NCBI RefSeq assembly: GCF_001953875.1
Contig: NZ_MQUR01000002.1
Span: forward strand, 74,158 to 138,157
Source: Streptomyces amritsarensis
Lineage (GTDB): Bacteria > Actinomycetota > Actinomycetes > Streptomycetales > Streptomycetaceae
Direction: 5' to 3'
DNA length: 64,000 bases
Part shown: one piece after another, positions 1-64,000 of the stretch
Numbering within the stretch: position 1 is the stretch's first letter
How the letters are laid out: each line of letters opens with the position of its first letter
Notes under the pieces: generated by a model
The model's database searches: none
Told to the model about the DNA's origin: nothing
The model's input: only the letters and a program-made list of their open reading frames with translations
Program-made: the position numbers and the translations under genes

Positions 1-1103
1 GCGCCCCCTACATGACCGAGAACGGCCCCGACCTCACCGCCAGCGCCGCCGGCACGCACATCATCGAGCACGCCGGCCGGCTCCTGGCCCTGTGCGAAGC
101 CAATCTCCCCTTCGAACTCGACTCGGAGCTCGGCACCGTCGGCGCCTACGACTTCGACGGCAAGCTCCGCACGGCCATGACCGCCCACCCCAAGGAGGAC
201 CCGGTCACCGGCGAACTCCACTTCTTCGCGTCCTCCCCCTTCCCCCCGTACCTGACCTACCACGTCGCCGACGCCACGGGCACCCTCGTCCACACCGCCG
301 AGGTGCCCGGGGCCACCGCCTCCCTCAAGCACGACTTCGCCCTCACCCGCCGCCACGTCGTCTTCATCGAGGGCAACGTCACCTTCGACCCCGCCGAGCA
401 CTCCGGCATCCCCTACGGCTGGAGCGACGAGCAGCCGTCCCGCATCGGCGTCATGCCCCGCGGCACCGACGGGCACCACCACGTCCGCTGGTACTCCATC
501 GAGCCCGGCAACATGCTCCACGTCTCCAACGCCTATGAGGACGGCCAGGGCCGCATCGTCCTGGAAGGCCCCACCGTCGACCGCGAAGGCTTCCGCCTCT
601 CCTGGAACTGGTGGACCGGCGCCCCCGGCCGCGGCAGCGAACCCGTATCCCGGTCCTACACCCGCCGCTGGACCATCGACGTGAGCGCCGGCACCGTCGA
701 CGAACGCATCATCGACGACCTTCCCGTCGAGTTCCCCACCCTCAACGAGGACTACCTCGGCACGGAGAACCGCTACCAGTACGCCGTCGCCTTCCCCGAC
801 GAGAACGGCCTGGGCGGCTACGGCCTGGTCAAGTACGACCGCACCACCGGCGCCCGCCGCATCCACCAGGTCGGCGACGCCCGCCTCCCCGGCGAAGCCG
901 TCTACGTCCCCGCCGCCGGCGCCGCCAACGAGGACGACGGCTACCTCCTCACCGTCGTCTCCGACCTCAAGCAGGACGCCTCGCAGCTCCTCGTCCTGGA
1001 CGCGACCGGCCTCGACCGGATCGCCACCGTCCACCTCCCCCACCGGGTCACCGCCGGCCTCCACGGCTCCTGGATCCCCGACACCCCGCCCCACGCGTCC
1101 TGA
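1..1103 (+). CDS. Carotenoid oxygenase family protein, 5' end missing
   Basis: The reading frame enters from the left edge, so roughly the first quarter of a protein usually near 480 residues is outside the window; the Met at base 12 is internal. The family consists of non-haem Fe(II) dioxygenases that split alkene bonds of carotenoids, stilbenes and isoeugenol-type phenylpropenes. All four iron-binding histidines are visible; counted from the in-window Met they are H59 (TAHPKEDPVTGE), H107 (LKHDFA), H170 (LHVSNAYE) and H351 (GLHGSWIP). Because the neighbours break down plant phenolics, a lignostilbene- or isoeugenol-cleaving role is more likely than carotenoid cleavage, but this is inference from context. 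It ends 61 bases before a convergent gene, with a strong hairpin between. Confidence 0.88.
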   Translation, partial: APYMTENGPDLTASAAGTHIIEHAGRLLALCEANLPFELDSELGTVGAYDFDGKLRTAMTAHPKEDPVTGELHFFASSPFPPYLTYHVADATGTLVHTAEVPGATASLKHDFALTRRHVVFIEGNVTFDPAEHSGIPYGWSDEQPSRIGVMPRGTDGHHHVRWYSIEPGNMLHVSNAYEDGQGRIVLEGPTVDREGFRLSWNWWTGAPGRGSEPVSRSYTRRWTIDVSAGTVDERIIDDLPVEFPTLNEDYLGTENRYQYAVAFPDENGLGGYGLVKYDRTTGARRIHQVGDARLPGEAVYVPAAGAANEDDGYLLTVVSDLKQDASQLLVLDATGLDRIATVHLPHRVTAGLHGSWIPDTPPHAS

Positions 1104-1120
1104 CCCCCGCCCGCCACGCT

Positions 1121-1155
1121 CAGGGGCCGTTCCGGATCACGTGGAACGGCCCCTG
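1121..1155. terminator. Bidirectional hairpin between convergent genes
   Basis: Perfect 13-bp inverted repeat, arms 1121-1133 and 1143-1155, around a 9-base loop. It lies between the stop of the carotenoid oxygenase gene (+) and the stop of the binding-protein-like gene (-), so it can end transcripts from both sides. There is no clear T tract, as is usual for streptomycete terminators. Confidence 0.75.
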
Positions 1156-1163
1156 GCAGCACG

Positions 1164-1871
1164 TCATGCGCTGTCCCTCTCCCCCGAGGCCCGCATGCCC
1201 CTGGCACGGGCGGCCTCGGACCCCGTGTCGGAGCCGAAGAAGTCGAGGACCTCGAGAGCGAGGCCCGGCTGGGAGGCTGAGGCCAGTACGCCTCCGCCGA
1301 ATGTCGAGCTGATGGCGGTGTCACCCGGCAGCGGTCCGGCGATGACGACGCCCGGCAGGTCCATCAGCTCGCTGTGCTGCTGAAATGCCAAGTCGGCCTG
1401 GCCGGAGGACAGCAGGCTGCCGACCGGCACGCCCGGCGGGGCCTGGACAAGCCGGCCGGCGAGCGCGTCGGCGAGACCCAGTCGGCCGATCAGGTCGAGC
1501 AGGGCCGTCCCGCTCGGACCGGTGGAGTAGGCGATCTTCTTCGCGGACCGCAGAACGGCCCGCAGGTCGCAGTCCGAGTCGAGCACCGGAACCGGTGATC
1601 CCGCCGGCACGGCGGCCACGACCTGGGAGGTCCACAGCGGCCGCGCCGTGCCTGCCAGGAGGTAGCCCTCCTCCTCCAGCGCGGTCAACGCTCCGTCAGC
1701 GAGCACGAGCAGGTCGGCCTCGGCGCCCTCGCGCACCCGCCGTGCGATGTCGACCCCGCCGGCGGCCTCGAAAAGCACGGGAAACCCGTGCACGAGCCGG
1801 ACCTGCTGGGACAGCTCGGCGAGCAGGGGCCGTGTCGCCATCGAAGACAGCCCGGAGATCACTCTTTTCAC
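1164..1871 (-). CDS. ModA-like substrate-binding-domain protein without signal peptide
   Basis: 235 residues with the outline of the molybdate/sulfate-type periplasmic binding fold: an early SGLSSMATRPLLAEL segment, a central LVLADGALTALEEEG stretch and a YSTGPSG loop. There is no signal peptide, lipobox or membrane segment, so the protein should be cytosolic, unlike a transporter binding protein, and no permease or ATPase gene is next to it. The GTG start follows an AGGAGG ribosome site about five bases upstream. It is transcribed divergently from the IclR regulator of the protocatechuate genes, 75 bases apart, which ties it to that regulon. Its role is unknown: a cytosolic sensor, an enzyme on a binding-protein fold, or an orphan. 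Confidence 0.8.
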   Translation of the reverse strand: MKRVISGLSSMATRPLLAELSQQVRLVHGFPVLFEAAGGVDIARRVREGAEADLLVLADGALTALEEEGYLLAGTARPLWTSQVVAAVPAGSPVPVLDSDCDLRAVLRSAKKIAYSTGPSGTALLDLIGRLGLADALAGRLVQAPPGVPVGSLLSSGQADLAFQQHSELMDLPGVVIAGPLPGDTAISSTFGGGVLASASQPGLALEVLDFFGSDTGSEAARARGMRASGERDSA

Positions 1872-1946
1872 GTCGCCTCCTCGGTGTCCGGCAGATGGTA
1901 CGGCGCTCGTCGGAGCCGCTCAACGCGGGTCTGCGAAACTGACCGC

Positions 1947-2714
1947 GTGAGCACAACCCGGAGCACAGCGGCTGGAAAAGTCCTCGACGTCCTCGCGGCC
2001 TTCGACCGCGAGCACCCGTCGCAGACGCTGTCGCAGATCGCCCAGCGCACCGGCCTGGCCCTGAGCACCACGCACAGGGTGGTCGCCGAGCTGGCGGCGT
2101 GGGGAGCGCTGGAGCGCGGGGAGGACGGGTCGTGGCACGTCGGGTTGAGGCTCTGGGAAATCGCCTCGGGATGCCCGCGCACCCAGATCCTGCGTGATGT
2201 GGCGCTGCCTTTCATGCAGGACCTCTACGAGGCGACCCACGAGAACATCCAACTCGCGGTGCGCGAGGGCACGGAGCTGGTGTTCGTCGAGCGGATCGCC
2301 GGGCACCGCTCGGTGGAGCTGGTGACGATGGTGGGAGCCCGTTTCCCGATCGGCTCCACCGGGATGGGGCGGGTACTGCTGGCCCACGCGCCGCCGGACA
2401 TCCAGGAGGAGGTCCTCGGATCGCCGCTGCGGGCCTGGACCCCGCACACCGTCACCGATCCGAGGACTCTGCGCGCGCAGCTGGACCGTATCCGTCGGGA
2501 ACAGGTCTTCGTCAGCGATCGGCAGCTCTCGCAGAGCACCGTCGCGGTGTCCGCGCCCGTGCGGATCGGCCGGAACGGGCCTGTCAGTGCCGCTCTGGGG
2601 ATCGTGATCACGGCACGGGGGGCGAGCCGCGCGCGCGGACTGCGCGAGCCGCTCCTGAGGGCTGCGCACGGGATCTCCGATGGGCTCGGCCGGCGTACCC
2701 GCCCCACTCCCTGA
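1947..2714 (+). CDS. IclR family transcriptional regulator
   Basis: 255 residues. An N-terminal winged helix (LSQIAQRTGLALSTTHRVVAEL) is followed by the IclR effector domain, recognisable in GAF-like blocks such as FVERIAGHRSVELVT, GRVLLAHAP and VSAPVRI. The GTG at 1947 is chosen because the IclR N-terminus (STTRSTAAGKVLDVL) begins there. No ribosome site precedes it, so it may be read from a leaderless message. IclR proteins often activate aromatic-acid operons such as pobA and pca. This one sits 104 bases upstream of pobA in the same direction and divergently from the binding-protein-like gene, so it is the likely regulator of the protocatechuate 4,5-cleavage operon, probably sensing 4-hydroxybenzoate or protocatechuate. 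Confidence 0.92.
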   Translation: MSTTRSTAAGKVLDVLAAFDREHPSQTLSQIAQRTGLALSTTHRVVAELAAWGALERGEDGSWHVGLRLWEIASGCPRTQILRDVALPFMQDLYEATHENIQLAVREGTELVFVERIAGHRSVELVTMVGARFPIGSTGMGRVLLAHAPPDIQEEVLGSPLRAWTPHTVTDPRTLRAQLDRIRREQVFVSDRQLSQSTVAVSAPVRIGRNGPVSAALGIVITARGASRARGLREPLLRAAHGISDGLGRRTRPTP

Positions 2715-2773
2715 GATCCGAGCGGGCTTCCGCCTGACGGAAACGCCGGAGACCGGGTACGGCCCTGGGTGTC

Positions 2774-2797
2774 AACGTTCGACGTGCCCGGAACGTT
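2774..2797. promoter_or_regulatory. Candidate IclR operator before pobA
   Basis: Inverted repeat AACGTTC - 10 bases - GAACGTT, about 20 bases before the pobA start and just downstream of the iclR gene. Position and symmetry fit a regulator binding site; the assignment to the neighbouring IclR protein is inference. Confidence 0.4.
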
Positions 2798-2818
2798 CAC
2801 CGTTGCTCAGGAGATGCC

Positions 2819-4030
2819 ATGGCCGACGCCGTCGTCGACACCGTTGCCTCGGTTCCCGTCGCAGTCATCGGCGCCGGCCCGGCCGGCCTGATGCTCGCTC
2901 ACCGGCTGTCGCGGGCCGGAGTCGACACGATCGTGGTCGACACCCGCACCCGGCGTGAGATCGAGACGACACACCGGGCCGGCATCCTGGAGGCCGACGC
3001 GGCCCGAGACCTGGTCGAGACCGGCGTCAGTGACCGGATCCTGCGCGAGGGCCACGAACACGAGGGCACCGAGCTGCGGTTCGGCGGCCGGGCTCACCGG
3101 ATCCACTTCAAGGCGCTGGTCGGCGAGTCGGTGTGGCTCTACCCGCAGACCGACGTGTTCACCGACCTGGCCGACGCACGGGACCGCGACGGCGGCACGG
3201 TCCACTTCGGGGTGAAGGGCACCGAGGTCCTCGACATCACCACCGGCACTCCGCGGGTCCGGTACACCGCGGCCGACGGATCCCGGCACGAGGTGCGCGC
3301 GCAGTACGTGGTCGGTGCGGACGGGTCCCGCAGCATGTGCCGCAACCTGGTCCCCGAGGACCGGCGGGTGCGGTACGGCAAGGAGTACCCCTTCGCGTGG
3401 TTCGGCATCATGGCCGAGGCACCGCCGAGCGCGCCCGAGCTGGTCTACGCCCACTCCGGGCACGGCTTCGCGCTGATCAGCCAGCGGACCGAGACCGTAC
3501 AGCGGATGTACTTCCAGTGCTCACCCGGCGAGTCCGTCGACGCCTGGCCGGACGACCGCATCTGGGAGACGCTCCAGGCCCGGGTGGCCGGCGAGGACGG
3601 CTTCCGTCTCAAGGAGGGCCCCATCCTGGACAAGTCGGTGCTGCGTTTCCGCTCGTTCGTGCAGGAGCCGATGCGCTGGGGCTCGATGGTGCTCGCCGGA
3701 GACGCCGCACACACCGTGCCGCCGACCGGCGCCCGCGGACTCAATCTCGCACTGCACGACGTGAAGGTCCTGGCCGACATCCTCCTGCGGGCGCTCGGCA
3801 CCGAGGGCGAGGCCGCGCTGGAGGACTACCAGCCGCGCGCGCTGCAACGCATCTGGCGGGCGCAGAACTTCTCCCATTGGATGACCCGGCTGCTGCACAC
3901 CCCGCCCGGCGGCACCCCGTTCGACCTGCGGCGCCAACTCGGTGAACTCGACAACGTGGTGGGCACGCCCGCCGGCCGCACCTATCTCGCAGTGCAGTAC
4001 ACGGGCTGGCCCGTCGGCTCCCAGGCCTGA
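2819..4030 (+). CDS. pobA: 4-hydroxybenzoate 3-monooxygenase (FAD)
   Basis: 403 residues, the usual length for PobA. Converts 4-hydroxybenzoate to protocatechuate using NAD(P)H and O2. The FAD-binding Rossmann motif is at G18-x-G20-x-x-G23, the substrate/FAD segment R53-AGILE matches the PobA RAG(V/I)LE signature, and the second FAD motif GDAAHTVPPTGARGLNLA starts at about residue 294. ATG with AGGAG five bases upstream. It is the first gene of the + strand run ending at 9016, with the intergenic gaps after it short or nil. It feeds protocatechuate into the 4,5-cleavage enzymes directly downstream. Other aromatic-ring hydroxylases of this superfamily are possible, but motif details and context favour PobA. 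Confidence 0.92.
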   Translation: MADAVVDTVASVPVAVIGAGPAGLMLAHRLSRAGVDTIVVDTRTRREIETTHRAGILEADAARDLVETGVSDRILREGHEHEGTELRFGGRAHRIHFKALVGESVWLYPQTDVFTDLADARDRDGGTVHFGVKGTEVLDITTGTPRVRYTAADGSRHEVRAQYVVGADGSRSMCRNLVPEDRRVRYGKEYPFAWFGIMAEAPPSAPELVYAHSGHGFALISQRTETVQRMYFQCSPGESVDAWPDDRIWETLQARVAGEDGFRLKEGPILDKSVLRFRSFVQEPMRWGSMVLAGDAAHTVPPTGARGLNLALHDVKVLADILLRALGTEGEAALEDYQPRALQRIWRAQNFSHWMTRLLHTPPGGTPFDLRRQLGELDNVVGTPAGRTYLAVQYTGWPVGSQA

Positions 4031-4055
4031 CCCCGAAGACCCCAGGAGACAACGC

Positions 4056-5081
4056 ATGATCATCGACTGTCACGGTCATTTCACCACCGCGCCCGCGCAG
4101 TTGGCCCGGTGGCGTGACCGGCAGATCGCGGCGATCGGCTCCCCCGCGCACGCGCCCGATCCCGACGACCTCGTCATCACCGACGACGAACTGCGCGAGG
4201 CCATCGAGAGCAACCAGCTGCGCCTCATGGACGAGCGGGGCATCGACCTGACGCTCTTCTCCCCGCGGGCCAGTTTCATGGCCCACCACATCGGCGACTT
4301 CGAGGTCTCCGCGACGTGGGCGCGGATCTGCAACGATCTGGTCCACCGCGTCAGCACGCTCCACCCCGACCGCTTCGCGATGGGTGCCATGCTGCCGCAG
4401 TCGCCGGGCGTCGACCCGGCCACCTGCCTGCCCGAGCTGCGCCGCGCGGTCGAGGAACTCGGCGCGGTATCGGTCAACCTCAATCCCGATCCGTCGGGCG
4501 GCAAGTGGACCGCGCCGCCGCTGACCGACCGCAGCTGGTACCCGCTCTACGAGGCGATGGCCGAGTACGACGTCCCCGCGATGATCCACGTCAGCACCTC
4601 GTGCAACCCGGCCTTCCACACGACGGGTGCCCACTACCTGAACGCGGACACCACGGCGTTCATGCAGCTGGTCCAGGGGGATCTGTTCGCCGACTTCCCG
4701 TCGCTGCGGTTCGTGATCCCCCACGGCGGCGGCGCGGTGCCCTACCACTGGGGCCGGTTCCGCGGGCTGGCGATGGCGCTGGGTCGGCCGGACCCCGAGT
4801 CGCTGCTGGACAACGTCTTCTTCGACACCTGCGTGTACCACCAGCCCGGCATCGACCTGCTCACGCAGGTCGTCCCCAGCCGGTCCGTGCTGTTCGCCAG
4901 CGAGATGATCGGCGCCGTCCGCGGCGTCGACCCGCACACCGGCCACCACTTCGACGACACGAAGCGGTACGTCGAGGCCACCGCGAACCTCACCCACGGG
5001 GAACGGGCCGCCGTCTACTCCGGCAACGCCCTGCGCGTCCACCCCCGCCTCGCCGCCCGGCTCACCGCCGCCGGCCACTGA
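4056..5081 (+). CDS. ligJ: 4-oxalomesaconate hydratase, LigJ type
   Basis: 341-residue amidohydrolase-superfamily protein of the COG2159 branch. The metal site begins with H6-G-H8 (DCHGHF) and continues with conserved blocks HVSTSCNP, VIPHGGG and FASEMIGAVRG. LigJ enzymes add water to the tautomer of 4-oxalomesaconate to give 4-carboxy-4-hydroxy-2-oxoadipate. AGGAG lies seven bases before the ATG. The order pobA-ligJ-ligK-ligI-ligAB-ligC and the specific FASEMIGAVRGVDP block distinguish it from the related decarboxylases of the same superfamily. No LigU/GalD-type tautomerase, which supplies its substrate in Sphingobium, is encoded in the window. Confidence 0.9.
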   Translation: MIIDCHGHFTTAPAQLARWRDRQIAAIGSPAHAPDPDDLVITDDELREAIESNQLRLMDERGIDLTLFSPRASFMAHHIGDFEVSATWARICNDLVHRVSTLHPDRFAMGAMLPQSPGVDPATCLPELRRAVEELGAVSVNLNPDPSGGKWTAPPLTDRSWYPLYEAMAEYDVPAMIHVSTSCNPAFHTTGAHYLNADTTAFMQLVQGDLFADFPSLRFVIPHGGGAVPYHWGRFRGLAMALGRPDPESLLDNVFFDTCVYHQPGIDLLTQVVPSRSVLFASEMIGAVRGVDPHTGHHFDDTKRYVEATANLTHGERAAVYSGNALRVHPRLAARLTAAGH

Positions 5082-5097
5082 CCCAGGAGAAGGACAC

Positions 5098-5787
5098 ATG
5101 GAACACACCCGGCTCGGTGTCGTCCACACCGCGATCACCCGCGCCGACCCGAAGGACGTCGCCGCACTGTCGGCGTTCGGGGTGGCGACCATCCACGAGG
5201 CGATGGGCCGGGTGGGTCTGATGCGCCCGTACCTGCGCCCCGTCTACACCCGGGCCCGGCTCTGCGGCACGGCGGTGACCGTGCTGCTGCAGCCCGGCGA
5301 CAACTGGATGCTCCACGTCGCCGCCGAGCAGATCGAGGAGGGCGACGTGGTGGTCGCGGCCTGCACGACGCAGAGCGAGGACGGATTCTTCGGCGAACTG
5401 CTCGCCACCTCGTTCCGCGCCCGCGGCGGCCAGGGCCTGGTCATCGACGGAGGCGTGCGCGACGTGTCCGAACTGGAGGAGATGGACTTCCCGGTCTTCG
5501 CCCGTGCGGTCAGCGCCAAGGGCACCGTCAAGGCCACCCTCGGTTCGGTCAACGTGCCGGTGGTCTGTGCCAACGCCCTGGTCAGGCCGGGCGATGTCGT
5601 CGTGGCGGACCGCGACGGCGTCGTGGTGGTGCCGCGCGAGCGGGCCGCCGAGGTCGCCGAGGCGGCCGCCCGGCGTGAGGCCGGCGAGGAGAGCAAGCGG
5701 GTGCGGTTCCGCGCGGGCGAGCTCGGCCTGGACATGTACGCCATGCGCGGCCCGCTGGCCGAGCTCGGCCTGTGCTACGAGGACTGA
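5098..5787 (+). CDS. ligK: 4-carboxy-4-hydroxy-2-oxoadipate aldolase
   Basis: 229-residue RraA-fold class II aldolase. Splits 4-carboxy-4-hydroxy-2-oxoadipate to pyruvate and oxaloacetate, the last step of the protocatechuate 4,5-cleavage pathway; some family members also decarboxylate oxaloacetate. The metal/substrate loop DGGVRD is at residues 117-122, and the LigK/ProA-type segments LQPGDNWMLH and CANALVRPGDVVVADRDGVVVVP are present. These separate it from plain RraA regulators of RNase E, which lack the GDNWM block. AGGAGAAGG precedes the ATG. Seventeen bases separate it from ligJ and it abuts ligI. Confidence 0.9.
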   Translation: MEHTRLGVVHTAITRADPKDVAALSAFGVATIHEAMGRVGLMRPYLRPVYTRARLCGTAVTVLLQPGDNWMLHVAAEQIEEGDVVVAACTTQSEDGFFGELLATSFRARGGQGLVIDGGVRDVSELEEMDFPVFARAVSAKGTVKATLGSVNVPVVCANALVRPGDVVVADRDGVVVVPRERAAEVAEAAARREAGEESKRVRFRAGELGLDMYAMRGPLAELGLCYED

Positions 5788-5789
5788 CG

Positions 5790-6710
5790 ATGACGACGAG
5801 CTTCGAGAAGACCCCCGGCTGGCTGGACTGGTACGCAGGCCCCAGCCGGCCGCGGTTCCAGATGCCCGAGGGGGCCGTCGACGCGCACTGCCACGTGTTC
5901 GGCCCGAAAGACGCGTTTCCCTTCGCGCCCGAACGGAAGTACACCCCGTGCGACGCGTCCAAGGACCAGCTCTTCGAGCTGCGCGACCACCTGGGCTTCA
6001 CCCGCAACGTCGTGGTGCAGGCGACCTGTCACGGCGCCGACAACAGCGCCATGGCTGATGCGCTGCGGTCCTCGGGGGGACTGGCCCGGGGCGTGGCGAC
6101 ACTGCGGCCGGACGTCTCCGACGCCGAGCTGCGGGAGCTGCACGAGGCCGGGGTGCGCGGTGTGCGGTTCAACTTCGTCAAGCGGCTCGTCGACGCGGCG
6201 CCGCGGCAGGACCTGCGGGACATCGCCGAGCGGATCGCCCCCTACGGGTGGCACGTCGTCGTCTACTTCGAGGCGGCCGACCTCGTCGGCCTGCGCGACT
6301 TCCTGCTGTCGATACCGGTTCCGCTCGTCATCGACCACATGGGTCGGCCCGATGTCACCAAGGACCCGTACGGCCCGGAATTCGGGGCGTTCCTGGACTT
6401 CGTGCGGGCCAGGCCGGACATCTGGTGCAAGGTGACCTGCCCGGAGCGGCTGTCCGTGAGCGGCCCGCCGGCCCTCGACGGCGAGCAGTCGGCGTACCGC
6501 GACGTCGTCCCGTTCGCCCGCCGCGTGGTCGAGGAGTTCCCCGACCGGGTGCTGTGGGGCACGGACTGGCCGCACCCGAACCTCGCCACCCACATGCCCG
6601 ACGACGGTCTGCTCGTCGACTTCATCCCGGGCATCGCGCCGACGCCGGAGCTGCGGCAGCGGCTCCTCGTCGACAACCCGATGCGCCTGTACTGGCCGGA
6701 AGCCGGCTGA
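5790..6710 (+). CDS. ligI: 2-pyrone-4,6-dicarboxylate lactonase
   Basis: 306 residues, amidohydrolase fold. Opens 2-pyrone-4,6-dicarboxylate to 4-oxalomesaconate. Visible residues are H33-C-H35 in VDAHCHVFGP, the IDHMGRPD block and the catalytic aspartate in GTDWPHPN; LigI acts without a metal although it keeps the superfamily histidines. The ATG at 5790, two bases after the ligK stop, fits the LigI start better than an in-frame ATG inside ligK at 5772. Tight spacing indicates translation coupled to ligK. Confidence 0.92.
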   Translation: MTTSFEKTPGWLDWYAGPSRPRFQMPEGAVDAHCHVFGPKDAFPFAPERKYTPCDASKDQLFELRDHLGFTRNVVVQATCHGADNSAMADALRSSGGLARGVATLRPDVSDAELRELHEAGVRGVRFNFVKRLVDAAPRQDLRDIAERIAPYGWHVVVYFEAADLVGLRDFLLSIPVPLVIDHMGRPDVTKDPYGPEFGAFLDFVRARPDIWCKVTCPERLSVSGPPALDGEQSAYRDVVPFARRVVEEFPDRVLWGTDWPHPNLATHMPDDGLLVDFIPGIAPTPELRQRLLVDNPMRLYWPEAG

Positions 6711-6735
6711 CCCGTCTCACGATCGGAGCCCGACC

Positions 6736-8046
6736 TTGTCACTGGACAAGACCTACAAACTGGTGCCGGGGACCACCGTCTTCGACGCCGAGCAGTCCGC
6801 CAGGGGCTACCACCTCAACCAGTTCTGCATGTCGCTGATGACGGCGGAGAACCGCGAGAGCTACCTCGCCGACGAGCGCGCCTACCTGGACGCGTGGCCG
6901 CTGCGGGAGGAGCAGAAGCAGGCGCTGCTCGACCGCGACCTCAACGCCGCGATGGACGAGGGCGGCAACATCTACTTCCTCGCCAAGTGGGGCGCGACGC
7001 TGGGGCTCTCGTTCCAGCAGATGGCCGGTTCGATGACCGGTATGACCGAGGAGGAGTACCGCGCAATGATGGTCGGCGGCGGCCGCTCCGTCGAGGGCAA
7101 CCGCATCGATCACGCCGTCCTGGAGGCGGCGCACGCCGATCCGGCGCCCCCGGCGGAGCACGCCGTGATCACCGGTGCGGTCTTCACCTCGCACGTGCCG
7201 GCGATCGGCGCGGCGATGGACCACGACAAGACCCGTGAGCCCTACTGGCAGCCGCTCTTCGAGGGGTACGAGTTCTCCAGGAGGTGGGAGCAGGAGAACC
7301 TCCCGGACGTGATCTTCCTGGTCTACAACGACCACGCGTCGGCCTTCGACCTGTCCTTGATCCCGACGTTCGTGCTCGGCACCGGCGCGGCCTACGCCAC
7401 CGCCGACGAGGGGTACGGCCCCCGCCCGGTCCCCGGCATCGAGGGCGACCCCGACCTGGCCGCTCACATCGCGCACTCGCTGATCAGGGACGACTTCGAC
7501 CTCACGCTCGCCAACGAGATGACCGTCGACCACGGCCTGACCGTCCCGCTGTCGCTGATGTTCGGAAACGTCGAGAAGTGGCCGTGCAAGGTGATCCCGT
7601 TCCACGTCAACGTGGTGCAGTATCCGGTGCCCTCGGGCGCCCGGTGCTTCAAGCTCGGCCAGGCACTGCGGAAGGCGATCGAGTCGTACGACAGGCCGCT
7701 GAAGGTCCAGGTGTGGGGCACCGGCGGCATGAGCCACCAGTTGCAGGGCCCGCGCGCCGGTCTGATCAACCGCGAATGGGACCAGGCCTTCCTCGACCGG
7801 CTGGTCGGGGATCCGCACGGACTGTCGCAGGTGCCGCACCTGGAGTACGTCGACGAAGCCGGCTCGGAAGGCATCGAGCTGGTCATGTGGTTGATAGCCC
7901 GCGGGGCGATGAGCGACGTCGACGGGTTCGGACGGGTCGAGGTCAAGCACCGCTTCTACCACGTGCCGGCGTCCAACACCGCCGTCGGCCACCTGATACT
8001 CGAAAACCACCCCCGGGCCCAGGAGCCCGCCGAAGGAGTCAACTGA
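6736..8046 (+). CDS. ligAB: Protocatechuate 4,5-dioxygenase, fused alpha and beta subunits
   Basis: 436 residues. Residues 1 to about 120 match the small LigA (alpha) subunit (HLNQFCMSLM, AMDEGGNIYFLAKWGA) and residues about 140-436 match the catalytic LigB (beta) subunit, an extradiol dioxygenase of the LigB fold. H153 in FTSHVPAIG and the histidine in VYNDHASAFDLSLIPTF are the expected iron ligands. Cleaves protocatechuate between C4 and C5 to 4-carboxy-2-hydroxymuconate semialdehyde. In Sphingobium the subunits are separate genes; here they are one chain, as recalled for some actinobacterial enzymes. Translation starts at TTG 6736, preceded by CGGAG. Two bases separate it from ligC. Confidence 0.93.
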   Translation: MSLDKTYKLVPGTTVFDAEQSARGYHLNQFCMSLMTAENRESYLADERAYLDAWPLREEQKQALLDRDLNAAMDEGGNIYFLAKWGATLGLSFQQMAGSMTGMTEEEYRAMMVGGGRSVEGNRIDHAVLEAAHADPAPPAEHAVITGAVFTSHVPAIGAAMDHDKTREPYWQPLFEGYEFSRRWEQENLPDVIFLVYNDHASAFDLSLIPTFVLGTGAAYATADEGYGPRPVPGIEGDPDLAAHIAHSLIRDDFDLTLANEMTVDHGLTVPLSLMFGNVEKWPCKVIPFHVNVVQYPVPSGARCFKLGQALRKAIESYDRPLKVQVWGTGGMSHQLQGPRAGLINREWDQAFLDRLVGDPHGLSQVPHLEYVDEAGSEGIELVMWLIARGAMSDVDGFGRVEVKHRFYHVPASNTAVGHLILENHPRAQEPAEGVN

Positions 8047-8047
8047 C

Positions 8048-9016
8048 ATGTCCGACGACCGAACCCTCCGGGTCGCCCTGGCCGGCGGCGGCGCCTTCGG
8101 CGCCAAGCACGCGGCCGCGCTCCAGCGGATCGAGGGCGTCGAGGTGGCCGCCGTCGTGAGCAGCACCCTCGAAAGCGCGCAGAAGTTCGCCGCGGAGCAG
8201 GGGGTCGGCCGCGCCGCGGCGTCCCTCGACGAGGTGCTGGCGATGGACGACGTCGACGCCGTCATTCTCGCCACCCCCACCCCGATGCACGCCGAGCAGA
8301 CGCTGGCCTGCCTCGACGCCGGCAAGCACGTCCAGGTCGAGATTCCCCTGGCGTCCTCCCTCGCCGACGCCGAGGCGTGCCTGGAGGCGCAGCAGCGCAC
8401 CGGGCTGGTCGCCATGGTGGGCCACACCCGGCGCTTCAACCCGAGTCATCAGTGGGTCCGGCGGCAGATCCAGGCCGGCGAGTACAACATCCAGCAGATG
8501 GACGTGCAGACGTACTTCTTCCGCCGCACGAACCTCAACGCGCTGGGCGCGCCGCGCTCGTGGACCGACCACCTCCTGTGGCACCACGCGGCACACACCG
8601 TGGATCTGTTCGCCTACCAGACCGGCTCCCCGATCGTGCAGGCCAACGCCCTCCAAGGCCCGATCCACCCCGAGCTCGGCATCGCGATGGACCTGTCGGT
8701 CCAGCTGCGCGCGGCGAACGGCGCCATCTGCACCCTGTCGCTGTCGTTCAACAACGACGGGCCGCTGGGCACGTTCTTCCGCTACATCGGCGACACCGGC
8801 ACCTACATCGCCCGCTACGACGACCTCGTCACCGGCAAGGACGAGCCGATCGACGTCAGCGGGGTCGACGTCTCGATGGACGGCATCGAGCTGCAGGACC
8901 GCGAGTTCGTCGCCGCCATCCGTGAGGGCCGCGAACCGAACTCCTCCATCGCCCAGGTCATGCCCTGCTACCGGACGCTGGCGGCCCTGGAGGAGCAGCT
9001 CACCGCCGCGGTCTGA
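8048..9016 (+). CDS. ligC: 4-carboxy-2-hydroxymuconate-6-semialdehyde dehydrogenase
   Basis: 322-residue Gfo/Idh/MocA-family oxidoreductase. An N-terminal NAD(P) Rossmann motif (ALAGGGAFGAKH) is followed by the substrate domain with the EIPLASSLADAEAC and GHTRRFNPSH blocks. LigC oxidises the hemiacetal form of the ring-cleavage product to 2-pyrone-4,6-dicarboxylate with NADP+. The family as a whole is broad, but its position as the gene after the dioxygenase and the LigC-like N-terminus support the assignment. It is the last gene of the operon; a long perfect palindrome follows its stop. Confidence 0.9.
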   Translation: MSDDRTLRVALAGGGAFGAKHAAALQRIEGVEVAAVVSSTLESAQKFAAEQGVGRAAASLDEVLAMDDVDAVILATPTPMHAEQTLACLDAGKHVQVEIPLASSLADAEACLEAQQRTGLVAMVGHTRRFNPSHQWVRRQIQAGEYNIQQMDVQTYFFRRTNLNALGAPRSWTDHLLWHHAAHTVDLFAYQTGSPIVQANALQGPIHPELGIAMDLSVQLRAANGAICTLSLSFNNDGPLGTFFRYIGDTGTYIARYDDLVTGKDEPIDVSGVDVSMDGIELQDREFVAAIREGREPNSSIAQVMPCYRTLAALEEQLTAAV

Positions 9017-9023
9017 CAGGTCA

Positions 9024-9071
9024 CACGAGACGAGCTCACCGTGCCGGCCGGCACGGTGAGCTCGTCTCGTG
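9024..9071. terminator. 48-base perfect palindrome between convergent operons
   Basis: Two 24-base arms (9024-9047 and 9048-9071) are exact reverse complements with no loop bases between them. The element separates the protocatechuate operon (+) from the hydroxycinnamate-type operon (-) and should work as a two-way terminator. It contains GAGCTC and GCCGGC cores. The length and perfection are unusual. Confidence 0.8.
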
Positions 9072-9112
9072 GTGTGTTCAGCTGCCGAAGCCGCGACCGC
9101 GGCCCGGGCCGG

Positions 9113-9574
9113 TCAGGCGTAGTGGCGGTAGACGGCGTGGGCGACGCACGCCGGCTTGTCGCTGCCCTCGACCTCGACGGTGAAGGTGATCGGCATCTGT
9201 ACGCCGTTGCCCTTGACCTCCTCCACCGTGCCGACGGCACCGTGGAGACGGATCTTCGCGCCGACCCGGACGGGGCTGGGGAAACGGACCTTGTCCAGGC
9301 CGTAGTTGACGCTCATCTTGGTGCCGGTGATGCTGAGCAGCTCGCCGAAGAGCGGGATGATCAGGGAGAGGGTGAGGTAGCCGTGGGCGATGGGGCCGCC
9401 GAAGGGCCCGTCCTTGGCCCTCTCCGGGTCGGTGTGGATCCACTGGTGGTCGTCGGTGGCGTCGGCGAAGGTGTTCACCCGGCCCTGGGTGATTTCGAGC
9501 CACTCGGTGCGGCCGAGGTCGGCTCCGCTGAGGGAGGTGAGTGCGTCGAGGCCGTCGGCGATGGCGATGGGCAT
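9113..9574 (-). CDS. MaoC-type (R)-hydratase/dehydratase
   Basis: 153-residue hot-dog-fold protein of the MaoC family. The hydratase signature is complete: FADATDDHQWIHTDPERA with catalytic Asp/His, followed by GPIAHGYLTLSLI. These enzymes hydrate trans-2-enoyl-CoA thioesters. It is the last gene of a - strand run with a CoA ligase, an amidohydrolase and an SDR. In that setting it is the candidate hydratase of hydroxycinnamoyl-CoA, the step CouM performs in Rhodococcus. The ATG at 9574 is the first codon of a clear MaoC N-terminus; 68 bases separate it from the ligase gene. Confidence 0.9.
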   Translation of the reverse strand: MPIAIADGLDALTSLSGADLGRTEWLEITQGRVNTFADATDDHQWIHTDPERAKDGPFGGPIAHGYLTLSLIIPLFGELLSITGTKMSVNYGLDKVRFPSPVRVGAKIRLHGAVGTVEEVKGNGVQMPITFTVEVEGSDKPACVAHAVYRHYA

Positions 9575-9642
9575 GAGGAAACCTTTCGGTGGTGCGGGCG
9601 ACGCCGAGCGCGCCCTGGGGGAACGTCGTGCTCGAACGCCGG

Positions 9643-11199
9643 TCACGGCTGGGGGCATTCGGCGGGACCGGCGGCGAAGATGTCGCGGACGGCGGACTTG
9701 ACGATCTTTCCGGAGGCCGTGCGGGGCAGGCGGCCCGTGAGGACGACCGACTTCGGGATCTTGTACTTGGCGAGCCTGCCCCGGAGGTGGTCGAGGACGT
9801 CGTCCTCGCCGGCGCGGGCCTCGGGCTTGAGGACGACGACGGCGCGGCCGACCTCGCCCCAGACCGGGTCGGGGACGCCGATGACCGCGCATTCGGCGAC
9901 GGCGGGATGGTCGAGGAGTGCGTCCTCGACCTCGGCCGGATAGACGTTCTCGCCGCCGGAGACGTACATGTCCTTGACCCGGTCGACGAGGTAGGCGTAG
10001 CCGTCCTCGTCGCTCCGGGCGATGTCGCCGGTGCGCAGCCAGTCGCCGTCGGTGAAGACAGCCGCGGTGTCCCCGGGCCGGTTCCAGTAGCCGGTCATGA
10101 CGTGGGGGCCCTGGACGAGGACCTCGCCGCGCTCGCCCGGTCCGGCCTCGCTGCCGTCGGGCCGGACGATGCGGGTATCGGTGAAGAAGTGCGGCACGCC
10201 TGCGGAGCCGGCCTTGGACGCGGTCTGTTCCCGGTCGAGGAAGAGGACGCCTGGGGACGCCTCGGTCATGCCGTAGCCCTGGCTGAAGGCGAGACCGCGG
10301 TCGATGTACGCGGCGATGGTGCGGGCGGGCACGGGCGCGCCGCCGCAGTTGAGGGTGCGCAGGCTGGAGAGGTCGGTGGTTCCCCACCGCGGCCGGACGG
10401 CCATGGCGTCGTACATCGTGGGGACGCCGAACAGGTACGTCACGCGCAGGTCCTCGACCAGTTCCAGGACGCGGTCGGCGTCGAAGGCGGCGAGCAGGAC
10501 CACCCGGCCGCCCTTGAGGAGGGTGGGCAGGCAGGTCATGTTGAGGGCGCCGGCGTGGAACAGCGGAGCCACGACCAGGGTGACCTCGTCGGCCGTGAGG
10601 TCGGTGTCGACGAGGACGTTGACGCTGTTCCAGGTGATGTTGGCGTGGGAGAGGACGGCTCCCTTGGGGCGGCCTGTGGTCCCGGAGGTGTACATGATCA
10701 TGCACGGGTCCTCGGGCGCCACGGACACGTCCAGGAGCTCGCCCGCGTGCGCCCCGGCCGGCAACTCCTCGTATGAGAGGGCGCCCTCGCCGGGGCCGTC
10801 GGGCCCTTCGAGTGCGATCCGGTGGCGCACCCCGGCCTCGTCGGCGGCGGTGCGTGCGGCTTCTGCGCGCTCGGGGGCGTGGATGAGGACGGTGCTGCCC
10901 GAGTCGGAGAGGTGGTACGCCAGTTCCGGTGCCGTCAGCCGGGTGTTGAGCGGGACGAAGACCGCGCCGAGCGCTCCGGCGGCGAACAGGGTTTCCAGGA
11001 AGGCCGGGTGGTTGGGACCCAGGTAGGCGATCCGGTCACCGCTCTCGACGCCCAGTGCGCGCAGGCCGTGGGCGAGGCGCACGACCCGCCCGTGCAGCTC
11101 GCGGTAGGTCCAGGTGCGGCCGTCGTGGACGACGGCGGTCCGGTCGGGTGCTTTGCGGGCCCGGCGCGTCGGCCAGGAGCCGATGCCTTGGTTCAGCAC
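9643..11199 (-). CDS. Acyl/aryl-CoA synthetase, probable hydroxycinnamate:CoA ligase
   Basis: 518-residue ANL-superfamily adenylating enzyme. The ATP loop is YTSGTTGRPKG, followed by GYGMTEASPG, the hinge motif WLRTGDIARSDEDGY and the C-terminal catalytic lysine in RTASGKIVKS. It activates a carboxylic acid to its CoA thioester via an acyl-AMP. The GTG at 11199 has AAGGAAA just upstream, which reaches into the stop of the preceding amidohydrolase gene, so the two are coupled. Set next to a MaoC hydratase, SDR, amidohydrolase and MarR regulator, it corresponds to CouL (p-hydroxycinnamoyl-CoA synthetase); long-chain or other aryl acids remain possible substrates. Confidence 0.88.
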   Translation of the reverse strand: MLNQGIGSWPTRRARKAPDRTAVVHDGRTWTYRELHGRVVRLAHGLRALGVESGDRIAYLGPNHPAFLETLFAAGALGAVFVPLNTRLTAPELAYHLSDSGSTVLIHAPERAEAARTAADEAGVRHRIALEGPDGPGEGALSYEELPAGAHAGELLDVSVAPEDPCMIMYTSGTTGRPKGAVLSHANITWNSVNVLVDTDLTADEVTLVVAPLFHAGALNMTCLPTLLKGGRVVLLAAFDADRVLELVEDLRVTYLFGVPTMYDAMAVRPRWGTTDLSSLRTLNCGGAPVPARTIAAYIDRGLAFSQGYGMTEASPGVLFLDREQTASKAGSAGVPHFFTDTRIVRPDGSEAGPGERGEVLVQGPHVMTGYWNRPGDTAAVFTDGDWLRTGDIARSDEDGYAYLVDRVKDMYVSGGENVYPAEVEDALLDHPAVAECAVIGVPDPVWGEVGRAVVVLKPEARAGEDDVLDHLRGRLAKYKIPKSVVLTGRLPRTASGKIVKSAVRDIFAAGPAECPQP

Positions 11200-11210
11200 G
11201 AGCGTTTCCT

Positions 11211-12110
11211 TCAGTCGGTGGACAGGCCGAGCAGGCGGGCGGCGTTCTCCTTGAGGATCTTCGGCCGGACCTCGGGCTTGATGTCGAGTGCGGCGAAGTC
11301 GGCCAGCCACCGGTCAGGGGTGATGACCGGATAGTCGGAGCCGAAGAGGACCTTGTCCTGGAGCAGGGTGTTCGCATAGCGCACGAGCTGCGGGGGGAAG
11401 TACTTCGGCGACCAGCCGGACAGGTCGATGTAGACGTGCGGCTTGTGGGTGGCGACCGCGAGCGCCTCGTCCTGCCAGGGGAAGGACGGGTGGGCGAGGA
11501 CGATCCGCAGTTCGGGGAAGTCGACGGCGACGTCGTCGACCAGCATGGGGTCGGAGTACTTCAGCCGGATGCCGCCGCCGCCCGGGACGCCGGCGCCGAT
11601 GCCGGTCTGGCCGGTGTGGAAGAGGGCCGGTACGCCGAGTTCCTCGATGGCCTCGTACAGCGGGTAGGCGAGGCGGTCATCGGGCGAGAAGGCCTGGATG
11701 CTGGGGTGGAACTTGAAACCGCGCACCCCGTGCTCCTCCACCAGGCGCCGGGCCTCGCGCACGCCCGCGCGGCCCTTGTGCGGGTCGACGCTCGCGAAGG
11801 GGATCAGCACGTCGGCGTGGGCGGCGCAGCTTTCGGCGATCTCCTCGTTGGCGATCCGCGGGTGGCCGGTGGCGTGTTCGGCGTCGACGGTGAACACCAC
11901 CGCCGCCATGCGGCGTTCGCGGTAGTGGTCGGCCATCTCCTCGATGGTGGGCTGCCGGTGGCCGTGGGCCTTGAAGTACTTCTCGGAGGCACCGAACAGC
12001 TCGGGGCTCAGCGCCCCGTGGCCGTCCTTGGAGACCTCGGCGTGGGTGTGCACGTCGATGGCGGTCAGCGCGTCGAGGTCGGGCGCGAGCCCTTGGGAGC
12101 GGTCGGCCAT
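11211..12110 (-). CDS. COG2159 amidohydrolase, CouO-like
   Basis: 299 residues, metal-dependent amidohydrolase TIM barrel. IDVHTHAE carries the first H-x-H pair (residues 20-22), FKFHPSIQ and VLAHPSFPWQ the following metal histidines, and FGSDYPVITPDRW the late aspartate. The superfamily branch contains decarboxylases, hydratases and C-C hydrolases acting on aromatic or keto acids. In hydroxycinnamate clusters a protein of this class (CouO) releases the shortened aromatic acid from the beta-keto thioester or acid. It follows the SDR gene by one base and leads into the CoA ligase gene. The exact reaction is inferred from context only. Confidence 0.82.
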   Translation of the reverse strand: MADRSQGLAPDLDALTAIDVHTHAEVSKDGHGALSPELFGASEKYFKAHGHRQPTIEEMADHYRERRMAAVVFTVDAEHATGHPRIANEEIAESCAAHADVLIPFASVDPHKGRAGVREARRLVEEHGVRGFKFHPSIQAFSPDDRLAYPLYEAIEELGVPALFHTGQTGIGAGVPGGGGIRLKYSDPMLVDDVAVDFPELRIVLAHPSFPWQDEALAVATHKPHVYIDLSGWSPKYFPPQLVRYANTLLQDKVLFGSDYPVITPDRWLADFAALDIKPEVRPKILKENAARLLGLSTD

Positions 12111-12111
12111 C

Positions 12112-13023
12112 TCAGGCCTCCGGGGCCTGCGGCGCGGGGATGCCGTAGGTCTCGGGCTCGGCGCCGACGCCGTCCGGCCATGCGGCGGCGATGGCGTCGC
12201 CGCTCCAGCCCCCGTCGGCGAAGGCGACCGCCTTCTCCTTGGGGTGGGCCCACAGGGCGAGGCGGTCTCCGCCGATGCCGATGGCCTGTCCGGTCACGCC
12301 GTCGGAGTCGTCGGAGGCCAGGAAGGTGATCAGGCCGGCGACGTCCTCGACGGTGCCGAGGCCCTCGTCCTTGCGCAGCCAGTCGGGCAGCGGCTCGCCG
12401 GTGCGCTCGGACTCCTCGATGAGGGGGGCGAAAGCCGGGATGGTCCGGGTCATCTCCGTGGCGGCGACCGGTACGACGGCGTTGACGGTGATACCGGCGC
12501 GGCCCAGTTCCATCGCCCAGGTGCGGGCCATGGCGACGATGCCGGCCTTGGCGGCGGCGTAGTTGGTCTGGCCGAAGTTGCCGCGCTGGCCGGCGGGCGA
12601 GGAGATCAGGACCAGTCGGCCGCCGGTGCCCTGCTCGCGCATGCGGATGGCGGCGGCGCGGGCACAGGTGAACGTGCCGCGCAGGTGGACCCGTACGACG
12701 TCGTCGAAGTCCTCGTCGGTCATCTTCCACAGCACGCGGTCGCGCAGGATGCCGGCGTTGGTGACGAGCACGTCCAGGCGCCCGAACTCCTCCACCGCCG
12801 CGTCCACGAGCCGCTGGGCCGCCTCGCTGTCGCCGACGGCCGCGGCCACGCCGGTCGCCGTGCCTCCGCGGGACGTGATCGAGGCGACGGCGGCGTCCAC
12901 CGTGTCCTTGTCGACGTCGTTGACCACGACGGCGGCGCCCGCGGCGGCGAGGGCCTGAGCGTATGCCAGTCCGAGGCCGCGTCCGCTGCCGGTGACGACG
13001 GCGACCTTGCCCTGAGGATCCAT
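12112..13023 (-). CDS. Short-chain dehydrogenase, probable 3-hydroxyacyl-CoA dehydrogenase
   Basis: 303-residue SDR. Cofactor motif VVTGSGRGLGLAYA, NDVDKDT (an Asp favouring NAD), VTNAGILRD, the catalytic Ser in LISSPAG and YAAAK. A tail of about 50 residues beyond the core (LWAHPKEKAVAFADGGWSGD) resembles the peroxisomal multifunctional-enzyme type of hydroxyacyl-CoA dehydrogenase. First gene of the - strand catabolic run; it would oxidise the 3-hydroxyacyl-CoA made by the MaoC hydratase (CouN step). ATG at 13023; the ribosome site lies inside a short GAGAGG-CCTCTC inverted repeat (13024-13037) that could occlude it. Confidence 0.88.
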   Translation of the reverse strand: MDPQGKVAVVTGSGRGLGLAYAQALAAAGAAVVVNDVDKDTVDAAVASITSRGGTATGVAAAVGDSEAAQRLVDAAVEEFGRLDVLVTNAGILRDRVLWKMTDEDFDDVVRVHLRGTFTCARAAAIRMREQGTGGRLVLISSPAGQRGNFGQTNYAAAKAGIVAMARTWAMELGRAGITVNAVVPVAATEMTRTIPAFAPLIEESERTGEPLPDWLRKDEGLGTVEDVAGLITFLASDDSDGVTGQAIGIGGDRLALWAHPKEKAVAFADGGWSGDAIAAAWPDGVGAEPETYGIPAPQAPEA

Positions 13024-13102
13024 GAGAGGTGCCTCTCGAAAGTGATGGAAGGGGTGAAAGGGGTGAAAGGGGAATGCCGAAAGCGCCGACCGAGCCGGGA
13101 TC

Positions 13103-13151
13103 GACAGGAATCCTGATGAATGCAGTCTGGGCAATCAGCAGGATTCCTGTC
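13103..13151. promoter_or_regulatory. Twin palindromic operator in the SDR/MarR divergent promoter
   Basis: A 17-base inverted repeat with one mismatch (13103-13119 and 13135-13151). Each arm contains its own 11-base palindrome, CAGGAATCCTG at 13105-13115 and CAGGATTCCTG at 13139-13149, centres 34 bases apart. A TTGACA -35 hexamer for the - strand operon (13149-13154) overlaps the right copy. This is the expected layout for a MarR repressor controlling the divergent catabolic genes; binding by the adjacent MarR protein is inferred. Confidence 0.65.
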
Positions 13152-13246
13152 AATGCCCTAGGGTGGGCCGACGCCGCGCCCCGCAGACATGCCACGGGGA
13201 GCGGTACGAACCGCCCCACGCGGGCCGTCACGACGGGAGGATGGAC

Positions 13247-13660
13247 GTGAGCACGTCACTGCTCTACCTGATCAAGAGAACGGAGCTTGCGGTGCGCGCC
13301 CGGCTCGACGAGCTGCTCAAGCCCGCCGGGATCACGGCGCTGCAGTACACCGCCCTGACGGTGCTGGAGCGGCACGACGGCATCTCCGCGGCGCAGCTCG
13401 CCCGCGACTCCTTCGTCACCGCCCAGTCGATGGCCGACATGGTCCGCGCACTGGAGAGCCGCGGCATGATCCGCCGCGAACCCAATCCGGCCAACCGCCG
13501 CGAACGGCTCATCCTGCTCGCCGGCCCCGGGCGGCGCCTGCTCGCCGAGTACGCGGAGCCGGCCCGCCGCATCGAGGAACGCATGACCGCCACCCTGAGC
13601 CCCGAGCAGACCGAGGCGTTCCGGCTGGCCCTGAACGAGTCCTGGCGGGCCCTGTCCTGA
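13247..13660 (+). CDS. MarR family regulator, CouR-like
   Basis: About 137 residues with the MarR winged-helix fold: LQYTALTVLERHDGISAAQLARDSFVTAQSMADMVRALESRGMI, then the wing REPNPANRRERLILL. The GGGAGG at 13235-13240 touches an ATG at 13241 but stands six bases from the GTG at 13247, so the GTG is preferred. It is divergent from the SDR-led catabolic operon, with a double palindrome in the shared 223-base promoter region. MarR proteins in hydroxycinnamate clusters (CouR) are repressors released by the hydroxycinnamoyl-CoA; that ligand is inferred here. Confidence 0.88.
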   Translation: MSTSLLYLIKRTELAVRARLDELLKPAGITALQYTALTVLERHDGISAAQLARDSFVTAQSMADMVRALESRGMIRREPNPANRRERLILLAGPGRRLLAEYAEPARRIEERMTATLSPEQTEAFRLALNESWRALS

Positions 13661-13688
13661 CCCGGCGCACCCGCGGGGCGGACGTCGC

Positions 13689-14399
13689 TCAGGCTTCGGC
13701 CGCCGCCGGGCGGAGCGCCGCCATCGCATCGAGCATCAGTTCCAGGGCGAAAGGGTAGCCGCTGTCGCGCATGTCGGCGGCGAGCAGCGGGAAGGCCGCC
13801 GCGATGTTCGGATGGGTGTCGGCGGACAGCCTGCCGTAGACCGAGTTCCAGACCGCCTCGTCCGCCTCCCGGGCCGCCTTCGGCAGGGCCAGCGCCGCGG
13901 CGTCCAGGGCGGCGAAGGCCAGGGCCTGGTCGACGAACGCGTGGTAGGCGCGGACGGCGAAGGCGTCCGGGAAGCCCGCCGAGCGCAGGATGCCGAGGAT
14001 CCGCTCGACGGCCCGGGTCTCGTGAAGCCGTCCCGTCGTGCGGTACGCGCCGAGGACGGCCGCCTGCGGGTGGGACAGGTAGCAGGCGTGGATCCGCAGG
14101 CCCATCGAGCGCAGGTCCTCCCGCCAGTCACCGGTCGCCCTCCAGCCTTCCTGCGCCCTGCCGATCATCTCGTCCGCGAGGGCGAGGAGGAGGGCGTCGG
14201 TGTTGTGGAAGTAGCGGTAGAGCGCGCTCGGGTCGGCGCCGAGTGCCGCGCCCAGCCTCCGTACGGAGAGCGCTTCGGCTCCGTGCTGGGCGACGAGCCG
14301 CAGCGCCGTCTCGACGATGAGCTGCTCCGAGAGGACCGACCCCTGCTTGGTGGGTCTGCGGCGCTTGCGTCCGCCTTCGGGGATGACACGTTCGGACAT
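13689..14399 (-). CDS. TetR/AcrR family regulator
   Basis: 236 residues. After a basic N-terminus (GRKRRRPTKQG) comes the TetR helix-turn-helix: ETALRLVAQHGAEALSVRRLGAALGADPSALYRYFHNTDAL. The all-helical ligand domain has a TetR_C-like profile (ILGILRSAGFPDAFAVRAYHAFVDQALAF). It is convergent with the MarR gene (28 bases between stops) and divergent from the amidohydrolase gene at 14491, which it presumably controls through the ACGTCAA-N5-TTGACGT site directly upstream of its own start. The ligand is unknown. Confidence 0.9.
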   Translation of the reverse strand: MSERVIPEGGRKRRRPTKQGSVLSEQLIVETALRLVAQHGAEALSVRRLGAALGADPSALYRYFHNTDALLLALADEMIGRAQEGWRATGDWREDLRSMGLRIHACYLSHPQAAVLGAYRTTGRLHETRAVERILGILRSAGFPDAFAVRAYHAFVDQALAFAALDAAALALPKAAREADEAVWNSVYGRLSADTHPNIAAAFPLLAADMRDSGYPFALELMLDAMAALRPAAAEA

Positions 14400-14411
14400 G
14401 GCCGGGACCTT

Positions 14412-14430
14412 ACGTCAACACCATTGACGT
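14412..14430. promoter_or_regulatory. Candidate TetR operator
   Basis: ACGTCAACACCATTGACGT: perfect 7-base arms with a 5-base spacer, 13 bases before the tetR ATG and 60 bases before the divergent amidohydrolase start. Size and symmetry are typical for TetR autoregulatory sites; the pairing is inferred. Confidence 0.55.
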
Positions 14431-14490
14431 GTAAACGGCCTTGCCGATTCCATGGCGCCACCCCGTCGCCTCACGTTCTGGAGCGTTCGA

Positions 14491-16125
14491 ATGGCCAAGG
14501 CCGATCTGGTCTTCACCCACGGCCCCGTCTTCACGGTGGACCCGGCCCGCACCCGGGCGACCTCGCTCGCCGTCATCGGCGACAGGATCGCGGCCGTCGG
14601 CCACGACGAGGTGCGAGAGCTCGTGGGGCCCGGCACCGAGGTGGTCGACCTGACAGGGAAACTGCTGCTCCCCGGCTTCCAGGACGCCCACATGCACCCC
14701 GTCTTCGCGGGCGTCGAACTGGCCGAGTGCGACCTGACCGAGACCGTCACCGTGGAGGACTACCTGGCCCGGATCCGGGCGTACGCCCACGCGCACCCCG
14801 ACCGGGAGTGGATCACCGGTGGCGGCTGGTCGATGGAGAGCTTCGAGGGCGGACTGCCGACCCGGCAGCTGCTCGACTCCGTCGTCCCGGACCGCCCGGT
14901 CCTGCTGGTCAACCGGGACCACCACGGCGCCTGGGCGAACACCCGGGCGCTCGAACTCGCCGGGATCACCGCCGCCACCCCCGACCCCGCCGACGGCCGG
15001 ATCGAGCGCGAGCCGGACGGCACTCCCAGCGGCATGCTCCAGGAGGGCGCGACCTCGCTGGTCGGCCGGCTGCTGCCGGCGAGCACGCCGGCGGAACTCC
15101 TCGCCGGACTCCTGCGGGCCCAGAAGCTGCTGCACTCCCTGGGCATCACGGGCTGGCAGGACGCGATGCTCGGCGAACTGGGCGGCCGGCCCGACCCCTC
15201 GGACGCGTACCTGAGCGCTGCGGCGGACGGCACGCTCACGGCCCGCGTGACCGGGGCGCTGTGGTGGGACCGCGCACGCGGCGCCGAGCAGATTCCCGAA
15301 CTGGTGGCCCGGCGCGAGAAGCTGCGGGCCGGACGGTTCCGCGCGACCTCGGTGAAGATCATGCAGGACGGCGTTGCGGAGAACTTCACCGCCGCCATGA
15401 CCTCCCCGTATCTGGACGGCTGCGGCTGTGCCACCGCCAACAGCGGTATGAGCTTCGTCGAGCCCGGGGCGTTGCGCGGATACGTGACGGAGCTCGACGC
15501 CCTCGGCTTCCAGGTGCACTTCCACGCCCTGGGCGACCGGGCCGTGCGCGAGGCCCTCGACGCGATCGAGTCGGCGGTGGCGGCCAACGGACACCGCGGC
15601 AACCGCCACCACCTCGCCCACCTCCAGGTCGTCCACCCCGAGGACCTCTCCCGCTTCGCCGCGCTCGGCGCCCTGGCCAACATCCAGCCCCTGTGGGCGG
15701 TCCACGAGCCCCAGATGGACGAGCTGACCATTCCGTTCCTGGGTCCGGAGCGTGCCGCCTGGCAGTACCCCTTCGGCGACCTGGTGCGCGCGGGCGCGAC
15801 CCTCGTCGCGGGCAGCGACTGGCCTGTGAGCAGCCCCGACCCGCTGGCGGGCCTTCACGTGGCCGTGAACCGCCGGGATCCCGAAGCCGGCCACGACCGG
15901 ACCTTCTACGCCGAGCAGCGGCTCGACCTGCCGACCGCGCTGGCCGCCTACACCGCCGGGGCCGCCCACGTGAACGGTCACGACGACGCGGGCAGCCTGC
16001 GGGTCGGCAACCTCGCCGACCTGGTCGTCCTGGACCGCGACATCCTCACTGCGCCCGCGCAGGAGATCGCGCAGGCCCGGGTGGAGCGGACCTACGTCGG
16101 CGGCCGACTCGTGTACTCGGCCTGA
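14491..16125 (+). CDS. YtcJ-like metal-dependent amidohydrolase
   Basis: 544 residues of the amidohydrolase_3 family. An N-terminal beta-sandwich segment (VFTHGPVFTVDPAR, VIGDRIAAVG) is followed by the metal motif DAHMHP, HFHALGDRAVREAL, HHLAHLQ and the late aspartate in AGSDWPVSSPDP, with the C-terminal SLRVGNLADLVVLDRD returning to the sandwich. Relatives hydrolyse N-substituted formamides and other amides; the substrate cannot be told from sequence. GGAG lies seven bases upstream of the ATG. It is divergent from the TetR gene and its 3' end overlaps the convergent LacI gene by 34 bases. Confidence 0.9.
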   Translation: MAKADLVFTHGPVFTVDPARTRATSLAVIGDRIAAVGHDEVRELVGPGTEVVDLTGKLLLPGFQDAHMHPVFAGVELAECDLTETVTVEDYLARIRAYAHAHPDREWITGGGWSMESFEGGLPTRQLLDSVVPDRPVLLVNRDHHGAWANTRALELAGITAATPDPADGRIEREPDGTPSGMLQEGATSLVGRLLPASTPAELLAGLLRAQKLLHSLGITGWQDAMLGELGGRPDPSDAYLSAAADGTLTARVTGALWWDRARGAEQIPELVARREKLRAGRFRATSVKIMQDGVAENFTAAMTSPYLDGCGCATANSGMSFVEPGALRGYVTELDALGFQVHFHALGDRAVREALDAIESAVAANGHRGNRHHLAHLQVVHPEDLSRFAALGALANIQPLWAVHEPQMDELTIPFLGPERAAWQYPFGDLVRAGATLVAGSDWPVSSPDPLAGLHVAVNRRDPEAGHDRTFYAEQRLDLPTALAAYTAGAAHVNGHDDAGSLRVGNLADLVVLDRDILTAPAQEIAQARVERTYVGGRLVYSA

Positions 16126-17195
16126 GCGGGCCGGACCGATGACGCCCGTACGTCGAGTCGGGTCGGGACGAGCACCCCCGCCGCCTCCCGGTCGCCGTGT
16201 TCCAGGACCGCCACCAGGGTTTCGATGCCCGCCTCCGCGATCGCCTCGGGCCGCAGGCTCAGGGTGGTCACGGGCGGCTGGGTGTGTTCGGCGGTGACGT
16301 CCTCGCTCACGCAGACGAGGAGCAGGTCACCGGGGACCCCGTAGCCGAGCCGGCGCGTCGCGTCCAGCACCAGGGGCGGACTCGCCTCGGCCACGACGAG
16401 CAGGGCGTCGGGCCGTGCCCGGTCGGCCGCCGAGTCGGCCGCCAAGTCGCCCGTGAGGGCCGTCTCGACGGCGCGGATGACGGGACCGTTCCCCGGTCCC
16501 CCGGCGCGTACGACCCGCACCGGCACGCCGTGCGCCGCGCACCACGCCTCGTGTGCGGCGAACACCTCGGTGTGGAAGCGGGTGGTGCTGTCCGGCACCA
16601 CGACGACGGGCCGGCGGGCACCCTGCTCGCGGACGTGGTCGAGGGCGCCCCGCACGGCGCCGCCGGCGTCCACGTCCACCCAGTACGCCCCGGGCCGCCC
16701 CTCGACGGAGCGGTCGCTGAACACGGGGATGCGGGCGGCGAGGAGGTCCTCGACGACCGGGTCGTCGGCGACGGGGTCGGCGACGACCACCGCGTCGAGC
16801 GACAGGTCGGCCCACTCGCTCTGCAGGGACCCGGCGGGCAGCAGCACCACGGCGTAGCCGCGTCGCAGCGATGTCGCCGCGGTGGCTGCGGTCAGCCGGG
16901 CGAAGTACGGCGACTCCAGGAAGTTCCAGGGGGCGTCGGCGAACTCCCCGACCACGTATCCGATCAACCTGGCCCGTCCCGCGCGCAGCCGGCGCGCGGC
17001 GGCGTTGGGCCGGTAGCCCATTCTGCGCGCGGTCTCGCGGGCCTTCTCCCGGACTTCGGGAGAGAGCCTGCCGGTGCCGTTCAGTGCCGCCGAGATGGTC
17101 GTCTTGGAGAGGCCCGCCTCGCGGGCCACGTCGACGAGGCGGACGCGTGGGAGGGGCGGCGAGGGCTGCCCGCGGTGCGGTGGGACGTCGGTCAT
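16092..17195 (-). CDS. LacI family transcriptional repressor
   Basis: 367 residues. N-terminal LacI helix-turn-helix with hinge (VRLVDVAREAGLSKTTISAALNGTGRLSPEVREKARETARRMGYRPNAAARRL), then a periplasmic-binding-protein-like effector domain (LIGYVVGEF, VVVVPDSTTRFHTEVF, PPVTTLSLRPEAIAEAG). The first ATG giving an intact LacI N-terminus is at 17195. It is divergent from the ABC importer beginning at 17327, with an 18-base palindrome and further half sites between, so it is the likely repressor of that importer. LacI effectors are usually sugars, which suggests a glycoside ligand. Confidence 0.92.
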   Translation of the reverse strand: MTDVPPHRGQPSPPLPRVRLVDVAREAGLSKTTISAALNGTGRLSPEVREKARETARRMGYRPNAAARRLRAGRARLIGYVVGEFADAPWNFLESPYFARLTAATAATSLRRGYAVVLLPAGSLQSEWADLSLDAVVVADPVADDPVVEDLLAARIPVFSDRSVEGRPGAYWVDVDAGGAVRGALDHVREQGARRPVVVVPDSTTRFHTEVFAAHEAWCAAHGVPVRVVRAGGPGNGPVIRAVETALTGDLAADSAADRARPDALLVVAEASPPLVLDATRRLGYGVPGDLLLVCVSEDVTAEHTQPPVTTLSLRPEAIAEAGIETLVAVLEHGDREAAGVLVPTRLDVRASSVRPAQAEYTSRPPT

Positions 17196-17232
17196 GCGAC
17201 TGATGCTGCCACCCTCGTGACCTTTGCAAAAC

Positions 17233-17268
17233 CGTTCCCGCACAGCCTTGTGCGGGAACGTTCCCGCA
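17233..17268. promoter_or_regulatory. LacI operator array
   Basis: A perfect 18-base palindrome, TGCGGGAACGTTCCCGCA, at 17251-17268, with the central CG of LacI-type sites. An extra half site at 17233-17243 forms a second inverted repeat with 17250-17260. The array sits between the divergent LacI gene and ABC importer genes, about 60 bases from each start. Confidence 0.75.
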
Positions 17269-17326
17269 TCAATACTCGCTCCATCCCCCAGCGCCCGTCA
17301 CTACACCCGTAAAGGGGTGGGTCTGC

Positions 17327-18961
17327 ATGCGCATGCCCCGAACCATCGCGCTCGTCCTCTGTACCGCCGCCGTCGCCGCCACGACCAGTGCCTGTTCCGG
17401 CGCCACTGCGCCCAAGACCGCCGCCGGCGCGGACCACAAGGTCACTCCGCTCTCGCCGCCCGCGCAGGGCCCCCTGGACTCCTTCACCTGGGCCCTGTAC
17501 GCCGAGCCCTACACGCTCGACTACGCCCTCGCGTACGACTACCCGCCGAACACCGTGCTCGCCAACGTGTGCGAGCAGCTCATGCGGGTCACTCCCGACA
17601 TGAAGATCGAGCCCGGCCTCGCGGTGGAGTACGACCGCCCCGACCCGCTCACGATGGTCTACACGCTGCGACCCGGGGTGAAGTTCCACGACGGCACGAC
17701 CATGACGGCCGACGACGTGGTCGCCTCCCTGCAGCGCCAGATGGCCCCTGAGACCGGCTCCCCCTGGGGTTCGGCCTTCAAGAACGTCAAGGCGGTGGAG
17801 AAGACCGGCCCGCTGGAGGTGACGTTCCGGCTCACCAAGCCCGACGTCCTGCTCCACGAGCTGATGGCCGCGTCCCCCGGCACCATCGAGAGCGCCGCCA
17901 CCCTCGCCAAGGCCGGCAAGGACTACGGCACCCCCGCGGGCAAGGTCAACTGCACCGGTCCGTACTCCCTCGACACCTGGTCCCAGGGCACCGAGATCAC
18001 CCTGAAGAAGCACGACGCGTACTGGGACCCCCGGCTCGCCCCCAAGTCCGACACGGTGAAGTTCACCTTCGTCGAGGACGTGGCGGCCCGCACCAACGCC
18101 TTCCTGTCGGGCGCCGCCGACGGCGGCTACATGGTGGCCCCCGCCACGATCGGGCAGCTGCGTTCCGGCGCCAAGGGCAGCGTCCTCTTCGGCCCCAACA
18201 CCGCCGCGTCGAACCTCGCCGTGCTCGACTTCGGCGGCCCGCTCGGCGACGTGAAGGTCCGCAAGGCCCTCTCCCTGGCGCTCGACCGGAAGAACATCAT
18301 CAACGCCGCGGCCGGCGGCATCGGCGTCCCCGCCAAGGCCCCCGCCGCGCGCGGCGCGTGGGCGCTGGCCCCGGAGAAGACCGCCGCGCTCTACGACACC
18401 CTGCCCGAGCCCGGTTACGACATCGGCGCCGCGAAGAAGCTCGTCCAGGAGGCCGGCGCCGCCGGCCGCAAGATCACCCTGGTCACCAGCACGCTCGCTC
18501 CCGAGATCAGCGTCGTCGCCAACGCCGTGCAGGCCGCCGGTCGGGAGATCGGCCTGAACGTCGAGCTGAAGTCGGTACCCCCCGAGGCGTACAGCAGCAT
18601 CTTCGTCGACCCCGGCGCACGCGCCGGCATGGACCTGGTCATCACCAACGGGTACGACAACACGCCCGACCCCCTGGAGTTCTACCAGTACCTGCGCACC
18701 GGCGACTTCGGGAACTACGGCAACTGGTCGAACGCCGAGTACGACGCCGCCTTCGACCGGGCCAACGCCGAACCCGACGCCGGCAAGCGCGCGGAGCTGA
18801 CCGCCGAACTCCAGGACATCGCCTTGCGCGAGCTGCCGATCATCCCCCTCTACGAGGCGCCCTACACGGTCTTCCTCGGCAAGCGCGTGACCGGCGCCCC
18901 GACCGGGATCGCCCAGCTGTACTACCCGTGGGCCGCGACGATCGGGGCCGCGGCGAAATGA
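17327..18961 (+). CDS. ABC importer solute-binding lipoprotein, family 5
   Basis: 544 residues. A lipoprotein signal peptide with lipobox T20-S-A-C23 anchors it outside the membrane. The body matches the oligopeptide/nickel/oligosaccharide SBP family 5: LAVEYDRPDPLTMVYTLRPGVKFHDGTTMTADDV, then PLGDVKVRKALSLALDRKNII. AAAGGGG precedes the start; a second ATG two codons on is an alternative. It is the first of five overlapping importer genes. LacI control makes a glycoside or glycopeptide at least as likely as a plain peptide. Confidence 0.93.
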   Translation: MRMPRTIALVLCTAAVAATTSACSGATAPKTAAGADHKVTPLSPPAQGPLDSFTWALYAEPYTLDYALAYDYPPNTVLANVCEQLMRVTPDMKIEPGLAVEYDRPDPLTMVYTLRPGVKFHDGTTMTADDVVASLQRQMAPETGSPWGSAFKNVKAVEKTGPLEVTFRLTKPDVLLHELMAASPGTIESAATLAKAGKDYGTPAGKVNCTGPYSLDTWSQGTEITLKKHDAYWDPRLAPKSDTVKFTFVEDVAARTNAFLSGAADGGYMVAPATIGQLRSGAKGSVLFGPNTAASNLAVLDFGGPLGDVKVRKALSLALDRKNIINAAAGGIGVPAKAPAARGAWALAPEKTAALYDTLPEPGYDIGAAKKLVQEAGAAGRKITLVTSTLAPEISVVANAVQAAGREIGLNVELKSVPPEAYSSIFVDPGARAGMDLVITNGYDNTPDPLEFYQYLRTGDFGNYGNWSNAEYDAAFDRANAEPDAGKRAELTAELQDIALRELPIIPLYEAPYTVFLGKRVTGAPTGIAQLYYPWAATIGAAAK

Positions 18962-19911
18962 CGCGCTACCTCATCGGACGCGTCATCGGCCTGGTGGCGG
19001 TGCTGTTCGCGACCTCCCTCGTGGTCTTCGGCAGCGTCCACCTGGCGCCCGGCGACCCGGTGTCGTTCCTGCTCCACGGCCGCCCCGCGACCCCCGAGGC
19101 CGTGGCGGCCCTGCGTTCCCAGTACCACCTGGACGACCCGCTGCCCGTGCAGTACGCGAAGTGGCTCGGCGGCGTCCTGCAAGGCGACTTCGGCAACTCC
19201 GCCCAGTTCCACCAGGACGTCTCCGCGCTCATCGGGTCCCGGCTCCCCGGCACGGCCCTGCTCATCGGGTACGCGGCGCTGCTCGTCGCCCTCATCGGCG
19301 TGGCGGCCGGGGTCCTCGCCGCGCTGCGGCCCGGGCCGCTGGACCGGGCGGTGCTCCTCGGCAGCGGCGTCGCCACGGCCACCCCGTCCTTCGTGACCGC
19401 GATCGCGCTCGTGTCCCTGTTCTCCGTCCGTCTGGGCTGGTTCCCCGGCCCCGGCGGCACGCCCGTCGGACTCTCCGAGAGGCTGTACCACCTGACCTTG
19501 CCGGCCTTCGCCCTGGCGCTGACCTTCGCGGGCCTGCTCGCCCGGGTGACCCGCTCGGCGATGCTCGACGAACTCGGCCGGGAACACGTCGAGGTGGCAC
19601 ACGCCCGCGGCGTCCAGGGGCGGACCGTGGTCCGTCGCCACGTCCTGCGCAACGCGCTCGGCCCGGTCGTCACCGTCGGCGGCACGATGCTGGCCGGACT
19701 CCTCATCAGCACCTCGATCGTCGAGACCGCCTTCGACGTGCCCGGCCTCGGCTCCCTGCTCGTGCAGTCGGTCACCGCCAAGGACTTCGCCGTCGTGCAG
19801 GCGATCACCCTGCTCAGTGTGGGCGCCTTCGTCCTCGTCAACCTCGCCGTCGACCTGCTCGCACCCCTCATAGACCCCCGGCTGTCGCTCCACGGGGAAG
19901 GCTCCTCATGA
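18958..19911 (+). CDS. ABC importer permease, DppB type
   Basis: 317 residues, the usual size. The N-terminal DppB signature TRYLIGRVIGLVAVLFATSLVVFGSVHLAPGDPVSFLL is followed by hydrophobic segments and the cytoplasmic EAA loop EHVEVAHARGVQGRTVVRRHVLRNALGP, which contacts the ATPase. The start overlaps the binding-protein stop (ATGA). It forms the membrane channel with the next gene product. Confidence 0.92.
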   Translation: MTRYLIGRVIGLVAVLFATSLVVFGSVHLAPGDPVSFLLHGRPATPEAVAALRSQYHLDDPLPVQYAKWLGGVLQGDFGNSAQFHQDVSALIGSRLPGTALLIGYAALLVALIGVAAGVLAALRPGPLDRAVLLGSGVATATPSFVTAIALVSLFSVRLGWFPGPGGTPVGLSERLYHLTLPAFALALTFAGLLARVTRSAMLDELGREHVEVAHARGVQGRTVVRRHVLRNALGPVVTVGGTMLAGLLISTSIVETAFDVPGLGSLLVQSVTAKDFAVVQAITLLSVGAFVLVNLAVDLLAPLIDPRLSLHGEGSS

Positions 19912-20786
19912 CCACCACCGCACCTGCGGAGCCCGCCGTCCTGCGCCGCAGGCCCGGGCTGCGCCCCCTGCGCCTCCTCGCCCAGGGGCCGTTGTTCACC
20001 GCCTCGATCGCGGTGCTCGCCGTTCTCGTCCTGATCGCCGTGCTCGCCCCCGTCCTCGCTCCGTACGACCCCGAGGCCCTCGATCTCTCGGCGAGCCTGG
20101 CCGGGACCACCGGCGAGCACCTCCTCGGCACCGACCAGTCCGGTCGGGACGTCCTGTCGCGGCTGATGTACGGGGCCCGCACCGGGCTGCTCGGCCCGCT
20201 GCTCGTCGTCGGCGTCTCAACCCTGCTCGGCACCCTGCTCGGCGTGGTGGCGGCCTGGCGCGGCGGCCTGGCGGACACCGTCCTGTCCCGCTCGATGGAC
20301 ATGGTCTTCGCGATACCCGGACTCCTGCTCGCGATCCTGCTCGTCTCCGTCGTCGGCTCGGGGATGACCGCGCCCGTGATCGCGATGGCAGTCGCCTACA
20401 CCCCGTACGTGGGCCGCCTGGTGCGCGGCATCGCGCGCCAGGAGAAGGCCCGCCCGTACATCGAGTCCTACCGGGTACAGGGCTGGTCCGGCTGGAACGT
20501 GTGCCTGCGCCATCTGCTGCCCAACATCGCCGCCACCGTCTTCGCCCAGTCCGCGATGAACTTCGGGTACGCGCTGATGGACCTGGCGGCCCTCTCCTAC
20601 CTCGGCTTCGGCGTGCAGCCGCCGACCGCCGACTGGGGCGCCATGATCAACGAAGGCCAGTCGGCCGTCCAGCAGGGGGCGATGCTGCCCGCCCTCGCGC
20701 CTTCCGTGTGCATCGTGCTCGCCGTGGTGGCGTTCGGCATCGTCGGCGAGGGCCTCGCCGACCGGATCGCGAGGCGGAAGCGGTGA
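19908..20786 (+). CDS. ABC importer permease, DppC type
   Basis: 292 residues. The DppC N-terminal segment precedes the first membrane helix (LFTASIAVLAVLVLIAVLAPVLAPYDPEA), then GTDQSGRDVLSRLMYGARTGL, the EAA loop ESYRVQGWSGWNVCLRHLLPNIAATV, and the C-terminal LSYLGFGVQPPTADWGAMINEG block, all diagnostic of DppC/OppC. The ATG overlaps the upstream permease stop (ATGA). Confidence 0.92.
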   Translation: MTTTAPAEPAVLRRRPGLRPLRLLAQGPLFTASIAVLAVLVLIAVLAPVLAPYDPEALDLSASLAGTTGEHLLGTDQSGRDVLSRLMYGARTGLLGPLLVVGVSTLLGTLLGVVAAWRGGLADTVLSRSMDMVFAIPGLLLAILLVSVVGSGMTAPVIAMAVAYTPYVGRLVRGIARQEKARPYIESYRVQGWSGWNVCLRHLLPNIAATVFAQSAMNFGYALMDLAALSYLGFGVQPPTADWGAMINEGQSAVQQGAMLPALAPSVCIVLAVVAFGIVGEGLADRIARRKR

Positions 20787-21811
20787 ACCGCATGAACGAA
20801 CAGCCGGAACAGAAGGACGCGTCTGCGGTCCCGGCCGACGGCAGGCGTCCGGTCCTGGAGATCGACGGGCTCGGGGTCCGGCTGCCCGACGACCGGGCCG
20901 GGCGGCCGATCCTGGACGGGGTGGACTTGCGGGTACGGCCCGGGGAGAGCGTCGGCCTCGTCGGCGAGTCGGGCTCCGGGAAGTCGGTGGCGTGCCGCAG
21001 CGTCCTCGGGCTGCTGCCCGCGGGCGCACGCACCAGCGGCGAGGTCCGGGTCGCCGGCCGGGACGTGCTCACCATGGGCCGTTCCGAGCTGGCCGAACTG
21101 CGGGCCCGGCAGGTCGCGATGGTCTACCAGGATCCGCGTGCCTCCGTGAACCCGCTGCGCCGAGTCGGCGACTTCCTCACCGAAGGGCTGCGTGCGGCCG
21201 GGACCCCGGCCGCCACGGCGGACGCGCGGGCCCTTGAACTCCTCGACGCAGTCGGCATCCGAGACCCGCGCGGCGCCCTGCGCCGCCGTCCCCACGAGTT
21301 CTCCGGCGGCATGCTCCAGCGGGTGGTCATCGCCGCGGCGCTCGCGGCCGAACCCGCGTTGATCGTCGCCGACGAGCCGACCACCGCCCTGGACGTCACG
21401 ACCCAGGCGGAGATCGTCGACCTCCTCGCCCGGCTGCGGGCCGAGCGCGGCACGGGCCTGCTCTTCGTCACCCACGACCTCGAACTGGCCGCCACCGTCT
21501 GTGACCGGGTGTACGTGATGTACGCGGGCCGGATCGTGGAGACCCGCGGTACCGACGAGCTGTTCGACCGGCCGCGGCACCCGTACACCGCAGGGCTGCT
21601 CGCCTGCACGCCGAGCATCGAAGCGGGTGCGCCCGCGCCCCGCCCCATCCCCGGGCGTCCCGTCTCCCTGGCCGACGCGCCGCCGGGCTGCGCCTTCGCC
21701 GCGCGCTGCGCCCACGCGCTGCCGCGCTGCTCCGAGGAGAAGCCCGCACTCACCCGGCACGGCGACGGACTCGCCGCCTGCCACCGCGCCGACGAAGGGA
21801 TCACGCTGTGA
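20783..21811 (+). CDS. ABC importer ATPase, DppD type
   Basis: 342 residues. Walker A GESGSGKS, Q loop YQDPRASVNPLRRVG, signature FSGGMLQRV, Walker B LIVADEPTTALD and H loop FVTHDLE, followed by the oligopeptide-transporter C-terminal domain with RHPYTAGLL and PPGCAFAARCAHALPRCSEEKPAL, whose cysteines bind an iron-sulfur cluster in relatives. The GTG at 20783 overlaps the preceding stop (GTGA); an ATG at 20792 is an alternative start. Confidence 0.92.
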   Translation: MNRMNEQPEQKDASAVPADGRRPVLEIDGLGVRLPDDRAGRPILDGVDLRVRPGESVGLVGESGSGKSVACRSVLGLLPAGARTSGEVRVAGRDVLTMGRSELAELRARQVAMVYQDPRASVNPLRRVGDFLTEGLRAAGTPAATADARALELLDAVGIRDPRGALRRRPHEFSGGMLQRVVIAAALAAEPALIVADEPTTALDVTTQAEIVDLLARLRAERGTGLLFVTHDLELAATVCDRVYVMYAGRIVETRGTDELFDRPRHPYTAGLLACTPSIEAGAPAPRPIPGRPVSLADAPPGCAFAARCAHALPRCSEEKPALTRHGDGLAACHRADEGITL

Positions 21812-22644
21812 CCGCCTCAGCGAAGGAGGGACCGGCCGTCGAGGGACCGGTCGTCGAGGGACCGGTCGTCGAAGGTCTGGTCGTCGAAGGTCTGAGGAAG
21901 CGGTACGGGGACCACACGGCGGTCGACGGCGTGTCCTTCTCCCTGGCACCCGGGGCCTCCCTCGCGATCGTCGGCGAGTCCGGCAGCGGCAAGACCACCA
22001 CGGTCCGGATGCTCGTGGGCCTGGAGCGCCCGGACGGCGGGACCGTCCGCCTGGACGGCCGGGACCGCTCCACACGGCCCCGGCGGCGGGCGGAACGGCT
22101 GGCCAGGGCCCGGGAGATCCAGATGGTCTTCCAGGATCCCTACCTCTCGCTCGATCCCCGGGTGACCGTCTCCGGATGCCTGGACGAGGTACTGCGCCTC
22201 CACACCGATCTCGATGCGGCCGGCCGCGGCACCCGGGTCACCGGGCTCCTGGACCAGGTCGGCCTCGGCACACGCGAGGCCACCGCCCTGCCCCGCGACC
22301 TCTCGGGCGGCCAGCGGCAGCGCGTGGCGATCGCCCGCGCCCTTGCCGTGGAGCCCCGGGTCCTCGTTCTCGACGAAGCCGTCGCCGCGCTCGACGTGTC
22401 GATCCAGGCGCAGATACTCGAACTCCTCGGTCGGATCCGCAGCGCCTCGGGGATCGGCTACCTGTTCGTCACGCACGACCTGGCGGTGGTCCGGCACATC
22501 GCCGACGAGGTCCTCGTGCTCAAGTCCGGTCACGTCGTGGAGACGGGTCCGGTCTCGCGGGTCCTGGAGGCCCCGGACCACCCGTACACCCGGCTTCTCC
22601 TGGACTCGGTGCCCCGGCGCGGGCGGTTCCCCGCAGGCCGGTGA
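21808..22644 (+). CDS. ABC importer ATPase, DppF type
   Basis: 278 residues. Walker A GESGSGKTTT, Q loop FQDPYLSLDPRVT, signature LSGGQRQRVAIARAL, Walker B VLVLDEAVAALD and H loop FVTHDLAVV. Walker B reads DEA where most family members have DEP. The N-terminus carries a tandem VEGPV/VEGLV repeat before the ATPase core begins. GTG start overlapping the DppD stop (GTGA). It is the last gene of the importer; an imperfect hairpin lies at 22763-22796. Confidence 0.92.
   Translation: MTASAKEGPAVEGPVVEGPVVEGLVVEGLRKRYGDHTAVDGVSFSLAPGASLAIVGESGSGKTTTVRMLVGLERPDGGTVRLDGRDRSTRPRRRAERLARAREIQMVFQDPYLSLDPRVTVSGCLDEVLRLHTDLDAAGRGTRVTGLLDQVGLGTREATALPRDLSGGQRQRVAIARALAVEPRVLVLDEAVAALDVSIQAQILELLGRIRSASGIGYLFVTHDLAVVRHIADEVLVLKSGHVVETGPVSRVLEAPDHPYTRLLLDSVPRRGRFPAGR
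21838..21894 (+). repeat. 15-base tandem repeat in the DppF N-terminus
   Basis: Nearly four units of a 15-base in-frame repeat (21838, 21853, 21868 and a 12-base partial at 21883), encoding VEGPV, VEGPV, VEGLV and VEGL. The first two units are identical and the last two share the same changes. Being a multiple of three, copy-number change would not shift the frame. Confidence 0.85.
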
Positions 22645-22762
22645 CCGCCGTCACGGCCCCGCGGGGAAATCGACATGACAGCGGTCATGGCAGCGCGGCG
22701 GCCCGCAAGGGTCGCTGACGAGGTCGGTGGATCCGGACCGCTCCTCGACCGGGTCAAGACGC

Positions 22763-22796
22763 GTGGGGAACCCTCGCACAAGGGATTGGTCCCCAC
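22763..22796 (+). terminator. Probable terminator of the ABC importer operon
   Basis: Inverted repeat GTGGGGA(A)CC ... GGTCCCCAC with one unpaired base, about 120 bases after the last importer stop. No T tract. Nothing else is recognised in 22645-22803. Confidence 0.4.
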
Positions 22797-22816
22797 CCGG
22801 TCCGCAAAAACGATCA

Positions 22817-22850
22817 AGGGGCCGTTTCGGATTGCTCCGAAACGGCCCCT
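22817..22850 (-). terminator. Rho-independent terminator of tRNA-Pro
   Basis: Perfect 15-base arms (22817-22831 and 22836-22850) with a TTGC loop. On the - strand it is followed by GATCGTTTTTG, a real T tract. It lies 20 bases past the 3' end of the tRNA. Confidence 0.85.
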
Positions 22851-22869
22851 GACCTACGACTCTCTCGAG

Positions 22870-22943
<74 letters not shown>

Positions 22944-23047
22944 ATGCCCGCTGACCTGGGGTTTCCCCTGGCCGAACGCGCATGAGAACGATACCGCATT
23001 TCTGTGGGTGGTCGCGCGCGCCTTTCCGGCACCGGGTCGCGATCAGG

Positions 23048-23410
23048 TCAGGTGGTGCCGGCTGCCAGCTCCGGATGGGCCGCGACCAGGCGCTTCGGGG
23101 CGGCCTGGAGCCAGGAGTCGGTCAGGATCGAGCGCAGCTCCGCCTCGTCCCGCACCGCGGCCAGGCGGACCCGGATCCACGCGTAGTGGTCGTCGTGGCC
23201 GGCGCGCAGGAAGAACTTCTCCGGCTCCGCCGCGATCAGCTCGGCCCGTTCCTCCTTGGGGCATTTCACCCCGATCGAGGCGTCGTCGTCGGCGAGCGCG
23301 GCGAAGATCTTGCCGCCCACGCGGAAGGTCGGCATGCCCCATGCCGTTTTCTCGGTGCTGTCCGGGAGGGACAGGGCGATCAGGCGGACGTGCTGCACGG
23401 TGGTGGCCAT
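23048..23410 (-). CDS. YjbR/MmcQ-like protein
   Basis: 120 residues of the MmcQ/YjbR family, small proteins with a CyaY-like fold often annotated as DNA-binding. Typical blocks are HVRLIALSLPDSTEKTAWGMPTFRVGGKIFAAL and HYAWIRVRLA, ending in the family's LLxxSWxxxAPKRL-type segment (ILTDSWLQAAPKRLVAAHPEL). AGGAG lies eight bases upstream of the ATG. The function is not established for the family. It is in line with the conservon but 78 bases away with its own ribosome site. Confidence 0.85.
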   Translation of the reverse strand: MATTVQHVRLIALSLPDSTEKTAWGMPTFRVGGKIFAALADDDASIGVKCPKEERAELIAAEPEKFFLRAGHDDHYAWIRVRLAAVRDEAELRSILTDSWLQAAPKRLVAAHPELAAGTT

Positions 23411-23488
23411 TCCCGGGACTCCTGTCCGGTCTGCGGCTCGGGTGGATCCCCGTTCGACGACCGTAGCGCCCGCCACCGACAACCGAAC

Positions 23489-24037
23489 TCATGCGCGCCG
23501 GTCCTCACGCTCGTGCAGCAGCGCCACCAGCTCGGCCGCCAGCTCCTTCGCGGTGGCGAGCCCCGCCGTCCCCCACCGCCGCGGCACCGCGTCCACCGCG
23601 CACACCGTGCCGAGGACGATCCCGCGCCGGTCGGTCAGCGCCGCCCCCAGATAGGAGCGGACCCCGCTCCCGTCGACCACCGCGTTGCCGGCGAACCGGG
23701 CGAAGTCCCGCACGTCCTCCAGCACCAGCGCGCGCCTGCGCACCACGACGTGCGGGCAGTAGCCGTGGTCGCGGGGCAGGACCCGCGCCGGGTAGCCGCT
23801 GTCGGGGGCGTCGGGCGCGTGGTGCAGGCCCGCGAAGAACTGCCGTTCCTCGCCGACGAAGTTCACGCCCGTGTAGGGGGCGTCGAGGACGTCCGCCACG
23901 TGCCGCGCGAAGGCGTCCAGCTCGGTGTCCACCCGTTCGCCCAGCCCCATTTCGCGCAGCCGGACGGCTCGCGCGGGCGCCTCCCGGTCCACGGGCGTGA
24001 GCAGCAGGTGTCCGGTCGATTCGTAGGAGAGCGTCAT
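23489..24037 (-). CDS. GAF domain protein, fifth gene of the conservon
   Basis: 182 residues, mostly one GAF domain: ARHVADVLDAPYTGVNFVGEERQFFAGLHHAP, ..LPRDHGYCPHVVVRRRALVLEDVRDFARFAGN.., LGAALTDRRGIVLGTVCAVD. GAF domains bind small ligands or sense redox/light. The start overlaps the stop of the CvnD gene (ATGA), so it is translated as part of the conservon; in other conservons the extra gene is often a cytochrome P450. Possibly a sensory input or output for the CvnD GTPase switch. Confidence 0.88.
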   Translation of the reverse strand: MTLSYESTGHLLLTPVDREAPARAVRLREMGLGERVDTELDAFARHVADVLDAPYTGVNFVGEERQFFAGLHHAPDAPDSGYPARVLPRDHGYCPHVVVRRRALVLEDVRDFARFAGNAVVDGSGVRSYLGAALTDRRGIVLGTVCAVDAVPRRWGTAGLATAKELAAELVALLHEREDRRA

Positions 24038-24654
24038 GTTTCCCCCGGCTCCGGTAACAGTGGCGTTGGTGTCGTCGTTGTCGCTCGGGTCGCGGACGTG
24101 CACAGCAGGTGACGGACCAGGGTTGCGAGCGTCACCGTCCCGGAGCTCGTCAGACGCGCGTCGCAGCGTACGACGGGTACGTCGGGGCCCAGTCCCACCG
24201 CGTTCCTGACCTCGTCGGGCGTGTAGCGGTGGCAGCCGTCGAACTCGTTGACGGCGACGACGAAGCCGATTCCGCGCCGCTCGAAGAAGTCCACGGCCGG
24301 GAAGCAGTCCGCCAGGCGGCGCGTGTCCGCGAGCACCACGGCGCCGAGCGCGCCCGCGCACAGTTCCTCCCACAGGAACCAGAAGCGGTGCTGGCCGGGC
24401 GTCCCGAAGAGGTAGAGCACGTGGCGGTCGTCCAGGGTGATCCGGCCGAAGTCGAGCGCGACGGTCGTCGTGGTCTTGGCCTCCACCCCGTGCAGCGGGT
24501 CGGCGTCGGCGCCGAGGTCGCTGAGCAGTTCCTCCGTGCTCAGCGGCTCGATCTCGCTCACCGCGCCCACGAAGGTGGTCTTCCCCGCCCCGAAGCCCCC
24601 GGCGACCAGCACCTTCAGCGTCACGGGGGCGTCACAGCCGTCTGCGTAGGCCAT
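24034..24654 (-). CDS. cvnD: Conservon GTP-binding protein CvnD
   Basis: About 206 residues of the small-GTPase-like CvnD family. P loop VLVAGGFGAGKTTFVG (G1), DFGRITL and LYLFGTPGQHRFWFLWEEL (G3, DxxG replaced by the family's FGTPGQ), VVLADTRRLADCFPAVDFFE, and NEFDG (G4-like, NxxD). Such proteins work as membrane-associated switches with CvnB as partner. The start is uncertain: ATG 24654 overlaps the CvnC stop by 23 bases, a GTG at 24624 sits just after it, and another in-frame ATG is at 24684. Confidence 0.9.
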   Translation of the reverse strand: MAYADGCDAPVTLKVLVAGGFGAGKTTFVGAVSEIEPLSTEELLSDLGADADPLHGVEAKTTTTVALDFGRITLDDRHVLYLFGTPGQHRFWFLWEELCAGALGAVVLADTRRLADCFPAVDFFERRGIGFVVAVNEFDGCHRYTPDEVRNAVGLGPDVPVVRCDARLTSSGTVTLATLVRHLLCTSATRATTTTPTPLLPEPGET

Positions 24655-25045
24655 CGAGCACCGCCAGGAGGAGTGACTGGTCATCGGCGGCGTACGAGCC
24701 TCCGCCGGGGAACCGCGGCGACTGCGCCATCACGGCCCCGTAGTCCATGAGATCGGACAGCAGCACCTTGACCACCGCGGCGGGGAGCCGCAGCTGGCCC
24801 GCCAGTTCGGCGACGGTGACCGCCGCCGAACTCGCGCACAGCCGCAGCGCGTGGGTGTGCTCGGCCCCGAGCGGGACGCGCGGGCGCACGCCGGTCGCGG
24901 TCATCAGCGACAGCAGGTCGAGCGCGATGCCCGGTCTGGTCCGGCCGCCGCTGGCGGTGTACGGGCGCATCACGCGGCCCGCCGAACCGTCGACCCACGG
25001 TGTGTCGTGCCCTTTTCCGTACGCCCCCCTGCCGCGGGCCCTCAT
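24632..25045 (-). CDS. cvnC: Conservon DUF742 protein CvnC
   Basis: 137 residues of the DUF742 family: VMRPYTASGGRTRP, then a winged-helix-like region LRLCASSAAVTVAELAGQLRLPAAVVKVLLSDLMDYGAVMAQSP. The ATG overlaps the CvnB stop (ATGA). CvnC members are thought to link the switch proteins to output, possibly by DNA or protein binding; the role is not defined. Confidence 0.92.
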   Translation of the reverse strand: MRARGRGAYGKGHDTPWVDGSAGRVMRPYTASGGRTRPGIALDLLSLMTATGVRPRVPLGAEHTHALRLCASSAAVTVAELAGQLRLPAAVVKVLLSDLMDYGAVMAQSPRFPGGGSYAADDQSLLLAVLDGLRRRL

Positions 25046-25476
25046 CGCTCCACGTTCGCGGCGGGCCGCCGGGGCGCGGCCGCGAGGTAGGGGCGGACGC
25101 TCTTGACCAGCATCGCCATCTCGTAGCCGAGGACACCGGCGTCGGCCTCCCGGTCGGCGAGGACGGCCAGGCAGGTCCCGGATCCGGCCGCGGACACGAA
25201 GACGAGCGCCGTGTCGAGCTCGACCACGACCTGCCGTACCTCCGCCCCCTCGCCGAAGCGGGCGCCGGCGCTCCGGCCGAGTGAGTAGAGGCCGGAGGCG
25301 AGGGCCGCCATGTGGTCGGCGCTGTCGGGGTCCATGCCGTGTACGCAGGTCACGAGCCCGTCGGCGGTGAGCAGGACGGCACTGCGGGTGTACGGCACGC
25401 GTTGGACCAGGCCGCTGAGCAGCCAGTCGAGGTCCGAGAGCCGGCTGCCGGTCTTCATCGCCATTTCGCCGCCCAT
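25042..25476 (-). CDS. cvnB: Conservon roadblock/LC7 protein CvnB
   Basis: 144 residues, roadblock/LC7 domain: LDWLLSGLVQRVPYTRSAVLLTADGLVTCVHGMDPDSADHMAALASGLYSLGRSAGARFG. The family acts as a GTPase partner (MglB-like) of CvnD. The ATG at 25476 has AAGGAG nine bases upstream (25486-25491), so it is preferred to the ATG at 25557 that overlaps the CvnA stop; the longer form would add a 27-residue Pro/Ser/Thr-rich leader encoded by repetitive DNA. Confidence 0.9.
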   Translation of the reverse strand: MGGEMAMKTGSRLSDLDWLLSGLVQRVPYTRSAVLLTADGLVTCVHGMDPDSADHMAALASGLYSLGRSAGARFGEGAEVRQVVVELDTALVFVSAAGSGTCLAVLADREADAGVLGYEMAMLVKSVRPYLAAAPRRPAANVER

Positions 25477-25495
25477 GGTGGTGTGCTCCTTGCCG

Positions 25496-25553
25496 AGGGT
25501 GCTGGGGGGTGCCGAGGGGGCTGGGGTGCCGAGGGGACTGGGGGTGCTGGGGG
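25496..25553. repeat. G-rich degenerate tandem repeat before cvnB
   Basis: Several degenerate copies of a GTGC(C)GAGGGGxCTGGGG-type unit of about 17 bases on the + strand, between the cvnA stop and the cvnB ribosome site. On the coding strand it is C-rich and would encode PSTPSPLGTPAPSAPPST if read from the overlapping ATG at 25557. Confidence 0.6.
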
Positions 25554-27908
25554 TCATGCCTGGTTCTCCGACTGCGCGCGGCCGAAGCCCCGCTGGAAGG
25601 CGGCCATGAGGCCCGGGTCGTGCACGGGCTGCTCGCCGTCCGCGGGGCGCCGCGGGGCGGGTGCGTCGCGCAGTTGGGGCGCGAGGTGCTGTTGGGCGCG
25701 GCGCCGGGGCAGCATGGGCCGCTCGCCCGCGTCGTGCCCGGCGGGCTCCCCGGGCCTGGCCCCGTCCGACGGCCCACCGCCGGATCCGGACCAGGCGTCC
25801 GCCGCGGAGCCTGGGTCGCCGGACGGCGCAGACCGGCCGTCCGCCGTGGGACGGACCGGCACCGCCCTCGGCCCGGCCGCAGCCCCTGGCCCGCCGTCGG
25901 CCACGGCCCAGGGGCCCGTCGGCGCCGACTCCGCCGGGACCGCGCCCCGCAGCTCGGACGGGCTCGCGGTCGCGTCCCACGCCGCCCACCAGCCGGGTTC
26001 GGCCGAGGGCCTGCTGTCCTCCGCCGAGCCGGCCACCGACGCGGCCTGCGGCCCGGCCTCCGGCTCTGACCAGGGCTCGGGCTCGCCCGACCGCCCGACC
26101 TCGGAACCGGGCCGGCCCGACGGCTCACCGCCGGCCACGACCCATGGGTCCGCCGACGGCCGAGGGGCCGGCTCGGCTTCCTGCCTGCCGTCCAGCGGCC
26201 CGCAGTCGGCCGCGGCGCTGGTGGTCCCCCAGAACCCGGACAGCGGCTCGGACGTGTCCTCCGCCCGGGCGGGCTCCCGGCCGTACGGCGGGGCGCCTGC
26301 CGGCTCGGGCGCCGCCTCCGGCCCGGTCCCGGGCCCGCCCTGCGCCGAGCCGGGCTCCCGGGCGGCCTCCCGCCCCACCGGCACAGCCGCCCCGGGCTCC
26401 GCCCGCCGACCGGCCACGGACCCCGGCCGGGCCACCGGCCCCGACGGGTCCGCTTCAGATGCCCAGGCGTCCTCCGCCCGGGCGGGCTCCCGGCCGTACG
26501 GCGGGGAGGTCGGGGTCCCCGGCCGGGGCGGCGGTGCTCCGCCGGTGCCCGTCGTGGTGGCGCCCCAGGACTCGCCGGGCGGGGGCCATGCGGTCGGCGC
26601 GGGTTCGCGGCGGGAGGCGGGGGCGGCCGGGTCCGCGCGGCGGGGCAGCGGCATGCGTACCGGCTCCAGGGGCGGCGTCACCCGCGAGCCCCCGGCAGCG
26701 TCGCCCGCCTCGGCCGCGCCCAGCAGCTCCAGCGGCAGCACCAGCACCGCGAGGACGCCTCCGTAGATGTTCGACTTGAGCTCGACGGCGATCCCGTGCC
26801 GCCGGGCCAGCGTCGAGACGACGTACAGGCCGATCCGCCCGTCCGCGAGCAGGCTCCGGACGCTGACCTGGTCGGGGTCCCCGAGCAGGGCGTTCATCCG
26901 GTGCTGTTCCTCCGGCGGCATGCCCAGCCCCCGGTCCTCCACCTCGACCGCGATCCCGGCGGTGACCCGCTCGGCGCGCAGCACCACATCGGTGTCGGGG
27001 GCGGAGAACACCGTGGCGTTCTCGACGAGTTCGGCCAGCAGGTGCACCACGTCGGCGACGGCGTGTCCGCGTACGCTGCCGCCCGCCGGCGGCACGACCT
27101 TGACCCGGGTGTACTGCTCGACCTCCGCGACCGAGGAGCGGAGCACCTCGCTCAGGTCGATCGGCCGGGTCCACTGGCGGCGCGAGGCCGCGCCGCCCAG
27201 CACCGCGAGGTTCTCGGCGTGGCGGCGGATCCGGGTGGCGAGGTGGTCGACGTGGAAGAGCTCCCTCAGCAGGTCCGGGTCCTCGACCGTGTCCTCCAGC
27301 TCGTCGAGCAGCGCGATCTCGCGGTGGACGAGGGACTGGAGCCGGCGGGCGAGGTTGACGAAGACCTCGACCTTGCGCTCGCTGTCGGTCGGGGCGGCCG
27401 GCCCGGCCAGCCGCAGCAGGGTCGTGTGGGCCTGTTCGCGGGCGCCGCGCAGCTCCTGGGAGAGCAGCCAGAACTCGTCCACGCCGGCCGGGTCGCCCCC
27501 GGTGGGGGCGGCGTTCGGCCCGCCCCGGACCGGCCGGGGCGGAGCTTCGCCCCGCTCCAGGCGGTCGGCGGCCGTCCGCAGCTCCTGGCGGCCGCGCACG
27601 CTGGAGCGGCGCAGCGCCTCGCACCGGTCGCGTACGGCCTTCGCGGCACGCTGGGCCCCGAGCAGGGCGGCGGCGAGGGCGCCGACCGTGAGCAGGGCGC
27701 AGCCGGTGAGGACCGGCCAGAGGCGGGCGTCGCGGTCGCCGGCTCCGCCGCCGAGCTGGAGGGTGAAGATCACTGCGGCGGCGCCGCTGAGCGCGGCGGC
27801 GAGCGTGGGCAGGAGCGCGGCGCGTACCAGCTGGGGTCGTATCTGCCGGGCGGGCCCCGTGACGGCGTGTCTCGACGGGGCGTGGCGGGCGGCGCGGAGT
27901 CCGGACAT
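25554..27908 (-). CDS. cvnA: Conservon sensor-kinase-like protein CvnA
   Basis: 784 residues. Two hydrophobic segments (about 27-52 and 65-85) flank a short loop, so the sensor part outside the membrane is minimal. A coiled region follows, then an HATPase domain (about 280-395) with N box ELVENATVFS (N297), EDRGLGM and GRIGLYVVSTLARRHG. As in other CvnA proteins, no classical phosphorylatable H box is evident. Residues 400-784 form an unusually long Pro/Ala/Gly/Glu-rich tail containing two copies of PPYGREPARAED. First gene of the conservon; the start is the TM-proximal codon at 27908. Confidence 0.9.
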   Translation of the reverse strand: MSGLRAARHAPSRHAVTGPARQIRPQLVRAALLPTLAAALSGAAAVIFTLQLGGGAGDRDARLWPVLTGCALLTVGALAAALLGAQRAAKAVRDRCEALRRSSVRGRQELRTAADRLERGEAPPRPVRGGPNAAPTGGDPAGVDEFWLLSQELRGAREQAHTTLLRLAGPAAPTDSERKVEVFVNLARRLQSLVHREIALLDELEDTVEDPDLLRELFHVDHLATRIRRHAENLAVLGGAASRRQWTRPIDLSEVLRSSVAEVEQYTRVKVVPPAGGSVRGHAVADVVHLLAELVENATVFSAPDTDVVLRAERVTAGIAVEVEDRGLGMPPEEQHRMNALLGDPDQVSVRSLLADGRIGLYVVSTLARRHGIAVELKSNIYGGVLAVLVLPLELLGAAEAGDAAGGSRVTPPLEPVRMPLPRRADPAAPASRREPAPTAWPPPGESWGATTTGTGGAPPPRPGTPTSPPYGREPARAEDAWASEADPSGPVARPGSVAGRRAEPGAAVPVGREAAREPGSAQGGPGTGPEAAPEPAGAPPYGREPARAEDTSEPLSGFWGTTSAAADCGPLDGRQEAEPAPRPSADPWVVAGGEPSGRPGSEVGRSGEPEPWSEPEAGPQAASVAGSAEDSRPSAEPGWWAAWDATASPSELRGAVPAESAPTGPWAVADGGPGAAAGPRAVPVRPTADGRSAPSGDPGSAADAWSGSGGGPSDGARPGEPAGHDAGERPMLPRRRAQQHLAPQLRDAPAPRRPADGEQPVHDPGLMAAFQRGFGRAQSENQA

Positions 27909-28198
27909 CGGCGTCCTCGGTACGTGGGGCCCGGCCCCCAGCGTTCCCGGGGCCCGGTGTTGATCACCGGATACCCACGCTAGACCCCACCATCCCGCCG
28001 CGGACTGCCAGTTGGAGAACTTCGCGGGGGTGCTTCCCGCTCCCGGTGGAGCGCTCGCACAGCAGCCCGAAATGCGCCGGTCAGGCCGCTGTCACCGCCC
28101 GGCGGCGCCCCTCCGCGCGCCCGGGAGGGGACGGGACGGGCGGCGGGGGCGAACGGCGTGCGGCGGGCGACCGCCCCCGCCGGTCGTGCGCGCGCCGG

Positions 28199-29443
28199 CT
28201 ACGAGCCGACGGACTCCGGCTTCTCCTGCCCGCTCACCGCCGACGACGCCACGCGGGCCGCTGTCGCCGCCGCTGCGCCGGCCTCGTGCGGCGGCACGGC
28301 CGCAGGCCCGTCCACCGGTCCGCCGGCCGTCGCAGCCCCGGCGACGAACGGCCGCCACCACGGCTCGGCGGGTGCGCCCTCGGCGCCGGGCTCGAACGGC
28401 TGGCCCGGGATCGGCAGCGCGACGGCCGCTCCGGCCCCCTCCGCGGCGGCCAGGGTGCCCTCGCCCGGCTCGTCCCACGGGTGCAGGGCCAGGTTGAAGG
28501 TGCCCCAGTGGATGGGCAGCATCGTGCCGTGCGGGGTGCCGCCCTGGAGGTCGAGGTGGGCGCGCATGCCCTCCTCGGGGGTCATGTGGATGTCCGGCCA
28601 GTACTCCGAATAGGCCCCGATCTGGATCATCGTGGCGTCGAAGGGGCCGTGCGCGGCGCCGATCTCCGCGAAGCCGGGGAAGTAGCCGGTGTCGCCGCTG
28701 TGGTAGATCCGGTGCTCGTCGCCCGCGACCACCCAGGAGGCCCACAGGGTGTGCTGCTGGTTGCGCAGGCCGCGGCCGCAGAAGTGCCGGGCGGGGGTCG
28801 CCGTGAGGGACAGCCCGGCGATCCGGGTGGTCTCGTTCCAGTCGAGTTCGCGCAGCCGGTCGGCCGACACGCCCCACCGCTCCAGGTGCGCGCCGACTCC
28901 GAGCGGGACGGCGAAAAGGGTGTCCGTACCGGCCAGTGCCTTGATCGTCGGCAGGTCGAGGTGGTCGTAGTGGTCGTGCGAGATGACCACGACGTCCACC
29001 TCGCCGAGCGCGGCCAGCGGGACCGGCACCGGGTGCAGCCGCTTGGGGCCGGCGAAGGGGAAGGGGGAGCAGCGCTCGCCCCACACCGGGTCGAACAGCA
29101 CCCGGTGCCCGTCGATCTCGGCGAGCACGCTGGAGTGACCCATCCAGGTCAGGCGCAGGCCGCTCGTGGGCGGCTTCGCCAGGTCAGCGAGGGTGGTCGG
29201 GTGCACCGGGATGGCCGCCCCCGGGCTGCGGCGGAGCCGCTGCTCGCGGTGGAAGTAGACCTTCGCGAACTCCGTCATCGACCCCGAGGGCCTGTTCCGG
29301 GCCCCGACCGGGTTCTGGAAGACGCCGTCGGCGAAGTTCGGCGAGCGGCGGATCCGCTCCAGCCTGGCGCCGGACGGGTCCGCGCCGAAGGCTTCGGGCC
29401 GCATGGCGCGCAGCCGCGGACGGAGGGGACGGGAGCCGGTCAA
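28199..29443 (-). CDS. Metallo-beta-lactamase-fold hydrolase, NAPE-PLD/UlaG-like
   Basis: 414 residues. The beta-lactamase-fold metal motif is SHDHYDHLD, with further metal ligands in HFCGRG, YHSGDTGY and LPIHWGTF; GHSSVLAEIDG, PVWGERCSPFPFAGPKRLHPVP and the length resemble N-acyl-phosphatidylethanolamine phospholipase D and bacterial relatives, so a lipid phosphodiester is a reasonable but unproven substrate. The C-terminal 60 residues are Ala/Pro-rich. TTG start with GGAGG a few bases upstream. An 18-base palindrome lies 30 bases upstream of the start. Confidence 0.88.
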   Translation of the reverse strand: MTGSRPLRPRLRAMRPEAFGADPSGARLERIRRSPNFADGVFQNPVGARNRPSGSMTEFAKVYFHREQRLRRSPGAAIPVHPTTLADLAKPPTSGLRLTWMGHSSVLAEIDGHRVLFDPVWGERCSPFPFAGPKRLHPVPVPLAALGEVDVVVISHDHYDHLDLPTIKALAGTDTLFAVPLGVGAHLERWGVSADRLRELDWNETTRIAGLSLTATPARHFCGRGLRNQQHTLWASWVVAGDEHRIYHSGDTGYFPGFAEIGAAHGPFDATMIQIGAYSEYWPDIHMTPEEGMRAHLDLQGGTPHGTMLPIHWGTFNLALHPWDEPGEGTLAAAEGAGAAVALPIPGQPFEPGAEGAPAEPWWRPFVAGAATAGGPVDGPAAVPPHEAGAAAATAARVASSAVSGQEKPESVGS

Positions 29444-29472
29444 AGCGCCTCCAGGGAGGATGGGGTCGGTGC

Positions 29473-29490
29473 GGTCGTAGCGCTACGACC
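29473..29490. promoter_or_regulatory. 18-base palindromic operator upstream of the hydrolase gene
   Basis: GGTCGTAGCGCTACGACC, a perfect palindrome 30-47 bases before the TTG start of the metallo-hydrolase gene. The size is typical of a TetR-family operator; the cognate regulator is not in the immediate neighbourhood. Confidence 0.55.
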
Positions 29491-29595
29491 ATCCCAACGC
29501 ACACCGGCCCCGAAGGATTCCGCCCGCCCCTTCCGCCCGCCCCTCCCGCCTGCCCCTCCCGCCTGCTCTCGCGCCTTCGCCCCGTCGCCCCGCGG

Positions 29596-30381
29596 CTACA
29601 GCGGGAGCAGGTCCGGGCGCTTCGCCTCGACGTGGTCGCCGGAGGACTCGCCGCGCAGTCGGCGGCCGATCCAGGGCACCAGGTATTCGCGGGCCCACTG
29701 GATGTTGTCGCGGGTCACGTCCACCGAGCCGCGCGGGCGCAGCTGCGGCCACGGCTGGTCGGGGTCGGCGGGCACCTCCATGCCGAGCACCTGTGCGGCG
29801 CGCAGTGCGACGCGGGTGTGGCCCTCGGGCGAGAGGTGCAGCCGGTCGGCGTCCCAGGCGCGCCGGTCCTGTACGGACTTCAGCGACCAGAGGTCGAGCA
29901 CGGGGCAGTCGTAGCGGTCGGCGATGGCCCGCACGTGCGCGCTGTACGTCGCGACCTTGCCCCGGATGTGCTTGAGGACGGGCACCCCGCGGGTGTCGAA
30001 GCCGGTGGTGATCATGACATGGCCGACGGCTCCGGTGAGGTCGGCGACGGCCGCCTCGAACCGTTCCGCCACGTCGTCCGGGTCGCTGCCGGGCCGGATG
30101 ATGTCGTTGCCGCCCGCGCAGAAGGTGACCAGGTCCGGGGCGAGGGCCTTGGCTCTCGGCACCTGGTCCGCCACGATCTGGTCGAGGAGCTTCCCGCGCA
30201 CCGCGAGATTCGCATACCGGAAGTCGTGCTCTTCGCGCTGATCGGCCAGGAGCACGGCGAGCCGGTCCGCCCAGCCGAGAAACGTGTCCCCGGGCCCCGG
30301 GTCCCCCACGCCCTCTGTGAAGCTGTCCCCGATCGCCGCGTACGAGCCGATGGTCTTGAGTTTCGTCGTCGTCGCTGCCAC
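29596..30381 (-). CDS. SGNH/GDSL family hydrolase
   Basis: 261 residues. Block I GDSFTEG with the nucleophile S20, block II glycine in NLAVRGKLL, block III CAGGNDI with the oxyanion Asn, and block V DRLHLSPEGH supplying Asp and His. No signal peptide is seen, so a cytoplasmic esterase/lipase acting on acyl or acetyl esters is expected; the substrate is unknown. It has its own promoter region of about 160 bases up to the M23 peptidase terminator. Confidence 0.9.
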   Translation of the reverse strand: MAATTTKLKTIGSYAAIGDSFTEGVGDPGPGDTFLGWADRLAVLLADQREEHDFRYANLAVRGKLLDQIVADQVPRAKALAPDLVTFCAGGNDIIRPGSDPDDVAERFEAAVADLTGAVGHVMITTGFDTRGVPVLKHIRGKVATYSAHVRAIADRYDCPVLDLWSLKSVQDRRAWDADRLHLSPEGHTRVALRAAQVLGMEVPADPDQPWPQLRPRGSVDVTRDNIQWAREYLVPWIGRRLRGESSGDHVEAKRPDLLPL

Positions 30382-30480
30382 GAGAACCCATCCTTCACTC
30401 CCGTAACCAACCTACGCCAACGTAATGAGGGGTTGACGGGCCGTGATCTATACCACGCGAGAGGTAAGGAATAAGTACAC

Positions 30481-30515
30481 GTGGGGCCGGGACCCCCCTC
30501 GGGTCCCGGCCCCAC
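30481..30515. terminator. Terminator after the M23 peptidase gene
   Basis: Perfect 15-base arms (30481-30495 and 30501-30515) with a 5-base loop, 29 bases past the stop of the - strand peptidase gene. Confidence 0.8.
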
Positions 30516-30543
30516 GCGTGTCCGCGGTCCTCGGCGGCTGCCG

Positions 30544-31512
30544 TCAGAGGCTGGCGCCCTTCGAGCGGAGGTAGGCGATCGGGTCCATGTCCGAGCCGTA
30601 GGACGGGCTCGTGCGGATCTCGAAGTGCAGGTGCGGGCCGGTCGAATTGCCGGTGGAGCCGGAGAGGCCGATGCCCTGGCCGGCGGTGACGCTCTGGCCG
30701 GAGGAGACGGAGAGCTGGGACAGGTGGGCGTACTGCGAGTACTTGCCGTCCGCGTGCCGGATGACGATCTCGTTGCCGTACGAGCCGCTCCAGCCGGCGG
30801 AGACCACGGTGCCCGCGCCGACGGCCTTGACGGTGGTGCCCATGGGGGCGATGAAGTCGACGCCGGTGTGGTAGCCGGAGGACCACATGGCGCCCGCGAC
30901 CTTGTACTGGGTGGAGACGCTGCCGCTGACCGGGGCCACGAATCCGGAGGCCGCCGGCTGTGCGGCGGGCGCCTCGGCGGGGGCGGCCTGGGTCTCGGGG
31001 GCGGAGTCCCGCTGCGCCTGCGGGGCGGCGGGCTGCCCGGCCCGCTTCGACTCGGCCTTCGGGGCAGCCTTCGAAGCGCCCTCGGGAGCGGTGCGCGGGG
31101 CGGGGACGGTGACCGGGGCGGCCTGGCCGCGGCCGCCGAGGGCCAGCTTCAGGCCGGGGTGGATCAGCGACGGGTTGCTGCCGACCGCCTCGCGGTTGCG
31201 CTCGTACAGCCGCTGCCAGCCGCCGGGCAGGTCGTGCGCGGCGGCGATCTCGGAGAGGCAGTCGCCCGGGACGACCGTGTAGAGGCTCGGCGCGGCCTCC
31301 ACGGCTGCCGCGGGGGCGGCCTGGGGGGCGGTGGGGACCTGCGGGGCCACCGCGGGTGTGACGGCGGGGGCCGCCGCCGGGGCGCCGGCCGCGTGGGCGC
31401 CGGCCGCGCCGATCAGCGGCAGGGCGAGGGCCGCGCCACCGGTGCCTGCGACCGCGAATCCGCGGGAAATGGAAAGGGACTTGGGACGGCGGTGCTTACC
31501 CTTTGCAGGCAT
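30544..31512 (-). CDS. Secreted LysM-M23 peptidoglycan endopeptidase
   Basis: 322 residues. A Sec signal peptide ends near AGAHA (about residue 41). A LysM domain (YTVVPGDCLSEIAAAHDLPGGWQRLYERN...) gives wall binding, an Ala/Pro-rich linker follows, then the M23 lysostaphin-type domain with zinc ligands H215 and D219 (HTGVDF) and the catalytic H294-L-H296 (GPHLHFE). It cuts peptide cross-bridges during growth or spore germination. The long leader carries a ydaO riboswitch, so expression should respond to c-di-AMP, as for rpf and other wall-lytic genes of streptomycetes. Confidence 0.95.
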   Translation of the reverse strand: MPAKGKHRRPKSLSISRGFAVAGTGGAALALPLIGAAGAHAAGAPAAAPAVTPAVAPQVPTAPQAAPAAAVEAAPSLYTVVPGDCLSEIAAAHDLPGGWQRLYERNREAVGSNPSLIHPGLKLALGGRGQAAPVTVPAPRTAPEGASKAAPKAESKRAGQPAAPQAQRDSAPETQAAPAEAPAAQPAASGFVAPVSGSVSTQYKVAGAMWSSGYHTGVDFIAPMGTTVKAVGAGTVVSAGWSGSYGNEIVIRHADGKYSQYAHLSQLSVSSGQSVTAGQGIGLSGSTGNSTGPHLHFEIRTSPSYGSDMDPIAYLRSKGASL

Positions 31513-31589
31513 GACGCATTCCTCTCCGGCGCCTGCGAGGTGAGCTGTCGGGTTCGGACTGGAGATGTCCGGCCGCGCATGTACGGGAC

Positions 31590-31765
31590 ATGAACGACTT
31601 CACCCCGAGCCGTTTCGGAGAAAGGATCTCCGGCACAGCGGCTTACCTGGTTCCCCCGCTCCTGCCGCGCGAAATGGTTCGGTTGCGGTTTCCGGGCGGC
31701 GGCAGGATTCGGCGATCCACCCGGATCGATCGCGAAGGTAATCCCTTGCGGGCGGGCCGAACAAG
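31590..31765 (-). ncRNA. ydaO-type c-di-AMP riboswitch
   Basis: On the - strand the leader of the M23 peptidase gene contains the ydaO hallmarks in order: GCCGAATCCTGCCGCC, a variable arm, GCGGCAGGAGCGGGGGAACC, then CAGGTAAGCC and a closing GGGGTGAAG near 31600. The outer limits are approximate. The structure lies 80-250 bases upstream of the ATG. In streptomycetes this class turns wall-hydrolase genes off when c-di-AMP is high. Confidence 0.8.
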
Positions 31766-32005
31766 CCGTGAATTCCCTGACGCATTCACAGGTATGAGGG
31801 ACCGCCGGAATTTCGGTCACCCTCCGTCCATTCCGCTCCGCCAACAGCCGCGCCCACCGGGCCATTCGGCTCCGGCGATCAGGCACTCACGGTCACCGTA
31901 TGATCTGGCTCACGGGGCGGTGCCCGATCTCGCCTCCGGATATGGCAAGTTGGCGCCAAACAGCTCAATTCGGACAGACGCCCCAAGAGAAGGCGAGGAG
32001 TTCCC

Positions 32006-32797
32006 GTGACCCAGCAGATACAGGAGCCGGAGCTGACCGGAGTGCGCAATTTCCGCGATGTGGGCGGATTGCCGACTTCTGATGGGCGAAGGGTCACAAC
32101 GGGACGACTGTTCCGAAGCGGACATCTCGCGCATGCCACCGAAACCGATGCAGAGTTCCTCACTTCGCTCGGCCTCCACACCATCTTCGACTTCCGCAAC
32201 GGCGCCGACCACGCCCTGGAGGGACCGGACGTCGAACTGCCCGGCGTGCGGAACGTCAACATCCCGCTCTCGGACCCGGCGGACGGCCGGGAGTTCTGGC
32301 GGCTGGTCCGCGACGGCGACCTCGACCAGCTCCGCTCCATCCTGGGCGACGGCAAGGCCGCGGCCCGGATGGCGAACTCCTACCGCGGGATCATCCGGAC
32401 CCGTACCGCCGAGCACAGCCGGGTCGTCCACGCCCTCGCCGAGGACAGCGTCCCCGCCCTCCTGCACTGCGCGGCCGGCAAGGACCGGGCCGGCCTCTCC
32501 GTCGCCGTCACCCTGCTCGCGCTCGGCGTCGAGCGCGAGGCGATCGTCACGGACTACCTGGAGTCCAACGCCCCCCACCGCCGCTACCGGGTGCACCGCA
32601 GCTCCGCGTCGGCCGAGGCCCGCTCACCCGAGGTGATGGAGCTGCTCGCGCCGCTCTTCGACGCCCGCGCCGAGTACCTGACCGCCGCCTTCGACACCAT
32701 CGACGAGGTCTGGGGCGGGGTCGACCACTACCTGGCGGAGGGTCTCGGGCTGCAGCACGAGACCCTCGACCGGCTCCGGGACCGACTGTTGGTCTGA
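32006..32797 (+). CDS. Tyrosine-protein-phosphatase-like protein
   Basis: 263 residues of the Y_phosphatase3 family (MptpB/LipA-like phosphatases of tyrosine, serine or phosphoinositides). NFRDVGGLPTSDGR and GRLFRSGHL open the domain; the P loop is HCAAGKDRAG with nucleophile C155 and R161, including the Lys and Asp of the triple-specificity subgroup. The GTG start has GAGGAG six bases upstream. It is convergent with the hopanoid operon end and monocistronic. Confidence 0.92.
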   Translation: MTQQIQEPELTGVRNFRDVGGLPTSDGRRVTTGRLFRSGHLAHATETDAEFLTSLGLHTIFDFRNGADHALEGPDVELPGVRNVNIPLSDPADGREFWRLVRDGDLDQLRSILGDGKAAARMANSYRGIIRTRTAEHSRVVHALAEDSVPALLHCAAGKDRAGLSVAVTLLALGVEREAIVTDYLESNAPHRRYRVHRSSASAEARSPEVMELLAPLFDARAEYLTAAFDTIDEVWGGVDHYLAEGLGLQHETLDRLRDRLLV

Positions 32798-32902
32798 TCC
32801 CGGGACCGGACCGGGGACCCGGACCGGGGCCCTGGGACCCGGGGCCTGCGGGGACCCGGGGCCCGGGCCGGGACCTGGGACCCGGACCGGGCACGCAGGG
32901 CG
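32798..32902. repeat. GC-only low-complexity spacer between convergent genes
   Basis: About 100 bases made of repeated GGACCGG, GGGACC and CCCGGG elements, able to form many alternative hairpins. It lies between the stops of the phosphatase gene (+) and the aminotransferase gene (-) and probably terminates both. Confidence 0.6.
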
Positions 32903-34309
32903 TCAGCGCGCGGCGACCGCCTGCTTCACCAGCGTCCGGCCGAAGTCCCACATCAGACCGGACCCGCCGTGCGCCTCGTCCATGACCTCGCGGAAGGCGC
33001 CGACGAACCGGTCGACGTCCTGCTCGTCCAGGACCAGCGGCGGAATCAGTTTGATCACCTCCAGGTGGTCCCCGGAGACCTGGGTGAGGATCCGGTGCTT
33101 CTGCAGCAGCGGCACCACGACCATCTGCGCGAAGAGGCCCTTGCGGGCCGCCTGCAGCATGGCCCAGCGGCTGCGCAGCCCCAGCGACGAGGGCCGCCCG
33201 AACTCGATGCCGATCATCAGGCCGCGTCCGCGCACCTCGTGCAGCAGCTCGTACTCGTCCACCAGCGCCGCGAGGCGCCCGCGCAGCAGGTCGCCGGTCG
33301 CCCGGGCGCGGGCCACGAGGTGCTCGTCCTCCATGACGGACAGCACCGCCAGCCCGGCCGCCATCGCCTGCGCGTTGGACCCGAAGCTCGCGGAGTGCAC
33401 GAGGACCCGGTCCATGGACGAGTAGACCTTCTTGAAGATCCAGTCCTTGCCCAGGGTCGCCCCGACCGGCACGTAGCCGCCCGACAGCGCCTTGGCCACG
33501 CACACCAGGTCCGGCTCCACGCCCGGCTCGTGCTGGTACGCGTAGAAGTCGCCGGTACGCCCCAGCCCGGTCTGCACCTCGTCCGCGATCAGCAGCGCCC
33601 CCCGCCGGTGCAGCAGCTCCTGCGCGGCGAGCAGGAATCCGGGCGGCGCCGCGAGGACCCCCTTGCCCTGGATCGGCTCGACGACGAAGGCGGCGACGTC
33701 GCCGCGCTTCAGCTCCCGCTCCAGGGCGGCCAGGTCGCCCAGCGCGACCTGGGTGTCGGGCAGGAGCGGGGCGAAGCCGTCCCGGAAGCCGCCCTCGCCG
33801 TTCACCGAGAGCGAGCCGGCGGTCAGCCCGTGGAAAGCGTGGTCGCAGTAGAGGATCCTGGGCCGCCCGGTGGCGTACCGGGCGAACTTCAGGGCCGTCT
33901 CCACCGCCTCGGTTCCGCTGTTGCCGAAGAAGACGCGGTCCAGATGGGGGCTGTACGACAGGAGCCGCTCGGCCAGCAGCCCGGGCAGCGGCTGGCAGTC
34001 GAAGCGGGTGAGGTCGGCGAGCTGGGCGTCCAGCACGTCGTGCAGGGCCTGCCGGACGACGGGGTGGTGGCGGCCCAGGCCCATCACCCCGAAGCCGGCG
34101 AGCATGTCGAGGTAGTCGTTGCCCTCGGCGTCCCAGAAGTGCGCTCCCTCGGCCCGCTCGTAGACCTTGTCGAAGCCGATGGTGCGCAGCATCCGGGGCA
34201 GTTGGTGGTTGAGGTGGCGGGAGTGCAGCTCGTACCGCTCCGCGCCGCGTGCGGCCAGGAGCGCGCCGAGGTCGAAACCGCCGCCCCGCTCCCCTTCCGC
34301 CGGGCTCAT
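32903..34309 (-). CDS. hpnO: Class III aminotransferase of hopanoid side-chain synthesis (HpnO type)
   Basis: 468 residues, PLP fold type I class III. FFGNSGTEAVETALKFAR, the pyridine-binding Asp in LLIADEVQTGLGRTG, the Schiff-base lysine in CVAKALSGGYVPVGA, and SASFGSNAQAMAAGLAVL. HpnO-type enzymes convert the aldehyde derived from ribosylhopane to aminobacteriohopanetriol. Its ATG overlaps the HpnH stop (ATGA), and it ends the hopanoid operon. In the S. coelicolor cluster, as I recall it, ispG and dxs stand between these two genes; here they are absent. Confidence 0.88.
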   Translation of the reverse strand: MSPAEGERGGGFDLGALLAARGAERYELHSRHLNHQLPRMLRTIGFDKVYERAEGAHFWDAEGNDYLDMLAGFGVMGLGRHHPVVRQALHDVLDAQLADLTRFDCQPLPGLLAERLLSYSPHLDRVFFGNSGTEAVETALKFARYATGRPRILYCDHAFHGLTAGSLSVNGEGGFRDGFAPLLPDTQVALGDLAALERELKRGDVAAFVVEPIQGKGVLAAPPGFLLAAQELLHRRGALLIADEVQTGLGRTGDFYAYQHEPGVEPDLVCVAKALSGGYVPVGATLGKDWIFKKVYSSMDRVLVHSASFGSNAQAMAAGLAVLSVMEDEHLVARARATGDLLRGRLAALVDEYELLHEVRGRGLMIGIEFGRPSSLGLRSRWAMLQAARKGLFAQMVVVPLLQKHRILTQVSGDHLEVIKLIPPLVLDEQDVDRFVGAFREVMDEAHGGSGLMWDFGRTLVKQAVAAR

Positions 34310-35337
34310 GCCGACCTGTCCCGGTTGCCTCCGACCGTCTCCCGGGCGGCCCGCAGGGATTCCTTGAGGGACCCCATGGTGGCGAGGACGGCGGTGGGCT
34401 CGTAACCGCAGTGCGCCATGCAGTTCGCGCAGCGCGGGTCCTTTCCGCGGCCGTACTTGCTCCAGTCGGTCTCTTCCACGAGTTCCCGGTACGTCGGGAC
34501 GTAGCCGTCGCTCATCAGATAGCAGGGGCGCTGCCAGCCGAAGAGGGAGTAATTCGGAATGGCCCAGGCCGTGCAGGGGAAATCGGCCTTCCCTTCCAGG
34601 AAGTCCAGGAAGAGCGGGGAGTGGTTGAGCCGCCAGCGCCGCCGGTTGCCGCCCGCGAACGCCTTCCTGAAGAGTTCGCGGGTCTGGTCGACGCCCAGGA
34701 AGTGCTCCTGGTCCGGTGCCTTTTCGTAGGCGTAGGCGGGCGAGATCATCATTTCGTCCACCTGGAGGTCGTCATTGAGGAAGTTGAGGACCTCGATGAT
34801 CGTCTGCGGTGTGTCGGTGTTGAAGAAGGTGGAGTTCGTGGTCACCCGGAATCCACGCCGCTTGGCTTCCTTGATGGCCTCGACCGCCTCGTCGAAGACG
34901 CCTTCCTTCGCCACCGACTCGTCGTGGCGCTCGCGCAGGCCGTCGATGTGCACGGCGAAGGCGAAGTACGGCGAGGGCGTGAACTTCTCGATCTTCTTGC
35001 GCAGGAGCAGCGCGTTGGTGCAGAGGAAGACGTACTTCCGCCGTGCCACCAATTGCCGCACGATCTCGTGGATCTGCGGGTGCATCAAGGGCTCCCCGCC
35101 CGCGATGGACACCATGGGCGCGCCGGACTCCAGTACGGCCCCGACCGCCTGGGCCACCGGCATGCGCTGCTTGAGCACTCCTGCCGGGTGCTGGATCTTC
35201 CCGCACCCCTCGCAGGCCAGGTTGCACGCGTAGAGCGGCTCCAGCTCGACGATCAGCGGGAACTTCTCGCGCTTGCGGAGCTTCTGTTCGAGCAGATAGG
35301 TCCCGACCCTGATGGTCTGGCGCAGCGGCATGGCCAT
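34306..35337 (-). CDS. hpnH: Adenosyl-hopene transferase HpnH (radical SAM)
   Basis: 343 residues. Radical-SAM cluster C38-x3-C42-x2-C45 (CNLACEGC), SIAGGEPLMHPQI, and a C-terminal Cys-rich part (QRPCYLMSDGY, DPRCANCMAHCGYEPT) typical of HpnH. It couples a 5'-deoxyadenosyl radical to hopene to make adenosylhopane. ATG at 35337 with a near-perfect AGGAGGTG six bases upstream; that site overlaps the end of the hpnG gene. A second Met is two codons on. Confidence 0.95.
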   Translation of the reverse strand: MAMPLRQTIRVGTYLLEQKLRKREKFPLIVELEPLYACNLACEGCGKIQHPAGVLKQRMPVAQAVGAVLESGAPMVSIAGGEPLMHPQIHEIVRQLVARRKYVFLCTNALLLRKKIEKFTPSPYFAFAVHIDGLRERHDESVAKEGVFDEAVEAIKEAKRRGFRVTTNSTFFNTDTPQTIIEVLNFLNDDLQVDEMMISPAYAYEKAPDQEHFLGVDQTRELFRKAFAGGNRRRWRLNHSPLFLDFLEGKADFPCTAWAIPNYSLFGWQRPCYLMSDGYVPTYRELVEETDWSKYGRGKDPRCANCMAHCGYEPTAVLATMGSLKESLRAARETVGGNRDRSA

Positions 35338-35342
35338 CTGGC

Positions 35343-36020
35343 TCACCTCCTGGGGAGCAGCGAAGAACGGTGCCATTCGTAAAACGCGGGCAGTACGGCA
35401 CGCAGGACACGGAAGGCCGATATTCCCCCGCGCACCGTGCCGATTCGGACGAGCTCGTGCTCCGGGGCGTCCACGATCACCCGGACGGCCGCAACGGGGC
35501 GGCCCCCGCCCCGGACCGCGGCCCAGAGGGTCGCGGCGGACTCCATGTCGACGGCGACGGCGCCCGTGGCGCGCAGGTGCGCGCGCTCCTGGCCGCGGAC
35601 GACGTGGTCGGACCCGGTCAGCGGGCCGGTGTGCACGGTCCGGCCGGGGGCGGCCCGGGCCAGCGCCTCGGCGAGCAGCGCGGTCCCGGTGCAGGGGACG
35701 GTCCCCCGCGGGTCGCGGGCCTCCTGCGCGACGACGAGATCGCCCGGGTTCATGCCGGGGACGAGACCGGCGCAGAAGCCGGTGGCGAGGACGGCGGCCC
35801 GCTCCGTCCCGGGCGCCTCCAGGGCCCGGCGGACGGCCCGTTCGGCCGCGCGCGGGCCCATCCCGGTGCGCAGGAGGGTGTACGCCCCGGCCTGCGCGTG
35901 GGGCGTACCGCGTACCGGGCCGCGCCCCGCGCTGCGCAGCGCCACCTGCTCGATGCGCAGGGCGCACGCGACCAGCAGCGGCCCGCCCCCGTCCGCCCGG
36001 TCGCCCTCGGCGGCGGACAT
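35343..36020 (-). CDS. hpnG: Adenosylhopane nucleosidase/phosphorylase HpnG
   Basis: 225 residues of the nucleoside phosphorylase/MTA-SAH nucleosidase fold: LVACALRIEQVALRS, TGMGPRAAERAV, ATGFCAGLVPGMNPGDLVVAQEARDP, VDMESAATLWAA with the ribose-binding Glu, and VRVIVDAPEHEL. HpnG removes adenine from adenosylhopane to give (phospho)ribosylhopane, directly after HpnH. It begins within the 3' end of shc (1-base overlap) and its stop lies inside the hpnH ribosome site. Confidence 0.92.
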   Translation of the reverse strand: MSAAEGDRADGGGPLLVACALRIEQVALRSAGRGPVRGTPHAQAGAYTLLRTGMGPRAAERAVRRALEAPGTERAAVLATGFCAGLVPGMNPGDLVVAQEARDPRGTVPCTGTALLAEALARAAPGRTVHTGPLTGSDHVVRGQERAHLRATGAVAVDMESAATLWAAVRGGGRPVAAVRVIVDAPEHELVRIGTVRGGISAFRVLRAVLPAFYEWHRSSLLPRR

Positions 36021-38239
36021 CAGTGGCCCCCGGCGGGTGAGCCTGCCGGGGCGGACGGTTCCCCGTACAGGTAGCGGCCGAGCGCCGTCAGCGGGAACAC
36101 CTGCCGGTACAGGTGGTAGTTGATGGAGAAGTCCCAGGGGAAGCCGGTGCCGGTGAAGTACGGCTCGTCCCAGGAGCCGTCCTCGCGCTGGGTCCGTACC
36201 AGGTGGGCGACGCCCCGTGCGACGGCCTCGCCGTCGCGTTCCCCGGCCGACAGCAGCGCCATGAGCGCCCACGCGGTCTGCGAGGGGGTGGAGGCGCCCT
36301 TCCCGGCCCACGAACGGTCCTGGTAGGAGCGCTGGTCCTCCCCCCAGCCGCCGTCGTCGTTCTGTACGGATTCCAGCCAGCGCACGGCCCGCCGGACCGC
36401 GGGGTGTGCCGGCGCGATGCCGGCCGCGGTGAGGGCGGGCACCACCGAGCCGGTGCCGTAGACGTAGTTGGTGCCCCAGCGGCCGAACCAGCTGCCGTCC
36501 GGCTCCTGTGCGTCGAGCAGCCAGGCGATGCCGCGCCGGGTGCGGGCGTCGCCCGCCCGGCCCTCGAAGGCGAGCATCTCCACCACGTGGGCGGTGACGT
36601 CGGCCGACGGCGGGTCGATGACTTCGCCGAAGTCGCAGAAGGGCAGCCTGTTCGGGAAGGGGCTGGTGTTGTCGGCGTCGAAGGCGCCCCACGCGCCGTC
36701 CTTGGACTGCATGCCGAGGTTCCAGGACACCCCGCGGGCGATGGCGGCGTCGACGCGGACCGGGTCCGGGTGCTTGATCCGGCGCAGGGCGAGGACGACT
36801 TCGGCGGTGTCGTCGATGTCGGGGTAGGTGTCGTTGTGGAACTCGAACGCCCAGCCCCCGGGGGCCAGGCCGGGCCGGCGCACCGCCCAGTCCCCGGTCC
36901 GGGTGATCTCCTCGCCGAGCATCCAGTCCGCGGCCTTGACCAGGGCCGGATGGTCGGGTCGCAGGCCTGCGTCGGCGAGTGCGATCGCGGCGAGGCAGGT
37001 GTCCCACACCGGGGACTGGCAGGCCTCGATCATCCGGGCGCCGTCCTCGCGCCGCACCGCGAACCGGTCCAGCGATTCCAGCCCCGCGCGCATCACCGGG
37101 TGGCCGAGGTCGTAGCCGAGCAGGTGCAGCGCGATGAGGGAGTACACGGCGGGCGGCTGGATCCCGCCCCAGCAGCCGTCGTTCTCCTGGCGTTCGACGA
37201 TCCAGCGGGCGGCGGTGTCCATGGCCGCCTTGCGCAGCCGCCGGGGGGCGAACCGCCGGTAGACGTGCAGGGCCTTGTCCATGCGCTGGAAGACGCCGTC
37301 CCAACTGGCCAGCGGCGCCAGGCGGGGTGGGGGGCAGGGGGTGCGCGCGTCGGTGTGCAGCTCGTCGAGGGTGAAGGGGGCCGGGCGGACCGGGCGCAGC
37401 GCGGAGACCACGGTGAGCGGGACGATCGTCTGGCGGGCCCAGCAGCCGAAGTCGTAGATGTTCAGGGGCACCCAGGGGGGCAGGAACACCAGCTCGGGCG
37501 GGAGTTCGGGCAGGTGGTCCCAGCTCCACCAGCCGAAGAGGGCGAGCCAGATCCGGGTGAAGACGCGGGCGGCGGCGATTCCGCCGTTCGCCCGGATCCA
37601 GGCCGAGGCGCGGCTCATGTGCGGGGCGTCCGGCGGGTCCCCGGCCAGGCGCAGCGCGACGTAGGCCTCGATGGTCGCGGAGAGTTCGGGCGGTCCGCCG
37701 TGGAAGGTGGCCCAGGTGCCGTCCGTGCGCTGCTCGCCGCGGATGAAGAGGGCGGCGGCGTACGTGGTGGCCTCGTCCCGGATGCCGAGGAACTGCCGCA
37801 GCAGGAGGTCCTCGGCGTCCATGGTGACGTTGGTCTCCAGATCGCCCTTCCACCAGCCGGCGGGGTCCTGGCGGTCCAGGAGGTGCCGGGTCGCGCGCGC
37901 GGCGGCCTCGTACACCTCGCGCGGGCTGCCGGCCGGCGGTTCGGGCAGGTCCGCCGCGGTGCGCCCGGTGCCGGGCGCGCCCGGCTGCCGGTAGGAGTGC
38001 GGCGGGCCCGGTCGCCGGACCGGCTCGGGTGGGGCGGCGATCCGCTCCGTGACCGCCACGGGGACGGCGGGTGCGCCGCCGGCCGCCGTCGCGGCTGCGG
38101 GAGCCGGGTCGGGCGGGCCCGCGAGCCCGTACTCGGCCCCCGGGGCGGCCGCCCCGGCGGGGCCGGGCGGCGGGGCGCCCGGGGTGGATTCGCTGCCGGC
38201 GCCGGCGCTCTCCGCGCTGCCGTCGGTCGTCGCTGTCAT
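36020..38239 (-). CDS. shc: Squalene-hopene cyclase
   Basis: 739 residues. Cyclises squalene to hopene on the membrane. The catalytic acid motif D474-I-D-D477 sits in FHNDTYPDIDDTAEV. QW repeats are numerous (e.g. QDPAGWWKGDLE, QENDGCWGG, QSKDGAWGAFDAD, QEPDGSWFGRWG, QNDDGGWGE, QREDGSWDE). The C-terminal FPWDFSINYHLYRQVFPL block is typical. The first 100 or so residues are a Pro/Ala/Gly-rich extension not found in most bacterial cyclases, and a later start could be used. It lies between the polyprenyl synthase and hpnG. Confidence 0.95.
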   Translation of the reverse strand: MTATTDGSAESAGAGSESTPGAPPPGPAGAAAPGAEYGLAGPPDPAPAAATAAGGAPAVPVAVTERIAAPPEPVRRPGPPHSYRQPGAPGTGRTAADLPEPPAGSPREVYEAAARATRHLLDRQDPAGWWKGDLETNVTMDAEDLLLRQFLGIRDEATTYAAALFIRGEQRTDGTWATFHGGPPELSATIEAYVALRLAGDPPDAPHMSRASAWIRANGGIAAARVFTRIWLALFGWWSWDHLPELPPELVFLPPWVPLNIYDFGCWARQTIVPLTVVSALRPVRPAPFTLDELHTDARTPCPPPRLAPLASWDGVFQRMDKALHVYRRFAPRRLRKAAMDTAARWIVERQENDGCWGGIQPPAVYSLIALHLLGYDLGHPVMRAGLESLDRFAVRREDGARMIEACQSPVWDTCLAAIALADAGLRPDHPALVKAADWMLGEEITRTGDWAVRRPGLAPGGWAFEFHNDTYPDIDDTAEVVLALRRIKHPDPVRVDAAIARGVSWNLGMQSKDGAWGAFDADNTSPFPNRLPFCDFGEVIDPPSADVTAHVVEMLAFEGRAGDARTRRGIAWLLDAQEPDGSWFGRWGTNYVYGTGSVVPALTAAGIAPAHPAVRRAVRWLESVQNDDGGWGEDQRSYQDRSWAGKGASTPSQTAWALMALLSAGERDGEAVARGVAHLVRTQREDGSWDEPYFTGTGFPWDFSINYHLYRQVFPLTALGRYLYGEPSAPAGSPAGGH

Positions 38240-38359
38240 GGCTTCCCCTTAGAACAGTGTCCTGTGCTGTGCTGGGGTCTGCCGTCGGCCGGTGCGCGCC
38301 CCCCTCAGGCGGCGGCGCCGGCCGGCGACTCGCGATTCATATCCGCTGTCGGGTGGCGG

Positions 38360-39460
38360 TCACCTCTTGCGTACGACGACGAAGTCGGCGAGGTCGACGA
38401 GCTGTTCGCGCACCCGCTGCGGCATGTCGACGTCGTCCAGGGCCCGGATCGCGACGGCGTGCTGGCGGCGCGCCTCGTCCGCGGTCCACTGGCGGCCGCC
38501 GGCCTCCTCGATGAGTGCCGCGCGGGCCGCGAACTCCTCCTCGGAGAAGTTCTCGAAGTCGCTGCTCTTGGCGTCGGCGGCGAGCAGTTCGGCGAGCTGC
38601 TCGGAGGCGGGCCCGCCGGCGGCGAGGGCGGCGACCACCGGCAAAGACTTCTTGCGCTGGCGCAGGTCGCTCCAGGTCTGCTTGCCGGTGGACTCCGGGT
38701 CGCCCCAGATGCCGAGCAGGTCGTCGACGGCCTGGAAGGCGAGGCCGAGGTGGTAGCCGTACTCCTCCAGCTTGTCGGCCGTACGGTCGTCCGCGCCGCC
38801 GAGGACGGCGCCGATGGAGACCGCGCAGGCGAGCAGGGCGCCGGTCTTGTTGCCCTCCATCTCCAGGCACTCCTCGACGCTGACGCGCTCACGGTGCTCG
38901 TAGGAGATGTCCTGGGCCTGGCCGTCGATGAGCTTGCGGCTGGCGGTGGTCAGCCGGCGGGTGGCGCGGCCGGCCTCGACGGTGCCGAGCTCCAGCAGGA
39001 CCTCGTTGGCGAGGGCGAAGAGGGCGTCGCCGACCAGGATCGCCTGGGCGGGTCCGTGCACCTTCCACACGGTGTCGCGGTGGCGGCGCTGCTCGTCGCC
39101 GTCCATCAGGTCGTCGTGGAGCAGCGAGAAGTTGTGCACGAGCTCGACGGCGACGGCGCCGGGGATGCCGACCTCCGGCGCGGCGCCCGCGGCTTCGGCG
39201 GAGAGCAGGGCGAGGGCGGGGCGGACGGCCTTGCCGCCGTCGCCGTCGGCCGGGTGGCCCTGGGCGTCGATCCAGCCGAAGTGGTAGGCGGCGACGGTGT
39301 CCATGGGCGCGGCGAGGCGGTCCACGGCCGCGCGGAGGGCGGGGGTCGACATCGTCCGGCCGCGTTCCAGGAGGGCGACGGTGTCCGCCTTCTCCACGCC
39401 CCTTCCGGCTGCGCCCACACTGGCATCCGTGTTCTCGACAGCCGGGTTCCCCGGGTTCAC
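38360..39460 (-). CDS. Polyprenyl (farnesyl-type) diphosphate synthase
   Basis: 366 residues. First Asp-rich motif LLHDDLMDGD, second FQAVDDLLGIWGD, with GNKTGALLACAVSIGAVLGG between; the residues before the first motif (HNFSL) fit a short-chain, farnesyl-producing enzyme. It supplies farnesyl diphosphate for squalene. Start choice: GTG 39460 has AGAGGAGAG seven bases upstream (about 39464-39472), while ATG 39520 overlaps the hpnE stop and would add a Thr-rich leader encoded by a GTGGTGCTC repeat. Both are possible. Confidence 0.9.
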   Translation of the reverse strand: MNPGNPAVENTDASVGAAGRGVEKADTVALLERGRTMSTPALRAAVDRLAAPMDTVAAYHFGWIDAQGHPADGDGGKAVRPALALLSAEAAGAAPEVGIPGAVAVELVHNFSLLHDDLMDGDEQRRHRDTVWKVHGPAQAILVGDALFALANEVLLELGTVEAGRATRRLTTASRKLIDGQAQDISYEHRERVSVEECLEMEGNKTGALLACAVSIGAVLGGADDRTADKLEEYGYHLGLAFQAVDDLLGIWGDPESTGKQTWSDLRQRKKSLPVVAALAAGGPASEQLAELLAADAKSSDFENFSEEEFAARAALIEEAGGRQWTADEARRQHAVAIRALDDVDMPQRVREQLVDLADFVVVRKR

Positions 39461-39516
39461 TGGCTCTCCTCTTGTTCCTGTACGTGTGGTGCTCGTGGTG
39501 CTCGTGGTGGTGGTCG

Positions 39517-40896
39517 TCATGCCGCCTCCTGCAGAGGGTGTTCGCGGTGGCGGCCGAGCGCGGCGAGTGCGGCCTGGGCCGCGCTCAGTCCGCTCCGGAC
39601 GGCGCCCTCCATGGTCGCGGGCCAACCCGTGGCAGTCCACGCACCGGCCAGGTAGAGCCCCGGCGTGTCGGTCCGCGCCCCGGGGCGCAGCCGGCCGACG
39701 CCGGGCGCGGGTGCGAAGGTCGCCGTCCGCTCCCGGGTGACGAAGAAGTCCCGTACCTTGGCCCCGCGCGCGGCGGGCAGCAGCCGCTCCAGCTCGGGCA
39801 GGTACTTGCCGCGCAGCACCGAGACGGGCTCGTCGATGTCGTCCTGGGCGGCGGACTGCGACAGCGCCAGATACTGGCCGCCGTCGGGGAGTCCGGAGGA
39901 GTCGGTGCGGTCGAAGACCCACTGCACCGGCGAGCCGAGTGCGGCGAAGAAGGGCTGCTTGAGCACCTTGCGGTCGTAGACGACGTGGACGTTCAGGATC
40001 GGTGCGGTGCCGATGTCGAGGAGCTTGTCGGGGTCGGCGAGGGCGCCGGCGGGCAGCAGTCCGTGCGTCTCGCGCTGCGGTACGGCGAGGACGACGGTGC
40101 CCGCGTCGAGGGACTCCTCCTCGGTGTCGACCCGCCAGGCCCCTTCGGGCGTACGGGTCACGGCCGTGACGCGGGTGCGCAGCCGGGTGCGTACCCCGGC
40201 CGCGTCGAGCTGCTTGCGGGCGAGGGTGTCGTGGAGCTCGCCGAGCGGTACGCGGGCCCAGCCGATGTCGGCCGCGCCCTTCTCGGAGAGCAGGCCGGTC
40301 TTGAAGACCATCGCGGCCAGGCCCAGCGAGGAGTGTGCGGCGTTGGCGTTGAGGGTGGCGATGCCGACGAGGTCCCACAGGGCCTCGATGGTGCGGGCGG
40401 ACTGGCCGTAGCGGCCGAGCCAGGTGGCGAAGTCCAGGCCGTCCAGGGCCGGGTCCCCCGGGTCGAGGCGGCGCAGGGCGAGGGCGGCGCGTCCGACGCT
40501 CGCGCGCTCGGCGAGGGACATGTGCGGGTAGCGGGCGAGTGCTCCGGCGAGGTGCAGGGGCACGGGCAGGCCGCCGCGGCGCAGCCGTCCCAGGCGCGGT
40601 CCGCCGGGGTGGGCGACGTCGAGGACGGGTACGTCGAGCCGGTCCTGGAGCGGGGCGAGGGCGGTGCCCCCGACGCGGTCGAGGAACCACCGGTAGGCCG
40701 TGCAGCAGCGGAGGTAGACGTGCTGACCGTTGTCGACGTCGAGGTCGCCGCGCTTGAAGGAGAAGGCGAGCCCGCCGAGTCGGGGGCGGCCTTCGAGCAG
40801 GGTGACGCGCAGCCCGGCGTCGGCGAGTTCGAGGGCGGTGGTGACGCCGGCGAGTCCGCCGCCGACGACGACGGCGTGCTGGTCGGTACCGGTCAT
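39517..40896 (-). CDS. hpnE: Hydroxysqualene dehydroxylase HpnE
   Basis: 459-residue FAD amine-oxidase/phytoene-desaturase-type flavoprotein: AVVVGGGLAGVTTALELADAG, LEGRPRLGGLAFSF, NGQHVYLRCCTAYRWFLDRVG and the C-terminal FAD block PGLYLAGAWTATGWPATMEGAVRSG. It reduces hydroxysqualene to squalene, the third step of the HpnCDE route. ATG overlaps the stop of the small ORF upstream (ATGA) and its own stop overlaps a possible ATG of the polyprenyl synthase. Confidence 0.93.
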   Translation of the reverse strand: MTGTDQHAVVVGGGLAGVTTALELADAGLRVTLLEGRPRLGGLAFSFKRGDLDVDNGQHVYLRCCTAYRWFLDRVGGTALAPLQDRLDVPVLDVAHPGGPRLGRLRRGGLPVPLHLAGALARYPHMSLAERASVGRAALALRRLDPGDPALDGLDFATWLGRYGQSARTIEALWDLVGIATLNANAAHSSLGLAAMVFKTGLLSEKGAADIGWARVPLGELHDTLARKQLDAAGVRTRLRTRVTAVTRTPEGAWRVDTEEESLDAGTVVLAVPQRETHGLLPAGALADPDKLLDIGTAPILNVHVVYDRKVLKQPFFAALGSPVQWVFDRTDSSGLPDGGQYLALSQSAAQDDIDEPVSVLRGKYLPELERLLPAARGAKVRDFFVTRERTATFAPAPGVGRLRPGARTDTPGLYLAGAWTATGWPATMEGAVRSGLSAAQAALAALGRHREHPLQEAA

Positions 40897-41345
40897 GCGC
40901 CCTCCCCCGTGGTGCAGTGGCCCGCCGGGCCGGCCGGCAGGTCCCGGGCGGGCAGGCCCGATCCCGTCGAGGTCTCCCGCCCGGCCCGGCCGCCGTCCGC
41001 GAGGAGAGACGCGCCGGCCGCCGGCGTGGTTGCCCGGGCAGGCGCGCGCTCGGGGCGGAGCGCCGGGCTTGTACGCCGCAGGTCGCCGGCGCACGCCGGG
41101 TGGGCGCCCGGTGGTGTCCCGGGGGTGCCGGGCGCGGCGGCGGGCGCGCCGGTGGCCGCAGCCGTGAGTGCGCCCTCCCGGCCGGACGGGAGCTTGCGGG
41201 CGGAGCCTGCGGGACGCAGCACGCCGGACGGGCCGGACGGGAGCGGGGTCGGCAGGGCCGGGAGGTGCCTGCGGCCGGTGCCGGGCCGCCGCCGGGCAGC
41301 GGCGGCGGCGGTGGGCGGCGGGGCCGCCTTCGTCCGGGTCGTCAC
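40893..41345 (-). CDS. Small Ala/Pro-rich protein coupled between hpnD and hpnE
   Basis: 150 residues, unrecognised. It is Ala/Pro/Gly/Arg-rich with no membrane segment; a central RKLPSGREGALTAAATGAPAA stretch is the least repetitive part. The case for it being a gene is positional: its GTG overlaps the hpnD stop (GTGA, 41342-41345) and its stop overlaps the hpnE ATG (ATGA, 40893-40896), which would leave no untranslated gap in hpnC-hpnD-orf-hpnE. A small hypothetical ORF is recalled at the same place in S. coelicolor, not checked. It could serve mainly to carry ribosomes through to hpnE. Confidence 0.55.
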   Translation of the reverse strand: MTTRTKAAPPPTAAAAARRRPGTGRRHLPALPTPLPSGPSGVLRPAGSARKLPSGREGALTAAATGAPAAAPGTPGTPPGAHPACAGDLRRTSPALRPERAPARATTPAAGASLLADGGRAGRETSTGSGLPARDLPAGPAGHCTTGEGA

Positions 41346-42316
41346 ATCCGCCTCCGGGCGGCCTGGCGGGAGACGGTGCGCGCGTCGAATCCGGACAGGC
41401 CCCGCACGGCCACGTACGCCTTCTCGTGCGGCGGCAGCGAGACACGGCCGCGCAGGACGGCCTCCGGCTCCCGCTCGATGCGGTCGAGGAGGCGCCGGTA
41501 GATGCCGGCCATGGCGGCCACGCAGGCGCCGCTGCGCCGGTCGAGCATCGGCAGCAGCCGGTAGCCCTCGGCGAACAGGGAGCGGGCGCGGCGGACTTCG
41601 TGGTGGACCAGTCCGGCGAAGTCGGCGCCGGCGGGGAGCCGGCCGGCGCGGAAGCCTTGCGAGCAGCCGAACTTGGCGAGGTCCTCGGCGGGCAGGTAGG
41701 TGCGTCCGTTGCCGGCGTCCTCGCGGACGTCGCGGAGGATGTTGGTGAGTTGCAGGGCGAGGCCGAGGGTGTCGGCGTACTCGCCGGCGCGCGCGGCGTC
41801 GGGCGTGCCGGGTGCTTGGACCGTGCCGAAGACGCCGAGCGAGAGCCGTCCGATGGCGCCGGCCACGCAGCGGCAGTAGGCCTTGAGGTCGTCCCAGGTC
41901 TCGTAGGTCTCGCCGCGGACGTCCATCAGCACGCCGTCGATGAGCTCGTCGAGGCCGCCGAGCGGGATGGGGAAGCGCCGGGCGGCGTGCGCCAGGGCGA
42001 CGGCGACCGGGTCGGTGTCGTCCTCGTCGACCTCGCCGGCCCGGATCCGTCCGAGGACGGCGCGGGTCTCCTCCAGGCGCGCGAACTTCGCCTCGGTGGG
42101 CAGCGTGCCGTCGCCGATGTCGTCGACCCGCCGGGAGAAGGCGTAGAGCGCGGACATGGCATGGCGCTTGTCGGTGGGCAGCAGCCGGATTCCGTACGCG
42201 AAGTTGCGCGCCTGTGAACCGGTGACGGCCTCGCAGTAGCTGTAGGCCGCCGAGACAGGTGCGGAGACCGCGGTCTGTGCGGAAGCGTGTGTGGGGCCCT
42301 CCACGGTCGGGCTCAC
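41342..42316 (-). CDS. hpnD: Presqualene diphosphate synthase HpnD
   Basis: 324 residues, squalene/phytoene synthase family. First Asp-rich motif SRRVDDIGDG, tyrosine block RGETYETWDDLKAYCRCVAGAIGRLSL, second motif LQLTNILRDVREDAGNGRTYLPAEDL. It condenses two farnesyl diphosphates to presqualene diphosphate. GTG start overlapping the hpnC stop (GTGA), hence coupled. Confidence 0.93.
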   Translation of the reverse strand: MSPTVEGPTHASAQTAVSAPVSAAYSYCEAVTGSQARNFAYGIRLLPTDKRHAMSALYAFSRRVDDIGDGTLPTEAKFARLEETRAVLGRIRAGEVDEDDTDPVAVALAHAARRFPIPLGGLDELIDGVLMDVRGETYETWDDLKAYCRCVAGAIGRLSLGVFGTVQAPGTPDAARAGEYADTLGLALQLTNILRDVREDAGNGRTYLPAEDLAKFGCSQGFRAGRLPAGADFAGLVHHEVRRARSLFAEGYRLLPMLDRRSGACVAAMAGIYRRLLDRIEREPEAVLRGRVSLPPHEKAYVAVRGLSGFDARTVSRQAARRRM

Positions 42317-43242
42317 CTCTTTCTCGGCGCTGTGCGCAGGACGGCGGCAACCTCGCGGAGCAGGCCGCTCTTGGTGGATGTGGGCGGGCCGGGGAGTACG
42401 TCGAAGCCGGCGGCGGTGACGGCTCGCAGGGCGGCCCGCCCCCCTCCCACGAAGCCCGCGAGGAGCAGGCGGAGCCTGCCGTGCACGCTACCCACGAGCG
42501 GGACGCCGTCATCCAGCAACGCGCGTGCGCGCTCGGATTCGAACGCGACGAGGGCGCGCACGGAGGCGCCGGCGGACGGGGCGGCCAGGTCGGCCTCGGA
42601 CACGTGGAAGCGCCGCATGTCCTCGGCGGGCAGGTAGATCCGGTCGCGGCCCAGGTCCTCGGCGACGTCCTGGACGTGCTCGACGATCTGGAGGGCGGTG
42701 CAGACGGAGTCGGACAGGCGGATCCGCTCGGGGGTGCTGGTGCCGGTGAGGGACAGCACGAGGCGGCCGACCGGGTTGGCGGACAGCTCGCAGTACGCCG
42801 CGAGGTCCGCGTAGGTCGCGTAGCGCGTGACCCGCTGGTCCTGGCGGTTGGCCTCGATGAGCCCGAGGAAGGGCTCGGGGGTCAGGCCGTGGGTGCGCAC
42901 CACGGGCCGCAGGGCGAGCAGCAGGGGGTGGCGCGGGGGGCCGTCGGCGGAGCCGAACACGCGCAGCAGGTCGGTCTCGAAGGCGTCGAGCATGGCGAGC
43001 CGGTCGTCGACCGCTTCCGGGTCGAGCCCGAGGAGGACGGCGTCGTGTCCGCCGGGGGCGAGGTCGCCGTCGCCGATGTCGTCGACGAGGCGGGCGTATC
43101 CGTAGACGGCCGTCAGCCCGTCGCGCCAGGCGCGGGGCAGGAAGACCGGGGCGACGGGGAAGTTCTCCGCCGCCGCCTTGTCGAGGGTGGCGCTCACGTG
43201 GGCCGTGTCGGACAGGGGTCGGATGCCGTGCCCCGGGTTCAC
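42313..43242 (-). CDS. hpnC: Hydroxysqualene synthase HpnC
   Basis: 309 residues, squalene/phytoene synthase family, paralogous to the next gene. N-terminal AAAENFPVAPVFLPRAWRDGLTAVYGYARLVDDIGDGD with the first Asp motif, EANRQDQRVTRYATYADLAAYCELSANPVGRLVL, then QIVEHVQDVAEDLGRDRIYLPAEDM. It converts presqualene diphosphate to hydroxysqualene. GTG start at 43242; first gene of the hopanoid operon, preceded by a 300-base non-coding region. Confidence 0.92.
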   Translation of the reverse strand: MNPGHGIRPLSDTAHVSATLDKAAAENFPVAPVFLPRAWRDGLTAVYGYARLVDDIGDGDLAPGGHDAVLLGLDPEAVDDRLAMLDAFETDLLRVFGSADGPPRHPLLLALRPVVRTHGLTPEPFLGLIEANRQDQRVTRYATYADLAAYCELSANPVGRLVLSLTGTSTPERIRLSDSVCTALQIVEHVQDVAEDLGRDRIYLPAEDMRRFHVSEADLAAPSAGASVRALVAFESERARALLDDGVPLVGSVHGRLRLLLAGFVGGGRAALRAVTAAGFDVLPGPPTSTKSGLLREVAAVLRTAPRKR

Positions 43243-43549
43243 CGCCCGCCGCCCGGGGCGGGGACGGCCGCCGTCCCTGGGGGCCGGAGAATTCCCGTAG
43301 CCATTGCCGTCACATCTCCCGTTCTACACTGCCGACCCATTACATCCTATTTCGGACACGCCGCCGGGGTTTTCCCGGGGCTGTCCCAGGGCCGTTCACC
43401 TGCGGGGAATCGTCCCCTCTTGCCGTGATTCAGGACCGCCTCAGCTTACGCTGTAGAACGTCGCGGAGGCCGCTCGGGTATTCACCGCGCCACCGAATGT
43501 CGCCGCGCAATACGACAACGGGCCTGCGGCGTAATGCACCTGCATGCTT
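43243..43549. other. Non-coding region upstream of the hopanoid operon
   Basis: About 300 bases between hpnC and the exporter terminator. It is less GC-rich than the genes. On the - strand a TAGGAT hexamer (about 43347-43352) could be a -10 for hpnC about 100 bases before its start, but no good -35 is seen. No gene or RNA family is recognised. Confidence 0.4.
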
Positions 43550-43582
43550 AAGGCCCCCGCCGCGCTGAGCGGCGGGGGCCTT
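43550..43582 (-). terminator. Terminator of the exporter/glycolipid operon
   Basis: Perfect 14-base arms (43550-43563 and 43569-43582) with a 5-base loop, 47 bases past the stop of the exporter ATPase gene. It separates this operon from the hopanoid operon in the same direction. Confidence 0.8.
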
Positions 43583-43628
43583 CGGTGAAGCGGGGAAGCG
43601 CCCCGGAAGGCGCCGCGCGGCCCGGAGG

Positions 43629-44411
43629 TCAGCCGTTGGTGGCCTTCTCGTATGCCGAGACGACTTCCTCCGTGGGCCCGTCCATCAGGAGCTCGCCCTT
43701 CTCCAGCCACAGCACCCGGTCGCAGGTGTCCCGGATGGACTTGTTGTTGTGGCTGACGAGGAAGACCGTGCCGGCCTTCTGGCGGAGTTCCTTGATTCGG
43801 TTCTCCGAACGCACCTGGAAGGAGCGGTCACCGGTGGCCAGGGCCTCGTCGATCATCAGGACGTCGTGGTCCTTGGCCGCCGCGATGGAGAACCGCAGTC
43901 GCGCCGCCATGCCGGAGGAGTAGGTGCGCATCGGCAGGGAGACGAAATCGCCCTTCTCGTTGATGCCCGAGAAGTCGACGATGCTCTGGTAGCGCTCCTT
44001 GATCTGCTCACGGGTCATCCCCATGGCGAGACCGCCGAGGACGATGTTGCGCTCGCCGGTGAGGTCGTTCATCAGCGCGGCGTTCACGCCCAGCAGCGAG
44101 GGCTGGCCGTCGGTGTAGACCTTGCCCTCCTCGCAGGGCAGCAGGCCGGCGATGGCGCGCAGCAGGGTGGACTTGCCGGAGCCGTTGGAGCCGATGAGGC
44201 CGATGGCCTCGCCGCGGTAGGCGGTGAAGGAGACACCGCGCACGGCGTGGACGCGGCGCACGCCCGGGGCGTCGCCCTTCCTCCGGCGGACTATCTTGCT
44301 GAGCGCGGCGGTGGCCGCGCCCTTGCCGCTGCTGCCGGTGTTGACGCGGTAGACGATGTGGACGCCGTCCGCGATCACGGTGGGGACGCGCCCCTGGGTG
44401 TTGTCAGCCAC
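43629..44411 (-). CDS. ABC-2 exporter ATPase, polysaccharide/teichoic-acid type
   Basis: 260 residues. Walker A LIGSNGSGKSTLL, the TagH/Wzt-type GVNAALMNDLTGERNI segment, signature YSSGMAARLRFSIA, Walker B VLMIDEALATGD and H loop FLVSHNN. The DEALATGD Walker B and YSSGM signature place it with ATPases exporting teichoic acids and O-antigens. A GTG start overlaps the permease gene by eight bases. With the permease it should move a lipid-linked glycan or polyol phosphate across the membrane. Confidence 0.9.
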   Translation of the reverse strand: MADNTQGRVPTVIADGVHIVYRVNTGSSGKGAATAALSKIVRRRKGDAPGVRRVHAVRGVSFTAYRGEAIGLIGSNGSGKSTLLRAIAGLLPCEEGKVYTDGQPSLLGVNAALMNDLTGERNIVLGGLAMGMTREQIKERYQSIVDFSGINEKGDFVSLPMRTYSSGMAARLRFSIAAAKDHDVLMIDEALATGDRSFQVRSENRIKELRQKAGTVFLVSHNNKSIRDTCDRVLWLEKGELLMDGPTEEVVSAYEKATNG

Positions 44412-45333
44412 GGCCGTAACGCTCCTCAGACTTCCAGAAGTACACGAAGCCGCCGACGCCGATCACCACGGCCCAGCCCACGGCGAAGAGCCACACGTGC
44501 GGGGGCAGGTTGCTCGCGCCGTAGTCGTCGATCAGGGCGAACCGGATGAGGTCCATGTAGATCGCGACCGGGTTCCACAGCAGCACGTCGCTGATCCACT
44601 GCGGCTGGTCCTTGAGGTAGATCCCGATCGGGAACATCACGCCCGAGGCGTACATCCAGGTGCGCATCACGAACGGCATCAGCTGCGCCAGGTCGGGCGT
44701 CTTGGAACCCATCCGAGCGAAGATCATGGCGAGGCCGGTGTTGAAGACGAACTGCAGGGCCAGCGTCGGGATGACCAGGAGCCAGGACAGCCGCGGGTAG
44801 TTGCCGAACGAGACCGCGATCACGAAGACGACGATCATCGAGTACATCAGCTGCTGGAGCTGCTGGAGCGAGAACGACACCGGCAGGGAGGCGCGCGGGA
44901 AGTGCAGCGCGCGCACCAGCCCGAGGTTCCCCGAGATCGCCCGGACGCCCGCCATCACCGAGCTCTGCGTGAAGGTGAAGACGAAGATGCCCATCATGAG
45001 GAAGGGGACGTAGACGCCCTTGGGCATCTCCCGGCCCGCGCCGAGGATCAGCCCGAAGATCAGCCAGTAGACCGCCGCGTTCAGCAGCGGGGTCGCCACC
45101 TGCCAGACCTGGCCGAGCTTCGCCTGGCTGTACTGCGCGACCAGCTTGGCCCGGGAGAAGGCCATGATGAAGTGGCGCCTGCCCCAGAGCTGCCGCACGT
45201 ACTCGCCCAGACCGGGCCGGGCGCCGCTGACCGAGAGGCCGTACTTGCTGGCGAGCTCCGCGGCGCTGAGCCCCGCGTCTGCGGACGGCGGCCTGCTCGT
45301 GGCGAGGGCGCCGTCGTGGGTTGTGTCACTCAC
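44404..45333 (-). CDS. ABC-2 exporter permease, TagG/Wzm type
   Basis: 309 residues with six hydrophobic segments between about residues 75 and 300. RRHFIMAFSRAKLVAQYSQAKLGQVWQVATPLLNAAVYWLIFGLIL is the ABC-2 entry motif, and MYASGVMFPIGIY plus WNPVAIYMDLIRFALI are typical of polysaccharide export permeases. GTG start. It forms one operon unit with the ATPase. 94 bases separate it from the glycosyltransferase gene in the same direction. Confidence 0.9.
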   Translation of the reverse strand: MSDTTHDGALATSRPPSADAGLSAAELASKYGLSVSGARPGLGEYVRQLWGRRHFIMAFSRAKLVAQYSQAKLGQVWQVATPLLNAAVYWLIFGLILGAGREMPKGVYVPFLMMGIFVFTFTQSSVMAGVRAISGNLGLVRALHFPRASLPVSFSLQQLQQLMYSMIVVFVIAVSFGNYPRLSWLLVIPTLALQFVFNTGLAMIFARMGSKTPDLAQLMPFVMRTWMYASGVMFPIGIYLKDQPQWISDVLLWNPVAIYMDLIRFALIDDYGASNLPPHVWLFAVGWAVVIGVGGFVYFWKSEERYGRG

Positions 45334-45427
45334 AAGTTGAAACTTTCGTCTTCAAGATGCGGCCAGGTGGGCATCAGGCTGGTGGCTCGAGACCCGTGAT
45401 CGCGTCATGTTCCCAGACGCGGGCTGG

Positions 45428-46321
45428 TCAGATGACGGGAGGGCGGCCCAGTCGGGTCAACCGCCAGACCGTACGCCATCTCATCGGGCGGCGGGGTCCG
45501 CAGGGAGTGGTCCATCCCTCGCGGAATCCGCCGAACCAGGCCTTGAGCGCGGGTCCCGAGGGCTTCCGTAGGAGCGTCAGCAGGAGCCAGACGCCCAGGT
45601 AGACCGGGACCAGCGGTGCGGGCAGGTTGCGGCGGGCGAGCCACACGCGGTTACGGGCCACCATACGGTGGTAGACGGCGTGCCGGGAGGGGGCAGTTGT
45701 CGGGTGGAGCAGCACCATGTCCGCCCGGTAGTCGATCAGCCACCCCGCGTCGAGTGCGCGCCAGGCCAGATCGGTCTCCTCGTGGGCGTAGAAGAACTCC
45801 CCCGGCAGGACTCCGGCCTGCTCGAACACCTTCGTGCGGACGGCGTTGGCACCGCCGAGGAAGGTCGTCACGCGCGAGGACCGCATCGGGTCCGAGGCCC
45901 GCAGCCGCGGCACGTGCCGGCGCTGCGTCCGCCCGGTGTCCGGATCGGCGATGCGGAAGCTGATGATCCCGAGTGCGGGGTCCTCGGCGAAAGCCTGCCG
46001 GCACAGCTCGGCGGTGTCGGTGCGCTCCAGGAGCCCGTCGTCGTCGAGGAAGAGCAGCGCGTCGACGTCACGGCCGCCGGGGCCGAAGGCCTCGATGCCG
46101 ACGTTGCGGCCGCCCGGGATGCCCAGGTTCTCGGGCAGGTCGACGGAGCGCACCCCCGGGGGCAGGTCCGCGACCTCGGCCACGCGTACGCCCTGGCCCA
46201 CGACGACGACCTCGACCGGGTCGCCGTCCTGGCGGGCCACCGAGTCGAGGAGCGCCTTGAGCTCGTCGGGCCGGTTGCCCATGGTGATGATCACGGCGCC
46301 CAGCCGCATCGGGGCCGTCAC
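45428..46321 (-). CDS. Family 2 glycosyltransferase
   Basis: 297 residues. GT-A fold: AVIITMGNRPDELKALLDSV, RNVGIEAFGPG, the metal-binding LFLDDDGLLERT, FLGGANAVRTKVFEQAG and HEETDLAWRALDAGW with the ED/HEE base. A C-terminal hydrophobic stretch (VPVYLGVWLLLTLL) suggests membrane attachment. GTG at 46321 overlaps the stop of the CDP-alcohol transferase gene (GTGA). It would add a sugar to the exported lipid or polyol; donor unknown. Confidence 0.9.
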   Translation of the reverse strand: MTAPMRLGAVIITMGNRPDELKALLDSVARQDGDPVEVVVVGQGVRVAEVADLPPGVRSVDLPENLGIPGGRNVGIEAFGPGGRDVDALLFLDDDGLLERTDTAELCRQAFAEDPALGIISFRIADPDTGRTQRRHVPRLRASDPMRSSRVTTFLGGANAVRTKVFEQAGVLPGEFFYAHEETDLAWRALDAGWLIDYRADMVLLHPTTAPSRHAVYHRMVARNRVWLARRNLPAPLVPVYLGVWLLLTLLRKPSGPALKAWFGGFREGWTTPCGPRRPMRWRTVWRLTRLGRPPVI

Positions 46322-47097
46322 TTGAGCCTGCTGGAGGCGAGGATCGACACCAGGTGCAGGACGGTCTGCAGCATCGCGATGCCCGCGAGCACGGCGACAC
46401 CGACCCGGGACCAGTACAGGTCGCCGCGCAGCTGGTCGAGGACGGCCAGGAACAGGATGAGCAGCGAGGCCTCGATGCCGAGGATGAGCCGGTGGAACTT
46501 CAGCGCGGCGGCGGCCCGGCGCGCGAGGGCCATGCCCTTGGCGCGCGGCTCTGCGGCAGCGTCCTTGACCACGGGCTTGCCGGCCTGGTGGCGTGCGACG
46601 CCGACCAGGTCGGTCTCGGCCTTGATCAGGATGGCGCCGAGCGCGGCGAGCGTGCCGAGGAAGGCCCACAGCCAGTCGACGCGCCCGGTGCCCCACAGGT
46701 CGGCGGCGCGCAGGCCGAAGCCGACCAGGACCGCCGCGTCGCACAGGTAGGCGCCGACCCGGTCCAGGTAGACCCCGGAGAGGGAGTACTGCTTCTTCCA
46801 GCGGGCGACCTCGCCGTCGACGCAGTCGAGCAGCAGGTACATCTGTACCGCGACCACGCCGAGGACGGCGCCCCAGATCCCCGGCACCAGCAGGGCCGGC
46901 AGGGCGAGGACACCGGCGAGGGTCATCAGGTAGGTCAGCTGGTTGGGCGTGACCTTGGTGGTGACCAGGACGCGGGTGATGCGCAGGGAGATCTCGCGCA
47001 TGTAGAGGCGCCCGCCCCAGTGCTCGCCGCTGACCCGGTCCTTCACACCCGCGGGGTGGACGACGGGCCTCAGTTCAGCTACGGATGGTCTTGGCAT
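46318..47097 (-). CDS. CDP-alcohol phosphotransferase-family membrane protein, altered active site
   Basis: 259 residues with several TM helices. The family motif D-x2-DG-x2-AR-x8-G-x3-D-x3-D is present as D91, D94, G95, A98, R99, G108 and D112, but the last Asp, the catalytic base in most members, is Ala116; D120 is one helical turn further on. It normally moves a phospho-alcohol from a CDP carrier to an acceptor. It overlaps the dehydrogenase gene by 23 bases and the glycosyltransferase by four, so all three are co-translated. Confidence 0.88.
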   Translation of the reverse strand: MPRPSVAELRPVVHPAGVKDRVSGEHWGGRLYMREISLRITRVLVTTKVTPNQLTYLMTLAGVLALPALLVPGIWGAVLGVVAVQMYLLLDCVDGEVARWKKQYSLSGVYLDRVGAYLCDAAVLVGFGLRAADLWGTGRVDWLWAFLGTLAALGAILIKAETDLVGVARHQAGKPVVKDAAAEPRAKGMALARRAAAALKFHRLILGIEASLLILFLAVLDQLRGDLYWSRVGVAVLAGIAMLQTVLHLVSILASSRLK

Positions 47098-48136
47098 AGT
47101 CGGCGTATGCGTCCCTGATCTCGGCGGCGGACAGGTTGAGGTGCTCCAGGATCGTGAAGCGTCCCGGGCGGGTCTGTGGGGCGTACTCGACGGCCGCGAC
47201 GAACTCGTCGACGCTGAAGCCGATCTCCTCGGGCGCGACCGGCAGGCCGTGCCGGCGCAGCACCTCGACGAAGTGGCCGGAGGCTTCCGCGGCCCCGCGC
47301 AGGTGCATCGCGAAGGCCGCGCCGATGCCGACCTGCTCGCCGTGGAGCGCGGAGCGCCCGGGGTAGAGCAGGTCGAAGGCGTGGCTGATCTCGTGGCAGG
47401 CGCCGGAGGACGGGCGGGAGTCCCCGCTGATCGACATGGCGATGCCGGACAGGACGAGCGCCTCGGAGAGCACGGTGAGGAACGCGTCGTCGCCGCAGCC
47501 GCCCGGGTGGCGCAGCACGGACTCGCCCGCGGTGCGGGCCATGGCGGCGGCCAGGCCGTCGACGGGCTCGCCGGTGGTCTCGTGCGAGAGCTCCCAGTCG
47601 GCGATCGCCGAGATGTTGGAGATCGCGTCGCCGATCCCGGCGCGGATGAACCGCACCGGGGCCTCCTTGATGACGTCGAGGTCGATCACCATGGCGATCG
47701 GGGTGGGGACGCCGTAGGAGCCGCGGCCGTTGTCGTTGTCCAGGATGGACACCGGTGAGCAGATGCCGTCGTGCGAGAGGTTGGTGGCGACGGCCACCAT
47801 GGGCAGCCCGACGCGCGCCGCGGCGTACTTGGCCACGTCGATGATCTTGCCGCCGCCCAGGCCCACGACGGCGTCGTAGCGGCGGCCCTTTATGTCGTCG
47901 GCGAGCTTGACCGCGGAGTCGATGGTGCCGTCGACGACGGCGTACCAGTCGGCGTGCGGGAGCACGGGCTCCAGCTTGGCGCGCAGCGCCACGCCGGAGC
48001 CCCCGCTGATCGCGATGGCGAGCTTGCCGGAGGCGGAGATCCGCTGGTCGGCCAGGAGGCCGGCCAGGTCGTCCATCGCCCCGCGGGCGATGTCGACGAC
48101 GACGGGCGAGGGGATGAGCCTCGTCAGTACTGGCAT
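47075..48136 (-). CDS. sn-Glycerol-1-phosphate-dehydrogenase-like enzyme (iron-containing ADH fold)
   Basis: 353 residues, dehydroquinate-synthase/iron-alcohol-dehydrogenase fold. NAD site VGLGGGKIIDVAKYAA, then ATNLSHDGICSPVSI and metal ligands in CHEISHAFDLL and HGEQVGIGAAFAMHL. The closest functional class is G1P dehydrogenase (AraM/EgsA), which reduces dihydroxyacetone phosphate to sn-glycerol-1-phosphate. The ATG at 48136 overlaps the end of the nucleotidyltransferase gene by 13 bases. A related polyol phosphate is possible. Confidence 0.85.
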   Translation of the reverse strand: MPVLTRLIPSPVVVDIARGAMDDLAGLLADQRISASGKLAIAISGGSGVALRAKLEPVLPHADWYAVVDGTIDSAVKLADDIKGRRYDAVVGLGGGKIIDVAKYAAARVGLPMVAVATNLSHDGICSPVSILDNDNGRGSYGVPTPIAMVIDLDVIKEAPVRFIRAGIGDAISNISAIADWELSHETTGEPVDGLAAAMARTAGESVLRHPGGCGDDAFLTVLSEALVLSGIAMSISGDSRPSSGACHEISHAFDLLYPGRSALHGEQVGIGAAFAMHLRGAAEASGHFVEVLRRHGLPVAPEEIGFSVDEFVAAVEYAPQTRPGRFTILEHLNLSAAEIRDAYADYAKTIRS

Positions 48137-48876
48137 GCGATCGTCCGGCCCTTGGCGAGGTCGTCGTGGTTGTCGATCTCGACCCACCTGACGTCGCCGA
48201 TGGGGGCCACGTCGACCACGAAGCCGTCGTTGACGAGCTGCTGGTAGCCGTCCTCGTAGTAGAGGTCCGGGTCGCGCTCGAAGGTGGTCTTCAGGGCCTC
48301 GGCGAGGGCCTCGGCGGCCTCGGCCTCGATGAGCGTGACGCCGATGTACTCACCGGTGGCGTCGGCGGGGTCCATCAGCTTGGTGATCTTCCGGACGCCC
48401 CGGTCCCCGTCGACGACGACCTTCATCTCCTCGTCGGCCAGGCTCTTGACCGTGTCGAGGGCGAGGATGATCTTCTGGCCGTTGCCGCGGGCGGCGAGGA
48501 GGGTCTCCTCGACGGAGACCGGGTGGACGGTGTCGCCGTTGGCGAGGATCACACCGCGCCCCAGGACCTCACGCGCGCACCACAGGGAGTAGGCGTTGTT
48601 CCACTCCTCGGCCTTGTCGTTGTCGATCAGCGTGATCTTCAGGCCGTACTTGGCCTCCAGCGCGGCCTGGCGGGCGTAGACGGCCTCCTTGCGGTAGCCG
48701 ACGACGATCGCGACCTCGGTGAGACCGACCGCGGCGAAGTTGCCCAGGGTCAGGTCGAGGACCGTCAGGCTCTCCTCGTCCCCCTCGGGGCCGACGGGCA
48801 CGAGGGCCTTGGGCAGGGTGTCGGTGTAGGGACGCAGGCGGCGTCCCGCACCGGCAGCGAGGACAAGGCCGATCAT
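48124..48876 (-). CDS. CTP-type sugar/alcohol-phosphate nucleotidyltransferase
   Basis: 250 residues. The N-terminal nucleotide-binding loop GLVLAAGAGRRLRPYTDTLPKALVPVG defines the NTP_transferase family; EWNNAYSLWCARE, VILANGDTVHP and the C-terminal VRWVEIDNHDDLAKG resemble the LicC-like phosphocholine/polyol-phosphate cytidylyltransferases. It probably makes the CDP-alcohol used by one of the flanking phosphotransferases. AAGGAG lies about nine bases before the ATG, which overlaps the upstream stop (ATGA). Confidence 0.88.
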   Translation of the reverse strand: MIGLVLAAGAGRRLRPYTDTLPKALVPVGPEGDEESLTVLDLTLGNFAAVGLTEVAIVVGYRKEAVYARQAALEAKYGLKITLIDNDKAEEWNNAYSLWCAREVLGRGVILANGDTVHPVSVEETLLAARGNGQKIILALDTVKSLADEEMKVVVDGDRGVRKITKLMDPADATGEYIGVTLIEAEAAEALAEALKTTFERDPDLYYEDGYQQLVNDGFVVDVAPIGDVRWVEIDNHDDLAKGRTIACQY

Positions 48877-50660
48877 GCTGGTTCTCCTTCGTCATGTACG
48901 GCGGGTGCCCCGGAGGAGACCCAGAAGCGGATGCTCTCCACGAGCACCACGAGTGCCACGAACACGGCCAGGGCCGTGAGCGCGACGGGGAAGTCCGATG
49001 CGCGGTCCACGAGGACGGCGGCGAGGACCGTGGTCAGCAGGACCCGGCCCTCGTGGCCGCCGATCGTCCGCCCCAGCCAGTGCGGGGGCGCGCCGGTGCC
49101 GCCGCGAATGCGGTACACCGTGTCGTAGTGATGGTAGGCGACCGCCGCGATCAGGCCGAATGCCGCCGGAAGGGCCCCGGGGACGTCCGCCTTGGTGGCG
49201 AGTGCGAGGACCGTCACGTATTCGGCCGCGCGGAACAGCGGCGGGATCAGCCAGTCGAGCGCGCCCTTCAGCGGGGCGGCGACGGCGAGGCCGGCGGTCA
49301 CGGCGTAGAGCACGGCGACGGCGACGAGCCGCGGGTCGCCGAAGGGGAGGTACAGGGCGGCGCCGATCATCAGCACGGTGCCGAGGGCGGCGACGTACAC
49401 GGACCCGAAGGATCCGGCGCGGCCGCGCAGCAGGCGGGCCTGGAGCTCGGCGAGCGGACCGGAGTCGGCGAGGTCGGCGAGCGCCTGGGCGGCGCGGTCG
49501 GTGCGCCGGGCCTTGCGGGTCAGGGACCGCAGGACGCGGCCCGCGGTGGTGTACAGCGCGCCGAAGGCGCAGCCGGCGATCAGGGCGTAGAAGACGATCC
49601 GCGGGGTGGTGAAGGCGGTCAGGACCGCGATCATCGCCCAGCGCTCGCCGATCGGCAGGATGATCATCCGCCGGACCCAGACCGTCCAGCCGACGCTGTC
49701 GAGCCGGTCCGAGAGGGCGGCGGTCGGGCTGGTGTTGGCGGTGGCGTCGTGGTTGGCCTCGTTGAAGGAGAAGTCCACGACGTGCCGGCACGTCATCAGG
49801 ATCATGGCGCCGAGGGCGAGGCCCCAGACGTCGTCCCCGTTGCGGGCGGCTCCGAGCGCCAGGCCGGCGTAGAAGGAGTACTCCTTGGCCCGGTCGAAGG
49901 TCGCGTCGAGCCAGGCGCCCATCGTCGAGTACTGCAGGGAGTAGCGGGCGAGCTGCCCGTCGGTGCAGTCCAGGACGAAGGAGACGATGAGCAGCACGCC
50001 GGCCGCGACGTACCCCCAGCGCTCGCCCGTGGCGGCGCAGCCGGCCGCGATCAGCGCGGTGATCAGCGAGGCGGTGGTGACCTGGTTGGGGGTCAGGCCG
50101 CGGCGCGCGCACCAGCGGGCGATGTAGCGCGAGTACGGGCTGATGCAGAAGGTGGTGAAGAACCCGTCGCGGGACTTCACGGCGGAGCGCAGCCGTACCG
50201 CTTCCTCGTCCACGGCGGCGACGGCGGCGGACGCCGCCGCGCGCTCGTCGGCGTCGGCGGGGACGGCGGCGACCAGGCTGCCGAGCTCGGGCCGCTGGAC
50301 GGCGGTCCCGGTGGCCTCGACGGCGGCGGCGAGCCGGTCGGCGTAGGGGCCGGATCCGCGGGCGCCCTCGGTGGCGACGGCCTTGTCGAGGGCCTCGCGG
50401 GCCCCCGCCTGCACGGAGAGGGCGCCGGTGACGGCGCAGGCGTCGAAGCGCGGGTCGGTCAGCGCGAGCCGCAGCGCGTGCACGTGTCCGACGAACGCGG
50501 TGTCCACGACGGCCACCCGCTGGTCGGCGGGTACGCCGGCCAGTGCGGCGGCGGCGTCCTGGGGCCCGGCGGCCGGGCGGACCTCGAAGCCGAGTGAGCG
50601 GAGCTCGTCGGCGAGCGGCGATCCGGGGACCGGCAGGCCGGTGAGGATGACGGTCGGCAG
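48873..50660 (-). CDS. DUF5941/CDP-alcohol phosphotransferase fusion protein
   Basis: About 595 residues. The N-terminal 150 or so residues (TVILTGLPVPGSPLADELRSLGFEVRPA...) look soluble and nucleotidyltransferase-like. From about residue 190 a membrane CDP-alcohol phosphotransferase domain follows with the full motif D231-x2-DG-x2-AR-x8-G-x3-D-x3-D (DCTDGQLARY...MGAWLDATFD), then further TM segments. The start appears to be CTG 50660: the frame is closed by TGA three codons upstream, AAGGAG is nine bases before the CTG, and the first GTG (50516) would delete 48 family-like residues. First gene of the operon. Confidence 0.85.
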   Translation of the reverse strand: MPTVILTGLPVPGSPLADELRSLGFEVRPAAGPQDAAAALAGVPADQRVAVVDTAFVGHVHALRLALTDPRFDACAVTGALSVQAGAREALDKAVATEGARGSGPYADRLAAAVEATGTAVQRPELGSLVAAVPADADERAAASAAVAAVDEEAVRLRSAVKSRDGFFTTFCISPYSRYIARWCARRGLTPNQVTTASLITALIAAGCAATGERWGYVAAGVLLIVSFVLDCTDGQLARYSLQYSTMGAWLDATFDRAKEYSFYAGLALGAARNGDDVWGLALGAMILMTCRHVVDFSFNEANHDATANTSPTAALSDRLDSVGWTVWVRRMIILPIGERWAMIAVLTAFTTPRIVFYALIAGCAFGALYTTAGRVLRSLTRKARRTDRAAQALADLADSGPLAELQARLLRGRAGSFGSVYVAALGTVLMIGAALYLPFGDPRLVAVAVLYAVTAGLAVAAPLKGALDWLIPPLFRAAEYVTVLALATKADVPGALPAAFGLIAAVAYHHYDTVYRIRGGTGAPPHWLGRTIGGHEGRVLLTTVLAAVLVDRASDFPVALTALAVFVALVVLVESIRFWVSSGAPAVHDEGEPA

Positions 50661-51057
50661 ACGAACTCACTCCTTGTAACGGATTTCCGGACGGGCGCGC
50701 CCGGGGGGCGGCACGTCGGCAGAGGCTATCGGATGAATGGAAGCAGGGGTTCATCACCCGTTCACGCCCTGATAAGCCGAATATCCGGGCTCCGGGCCGG
50801 GTCGCGATCATCATCGGTGATCACGACGCGGTACCACAAACGGCCTGGATGTTACGGTGGACACGCCCCTGAAGGCGTCGAGTGGAACGAGGTGGGTCGA
50901 TGACCGTCGCAGTGGTCGCGGCCGAGCGCCGCGAACTCCGGTGCATCTCCCATTTCCCCCGGGCGACCGGCCGGGCCTGATCCACCGTTTCCCCTTCCCC
51001 GGCATGGGCCGAGGGGATCCGCAGATCGGCCGGAGCCCCTTTCCCCAAGGGTTCACC
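50661..51057. other. Divergent promoter region with a small ORF
   Basis: About 400 bases between the DUF5941 gene (-) and the acetyltransferase gene (+). It contains a lower-GC stretch near 50720-50830 likely to hold both promoters, and one well-spaced small ORF (50900-50980). Nothing else is recognised. Confidence 0.4.
50900..50980 (+). CDS. Possible 26-residue leader peptide
   Basis: ATG at 50900 with GAGGTGGG seven bases upstream encodes MTVAVVAAERRELRCISHFP and six more residues before TGA. It lies 77 bases before the acetyltransferase start in the same direction. It has one Cys and a run of basic residues. It could be a regulatory leader peptide or a chance ORF; there is no stem-loop pair obvious enough to claim attenuation. 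Confidence 0.4.
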   Translation: MTVAVVAAERRELRCISHFPRATGRA

Positions 51058-51723
51058 GTGACCGACGACATCAGCGACGCCGACAACGACGGCAACGCCT
51101 CCTCCGAGGCTTTTCTCACTTCCCCCCGCGGACTGCGGGAACCCGACGTGCGGGCCCGCCACGGGCAGGAGTACGGCTGCCCCGGCGACGGCCTGCGCCC
51201 GGCGGAGGCCGTCGGCGGCGCGGCCTGGCCGGCCCGCCCGGAGACCGCGGCCGACCACGCCGCCGTACGGGCCGTCAACCTGGCGGCCTTCGAGACCCCG
51301 CTGGAGGCGGATCTCGTGGACGCGCTGCGCACGGACGGCTCCTGGCTGCCCGGGCTGTCGTACGTGGCCGAGGCCCCCGACGGGTCGGTCGCCGCGCACG
51401 CCCTGCTCACCCGGTGCGAGGTCGGCGGCGCCCCGGCGCTGGCGCTCGCCCCGGTGGCCGTCGATCCTGCGTACCAGCGCTCGGGGGCGGGCAGCTCCGT
51501 CGTACGGGCGCTGCTCGCGGCGGCGCGGGAGCGGGGGGAGTCGCTGGTGCTGGTCCTGGGCCACCCCTCCTACTACCCGCGCTTCGGGTTCACGGCGGCG
51601 TCGCGGTTCGGGATCCGGGCGCCCTTCGAGGTCCCGGACGAGGCGATGATGGCGCTGGTGCTGGACGGTCGCGTGCCGGTCCCGGCGGGAACGATCACGT
51701 ATCCGGCCCCGTTCGGAGTCTGA
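51058..51723 (+). CDS. GNAT family N-acetyltransferase
   Basis: 221 residues. The first 60 residues look disordered; the GNAT domain begins at RPETAADHAAVRAVNLAAFETPLEADLVDALR, with the acetyl-CoA loop LALAPVAVDPAYQRSGAGSSVVRALLAAARERG and the YyaT-like end LVLGHPSYYPRFGFTAASRFGI. The substrate is unknown. GTG 51058 is preceded by a weak AAGG. A longer form starting upstream is possible but would read through the leader-ORF region. Confidence 0.88.
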   Translation: MTDDISDADNDGNASSEAFLTSPRGLREPDVRARHGQEYGCPGDGLRPAEAVGGAAWPARPETAADHAAVRAVNLAAFETPLEADLVDALRTDGSWLPGLSYVAEAPDGSVAAHALLTRCEVGGAPALALAPVAVDPAYQRSGAGSSVVRALLAAARERGESLVLVLGHPSYYPRFGFTAASRFGIRAPFEVPDEAMMALVLDGRVPVPAGTITYPAPFGV

Positions 51724-51747
51724 CGCGCGGGAGTGCCGCATGAGGTG

Positions 51748-51839
51748 ATCCGCGTATGTCCGCCCCTGCCTGGTGCTGTGGCCGGAAAGCCTTGCCGGTC
51801 ACAGCACTAGCACGGGGCGGGGAGCGGACATGCGCGGAT
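51748..51839. promoter_or_regulatory. Long imperfect hairpin in the idi leader
   Basis: Outer stem 51748-51766 with 51821-51839 (one mismatch plus GU pairs) and an inner stem 51773-51784 with 51796-51807 (GTGCTGTG...CACAGCAC). Together they form a cruciform-like structure of about 92 bases after the acetyltransferase stop and 69 bases before the idi start. It may be a terminator for the former, a leader attenuator for the latter, or both. Confidence 0.6.
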
Positions 51840-51907
51840 GTCCGAAGTGGGGACAAGCCTCTTTTGTACGGCAGACTGAAGGCCGAAGTCCGAAGCGAAG
51901 GATGGGT

Positions 51908-52507
51908 ATGCCGACCACACCAGCCACCGCCGCGAACAGCGCGTCCCCCGGCACCGGTACTCAAGAACCGATCATGCTCGAACTGGTCGACGAGTCCGGC
52001 AACACCATCGGCACGGCGGAGAAGCTCTCCGCCCATCAGGCGCCGGGCCGGCTGCACCGGGCGTTCTCCGTGTTCCTGTTCGACGAGCAGGGCCGTCTGC
52101 TGCTCCAGCAGCGGGCTCTCGGGAAGTACCACTCGCCGGGCGTCTGGTCGAACACCTGTTGCGGCCACCCGTATCCCGGGGAGTCTCCGTTCGCGGCCGC
52201 GGCCCGGCGGACGCACGAGGAGCTGGGGTTGTCGCCCTCGCTGCTCGCCCAGGCGGGAACGGTTCGCTACAACCACCCGGACCCCGCGTCGGGGCTCGTG
52301 GAGCAGGAGTTCAACCACCTGTTCGTGGGACTTGCGCAGGCCGCCGTGCGGCCCGACCCGGAGGAGGTCGAGGACACCGCCTTCGTCACCGCCGAGGAGC
52401 TGGCCAAGCGGCACGCCGAAGTGCCGTTCTCGGCCTGGTTCATGACCGTACTGGACGCTGCTCGGCCCGCGATCCGGGAGCTGACCGGCGACGCGGCCGG
52501 CTGGTAG
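51908..52507 (+). CDS. idi: Isopentenyl-diphosphate isomerase, type 1
   Basis: 199 residues, Nudix fold. Interconverts IPP and DMAPP for isoprenoids, here including hopanoids. RLHRAFSVFLFDEQGRLLLQQRA, the catalytic Cys in SNTCCGHPYPGE, Nudix helix AARRTHEELGL and the catalytic Glu in VEQEFNHLFVG. The ATG at 51908 is chosen because GAAGG (51897-51901) is six bases upstream; the ATG at 51902 touches that site. Located 9 kb from the hopanoid operon. Confidence 0.93.
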   Translation: MPTTPATAANSASPGTGTQEPIMLELVDESGNTIGTAEKLSAHQAPGRLHRAFSVFLFDEQGRLLLQQRALGKYHSPGVWSNTCCGHPYPGESPFAAAARRTHEELGLSPSLLAQAGTVRYNHPDPASGLVEQEFNHLFVGLAQAAVRPDPEEVEDTAFVTAEELAKRHAEVPFSAWFMTVLDAARPAIRELTGDAAGW

Positions 52508-52547
52508 CCCGGTACGCAGTCCTCGCCGCTCCCCCGCCGCCCGCCGC

Positions 52548-53042
52548 TCAGCGGGTGGTCGGCGGGGTGCCGAGGGGCAGGGCCGCCCAGATGACCTTGC
52601 CGCCGGTCGAGGTGTGCTCGACGTCGCAGACCCCGCCCGCCTCCAGGGTGACCTCCCGGACGAGCAGCAGACCGCGGCCGCCGGTCTGGCCGTAGTCGGC
52701 CTCCAGCGCCTTGGGGCGGTAGGGGTGGTTGTCCTCGACGGCCACCCGTACCCACTCGCGGCCGATCGCGACCTCCACCGCTACCTCGGGCGATAGCAGG
52801 GCGGCGTGCCGGACCGAGTTCGTCACCAGTTCGGAGACGATCAGGAGCAGGGAGTACACCAGGTCCTGATGGGCCGGCACCCCCTGGCGCCCGAGCAGGT
52901 CCCGGACGGCCCTGCGGGCCTGCGGAACGGATTCTTCTACTGCGGGAGCGGTGAACCTCCACACGCCCTCGTAGGCGAGCGGGTCGGCCGGAGCCTCCGG
53001 CACCCCTTCCCCGGCCCATGGGCCGCTCCCGCTGCCGTCCAT
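52548..53042 (-). CDS. Anti-sigma-factor-type ATP-binding protein
   Basis: 164 residues with an HATPase_c_2 (GHKL, RsbW/SpoIIAB-like) domain: ARRAVRDLLGRQGV, LLLIVSELVTNSVRHA with the N-box Asn, VAVEDNHPYRP and GGRGLLLVREVT. These serine-kinase-like proteins hold sigma factors or act on anti-anti-sigma factors; streptomycetes have many. No partner gene is adjacent. ATG 53042 is used; a GTG at 53078 is an alternative start. Confidence 0.9.
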   Translation of the reverse strand: MDGSGSGPWAGEGVPEAPADPLAYEGVWRFTAPAVEESVPQARRAVRDLLGRQGVPAHQDLVYSLLLIVSELVTNSVRHAALLSPEVAVEVAIGREWVRVAVEDNHPYRPKALEADYGQTGGRGLLLVREVTLEAGGVCDVEHTSTGGKVIWAALPLGTPPTTR

Positions 53043-53172
53043 CTTGCGGCCCCCGTCTTCACGCTCGATCGTCTCCACGCGACAAGAGTGGTGAAGGGGT
53101 GGGTCCGGACCCGACTGCTGACCAGAAGTCAGCGTCAATCGGACACTTTCTGACCGCTGGCGTATGACAGCG

Positions 53173-53823
53173 TCAGTTGTTGGTCTGTTCCTGATCTTCT
53201 GCCGGCCGCTTCTCGGCCGCCTCACGCGTCCCCCGCGCGGCGGCGGCTTCCGTCCCCGGCTCGTCTTCCCTGACCAACCCCAGGATGCGGCGCGCCCCCA
53301 TGCCCGTGGCGATGAGGCTCAGGCCGTCGAACAGCAGGGCGAGCGAGAAGAAGGTTCCGATCACGTACAGACTGTTGCCGGGCCAGTTGGAGAGGATCAG
53401 GAAGCCCAGCAGCACGCCGAAGGCACCCTGCACGAGCGCGAGCCCGAAGTGGGCTCCGCGCACCACCAGCGCGCCGACCAGCCGGAACAGCCCGCCGGTG
53501 AGGAAGAGCAGTGCCGCGAACATCGTCAGCGCCTCGGCGCTCGCCTCGGGGCGGCGCAGGATCACGAAGCCCGCCGCGATGTTGATCGCGGCGACGATCA
53601 CGGCGAGCCAGAAGTAGCTGCTGCCCCGCGACTGCACCGCCTGCACCAGACCGATCACGCCGCCGATGAGCAGCAGCCAGCCGAAGAGGAACATCGAGGT
53701 GAGGGTGGCGAGGCCCGTGTAGAGCAGACCGACCAGGCCCGCCAGCACGAGGAGCACCCCGAACACGGCCATCAGCCCGAAGCGGCGGTTGACCTTCTTC
53801 TTCTCCTGACGGTCTGCGCCCAC
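53173..53823 (-). CDS. HdeD-like membrane protein (DUF308)
   Basis: 216 residues with six predicted TM segments (e.g. FGLMAVFGVLLVLAGLVGLLY, MFLFGWLLLIGGVIGLV, FWLAVIVAAINIAAGFVIL) followed by a charged, Glu/Ala-rich cytoplasmic tail. HdeD relatives are tied to acid or envelope stress, with no known biochemical activity. AGGAGGTGG at 53832-53840 is eight bases before GTG 53823 but touches GTG 53835, so 53823 is the better start. Confidence 0.88.
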   Translation of the reverse strand: MGADRQEKKKVNRRFGLMAVFGVLLVLAGLVGLLYTGLATLTSMFLFGWLLLIGGVIGLVQAVQSRGSSYFWLAVIVAAINIAAGFVILRRPEASAEALTMFAALLFLTGGLFRLVGALVVRGAHFGLALVQGAFGVLLGFLILSNWPGNSLYVIGTFFSLALLFDGLSLIATGMGARRILGLVREDEPGTEAAAARGTREAAEKRPAEDQEQTNN

Positions 53824-53887
53824 TGGACGTGCCACCTCCTCGCACCCCCTACGACACTCCCTTGATCATAGGTTTCACCGCCCGGGA

Positions 53888-53893
53888 TAGCAT
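53888..53893 (+). promoter_or_regulatory. -10 box of a probably leaderless transcript
   Basis: TAGCAT ends seven bases before the ATG of the enoyl-CoA hydratase gene and no ribosome site is present between, so transcription would begin at the ATG. TTGATC at 53862-53867 is the nearest -35-like sequence but at a long spacing of 20 bases. Confidence 0.45.
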
Positions 53894-53900
53894 CCGGCGC

Positions 53901-54653
53901 ATGGACGCAGCCCTGGACGCAACCCTCCTGCACACGGTCTCCGACGGGGTCGCCACCGTCGTCGTCTCCCACCCCGCCAAGCGCAACGCCATGACCGCCG
54001 CGATGTGGCGGGCGCTCCCCGGGCTGCTGGACGGCCTGGCGTGCGATCCGGCCGTACGGGTGCTCGTCCTCACCGGAGCCGGGCCGACGTTCTGCGCGGG
54101 CGCCGACATCTCCTCCCTCACCGGGGACGATGACCCGCGCGCCCTCGCCGTGGCGGCGGAGGAGGCCCTGGCGGCCTTCCCGAAGCCGACGCTGGCGGCG
54201 ATCCGCGGATTCTGCGTGGGCGGCGGCAGCCAGCTGGCGGCCGCCTGCGACCTGCGCTTCGCCGAGGAGGGGGCGTCCTTCGGGGTGACCCCGGCGAAGC
54301 TCGGCGTCGTCTACCCGGCGTCATCCACCCGCAGGCTCGCCTCCCTGGTCGGCCCGGCCTGGGCCAAGTACCTCCTCTACTCCGCGGAGCTGATAGGGGC
54401 GCAGCAGGCGCTGCGCGCCGGGTTCCTGAACGAGCTGGTGCCGGCCGGCCGACTCGACGGGCGCGTGGCCGAGTTCGCGGCGGTCCTGGCCGCCCGCTCG
54501 CAGCTGACGCAGGCGGCCGCGAAGGAGTTCGCGGACGGCCGCACGGACCGGGACGGGTACTGGGAGGAGCAGGCCGCCGGAAGCGGCGACACCGCCGAGG
54601 GTGTCGCCGCGTTCCTGGAGCGCCGGGCGCCCCGGTTCACCTGGACGCCGTGA
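53901..54653 (+). CDS. Enoyl-CoA hydratase/isomerase family protein
   Basis: 250 residues, crotonase fold. ATVVVSHPAKRNAMTAAMWRALPGLL, the oxyanion block GPTFCAGADISSLTG, and IRGFCVGGGSQLAAACDLRFAEEGASFGVTPAKLGVV. The second catalytic position, Glu in classical hydratases, falls in AKLGVVYPASS and is not clearly Glu, so isomerase or hydrolase activity is possible. The C-terminal AAKEFADGRTDRDGYWEEQ resembles 1,2-epoxyphenylacetyl-CoA isomerase-like members. Start 53901, apparently leaderless. Confidence 0.88.
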   Translation: MDAALDATLLHTVSDGVATVVVSHPAKRNAMTAAMWRALPGLLDGLACDPAVRVLVLTGAGPTFCAGADISSLTGDDDPRALAVAAEEALAAFPKPTLAAIRGFCVGGGSQLAAACDLRFAEEGASFGVTPAKLGVVYPASSTRRLASLVGPAWAKYLLYSAELIGAQQALRAGFLNELVPAGRLDGRVAEFAAVLAARSQLTQAAAKEFADGRTDRDGYWEEQAAGSGDTAEGVAAFLERRAPRFTWTP

Positions 54654-54663
54654 CCCGCGCCGG

Positions 54664-55293
54664 TCAGGCGGGCGGGGTGTTGCCCCGCAGCATCTCGACG
54701 AGGGCGGCCGGCGCCTTCTCGGGCGAGCCGGCGTCGTAGGGCGGCTGGGGGTCGTACTCGGTCATCAGCTGCACCGCCCTGGCGAAGTCGTCGCCGGCGA
54801 TCCGGCCGAGCAGGGTGAGCCCCATGTCGATCCCGGAGGACACCCCCGCGGCGGTGACGTACTTGCCGTCGAAGACCACGCGCTCGCCGGTCGGCTCCAC
54901 GCCGTGCCCCCGCAGCTGGTCCAGGTACAGCCAGTGGCTGGTGGCCCGCCGGCCGTCGAGCAGCCCGGCGGCGGCCAGCAGCAGGGATCCGGTGCACACG
55001 GAGGTGGTCCAGGTGGTGGCCGCGTCGACCGAGCGCAGCCAGTCCATGACCACGGGGTTGGCCATCTCCCGCTCGGGATGCGGCCCGCCCGGCACGATGA
55101 CGATGTCGGGCCGGGTGACCTCGTCGAGCCCCTTGTCGGCGACGAGCGCGAGGCTCCCGTTGTCGGTGCGCACGGGCCCGGGCCGCTCGGAGACGAAGAC
55201 CACCTCGGCACCCGTCAGCCGTCCGAGGGTGTCGAAGGGGCCGACGGCGTCGAGGGCGGTGAAGTGGTCGTAGAGCAGTACGGCGATCTGCAT
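54664..55293 (-). CDS. DJ-1/PfpI family protein
   Basis: 209 residues. Nucleophile elbow SVCTGSLLLAAAGLLDGRRATSHW with the family Cys, and VPGGPHPEREM. Relatives include isonitrile hydratase and other class I glutamine-amidotransferase-like enzymes. It is the second gene of a two-gene unit with the GlxA-type regulator 85 bases upstream, whose own N-terminal domain is a paralogue of it, so enzyme and sensor may bind related ligands. Confidence 0.88.
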   Translation of the reverse strand: MQIAVLLYDHFTALDAVGPFDTLGRLTGAEVVFVSERPGPVRTDNGSLALVADKGLDEVTRPDIVIVPGGPHPEREMANPVVMDWLRSVDAATTWTTSVCTGSLLLAAAGLLDGRRATSHWLYLDQLRGHGVEPTGERVVFDGKYVTAAGVSSGIDMGLTLLGRIAGDDFARAVQLMTEYDPQPPYDAGSPEKAPAALVEMLRGNTPPA

Positions 55294-55378
55294 GGCTCCT
55301 CCGGAGCGGTGGTCGCGACACGAGTCCGCCCCGGCGGGGCGGCTCCTTCTTCCGGGTCGGGTGCGCCAGGTCCTGCCC

Positions 55379-56350
55379 TCAGGAGCGGGACGTGCCGAAA
55401 CGGCGCCGGTACTCGGCGGGCGGCTGGCCCAGGGTGCGCACGAAGGCCCGGCGCAGTGCCTCCGGGTTCCCGTACCCGCAGGCCCGGGCGATCTGTGCGA
55501 TCCCTTCCCCGCTCTCCTCCAGCAGCCGCCGGGCGTGTTCCACCCGCACCCGTTCGACGTACCGGCCGGGCGTGACGCCGGTCTCCGCCCGGAAGGAGCG
55601 GGCGAAGTGCCGCGGCGACAGCCGGGCACGGGCGGCGAGGTGCTCGACGCCCAGGTCCTCCCCCGGATGCTCGGTGATCCACTGCTGCACGTCCCGCAGC
55701 GGGTCCCGCCGGGCCGTCTGGGCCGCGAGCTGGGCGCTGAACTGCGCCTGGTTGCCGGGCCTGCGCAGGAAGACCACCAGGTGGCGGGCGATCGTCAGGG
55801 CGACGTCCTGCCCGTGGTCCTCCTCCACCAGCGCCAGCGCGAGGTCGATGCCGGCCGTCACCCCGGCCGAGGTGGCCACCGGCCCGTCCCGTACGTAGAT
55901 CGGGTCCGGCTCGACGGCGACCGCCGGGTAGTCCCGCGCCATCCGCTCGCAGGCGTTCCAGTGCGTCGTGGCGCGCCGCCCGTCCAGCAGCCCCGCCTCG
56001 GCCAGCAGCAGTCCTCCCGTGCACACGGAGACCAGCCGCTGCGCTCCGCCCCCGTACGTGCGGAGCCAGTCGGTGAGCCTGGGCTCGAAGTCCGCCGTGA
56101 GGCGTCCCCCGGGCACGAGCACCGTGGTGTCGGGGCCCGGCCGGGCGCCCTCCAGCTCCCCGTCCGGCACGAGGGTCAGCCCGCTCCCGGTGCGGACGTG
56201 CTCCCCGCCCGGAGACACGGTCCGGATCACGTAGCCGGCCCGCCCGGGGAAGTGGGCGAGCGCGGCGAACACCTCCACCGGGCCGGTCACGTCCAGGCTC
56301 TGGACCCCGTCGTAGAGGAGGACGAGGACGGTGCGCGGCGATGACCCCAT
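55379..56350 (-). CDS. GlxA family transcriptional regulator (DJ-1 domain plus AraC)
   Basis: 323 residues. Residues 1-190 are a DJ-1/PfpI domain (LVLLYDGVQSLDVTGPVEVFAA, LVPGGRL, SVCTGGLLLAEAGLLDGRRATTHW). Residues about 215-318 are an AraC/XylS DNA-binding domain with two helix-turn-helix units (LAARARLSPRHFARSFRAETG; IAQIARACGYGNPEALRRAF). It probably activates the downstream DJ-1 gene. It is divergent from the ABC-F gene across about 100 bases. Confidence 0.92.
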   Translation of the reverse strand: MGSSPRTVLVLLYDGVQSLDVTGPVEVFAALAHFPGRAGYVIRTVSPGGEHVRTGSGLTLVPDGELEGARPGPDTTVLVPGGRLTADFEPRLTDWLRTYGGGAQRLVSVCTGGLLLAEAGLLDGRRATTHWNACERMARDYPAVAVEPDPIYVRDGPVATSAGVTAGIDLALALVEEDHGQDVALTIARHLVVFLRRPGNQAQFSAQLAAQTARRDPLRDVQQWITEHPGEDLGVEHLAARARLSPRHFARSFRAETGVTPGRYVERVRVEHARRLLEESGEGIAQIARACGYGNPEALRRAFVRTLGQPPAEYRRRFGTSRS

Positions 56351-56436
56351 GGCTTCATGGTGTGCCGCCGCCGAGATGGCCGCAATGACGTGCCTCCCAC
56401 CTATCCGGCCACGCCGGGGCCCGCTCCGCGCGCCGA

Positions 56437-56442
56437 TAGGAT
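56437..56442 (+). promoter_or_regulatory. -10 box just before the ABC-F gene
   Basis: TAGGAT, matching the consensus, ends nine bases before the ATG at 56452. The transcript may start at or within a base or two of the ATG. AGGA inside the same hexamer could alternatively act as a ribosome site in a longer transcript. Confidence 0.45.
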
Positions 56443-56451
56443 CGGCACATC

Positions 56452-58089
56452 ATGACTGCAACCCTCGTCGCCAAGAAGCTCACCGCCGCGCACGGTGAGC
56501 GCACGCTCTTCGCCGATCTCGACCTCGTCGTCGCGCCCGGCGACGTCATCGGCCTCGTCGGCGTGAACGGCGCCGGCAAGTCGACCCTGCTGCGCCTGCT
56601 CGCCGGACTGGACACCCCCGAGACCGGGGAGCTGCGGCTCTCGCCGCCCACCGCCGCCGTGGGCCACCTCCCGCAGGAGCCGGAGCGCCGGCCCGAGGAG
56701 TCGGTCCGGGACTTCCTGGCCCGGCGTACGGGCGTGGCCGCCGCCCAGGCGGAGCTCGACGCGGCGACGCAGGGCCTGGTGGACGGGACGCCGGGCGCGG
56801 ACGACGCCTACGCGAGCGCGCTCGACCGGTGGCTGGACCTCGGCGGCGCCGACCTCGACGAGCGCGCCGAGGAGGTCGCGGACGACCTCGGCCTGGCGGT
56901 CGGCCTCGATCTGCCGATGACGGCGCTGTCCGGCGGACAGGCGGCCCGTGCGGGCCTGGCCTCGCTCCTCCTCTCCCGCTACGACGTCTTCCTGCTCGAC
57001 GAGCCCACCAACGACCTGGACCTGGACGGTCTGGAGCGGCTGGAGCGGTTCGTCACGGGGCTGCGCGCCGGGACCGTCGTGATCAGCCACGACCGTGAGT
57101 TCCTGACGCGGACCGTGACCAAGGTGCTCGAACTCGATCTGGCGCAGCAGCAGATCAACCTCTACGGCGGCGGCTACGACTCCTACCTGGAGGAGCGCGC
57201 ACGGGCCCGCAGCCACGCGCGCGAGGAGTTCGACGAGTACGCGGACAAGAAGGCCGCCCTCGAGGGCCGGGCCCAGATGCAGCGCAACTGGATGGACAAG
57301 GGCGTGCGCAACGCCCGCCGCAAGTCCACCGACAACGACAAGATCGGCAAGGCGCTGCGGGGCGAGTCCAGCGAGAAGCAGGCCGCCAAGGCCCGCCAGA
57401 CGCAGCGGGCGATCGAGCGGCTGGAGGTCGTCGAGGAGCCGCGCAAGGAGTGGGAGCTGCGCATGGAGATCGCGGCGGCCCCGCGCTCGGGCTCCGTGGT
57501 GGCGACCCTGCGCGAGGCGGCCGTCAAGCGCGGGGACTTCTCCTTCGGCCCGGCCAGCCTGCAGATCGACTGGGCGGACCGGGTGGCGATCACCGGGGCC
57601 AACGGCGCCGGCAAGTCCACCCTCCTCGCGATGCTCCTGGGCCGGCTGGCCCCGGACTCCGGCTCGGCCACCCTCGGCTCCGGCGTCCTGGTCGGCGAGG
57701 TCGACCAGGCCCGCGGCCTGTTCCTCGGGGGCGAACCGCTGCTGGAGGCGTTCTGCGCGGCCGTCCCCGACACCGAGCCCGCCGAAGTACGCACCCTGCT
57801 GGCGAAGTTCGGCCTCAAGGCGGCGCACGTCCTGCGTCCGGCGGCGACCCTCTCCCCCGGTGAGCGCACCCGTGCCGCTCTCGCGCTGCTCCAGGGCCGC
57901 GGGGTGAACCTGCTGGTCCTGGACGAGCCGACCAACCACCTCGACCTGTCGGCGATCGAGCAGCTGGAGTCCGCGCTGGAGTCCTACGAGGGAACCCTCC
58001 TGCTGGTCACGCACGACCGCCGGATGCTCGACGCGGTCCAGGTGACCCGCCGCCTGGAAGTCTCCGGCGGCAAGGTCACCGAGGTCTAG
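56452..58089 (+). CDS. ABC-F family ATPase
   Basis: 545 residues: two ABC domains on one chain without membrane segments. Domain 1: GVNGAGKSTLLRLLAGL, LSGGQAARAGLASLLL, DVFLLDEPTNDLDLDG. A linker rich in Arg/Lys (about 230-330) follows. Domain 2: GANGAGKSTLLAMLLG, LSPGERTRAALALLQ, LLVLDEPTNHLDLS. ABC-F proteins act on the ribosome in translation control or antibiotic protection; the short linker and lack of a resistance neighbour favour a housekeeping or general role. Possibly leaderless. Confidence 0.92.
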   Translation: MTATLVAKKLTAAHGERTLFADLDLVVAPGDVIGLVGVNGAGKSTLLRLLAGLDTPETGELRLSPPTAAVGHLPQEPERRPEESVRDFLARRTGVAAAQAELDAATQGLVDGTPGADDAYASALDRWLDLGGADLDERAEEVADDLGLAVGLDLPMTALSGGQAARAGLASLLLSRYDVFLLDEPTNDLDLDGLERLERFVTGLRAGTVVISHDREFLTRTVTKVLELDLAQQQINLYGGGYDSYLEERARARSHAREEFDEYADKKAALEGRAQMQRNWMDKGVRNARRKSTDNDKIGKALRGESSEKQAAKARQTQRAIERLEVVEEPRKEWELRMEIAAAPRSGSVVATLREAAVKRGDFSFGPASLQIDWADRVAITGANGAGKSTLLAMLLGRLAPDSGSATLGSGVLVGEVDQARGLFLGGEPLLEAFCAAVPDTEPAEVRTLLAKFGLKAAHVLRPAATLSPGERTRAALALLQGRGVNLLVLDEPTNHLDLSAIEQLESALESYEGTLLLVTHDRRMLDAVQVTRRLEVSGGKVTEV

Positions 58090-58230
58090 GGAGCCGGGCG
58101 GCTGCCGAGGGGTCCCGCCGGGCACGGCGTTCACGCGCCTCGGGCACCGGCAGGCCGACGGGGACGGCGTACGCCTCGGCGGGCGGCAGTCCGGACGCCG
58201 GGGCCCGGCGGGACCGCTCCACGGGCCGGT

Positions 58231-59010
58231 TCAGGCGGGCGGCCCTGCGGGGGCCCGGCGCTTGCGGGCCATCTTCCGGGCGACGAACGTGCGCGGGAGG
58301 TGGCGGGCGGCGAAGGCGTAGGCCTGGTAGCGGCGGCCGGTGATGCTGACCGGGCGGCGCAGGGCGAGGTCCCTCAGCGCCTGCTCGACGACGGCCTGCG
58401 GTTCCAGCCAGACCTCGTCGCGCAGCGCGCTGACGTCCATCCCGGCGCGTTCCTGGAACTCGGTGCGGGTGAAGCCGGGGACGACGGCCAGCACCCGGAC
58501 GTTGTAGGGCTCCATGTCCACCCGGAGGGACTCGCTGAACGCGGTGACCCAGGCCTTGGCGGCCCCGTAGGTGCCCGTGGGCAGCAGTCCGGCCACCGAG
58601 GAGACGTTGACGACGGCTCCGCGGCGGCGCTCGCGCAGCCCGGGCAGCGCGGCGTGGGTGAGCCGCAGCGGGACCTTGACGAGGAGGTCGAGCATCCGCT
58701 CCTCGTCCTCGACGGGGTTGTACGGGAAGGGCGCGGGGAGCCCGAAGCCCGCGTTGTTGACCAGGATGTCCACGGGCCGGGCCCGGTCGGCGAGCCGCTC
58801 GGCGACGGCCGCGAGGCCCGCCGGGTCCAGCAGGTCGGCGGGCAGCACCTCGCAGGCGGTGCCGTACTCGTGGGCCAGGGCGCCGGCGACGGCGCCCAGC
58901 CGGTCCTTGTCGCGGGCGACGAGGACCAGGTCGCAGCCCTTGGCGGCGAATCCCCGGGCGAAGGCGGCGCCCAGTCCGCCGCTGGCTCCGGTGATCAGTA
59001 CGGTGGTCAC
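58231..59010 (-). CDS. Short-chain dehydrogenase of the DltE/acyl-reductase type
   Basis: 259 residues, SDR. VLITGASGGLGAAFARGF, VLVARDKDRL (Arg favours NADP), VDILVNNAGFGLPAPF, VVNVSSVAGLLPTGTYGAAKAWV with Ser and YxxxK, and a basic tail (RKMARKRRAP). The substrate is unknown. GTG start overlapping the stop of the membrane protein gene (GTGA), third gene of a coupled trio. Confidence 0.9.
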   Translation of the reverse strand: MTTVLITGASGGLGAAFARGFAAKGCDLVLVARDKDRLGAVAGALAHEYGTACEVLPADLLDPAGLAAVAERLADRARPVDILVNNAGFGLPAPFPYNPVEDEERMLDLLVKVPLRLTHAALPGLRERRRGAVVNVSSVAGLLPTGTYGAAKAWVTAFSESLRVDMEPYNVRVLAVVPGFTRTEFQERAGMDVSALRDEVWLEPQAVVEQALRDLALRRPVSITGRRYQAYAFAARHLPRTFVARKMARKRRAPAGPPA

Positions 59011-60194
59011 GGCGCTTTCACTTCCTCGGTGGTGGCCGGCGAGGCGTAGGCCTCGGCGACGTCGACGAGGAACCGCGCCTCGTCGGCCAGGTCCCCGCCT
59101 TCGTTCGAACTCTGGATGGCCGCGGGCAGTTCCAGCCCGGCCGCCTCGCCCGGCCGCCCGGGCAGTCCGGCGAGTTTGGCCCGCCGTGCGTCCTTCAGTA
59201 CGCGGGCCAGCGCGGCCGCGGTGCGCCGCTGCTCGGGGATCCCGCGGTCGGCGGCCCGGCCGCGGGCCTGCTCCAGGGCGCCCGGCCGGACGTATTCCCC
59301 CAGGATCAAGATGGCGTCGCGCGTCTCGATGACCTTGCGGTAGACCAGCAGGTTGCGCGGGACCGGCGGCCACAGCAGCTCCACCACCCGGCCCGAGCGC
59401 GGCTTGTTGAGGGCCACGTGCGGGACCGCCTCGACCAGGTCGCGCCACAGCGGCCACAGCCGCCACGCGGTGGCGGTGTCGGCGAAGGTGCTGCGGAGGG
59501 TGAACAGGGTGGGCACGAGGATCGCGGCGGCGCGCAGCAGGCCGTGCAGGTTCATCAGCAGCGGAAGGGCGGGCATCGCCCAGGTGTTGGCGAACAGCGC
59601 CTTGGCCAGGTAGGCCAGCCAGAACAGTCCGGCGAGCGCGGTGCCGAGGCCGAAGAGGCGCAGGCCCGCGGCCAGTCCCCGGCTCTCGGTGCGCCGGCTG
59701 TAGCGCCAGCACAGGGCCACGCACACGGCGTTGGCGATCACGTGGGCGGAGATCAGCACGAGCCAGTACGCGAGGGACGGCACGGGGTCGCCGACCGGGG
59801 GCATGGCGTGGGTGCCGTGGCCGGGCGCGGCGGCGTCCAGGGCGACGAGCGCGGTCAGCCAGGCCGCGGTGGCGGCGCAGGAGGCGAGTCGCAGGCGGCG
59901 GCCGCGGGTGGCGGCGGCGACGAAGTAGAGGACCGCGCCCGCGGACAGCACCCCGATGAGGTTGCGGACGAGGCCGATGGTGTGGGCGTAGCCGGCGCCG
60001 CGGGTCATCGCGTAGGAGACGACGTCCGGAAGGTTCAGGGTCATCGCCGCGGCGGCGGTCGCGACGGCCAGCCACAGGCCGCGCTGCTGGGGCGAGCGCA
60101 GGGCGCCCGGGGCGCGCAGAAGGACGGCGAGCCACAGGCAGACCATGCTCGGGACGGCGAGCCAGTTGCCGAAGTCGGTGAGGTCAGCCGCCAT
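59007..60194 (-). CDS. MAB_1171c-like multi-TM protein with DUF6545-type C-terminus
   Basis: 395 residues. Seven or so TM helices in residues 10-240 (e.g. WLAVPSMVCLWLAVLL, LWLAVATAAAAMTLNLPDVVSY, YWLVLISAHVIANAVCVALCW) and a cytoplasmic C-terminal region with ATAWRLWPLWRDLVEAVPHVALN, the conserved block of this actinobacterial family. It is labelled putative transporter or regulator in relatives, without evidence of function. It overlaps the ImmA/IrrE-like gene by 11 bases and the SDR gene by four. Confidence 0.85.
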   Translation of the reverse strand: MAADLTDFGNWLAVPSMVCLWLAVLLRAPGALRSPQQRGLWLAVATAAAAMTLNLPDVVSYAMTRGAGYAHTIGLVRNLIGVLSAGAVLYFVAAATRGRRLRLASCAATAAWLTALVALDAAAPGHGTHAMPPVGDPVPSLAYWLVLISAHVIANAVCVALCWRYSRRTESRGLAAGLRLFGLGTALAGLFWLAYLAKALFANTWAMPALPLLMNLHGLLRAAAILVPTLFTLRSTFADTATAWRLWPLWRDLVEAVPHVALNKPRSGRVVELLWPPVPRNLLVYRKVIETRDAILILGEYVRPGALEQARGRAADRGIPEQRRTAAALARVLKDARRAKLAGLPGRPGEAAGLELPAAIQSSNEGGDLADEARFLVDVAEAYASPATTEEVKAP

Positions 60195-60684
60195 CGGTGC
60201 CCCGCGCGTACCCCATGGCGGACTCCAGCCGGGCCAGGGTGCCGCGGCCTTGCGCGGGGGTGCGCGGGCCGGCGTTCGCGGTGCGGATGCGGATCATGCT
60301 CGCGAGCATCTCGGCCTCCTGCTCCTGGCGGGTGGTGTAGTTGGTGCGGCCGAGCACGACGGGGGCGTGGCCGTCGCTCTCCTCGCCCTCCAGCGAGTGG
60401 TGCCCGAAGAGGATGTGGCCGAGCTCGTGGAGGACGATGTGCTCCCGGTGCAGCGGGGTGGTCTGCGCCTCGTAGAAGACGTAGTCGATGCTGGCGGTGC
60501 CCACCCACAGGCCGCAGACCCCGGATTCCGCCGCCTCCTTGGGCAGGGGGTGGAGCCGGATGGGGCGGCCGCGCTGCTCCGCAATCCGCCGGCACAGGAC
60601 GTCCAGGGAGAACGGGTGGGTCAGATCCAGATGGCCGAGAATGTTCTCGCACCTTTTGCGAATGCTGAGTTGCCGGTGGGACAT
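60184..60684 (-). CDS. ImmA/IrrE-like metallopeptidase
   Basis: 166 residues. The zinc peptidase motif is H86-E-L-G-H90 (IVLHELGHILFGHH), with the acidic third ligand in QEQEAEMLASMIR. ImmA/IrrE-like proteases cut DNA-bound repressors in other bacteria. Here the usual partner, an XRE repressor, is not adjacent; instead the gene is coupled to a MAB_1171c-like membrane protein, an arrangement frequent in streptomycetes. AGAGGG precedes the ATG at 60684. Confidence 0.88.
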   Translation of the reverse strand: MSHRQLSIRKRCENILGHLDLTHPFSLDVLCRRIAEQRGRPIRLHPLPKEAAESGVCGLWVGTASIDYVFYEAQTTPLHREHIVLHELGHILFGHHSLEGEESDGHAPVVLGRTNYTTRQEQEAEMLASMIRIRTANAGPRTPAQGRGTLARLESAMGYARGTDGG

Positions 60685-60988
60685 GTGATCCCTCTTCGGA
60701 CCCTTTCCGGGGCAGCGTCGGTAGGCGTGTGTGGGCATGGGCATGACGTCCTGTGCCTTCAAGGCGGCCTCGGGCAATGCAGTCCTGAGGGGGGAAACAC
60801 GGAAGCCCGTTCGCCGGGTGACGAACGGGCGTTCCACCATGCCTACAGATCTTGTACGGGAGTTGGCAAGGAAAGTCCCCAGGTGGGGAACCTATTCGGC
60901 CATCGCGTACGAGGTCCTTCACGCGCCGGGTGGCCTGGGGCCGCCCCTGGCCGTGCGCAATCCCTTCCGCACGGCCCGACGCCGGGTG
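60685..60988. other. Non-coding region between the peptidase and tex
   Basis: About 300 bases. It holds the presumed promoter of the ImmA/IrrE-like gene (TTGCCC-17-ACAGGA is a weak candidate on the - strand) and the tex terminator hairpin at 60805-60830. No further gene is recognised. Confidence 0.45.
60805..60830 (-). terminator. Terminator of tex
   Basis: GCCCGTTCG ... CGAACGGGC with an 8-base loop, followed on the - strand by TTCCGTGTTTCCCC, about 160 bases past the tex stop. Confidence 0.6.
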
Positions 60989-63412
60989 TCAGCGGTTGCG
61001 GCGCTCCTCGCCTCCGGTGAGGCCGGCTCGGCGCAGCGCGTCGGCCATCGCGCTGTTCGCGGGCGCGGGTGCCGCGCCGCCCTGCCGCCCGCCCCGGCCG
61101 CCGCTCTGGCCCTGGCCGCGCTCGCCCTGGTTCCTGCCGCCGCCCTGGCCGGCCGCTCCGCCGCGCTGCTGCGGGGGACGGCCGCCGCCGCGCCGCTCCT
61201 CGCGCTGGCGCGGGGCGCCGGCGCCGCGCTCCGCGCCGGGCTCGTCCTCCAGGCGCAGGGTCAGCGAGATCCGCTTGCGCGGGATGTCCACGTCCATGAC
61301 CTTGACGCGGACGATGTCGCCCGGCTTGACGACGTCCCGGGGGTCCTTGACGAAGTTCTTCGACAGCGCCGAGACGTGCGCCAGGCCGTCCTGGTGGACG
61401 CCGATGTCGATGAAGGCGCCGAAGGCGGCCACGTTGGTGACCACGCCCTCCAGGATCATCCCGGGGGCCAGGTCGCCGATCTTCTCGACGCCCTCCTTGA
61501 AGGTCGCCGTCTTGAAGGCCGGACGCGGGTCGCGGCCGGGCTTCTCCAGCTCGCGCAGGATGTCGGTGACGGTGGGCAGGCCGAAGGCCTCGGTGACGAA
61601 CTGCTCGGGGCGCAGGGAGCGCAGGACCCCGGTGTTGCCGATCAGCGCGGCCACCTCGCCGCCCGCCGTCTTGCCCATCGCCCGGACCACCGGGTAGGCC
61701 TCGGGGTGCACGGCCGAGGCGTCCAGCGGGTCGTCCCCGCCGCGGATCCGCAGGAAGCCCGCGCACTGCTCGTACGCCTTGGGGCCGAGCCGGGCCACGT
61801 CCTTGAGGCCCTTGCGGCTGCGGAAGGGGCCGTTGGCATCGCGGTGGGCGACGATGTTCTCGGCGAGGGTCCCGCTGATGCCGGAGACCCGCGAGAGCAG
61901 TGGCGCGGAGGCGGTGTTGACGTCCACGCCGACGCCGTTCACGCAGTCCTCGACCACCGCGTCGAGGGAGCGGGACAGCTTCACCTCGGACAGGTCGTGC
62001 TGGTACTGGCCGACGCCGATCGACTTCGGGTCGATCTTGACCAGCTCGGCGAGGGGGTCCTGCAGGCGGCGGGCGATGGAGACCGCGCCGCGCAGCGACA
62101 CGTCCATGCCGGGCAGTTCCTGCGAGGCGAAGGCGGAGGCCGAGTACACGGAGGCGCCCGCCTCCGAGACCATCACCTTGGTGAGCCCCAGCTCCGGATG
62201 GCGGGAGATGAGGTCCCCGGCCAGCTTGTCGGTCTCGCGGGAGGCGGTGCCGTTGCCGATGGCGACCAGCTCGACCGCGTGCTCCTTGGCGAGGCGGGCC
62301 AGCTTCGCGAGGGACTCGTCCCACTTGTTGGCGGGCACGTGCGGGTGGATGACGTCGGTGGCCACGACCTTGCCGGTGGCGTCCACGACGGCGACCTTCA
62401 CGCCGGTGCGGAAGCCCGGGTCGAGGCCGAGGGTGGCGCGGGTGCCGGCGGGCGCCGCGAGCAGCAGGTCGCGCAGGTTCGACGCGAAGACCCGTACGGC
62501 CTCGTCCTCGGCGGCCTGGCGCAGCCGCGTCCGCAGGTCGATGCCGAGGTGCACCTGGATCTTGGTGCGCCAGCACCAGCGGACGGTGTCCGCGAGCCAC
62601 TTGTCCCCGGGGCGGCCGCGATCCGCGACGCCGAAGCGGCGCGCGATCATGCCCTCGTAGGTGGAGGGGCCGGGGGTGTCGGCGTCCTCGGGGGCCTCGG
62701 GTTCCAGGTTGAGGTCGAGGACGTCCTCCTTCTCGCCGCGGAGCATGGCGAGGACGCGGTGCGAGGGCAGCGCCGTGAACGGCTCGGCGAAGTCGAAATA
62801 GTCGGCGAACTTGGCGCCGGCCTCCTCCTTGCCCTCGCGGACCTTCGCGGCGAGCCGGCCGCGGCCCCACATGCGCTCGCGGAGCTCGCCGATCAGGTCG
62901 GCGTCCTCGGCGAACCGCTCGGTGAGGATGGCGCGGGCGCCCTCCAGGGCGGCCGCCGGGTCGGCGACGCCCCGGTCGGCGTCGACGAACGCGGCCGCCG
63001 CGGCGGCCGGGTCCACCGACGGATCGGCCAGCAGGCCGTCCGCGAGCGGTTCCAGACCGGCCTCGCGGGCGATCTGCGCCTTGGTGCGGCGCTTGGGCTT
63101 GAAGGGCAGGTAGATGTCCTCCAGGCGCGCCTTGGTGTCGGCCGCGTTGATCCGGGCCTCCAGCTCCGCGTCGAGCTTGCCCTGCTCCCGCACGGAGTCC
63201 AGGATCGCCGCGCGCCGGTCCTCCAGCTCGCGCAGATACCTCAGCCGCTCCTCGAGGGTGCGCAGCTGGGCGTCGTCGAGCATCTCGGTCGCTTCCTTGC
63301 GGTAGCGCGCGATGAACGGCACGGTGGAGCCGCCGTCGAGCAGCTCGACGGCGGCCTTGACCTGCCGCTCCCGTACGCCGAGCTCTTCGGCGATCCTGCC
63401 TTCGATGGACAT
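60989..63412 (-). CDS. tex: Tex family RNA-binding transcription accessory protein
   Basis: 807 residues. N-terminal Tex helical region (1-190, TVPFIARYRKEATEMLDDAQLR, KRRTKAQIAREAGLEPLA), YqgF/RNase H-like domain (about 320-450, LGLDPGFRTGVKVAVVD), helix-hairpin-helix region (NTASAPLLSRVSGISGTLAENIVAHR), and an S1 domain near 640-710 (GMILEGVVTNVAAFGAFIDIGVHQDGLAHVSAL). The last 75 residues are an RGG/GRG-rich tail, a further RNA-binding feature. ATG 63412; a GTG two codons upstream is possible. It is transcribed alone. Confidence 0.95.
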   Translation of the reverse strand: MSIEGRIAEELGVRERQVKAAVELLDGGSTVPFIARYRKEATEMLDDAQLRTLEERLRYLRELEDRRAAILDSVREQGKLDAELEARINAADTKARLEDIYLPFKPKRRTKAQIAREAGLEPLADGLLADPSVDPAAAAAAFVDADRGVADPAAALEGARAILTERFAEDADLIGELRERMWGRGRLAAKVREGKEEAGAKFADYFDFAEPFTALPSHRVLAMLRGEKEDVLDLNLEPEAPEDADTPGPSTYEGMIARRFGVADRGRPGDKWLADTVRWCWRTKIQVHLGIDLRTRLRQAAEDEAVRVFASNLRDLLLAAPAGTRATLGLDPGFRTGVKVAVVDATGKVVATDVIHPHVPANKWDESLAKLARLAKEHAVELVAIGNGTASRETDKLAGDLISRHPELGLTKVMVSEAGASVYSASAFASQELPGMDVSLRGAVSIARRLQDPLAELVKIDPKSIGVGQYQHDLSEVKLSRSLDAVVEDCVNGVGVDVNTASAPLLSRVSGISGTLAENIVAHRDANGPFRSRKGLKDVARLGPKAYEQCAGFLRIRGGDDPLDASAVHPEAYPVVRAMGKTAGGEVAALIGNTGVLRSLRPEQFVTEAFGLPTVTDILRELEKPGRDPRPAFKTATFKEGVEKIGDLAPGMILEGVVTNVAAFGAFIDIGVHQDGLAHVSALSKNFVKDPRDVVKPGDIVRVKVMDVDIPRKRISLTLRLEDEPGAERGAGAPRQREERRGGGRPPQQRGGAAGQGGGRNQGERGQGQSGGRGGRQGGAAPAPANSAMADALRRAGLTGGEERRNR

Positions 63413-63502
63413 CGTCACGATCGGGTCCCGCCTGCCTTCGTTTGCACTGGAAGGCTGCCAATTGTGGCAGGTGGTGGCGGCGGACCGCGGGAGCCCTGCC
63501 CG

Positions 63503-63700
63503 TCAGGCCCTGCGCATGAGGTCCCCTGGGAAGGCCCCGGCGGTCACGGCCTTGGCGGCGAGGGCGCCGCCGAGCCCGGTGAGGCGGGCCGGGCCGTCCG
63601 CGCCGAGGTGCTCGCAGGGTGCGGCGTCGAGGCGGTCGGCGTAGCTCTCCAGCCGCTCGCGCAGGGCGCCGGGCGGCGCGGCGGGTGTGGACCGGCGTCG
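63503..63700 (-). pseudogene. Coding-like stretch without a start: gene remnant or unusual start
   Basis: The - strand frame ending in TGA at 63503 reads LRERLESYADRLDAAPCEHL and continues to KAVTAGAFPGDLMRRA. Its third codon positions are almost all G or C while second positions vary, as in real genes, over about 65 codons. Upstream it becomes Arg/Pro-rich and meets a stop at 63821; no ATG, GTG or TTG lies in the coding-like part except near its end. It may be the 3' remnant of a lost gene or a short gene starting at CTG. No function is recognised. Confidence 0.35.
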
Positions 63701-63969
63701 ATCCGGACGTTCCCGCGGGCGGGGCCGGGGAGTACGGCGGGGGTTCGGGGCGGGGCGGTGGGCGGTCGGGCCGCAGGCCGGGGCGGGTACGGCCGGGGCG
63801 GACGGGCCCGCGCGGGCGGGTCAGGACCGTTCCACGTGCGGACACGTGACGGCCGAATGGCGATCGTGTGACAGCAGGGGCCATGGACATGACCTGAGCG
63901 GCCAGGGGTGAATACGGTCGAGCGACGACCTTGAACCGAGCTGTCTCCCCTACCCACTTGGAGTCATTC

Positions 63970-64000
63970 GTGCACCGCAAAGTCATCGTCCCGAGCGTGC
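63970..64000 (+). CDS. Start of a gene cut by the right edge
   Basis: GTG at 63970 with GGAG six bases upstream opens a frame reading V-H-R-K-V-I-V-P-S-V to the edge. The basic then hydrophobic start could be the n-region of a signal peptide. Only ten codons are visible, so no function can be given. The preceding 150 bases hold no other gene and are its likely promoter region. Confidence 0.55.
   Translation, partial: MHRKVIVPSV

Follow-up and report, generated by a model that had tools for sequence, protein, structure and literature searches.

Gene content of the locus

The ORF list of the window (the whole stretch of DNA that was analysed, 64 kb, from a soil Streptomyces) confirmed six adjacent enzyme genes, preceded by a regulator gene and, on the other strand, by a conserved gene for an SBP_bac_11 protein (hereafter SBP). 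The features, with their predicted functions, are:

1164..1871, minus strand: SBP_bac_11 (ModA-fold) protein gene; GTG start, divergent from iclR, PF13531
1872..1946, no strand: divergent intergenic region, 75 bp; conserved GTCTGCGAGAC (here GTCTGCGAAAC) adjoining the iclR start
1947..2714, plus strand: IclR-family regulator gene; PF01614, PF09339; start codon picked by eye
2728..2742, no strand: dyad TTCCGCCTGACGGAA, presumed IclR operator; sole exact genome match, kept in relatives
2774..2797, no strand: second inverted repeat, AACGTTC-N10-GAACGTT; directly 5′ of pobA, partly conserved
2819..4030, plus strand: pobA, 4-hydroxybenzoate 3-monooxygenase; Pfam, NCBIfam and PDB matches
4056..5081, plus strand: ligJ, OMA/KCH hydratase; Pfam and PDB matches
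5098..5787, plus strand: ligK, CHA aldolase/oxaloacetate decarboxylase; TIGR02798 above cut-off, 3noj
5790..6710, plus strand: ligI, 2-pyrone-4,6-dicarboxylate hydrolase; PDB 4d8l
6736..8046, plus strand: fused ligAB, protocatechuate (PCA) 4,5-dioxygenase; TTG start; Pfam, NCBIfam, PDB and motifs
8048..9016, plus strand: ligC, CHMS dehydrogenase; PDB 9azo PmdC
9024..9071, no strand: perfect inverted repeat with 24-base arms, probable terminator, lying where the ligC and MaoC genes converge

The gaps from pobA through ligJ, ligK, ligI and ligAB to ligC are 25, 16, 2, 25 and 1 nt, and no transporter gene lies within the operon. Inspection of the sequence 3′ of the repeat at 9024..9071 revealed no T run. 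The SBP gene is flanked by iclR and by an ORF at 12-1103, which does not look like part of a transporter by eye. The initial annotation had proposed six tightly spaced, adjacent pathway enzymes linked to an IclR regulator. The ORFs, Pfam families and best PDB matches agree with the former, and the iclR gene indeed lies directly upstream of the operon. Its description of the set as complete-looking holds for the five 4,5-cleavage steps plus pobA, but none of the six covers the 4-oxalomesaconate (OMA) isomerase step, and a seventh gene, conserved nearby at 1164-1871, was absent from its list.

Regulator and control regions

The best model for the IclR protein was TIGR02431 (PcaR/PcaU/PobR subfamily), with 137.6 bits against a cut-off of 284.75. 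The 15-bp dyad TTCCGCCTGACGGAA matches the 7.8-Mb genome exactly at a single place. In an alignment of 23 Streptomycetaceae intergenic sequences, window included, the dyad is kept upstream of the operon in the relatives, and GTCTGCGAGAC is conserved between the SBP gene and iclR, where the window displays the variant GTCTGCGAAAC. The dyad was not found in four Arthrobacter/Microbacterium-type loci tried. Control of the unit by IclR, acting at the dyad, is probable, and the regulator-operator pair might serve as a sensor of PCA or 4-hydroxybenzoate.

Enzyme assignments and proposed pathway

From pobA to ligC, the Pfam matches are, in order, FAD_binding_3, Amidohydro_2, RraA-like, Amidohydro_2, LigA plus LigB, and OxRdtase_C. 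For every one of the six genes, the top match among solved structures in PDB was the enzyme expected for PCA 4,5-cleavage: 8weq for PobA (1.5e-151), the OMA hydratases 2gwg (1e-163) and 6dxq (2e-141) for LigJ, 3noj for LigK (1.5e-70), the PDC hydrolase 4d8l for LigI (E 1e-109), chain B of 1b4u for LigAB (1.7e-114) and PmdC, 9azo, for LigC (4e-157, its sole match at E<=1e-20). In NCBIfam, LigK scored 383 bits with TIGR02798 (cut-off 304.5), PobA 497 bits with PRK08243 (cut-off 351), and LigAB exceeded the cut-offs of the alpha and beta models TIGR02792 and PRK13366. LigJ had no NCBIfam match, and LigI and LigC had only sub-cut-off matches to other enzymes. The strictest equivalog cut-offs were missed by PobA (TIGR02360, 383 bits, cut-off 538.7) and LigAB (fused-protein model PRK13372, 737 bits, cut-off 837), which we count, along with the lack of a transporter gene in the operon, against the pathway reading.

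Genes for the dioxygenase, CHMS dehydrogenase, PDC hydrolase, OMA hydratase and CHA aldolase thus stand together, and the locus is very probably a Streptomycetaceae unit for degradation of 4-hydroxybenzoate, a plant-derived compound, and PCA. In the pathway predicted from sequence, PobA would convert 4-hydroxybenzoate to PCA, the fused LigAB would open its ring at 4,5 to give CHMS, LigC would oxidise CHMS to 2-pyrone-4,6-dicarboxylate (PDC), and LigI would hydrolyse PDC to OMA. The ModA-fold protein encoded at 1164-1871 would then probably move the double bond of OMA by 1,3-allylic isomerisation, the role attributed to PmdU, before LigJ would hydrate the isomerised product and LigK would split CHA into pyruvate and oxaloacetate.

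Comparison with known operons

The core order ligJ-K-I-AB-C is that of the Arthrobacter plasmid operons, so the pathway itself is already known. The pcm operon of A. keyseri pRE1 and the operon on pASPHE302 of Sphe3 (Pseudarthrobacter phenanthrenivorans) share with the window this order, the fused AB gene and an SBP gene in the cluster, and PcaA of Sphe3 has been characterised as a PCA 4,5-dioxygenase. They differ in being plasmid-borne, in a LysR regulator and an aldo/keto reductase gene, and in the lack of pobA in the stretch shown. The window differs from these plasmid operons in having pobA at the head of the operon and iclR upstream with its conserved dyad. Sphe3 has the ortho route as well (PMC10815724).

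The Comamonas pmd operon covers the same steps. The C. testosteroni cluster opens with the SBP gene, followed by an MFS gene and homologues of LigJ-K-I-A-B-C; the split LigA and LigB, the MFS gene and the absence of an iclR-pobA head set this operon apart from ours. The name order of the pmd operon is pmdUKEFDABC, to which the C. testosteroni order corresponds as pmdU-K-E-F-D-A-B-C. The lig genes of Sphingobium SYK-6 encode the same reactions, and our proteins match LigAB, LigI and LigJ structures whose chains are from SYK-6. In that strain LigU, of the PrpF family, performs the OMA step. The SYK-6 genes differ in being spread over several transcription units (PMC8431788).

The seventh gene and the OMA isomerase step

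The SBP protein matched PF13531 (116.6 bits) and no other Pfam family, and its AlphaFold model (pLDDT 96.2) resembles ModA in fold, with a Z of about 24. No other start codon separates the preceding stop from the GTG, which is 6 residues ahead of the first-strand motif, and relatives look alike. This leaves no room for the export signal of a ModA-type binding protein in the window protein and in those relatives whose sole in-frame start adjoins the first strand. The gene recurs in PCA 4,5 operons, and among 392 Streptomyces genomes the 15 with a LigAB gene are precisely the ones with an SBP gene. A PmdU type would be expected to be an SBP_bac_11 protein that lacks an export signal and is encoded in a PCA 4,5 cluster, as here, and we somewhat favour the prediction that ours is a PmdU-type OMA isomerase. 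The equation of PmdU with the SBP protein would follow from gene order and not from a record under that name, which we count against the prediction. PMC12314914 names pmdU beside ligU and galD for OMA conversion; our literature searches found no paper on PmdU itself. They also gave no confirmation for aconitate isomerase, which is reportedly a ModA-like protein (Yuhara 2015).

The SBP protein could instead sense a substrate, or be a stray binding protein for molybdate, with OMA isomerising spontaneously, on LigJ or by another enzyme. We regard this as the less probable reading, though a substantial one. Its closest solved folds are indeed ModA and a PBP2_YvgL-like protein, and the legend of a figure in the Sphe3 paper labels the Sphe3 gene 'ABC-type molybdate transport system'. 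Moreover, 38 of 80 loci (the best 80 of at least 570 relatives, several being short contigs) yielded no SBP. No PF04303 (PrpF/LigU) match was found in five of the 12 non-Streptomyces carriers searched, four of which (L052, L054, L059 and L083) had no SBP in the locus either, so some pathway bearers would use neither protein or need no such enzyme. Against this alternative stand the missing export signal, the strict co-occurrence with LigAB, the lack of an ABC permease or ATPase directly beside the SBP gene in the annotated loci L003, L005 and L006, and the SBP gene at the PmdU position in Comamonas. A further argument against it is Humibacillus, whose locus yielded no SBP but has, in its stead, a PrpF-family gene lying between pobA and ligJ.

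As to the predicted isomerase, the SBP protein itself has no PF04303 match and is thus not of the LigU/GalD type, and the family had 0 matches in its own genome. Seven of the 14 other Streptomyces carriers had weak PF04303 matches (20-62 bits), which were taken as passing the cut-off of 27, some only with neighbouring pieces added; this, too, speaks against the prediction. C. testosteroni has a strong PF04303 protein elsewhere in addition to its SBP gene, which we count against the prediction. If it is correct, a gene labelled as molybdate transport gains a testable enzymatic role.

As a substitute for SBP we considered, and rejected, the DUF1932 dehydrogenase that several proteobacteria encode near ligK-ligI; the alternation is not clean, because L005, L062, L068 and L072 carry both. 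L093 has a 412-aa open frame without Pfam match. In L066 and L092, TctC proteins are encoded between ligK and ligI.

Substrate of the dioxygenase

LigAB keeps SHVPA, NDHA, DHG and GMSH as well as F93, with the residues H153, H200, H266, H334, E381 and the substrate-end Ser-Asn pair S413 and N414 in place. An enzyme chiefly for gallate (or methylgallate), with the unit serving gallate catabolism, is unlikely. LigAB matched the gallate dioxygenase model PRK13367 at 357.7 bits, below its cut-off of 412, and DesB structures were among its matches. It also shares with the DesB/GalA enzymes LigA and LigB domains on one chain. However, its order is LigA-LigB, the reverse of DesB, it is closer to LigB of 1b4u (1.7e-114) than to DesB (2.7e-81), and at the substrate end it has PASNTA as in LigB, where DesB has P-SMTA. 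Gallate catabolism needs no ligC, ligI or pobA, all of which are present in the operon. We therefore rejected a gallate pathway on domain order, motifs and these three genes.

The diagnostic motifs of PCA 4,5-dioxygenases (SHxPA, NDHA, DHG, GxSH and the Glu) were taken from PMC8431788, in which PcaA of Sphe3 is demonstrated to cleave PCA and also to convert gallate. A second type of LigA/LigB is also present in Streptomyces.

Distribution and the ortho route

Among the relatives listed, the unit also occurs in Kitasatospora and Yinghuangia. All eight genes were present over >85% of their length in 23 of 27 Streptomycetaceae loci tested, two of which (L038 and L125) are one genome. The named loci are a sample, the best 80 of at least 570 relatives.

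Streptomycetes were said to normally use the 3,4-route, and pcaH was found in 247 of 392 Streptomyces genomes at E<=1e-40 (242 over the cut-off). None of the 15 LigAB carriers had it, versus 247 of the 377 others (Fisher p 2e-7, uncorrected for descent), nor did any of 12 named Streptomycetaceae carriers, at least one of which (L038) is also counted as G321. The genome search for pcaGH suggested earlier found none in the window's own genome and no pcaH over the cut-off, an outcome in favour of the initial annotation. Two intradiol dioxygenase-family genes on separate contigs are secreted-looking by eye and far under that cut-off. The muconate cycloisomerase family PF02746 had no match in this genome.

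Carriers seem to have no PCA ring-cleavage route other than this unit. Given the co-occurrence in the same 15 genomes together with the absence of pcaH, this is an overlooked Streptomycetaceae lineage of low frequency, one of the two options that the initial annotation had raised for actinobacteria, and its meta cleavage takes the place of pcaGH and does not accompany it. Ortho cleavage is described as the predominant way in which actinobacteria open PCA (PMC8431788). In the literature searched, no title or abstract opening described a Streptomyces PCA 4,5 operon, which does not prove that none has been published.

A wider reading, for which we see the balance as even, is that a ModA-fold SBP without export signal became a cytoplasmic 1,3-allylic isomerase of PCA 4,5 pathways in two phyla, interchangeable there with the PrpF/LigU fold, to which it is unrelated, and that the Streptomycetaceae unit, with an IclR operator of its own, has displaced the beta-ketoadipate route.

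Phylogeny, transfer and replicon

In a quick LigAB tree with long branches in the outgroup, the actinobacterial sequences form one branch beside the proteobacterial ones, and 26 Streptomycetaceae rows group together. Of 112 rows, 11 had been removed manually (short contigs and duplicates, along with L119 and the two copies of one G441 locus), the L119 and G441 rows not all being duplicates of kept ones; L134 is missing due to a broken frame. The transfer proposed earlier fits this tree, but its direction is unsettled. That one Streptomyces received the unit in a recent single transfer from a plasmid of the Arthrobacter type is very unlikely: the core gene order is common to both, relatives lie on large plasmids and the G+C of the operon is among the lowest values in the window, but LigAB is just 67-70% identical to that of Arthrobacter, the Streptomycetaceae rows cluster, the regulator differs and the dyad was not found in the four loci mentioned above, and the G+C of 70.3% remains within the range of same-size stretches (mean 72.7%, SD 1.6, lowest 70.1%).

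The unit had also been called chromosomal. This applies to relatives such as G098 (one 7.9-Mb contig); for this window, which lies on a 177-kb contig, a chromosomal location is one possibility. LigAB proteins 91.7% identical to ours are encoded on plasmid records of 1.2-1.26 Mb in three named Streptomyces, and the one examined is linear.

The operon and its unassigned step

The six enzyme genes of the protocatechuate (PCA) 4,5-cleavage operon lie where they had initially been annotated, all on the plus strand, with successive intergenic gaps of 25, 16, 2, 25 and 1 nt from pobA through ligC.

Features of the locus
1164-1871, minus strand: short SBP_bac_11 gene (PF13531, ModA fold; the SBP gene), divergent from iclR
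2728-2742: TTCCGCCTGACGGAA dyad in the gap between iclR and pobA
2819-9016, plus strand: pobA, ligJ, ligK, ligI, fused ligAB and ligC, with iclR 5' on the same strand
9113-13660: MaoC hydratase, AMP-dependent CoA ligase, amidohydrolase and SDR genes, which run towards the operon, and a divergent MarR gene
22869-22943: tRNA-Pro (ggg) gene

The names of the six enzymes agree with their families in a Pfam scan, and NCBIfam models name PobA, LigK and both parts of the fused LigAB protein; the scores of LigAB and PobA lie under the strictest equivalog models. For each protein the best match among solved structures is its own pathway enzyme (PobA 8weq, LigJ 2gwg, LigK 3noj, LigI 4d8l, LigAB 1b4u, LigC 9azo). 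Motifs for the iron site and for catalysis are conserved in LigAB, as are the Ser and Asn that form a pair at the substrate end, and a Phe aligns with Phe103 of LigA, a residue with a functional role. In G+C the operon lies near the bottom of the window's range but inside it, and ligC is followed by a perfect inverted repeat whose arms are 24 bases long. The pathway itself is already known; the Streptomycetaceae operon would be new as a variant, with its own regulator, a presumed operator and pobA built in.

The initial annotation had the six enzymes leading from 4-hydroxybenzoate to pyruvate and oxaloacetate. This holds for six of the seven reactions but leaves out 4-oxalomesaconate (OMA) isomerisation, which in Sphingobium SYK-6 is reportedly performed by LigU (Hogancamp and Raushel 2018). 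A family search recovered no PF04303 (PrpF/LigU) member in the own genome, and the SBP gene would fit the missing step.

The SBP gene as candidate isomerase

Of the 80 loci fetched (the best 80 of at least 570), 42 contain an SBP relative: 20 of the 26 actinobacterial ones and 22 of the 53 proteobacterial ones. In the window and many relatives the only in-frame start is 2-13 residues ahead of the first strand, too short a stretch for an export signal; additional starts further 5' occur in a few relatives. The AlphaFold model (pLDDT 96.2) is of the ModA type (Z ~24, rmsd 2.5 over ~220 residues), and 37 sequences show no variation at S10, M11, G38-V40, S82, STGPSG 116-121, Q164, Q165 and E168. 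The C. testosteroni cluster reads SBP-MFS-LigJ-LigK-LigI-LigA-LigB-LigC, which we take to be the order of pmdUKEFDABC. For the conversion of OMA, a 2025 paper (PMC12314914) names pmdU alongside ligU and galD. In the PCA 4,5 operon of Humibacillus a PrpF-family gene stands between pobA and ligJ (L050:5181-6293) in place of the SBP gene, which was not found in that locus. OMA isomerase is probably the role of the SBP protein, the likeliest for this candidate enzyme.

Some findings in other carriers count against this role. C. testosteroni has a strong PF04303 protein elsewhere in addition to its SBP gene, and weak PF04303 hits occur in 7 of the other 14 Streptomyces carriers. Among 12 non-Streptomyces carriers searched, PF04303 was present in seven and found in none of the other five, four of which (L052, L054, L059 and L083) also have no SBP gene in the locus. 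These four slightly lower the odds of the full isomerase reading given below and slightly raise those of a protein that is a substrate sensor or a stray molybdate-binding protein, with OMA isomerised otherwise. A figure legend in PMC8431788 labels the SBP gene of Pseudarthrobacter phenanthrenivorans Sphe3 'ABC-type molybdate transport system'. We consider the sensor or molybdate role a tentative alternative. For the full isomerase reading, in which a ModA-fold protein turned into a cytoplasmic isomerase exchangeable with PrpF/LigU and in Streptomycetaceae the unit replaced the beta-ketoadipate route under its own IclR operator, we see an even chance.

The presumed operator

In the own genome, TTCCGCCTGACGGAA with at most one mismatch gave seven reports, which fall at five places: an exact match at one and one-mismatch copies at the other four. 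A reversed control pattern gave one report. A slightly looser dyad lies 5' of the operon in the window, and 25 of 27 further Streptomycetaceae loci have it there too (the alignment of the region comprises 23 sequences); it was not found in L042, a reduced copy without iclR-pobA-ligJ, or in L121, where iclR and the SBP gene are broken. It also occurs 5' in the Intrasporangiaceae loci L049, L050 and L051, and was not found in L053, L060, L082, L099 and L111. We infer that the dyad may be an IclR binding site.

Distribution and the ortho route

LigAB matches at E<=1e-30 were recovered in 30 of 392 Streptomyces genomes. In 15 of them LigAB is 83-100% identical over both domains, in one frame in 14 and in two in G076. 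The other 15 match in LigB only (52-56% identity), and LigA and LigB were split in the seven examined. The SBP gene (E<=1e-25) occurs in exactly the 15 LigAB genomes; in G041 it is on another contig than LigAB, and the copy at its locus, L121, is broken. All eight genes of the unit (SBP gene, iclR and the six enzyme genes) were covered over >85% of their length in 23 of 27 Streptomycetaceae loci, a count that includes L134 with ligAB in two frames, and L038 and L125 are one genome. Most of pobA is gone in L048. Among the matches listed, the named carriers in the family are Streptomyces, Kitasatospora and Yinghuangia. A phylum-wide draw gave LigAB matches in 4 of 396 genomes, the own genome among them, and the remaining three are split or LigB-only.

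The ortho-route marker pcaH was matched in 247 of the 392 Streptomyces genomes: in 0/15 LigAB carriers versus 247/377 of the others (Fisher p 2e-7, uncorrected for common descent), among them 15/15 LigB-only genomes. Relaxing the limit brings up pcaH-profile hits in 12 of these 15 LigAB carriers, none of them above 51 bits (cut-off 296). The pcaGH search proposed at the outset returned two weak hits in the own genome, single, secreted-looking intradiol proteins far below the pcaH cut-off. No ortho route was seen beside the meta-cleavage unit in the Streptomycetaceae carriers examined. By group, pcaH was found in 0/12 named Streptomycetaceae carriers and in 2/14 other actinobacterial carriers, one over the cut-off. 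The second LigB type occupies the Streptomyces loci L022-L036 and L135-L141; in L137 a LigK-like gene is nearby, as well as a frame resembling muconolactone isomerase and an oxygenase/reductase pair, these last with scores under the cut-offs.

Descent and neighbouring genes

On an rpoB tree of 30 hand-chosen genomes, made up of 15 carriers, 10 genomes with pcaH and 5 lacking both, the carriers sit in three places, and a single clade was rejected (p-AU 7e-26). G012 belongs to the same small clade as the window and lacks both LigAB and pcaH. In a quick LigAB tree with 101 rows, the 42 that are actinobacterial and of the window's type, all with LigA and LigB fused, form one branch (SH-aLRT 99), inside which the 26 Streptomycetaceae rows group with Tetrasphaera Ben110 (SH-aLRT 99). 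A second fused set of 12 Comamonadaceae-type rows (L056, L059, L066, L070, L071, L076, L078, L083, L094, L101, L105 and L115) is on a separate branch, so fusion or splitting occurred more than once. The tRNA-Pro gene is consistent with a chromosomal contig, without being proof of one.

Four or five of the genes at the 3' side also adjoin the operon in L004, L043, L124, L127 and L128, and two in L037; they are perhaps an aryl-acid feeder pathway.
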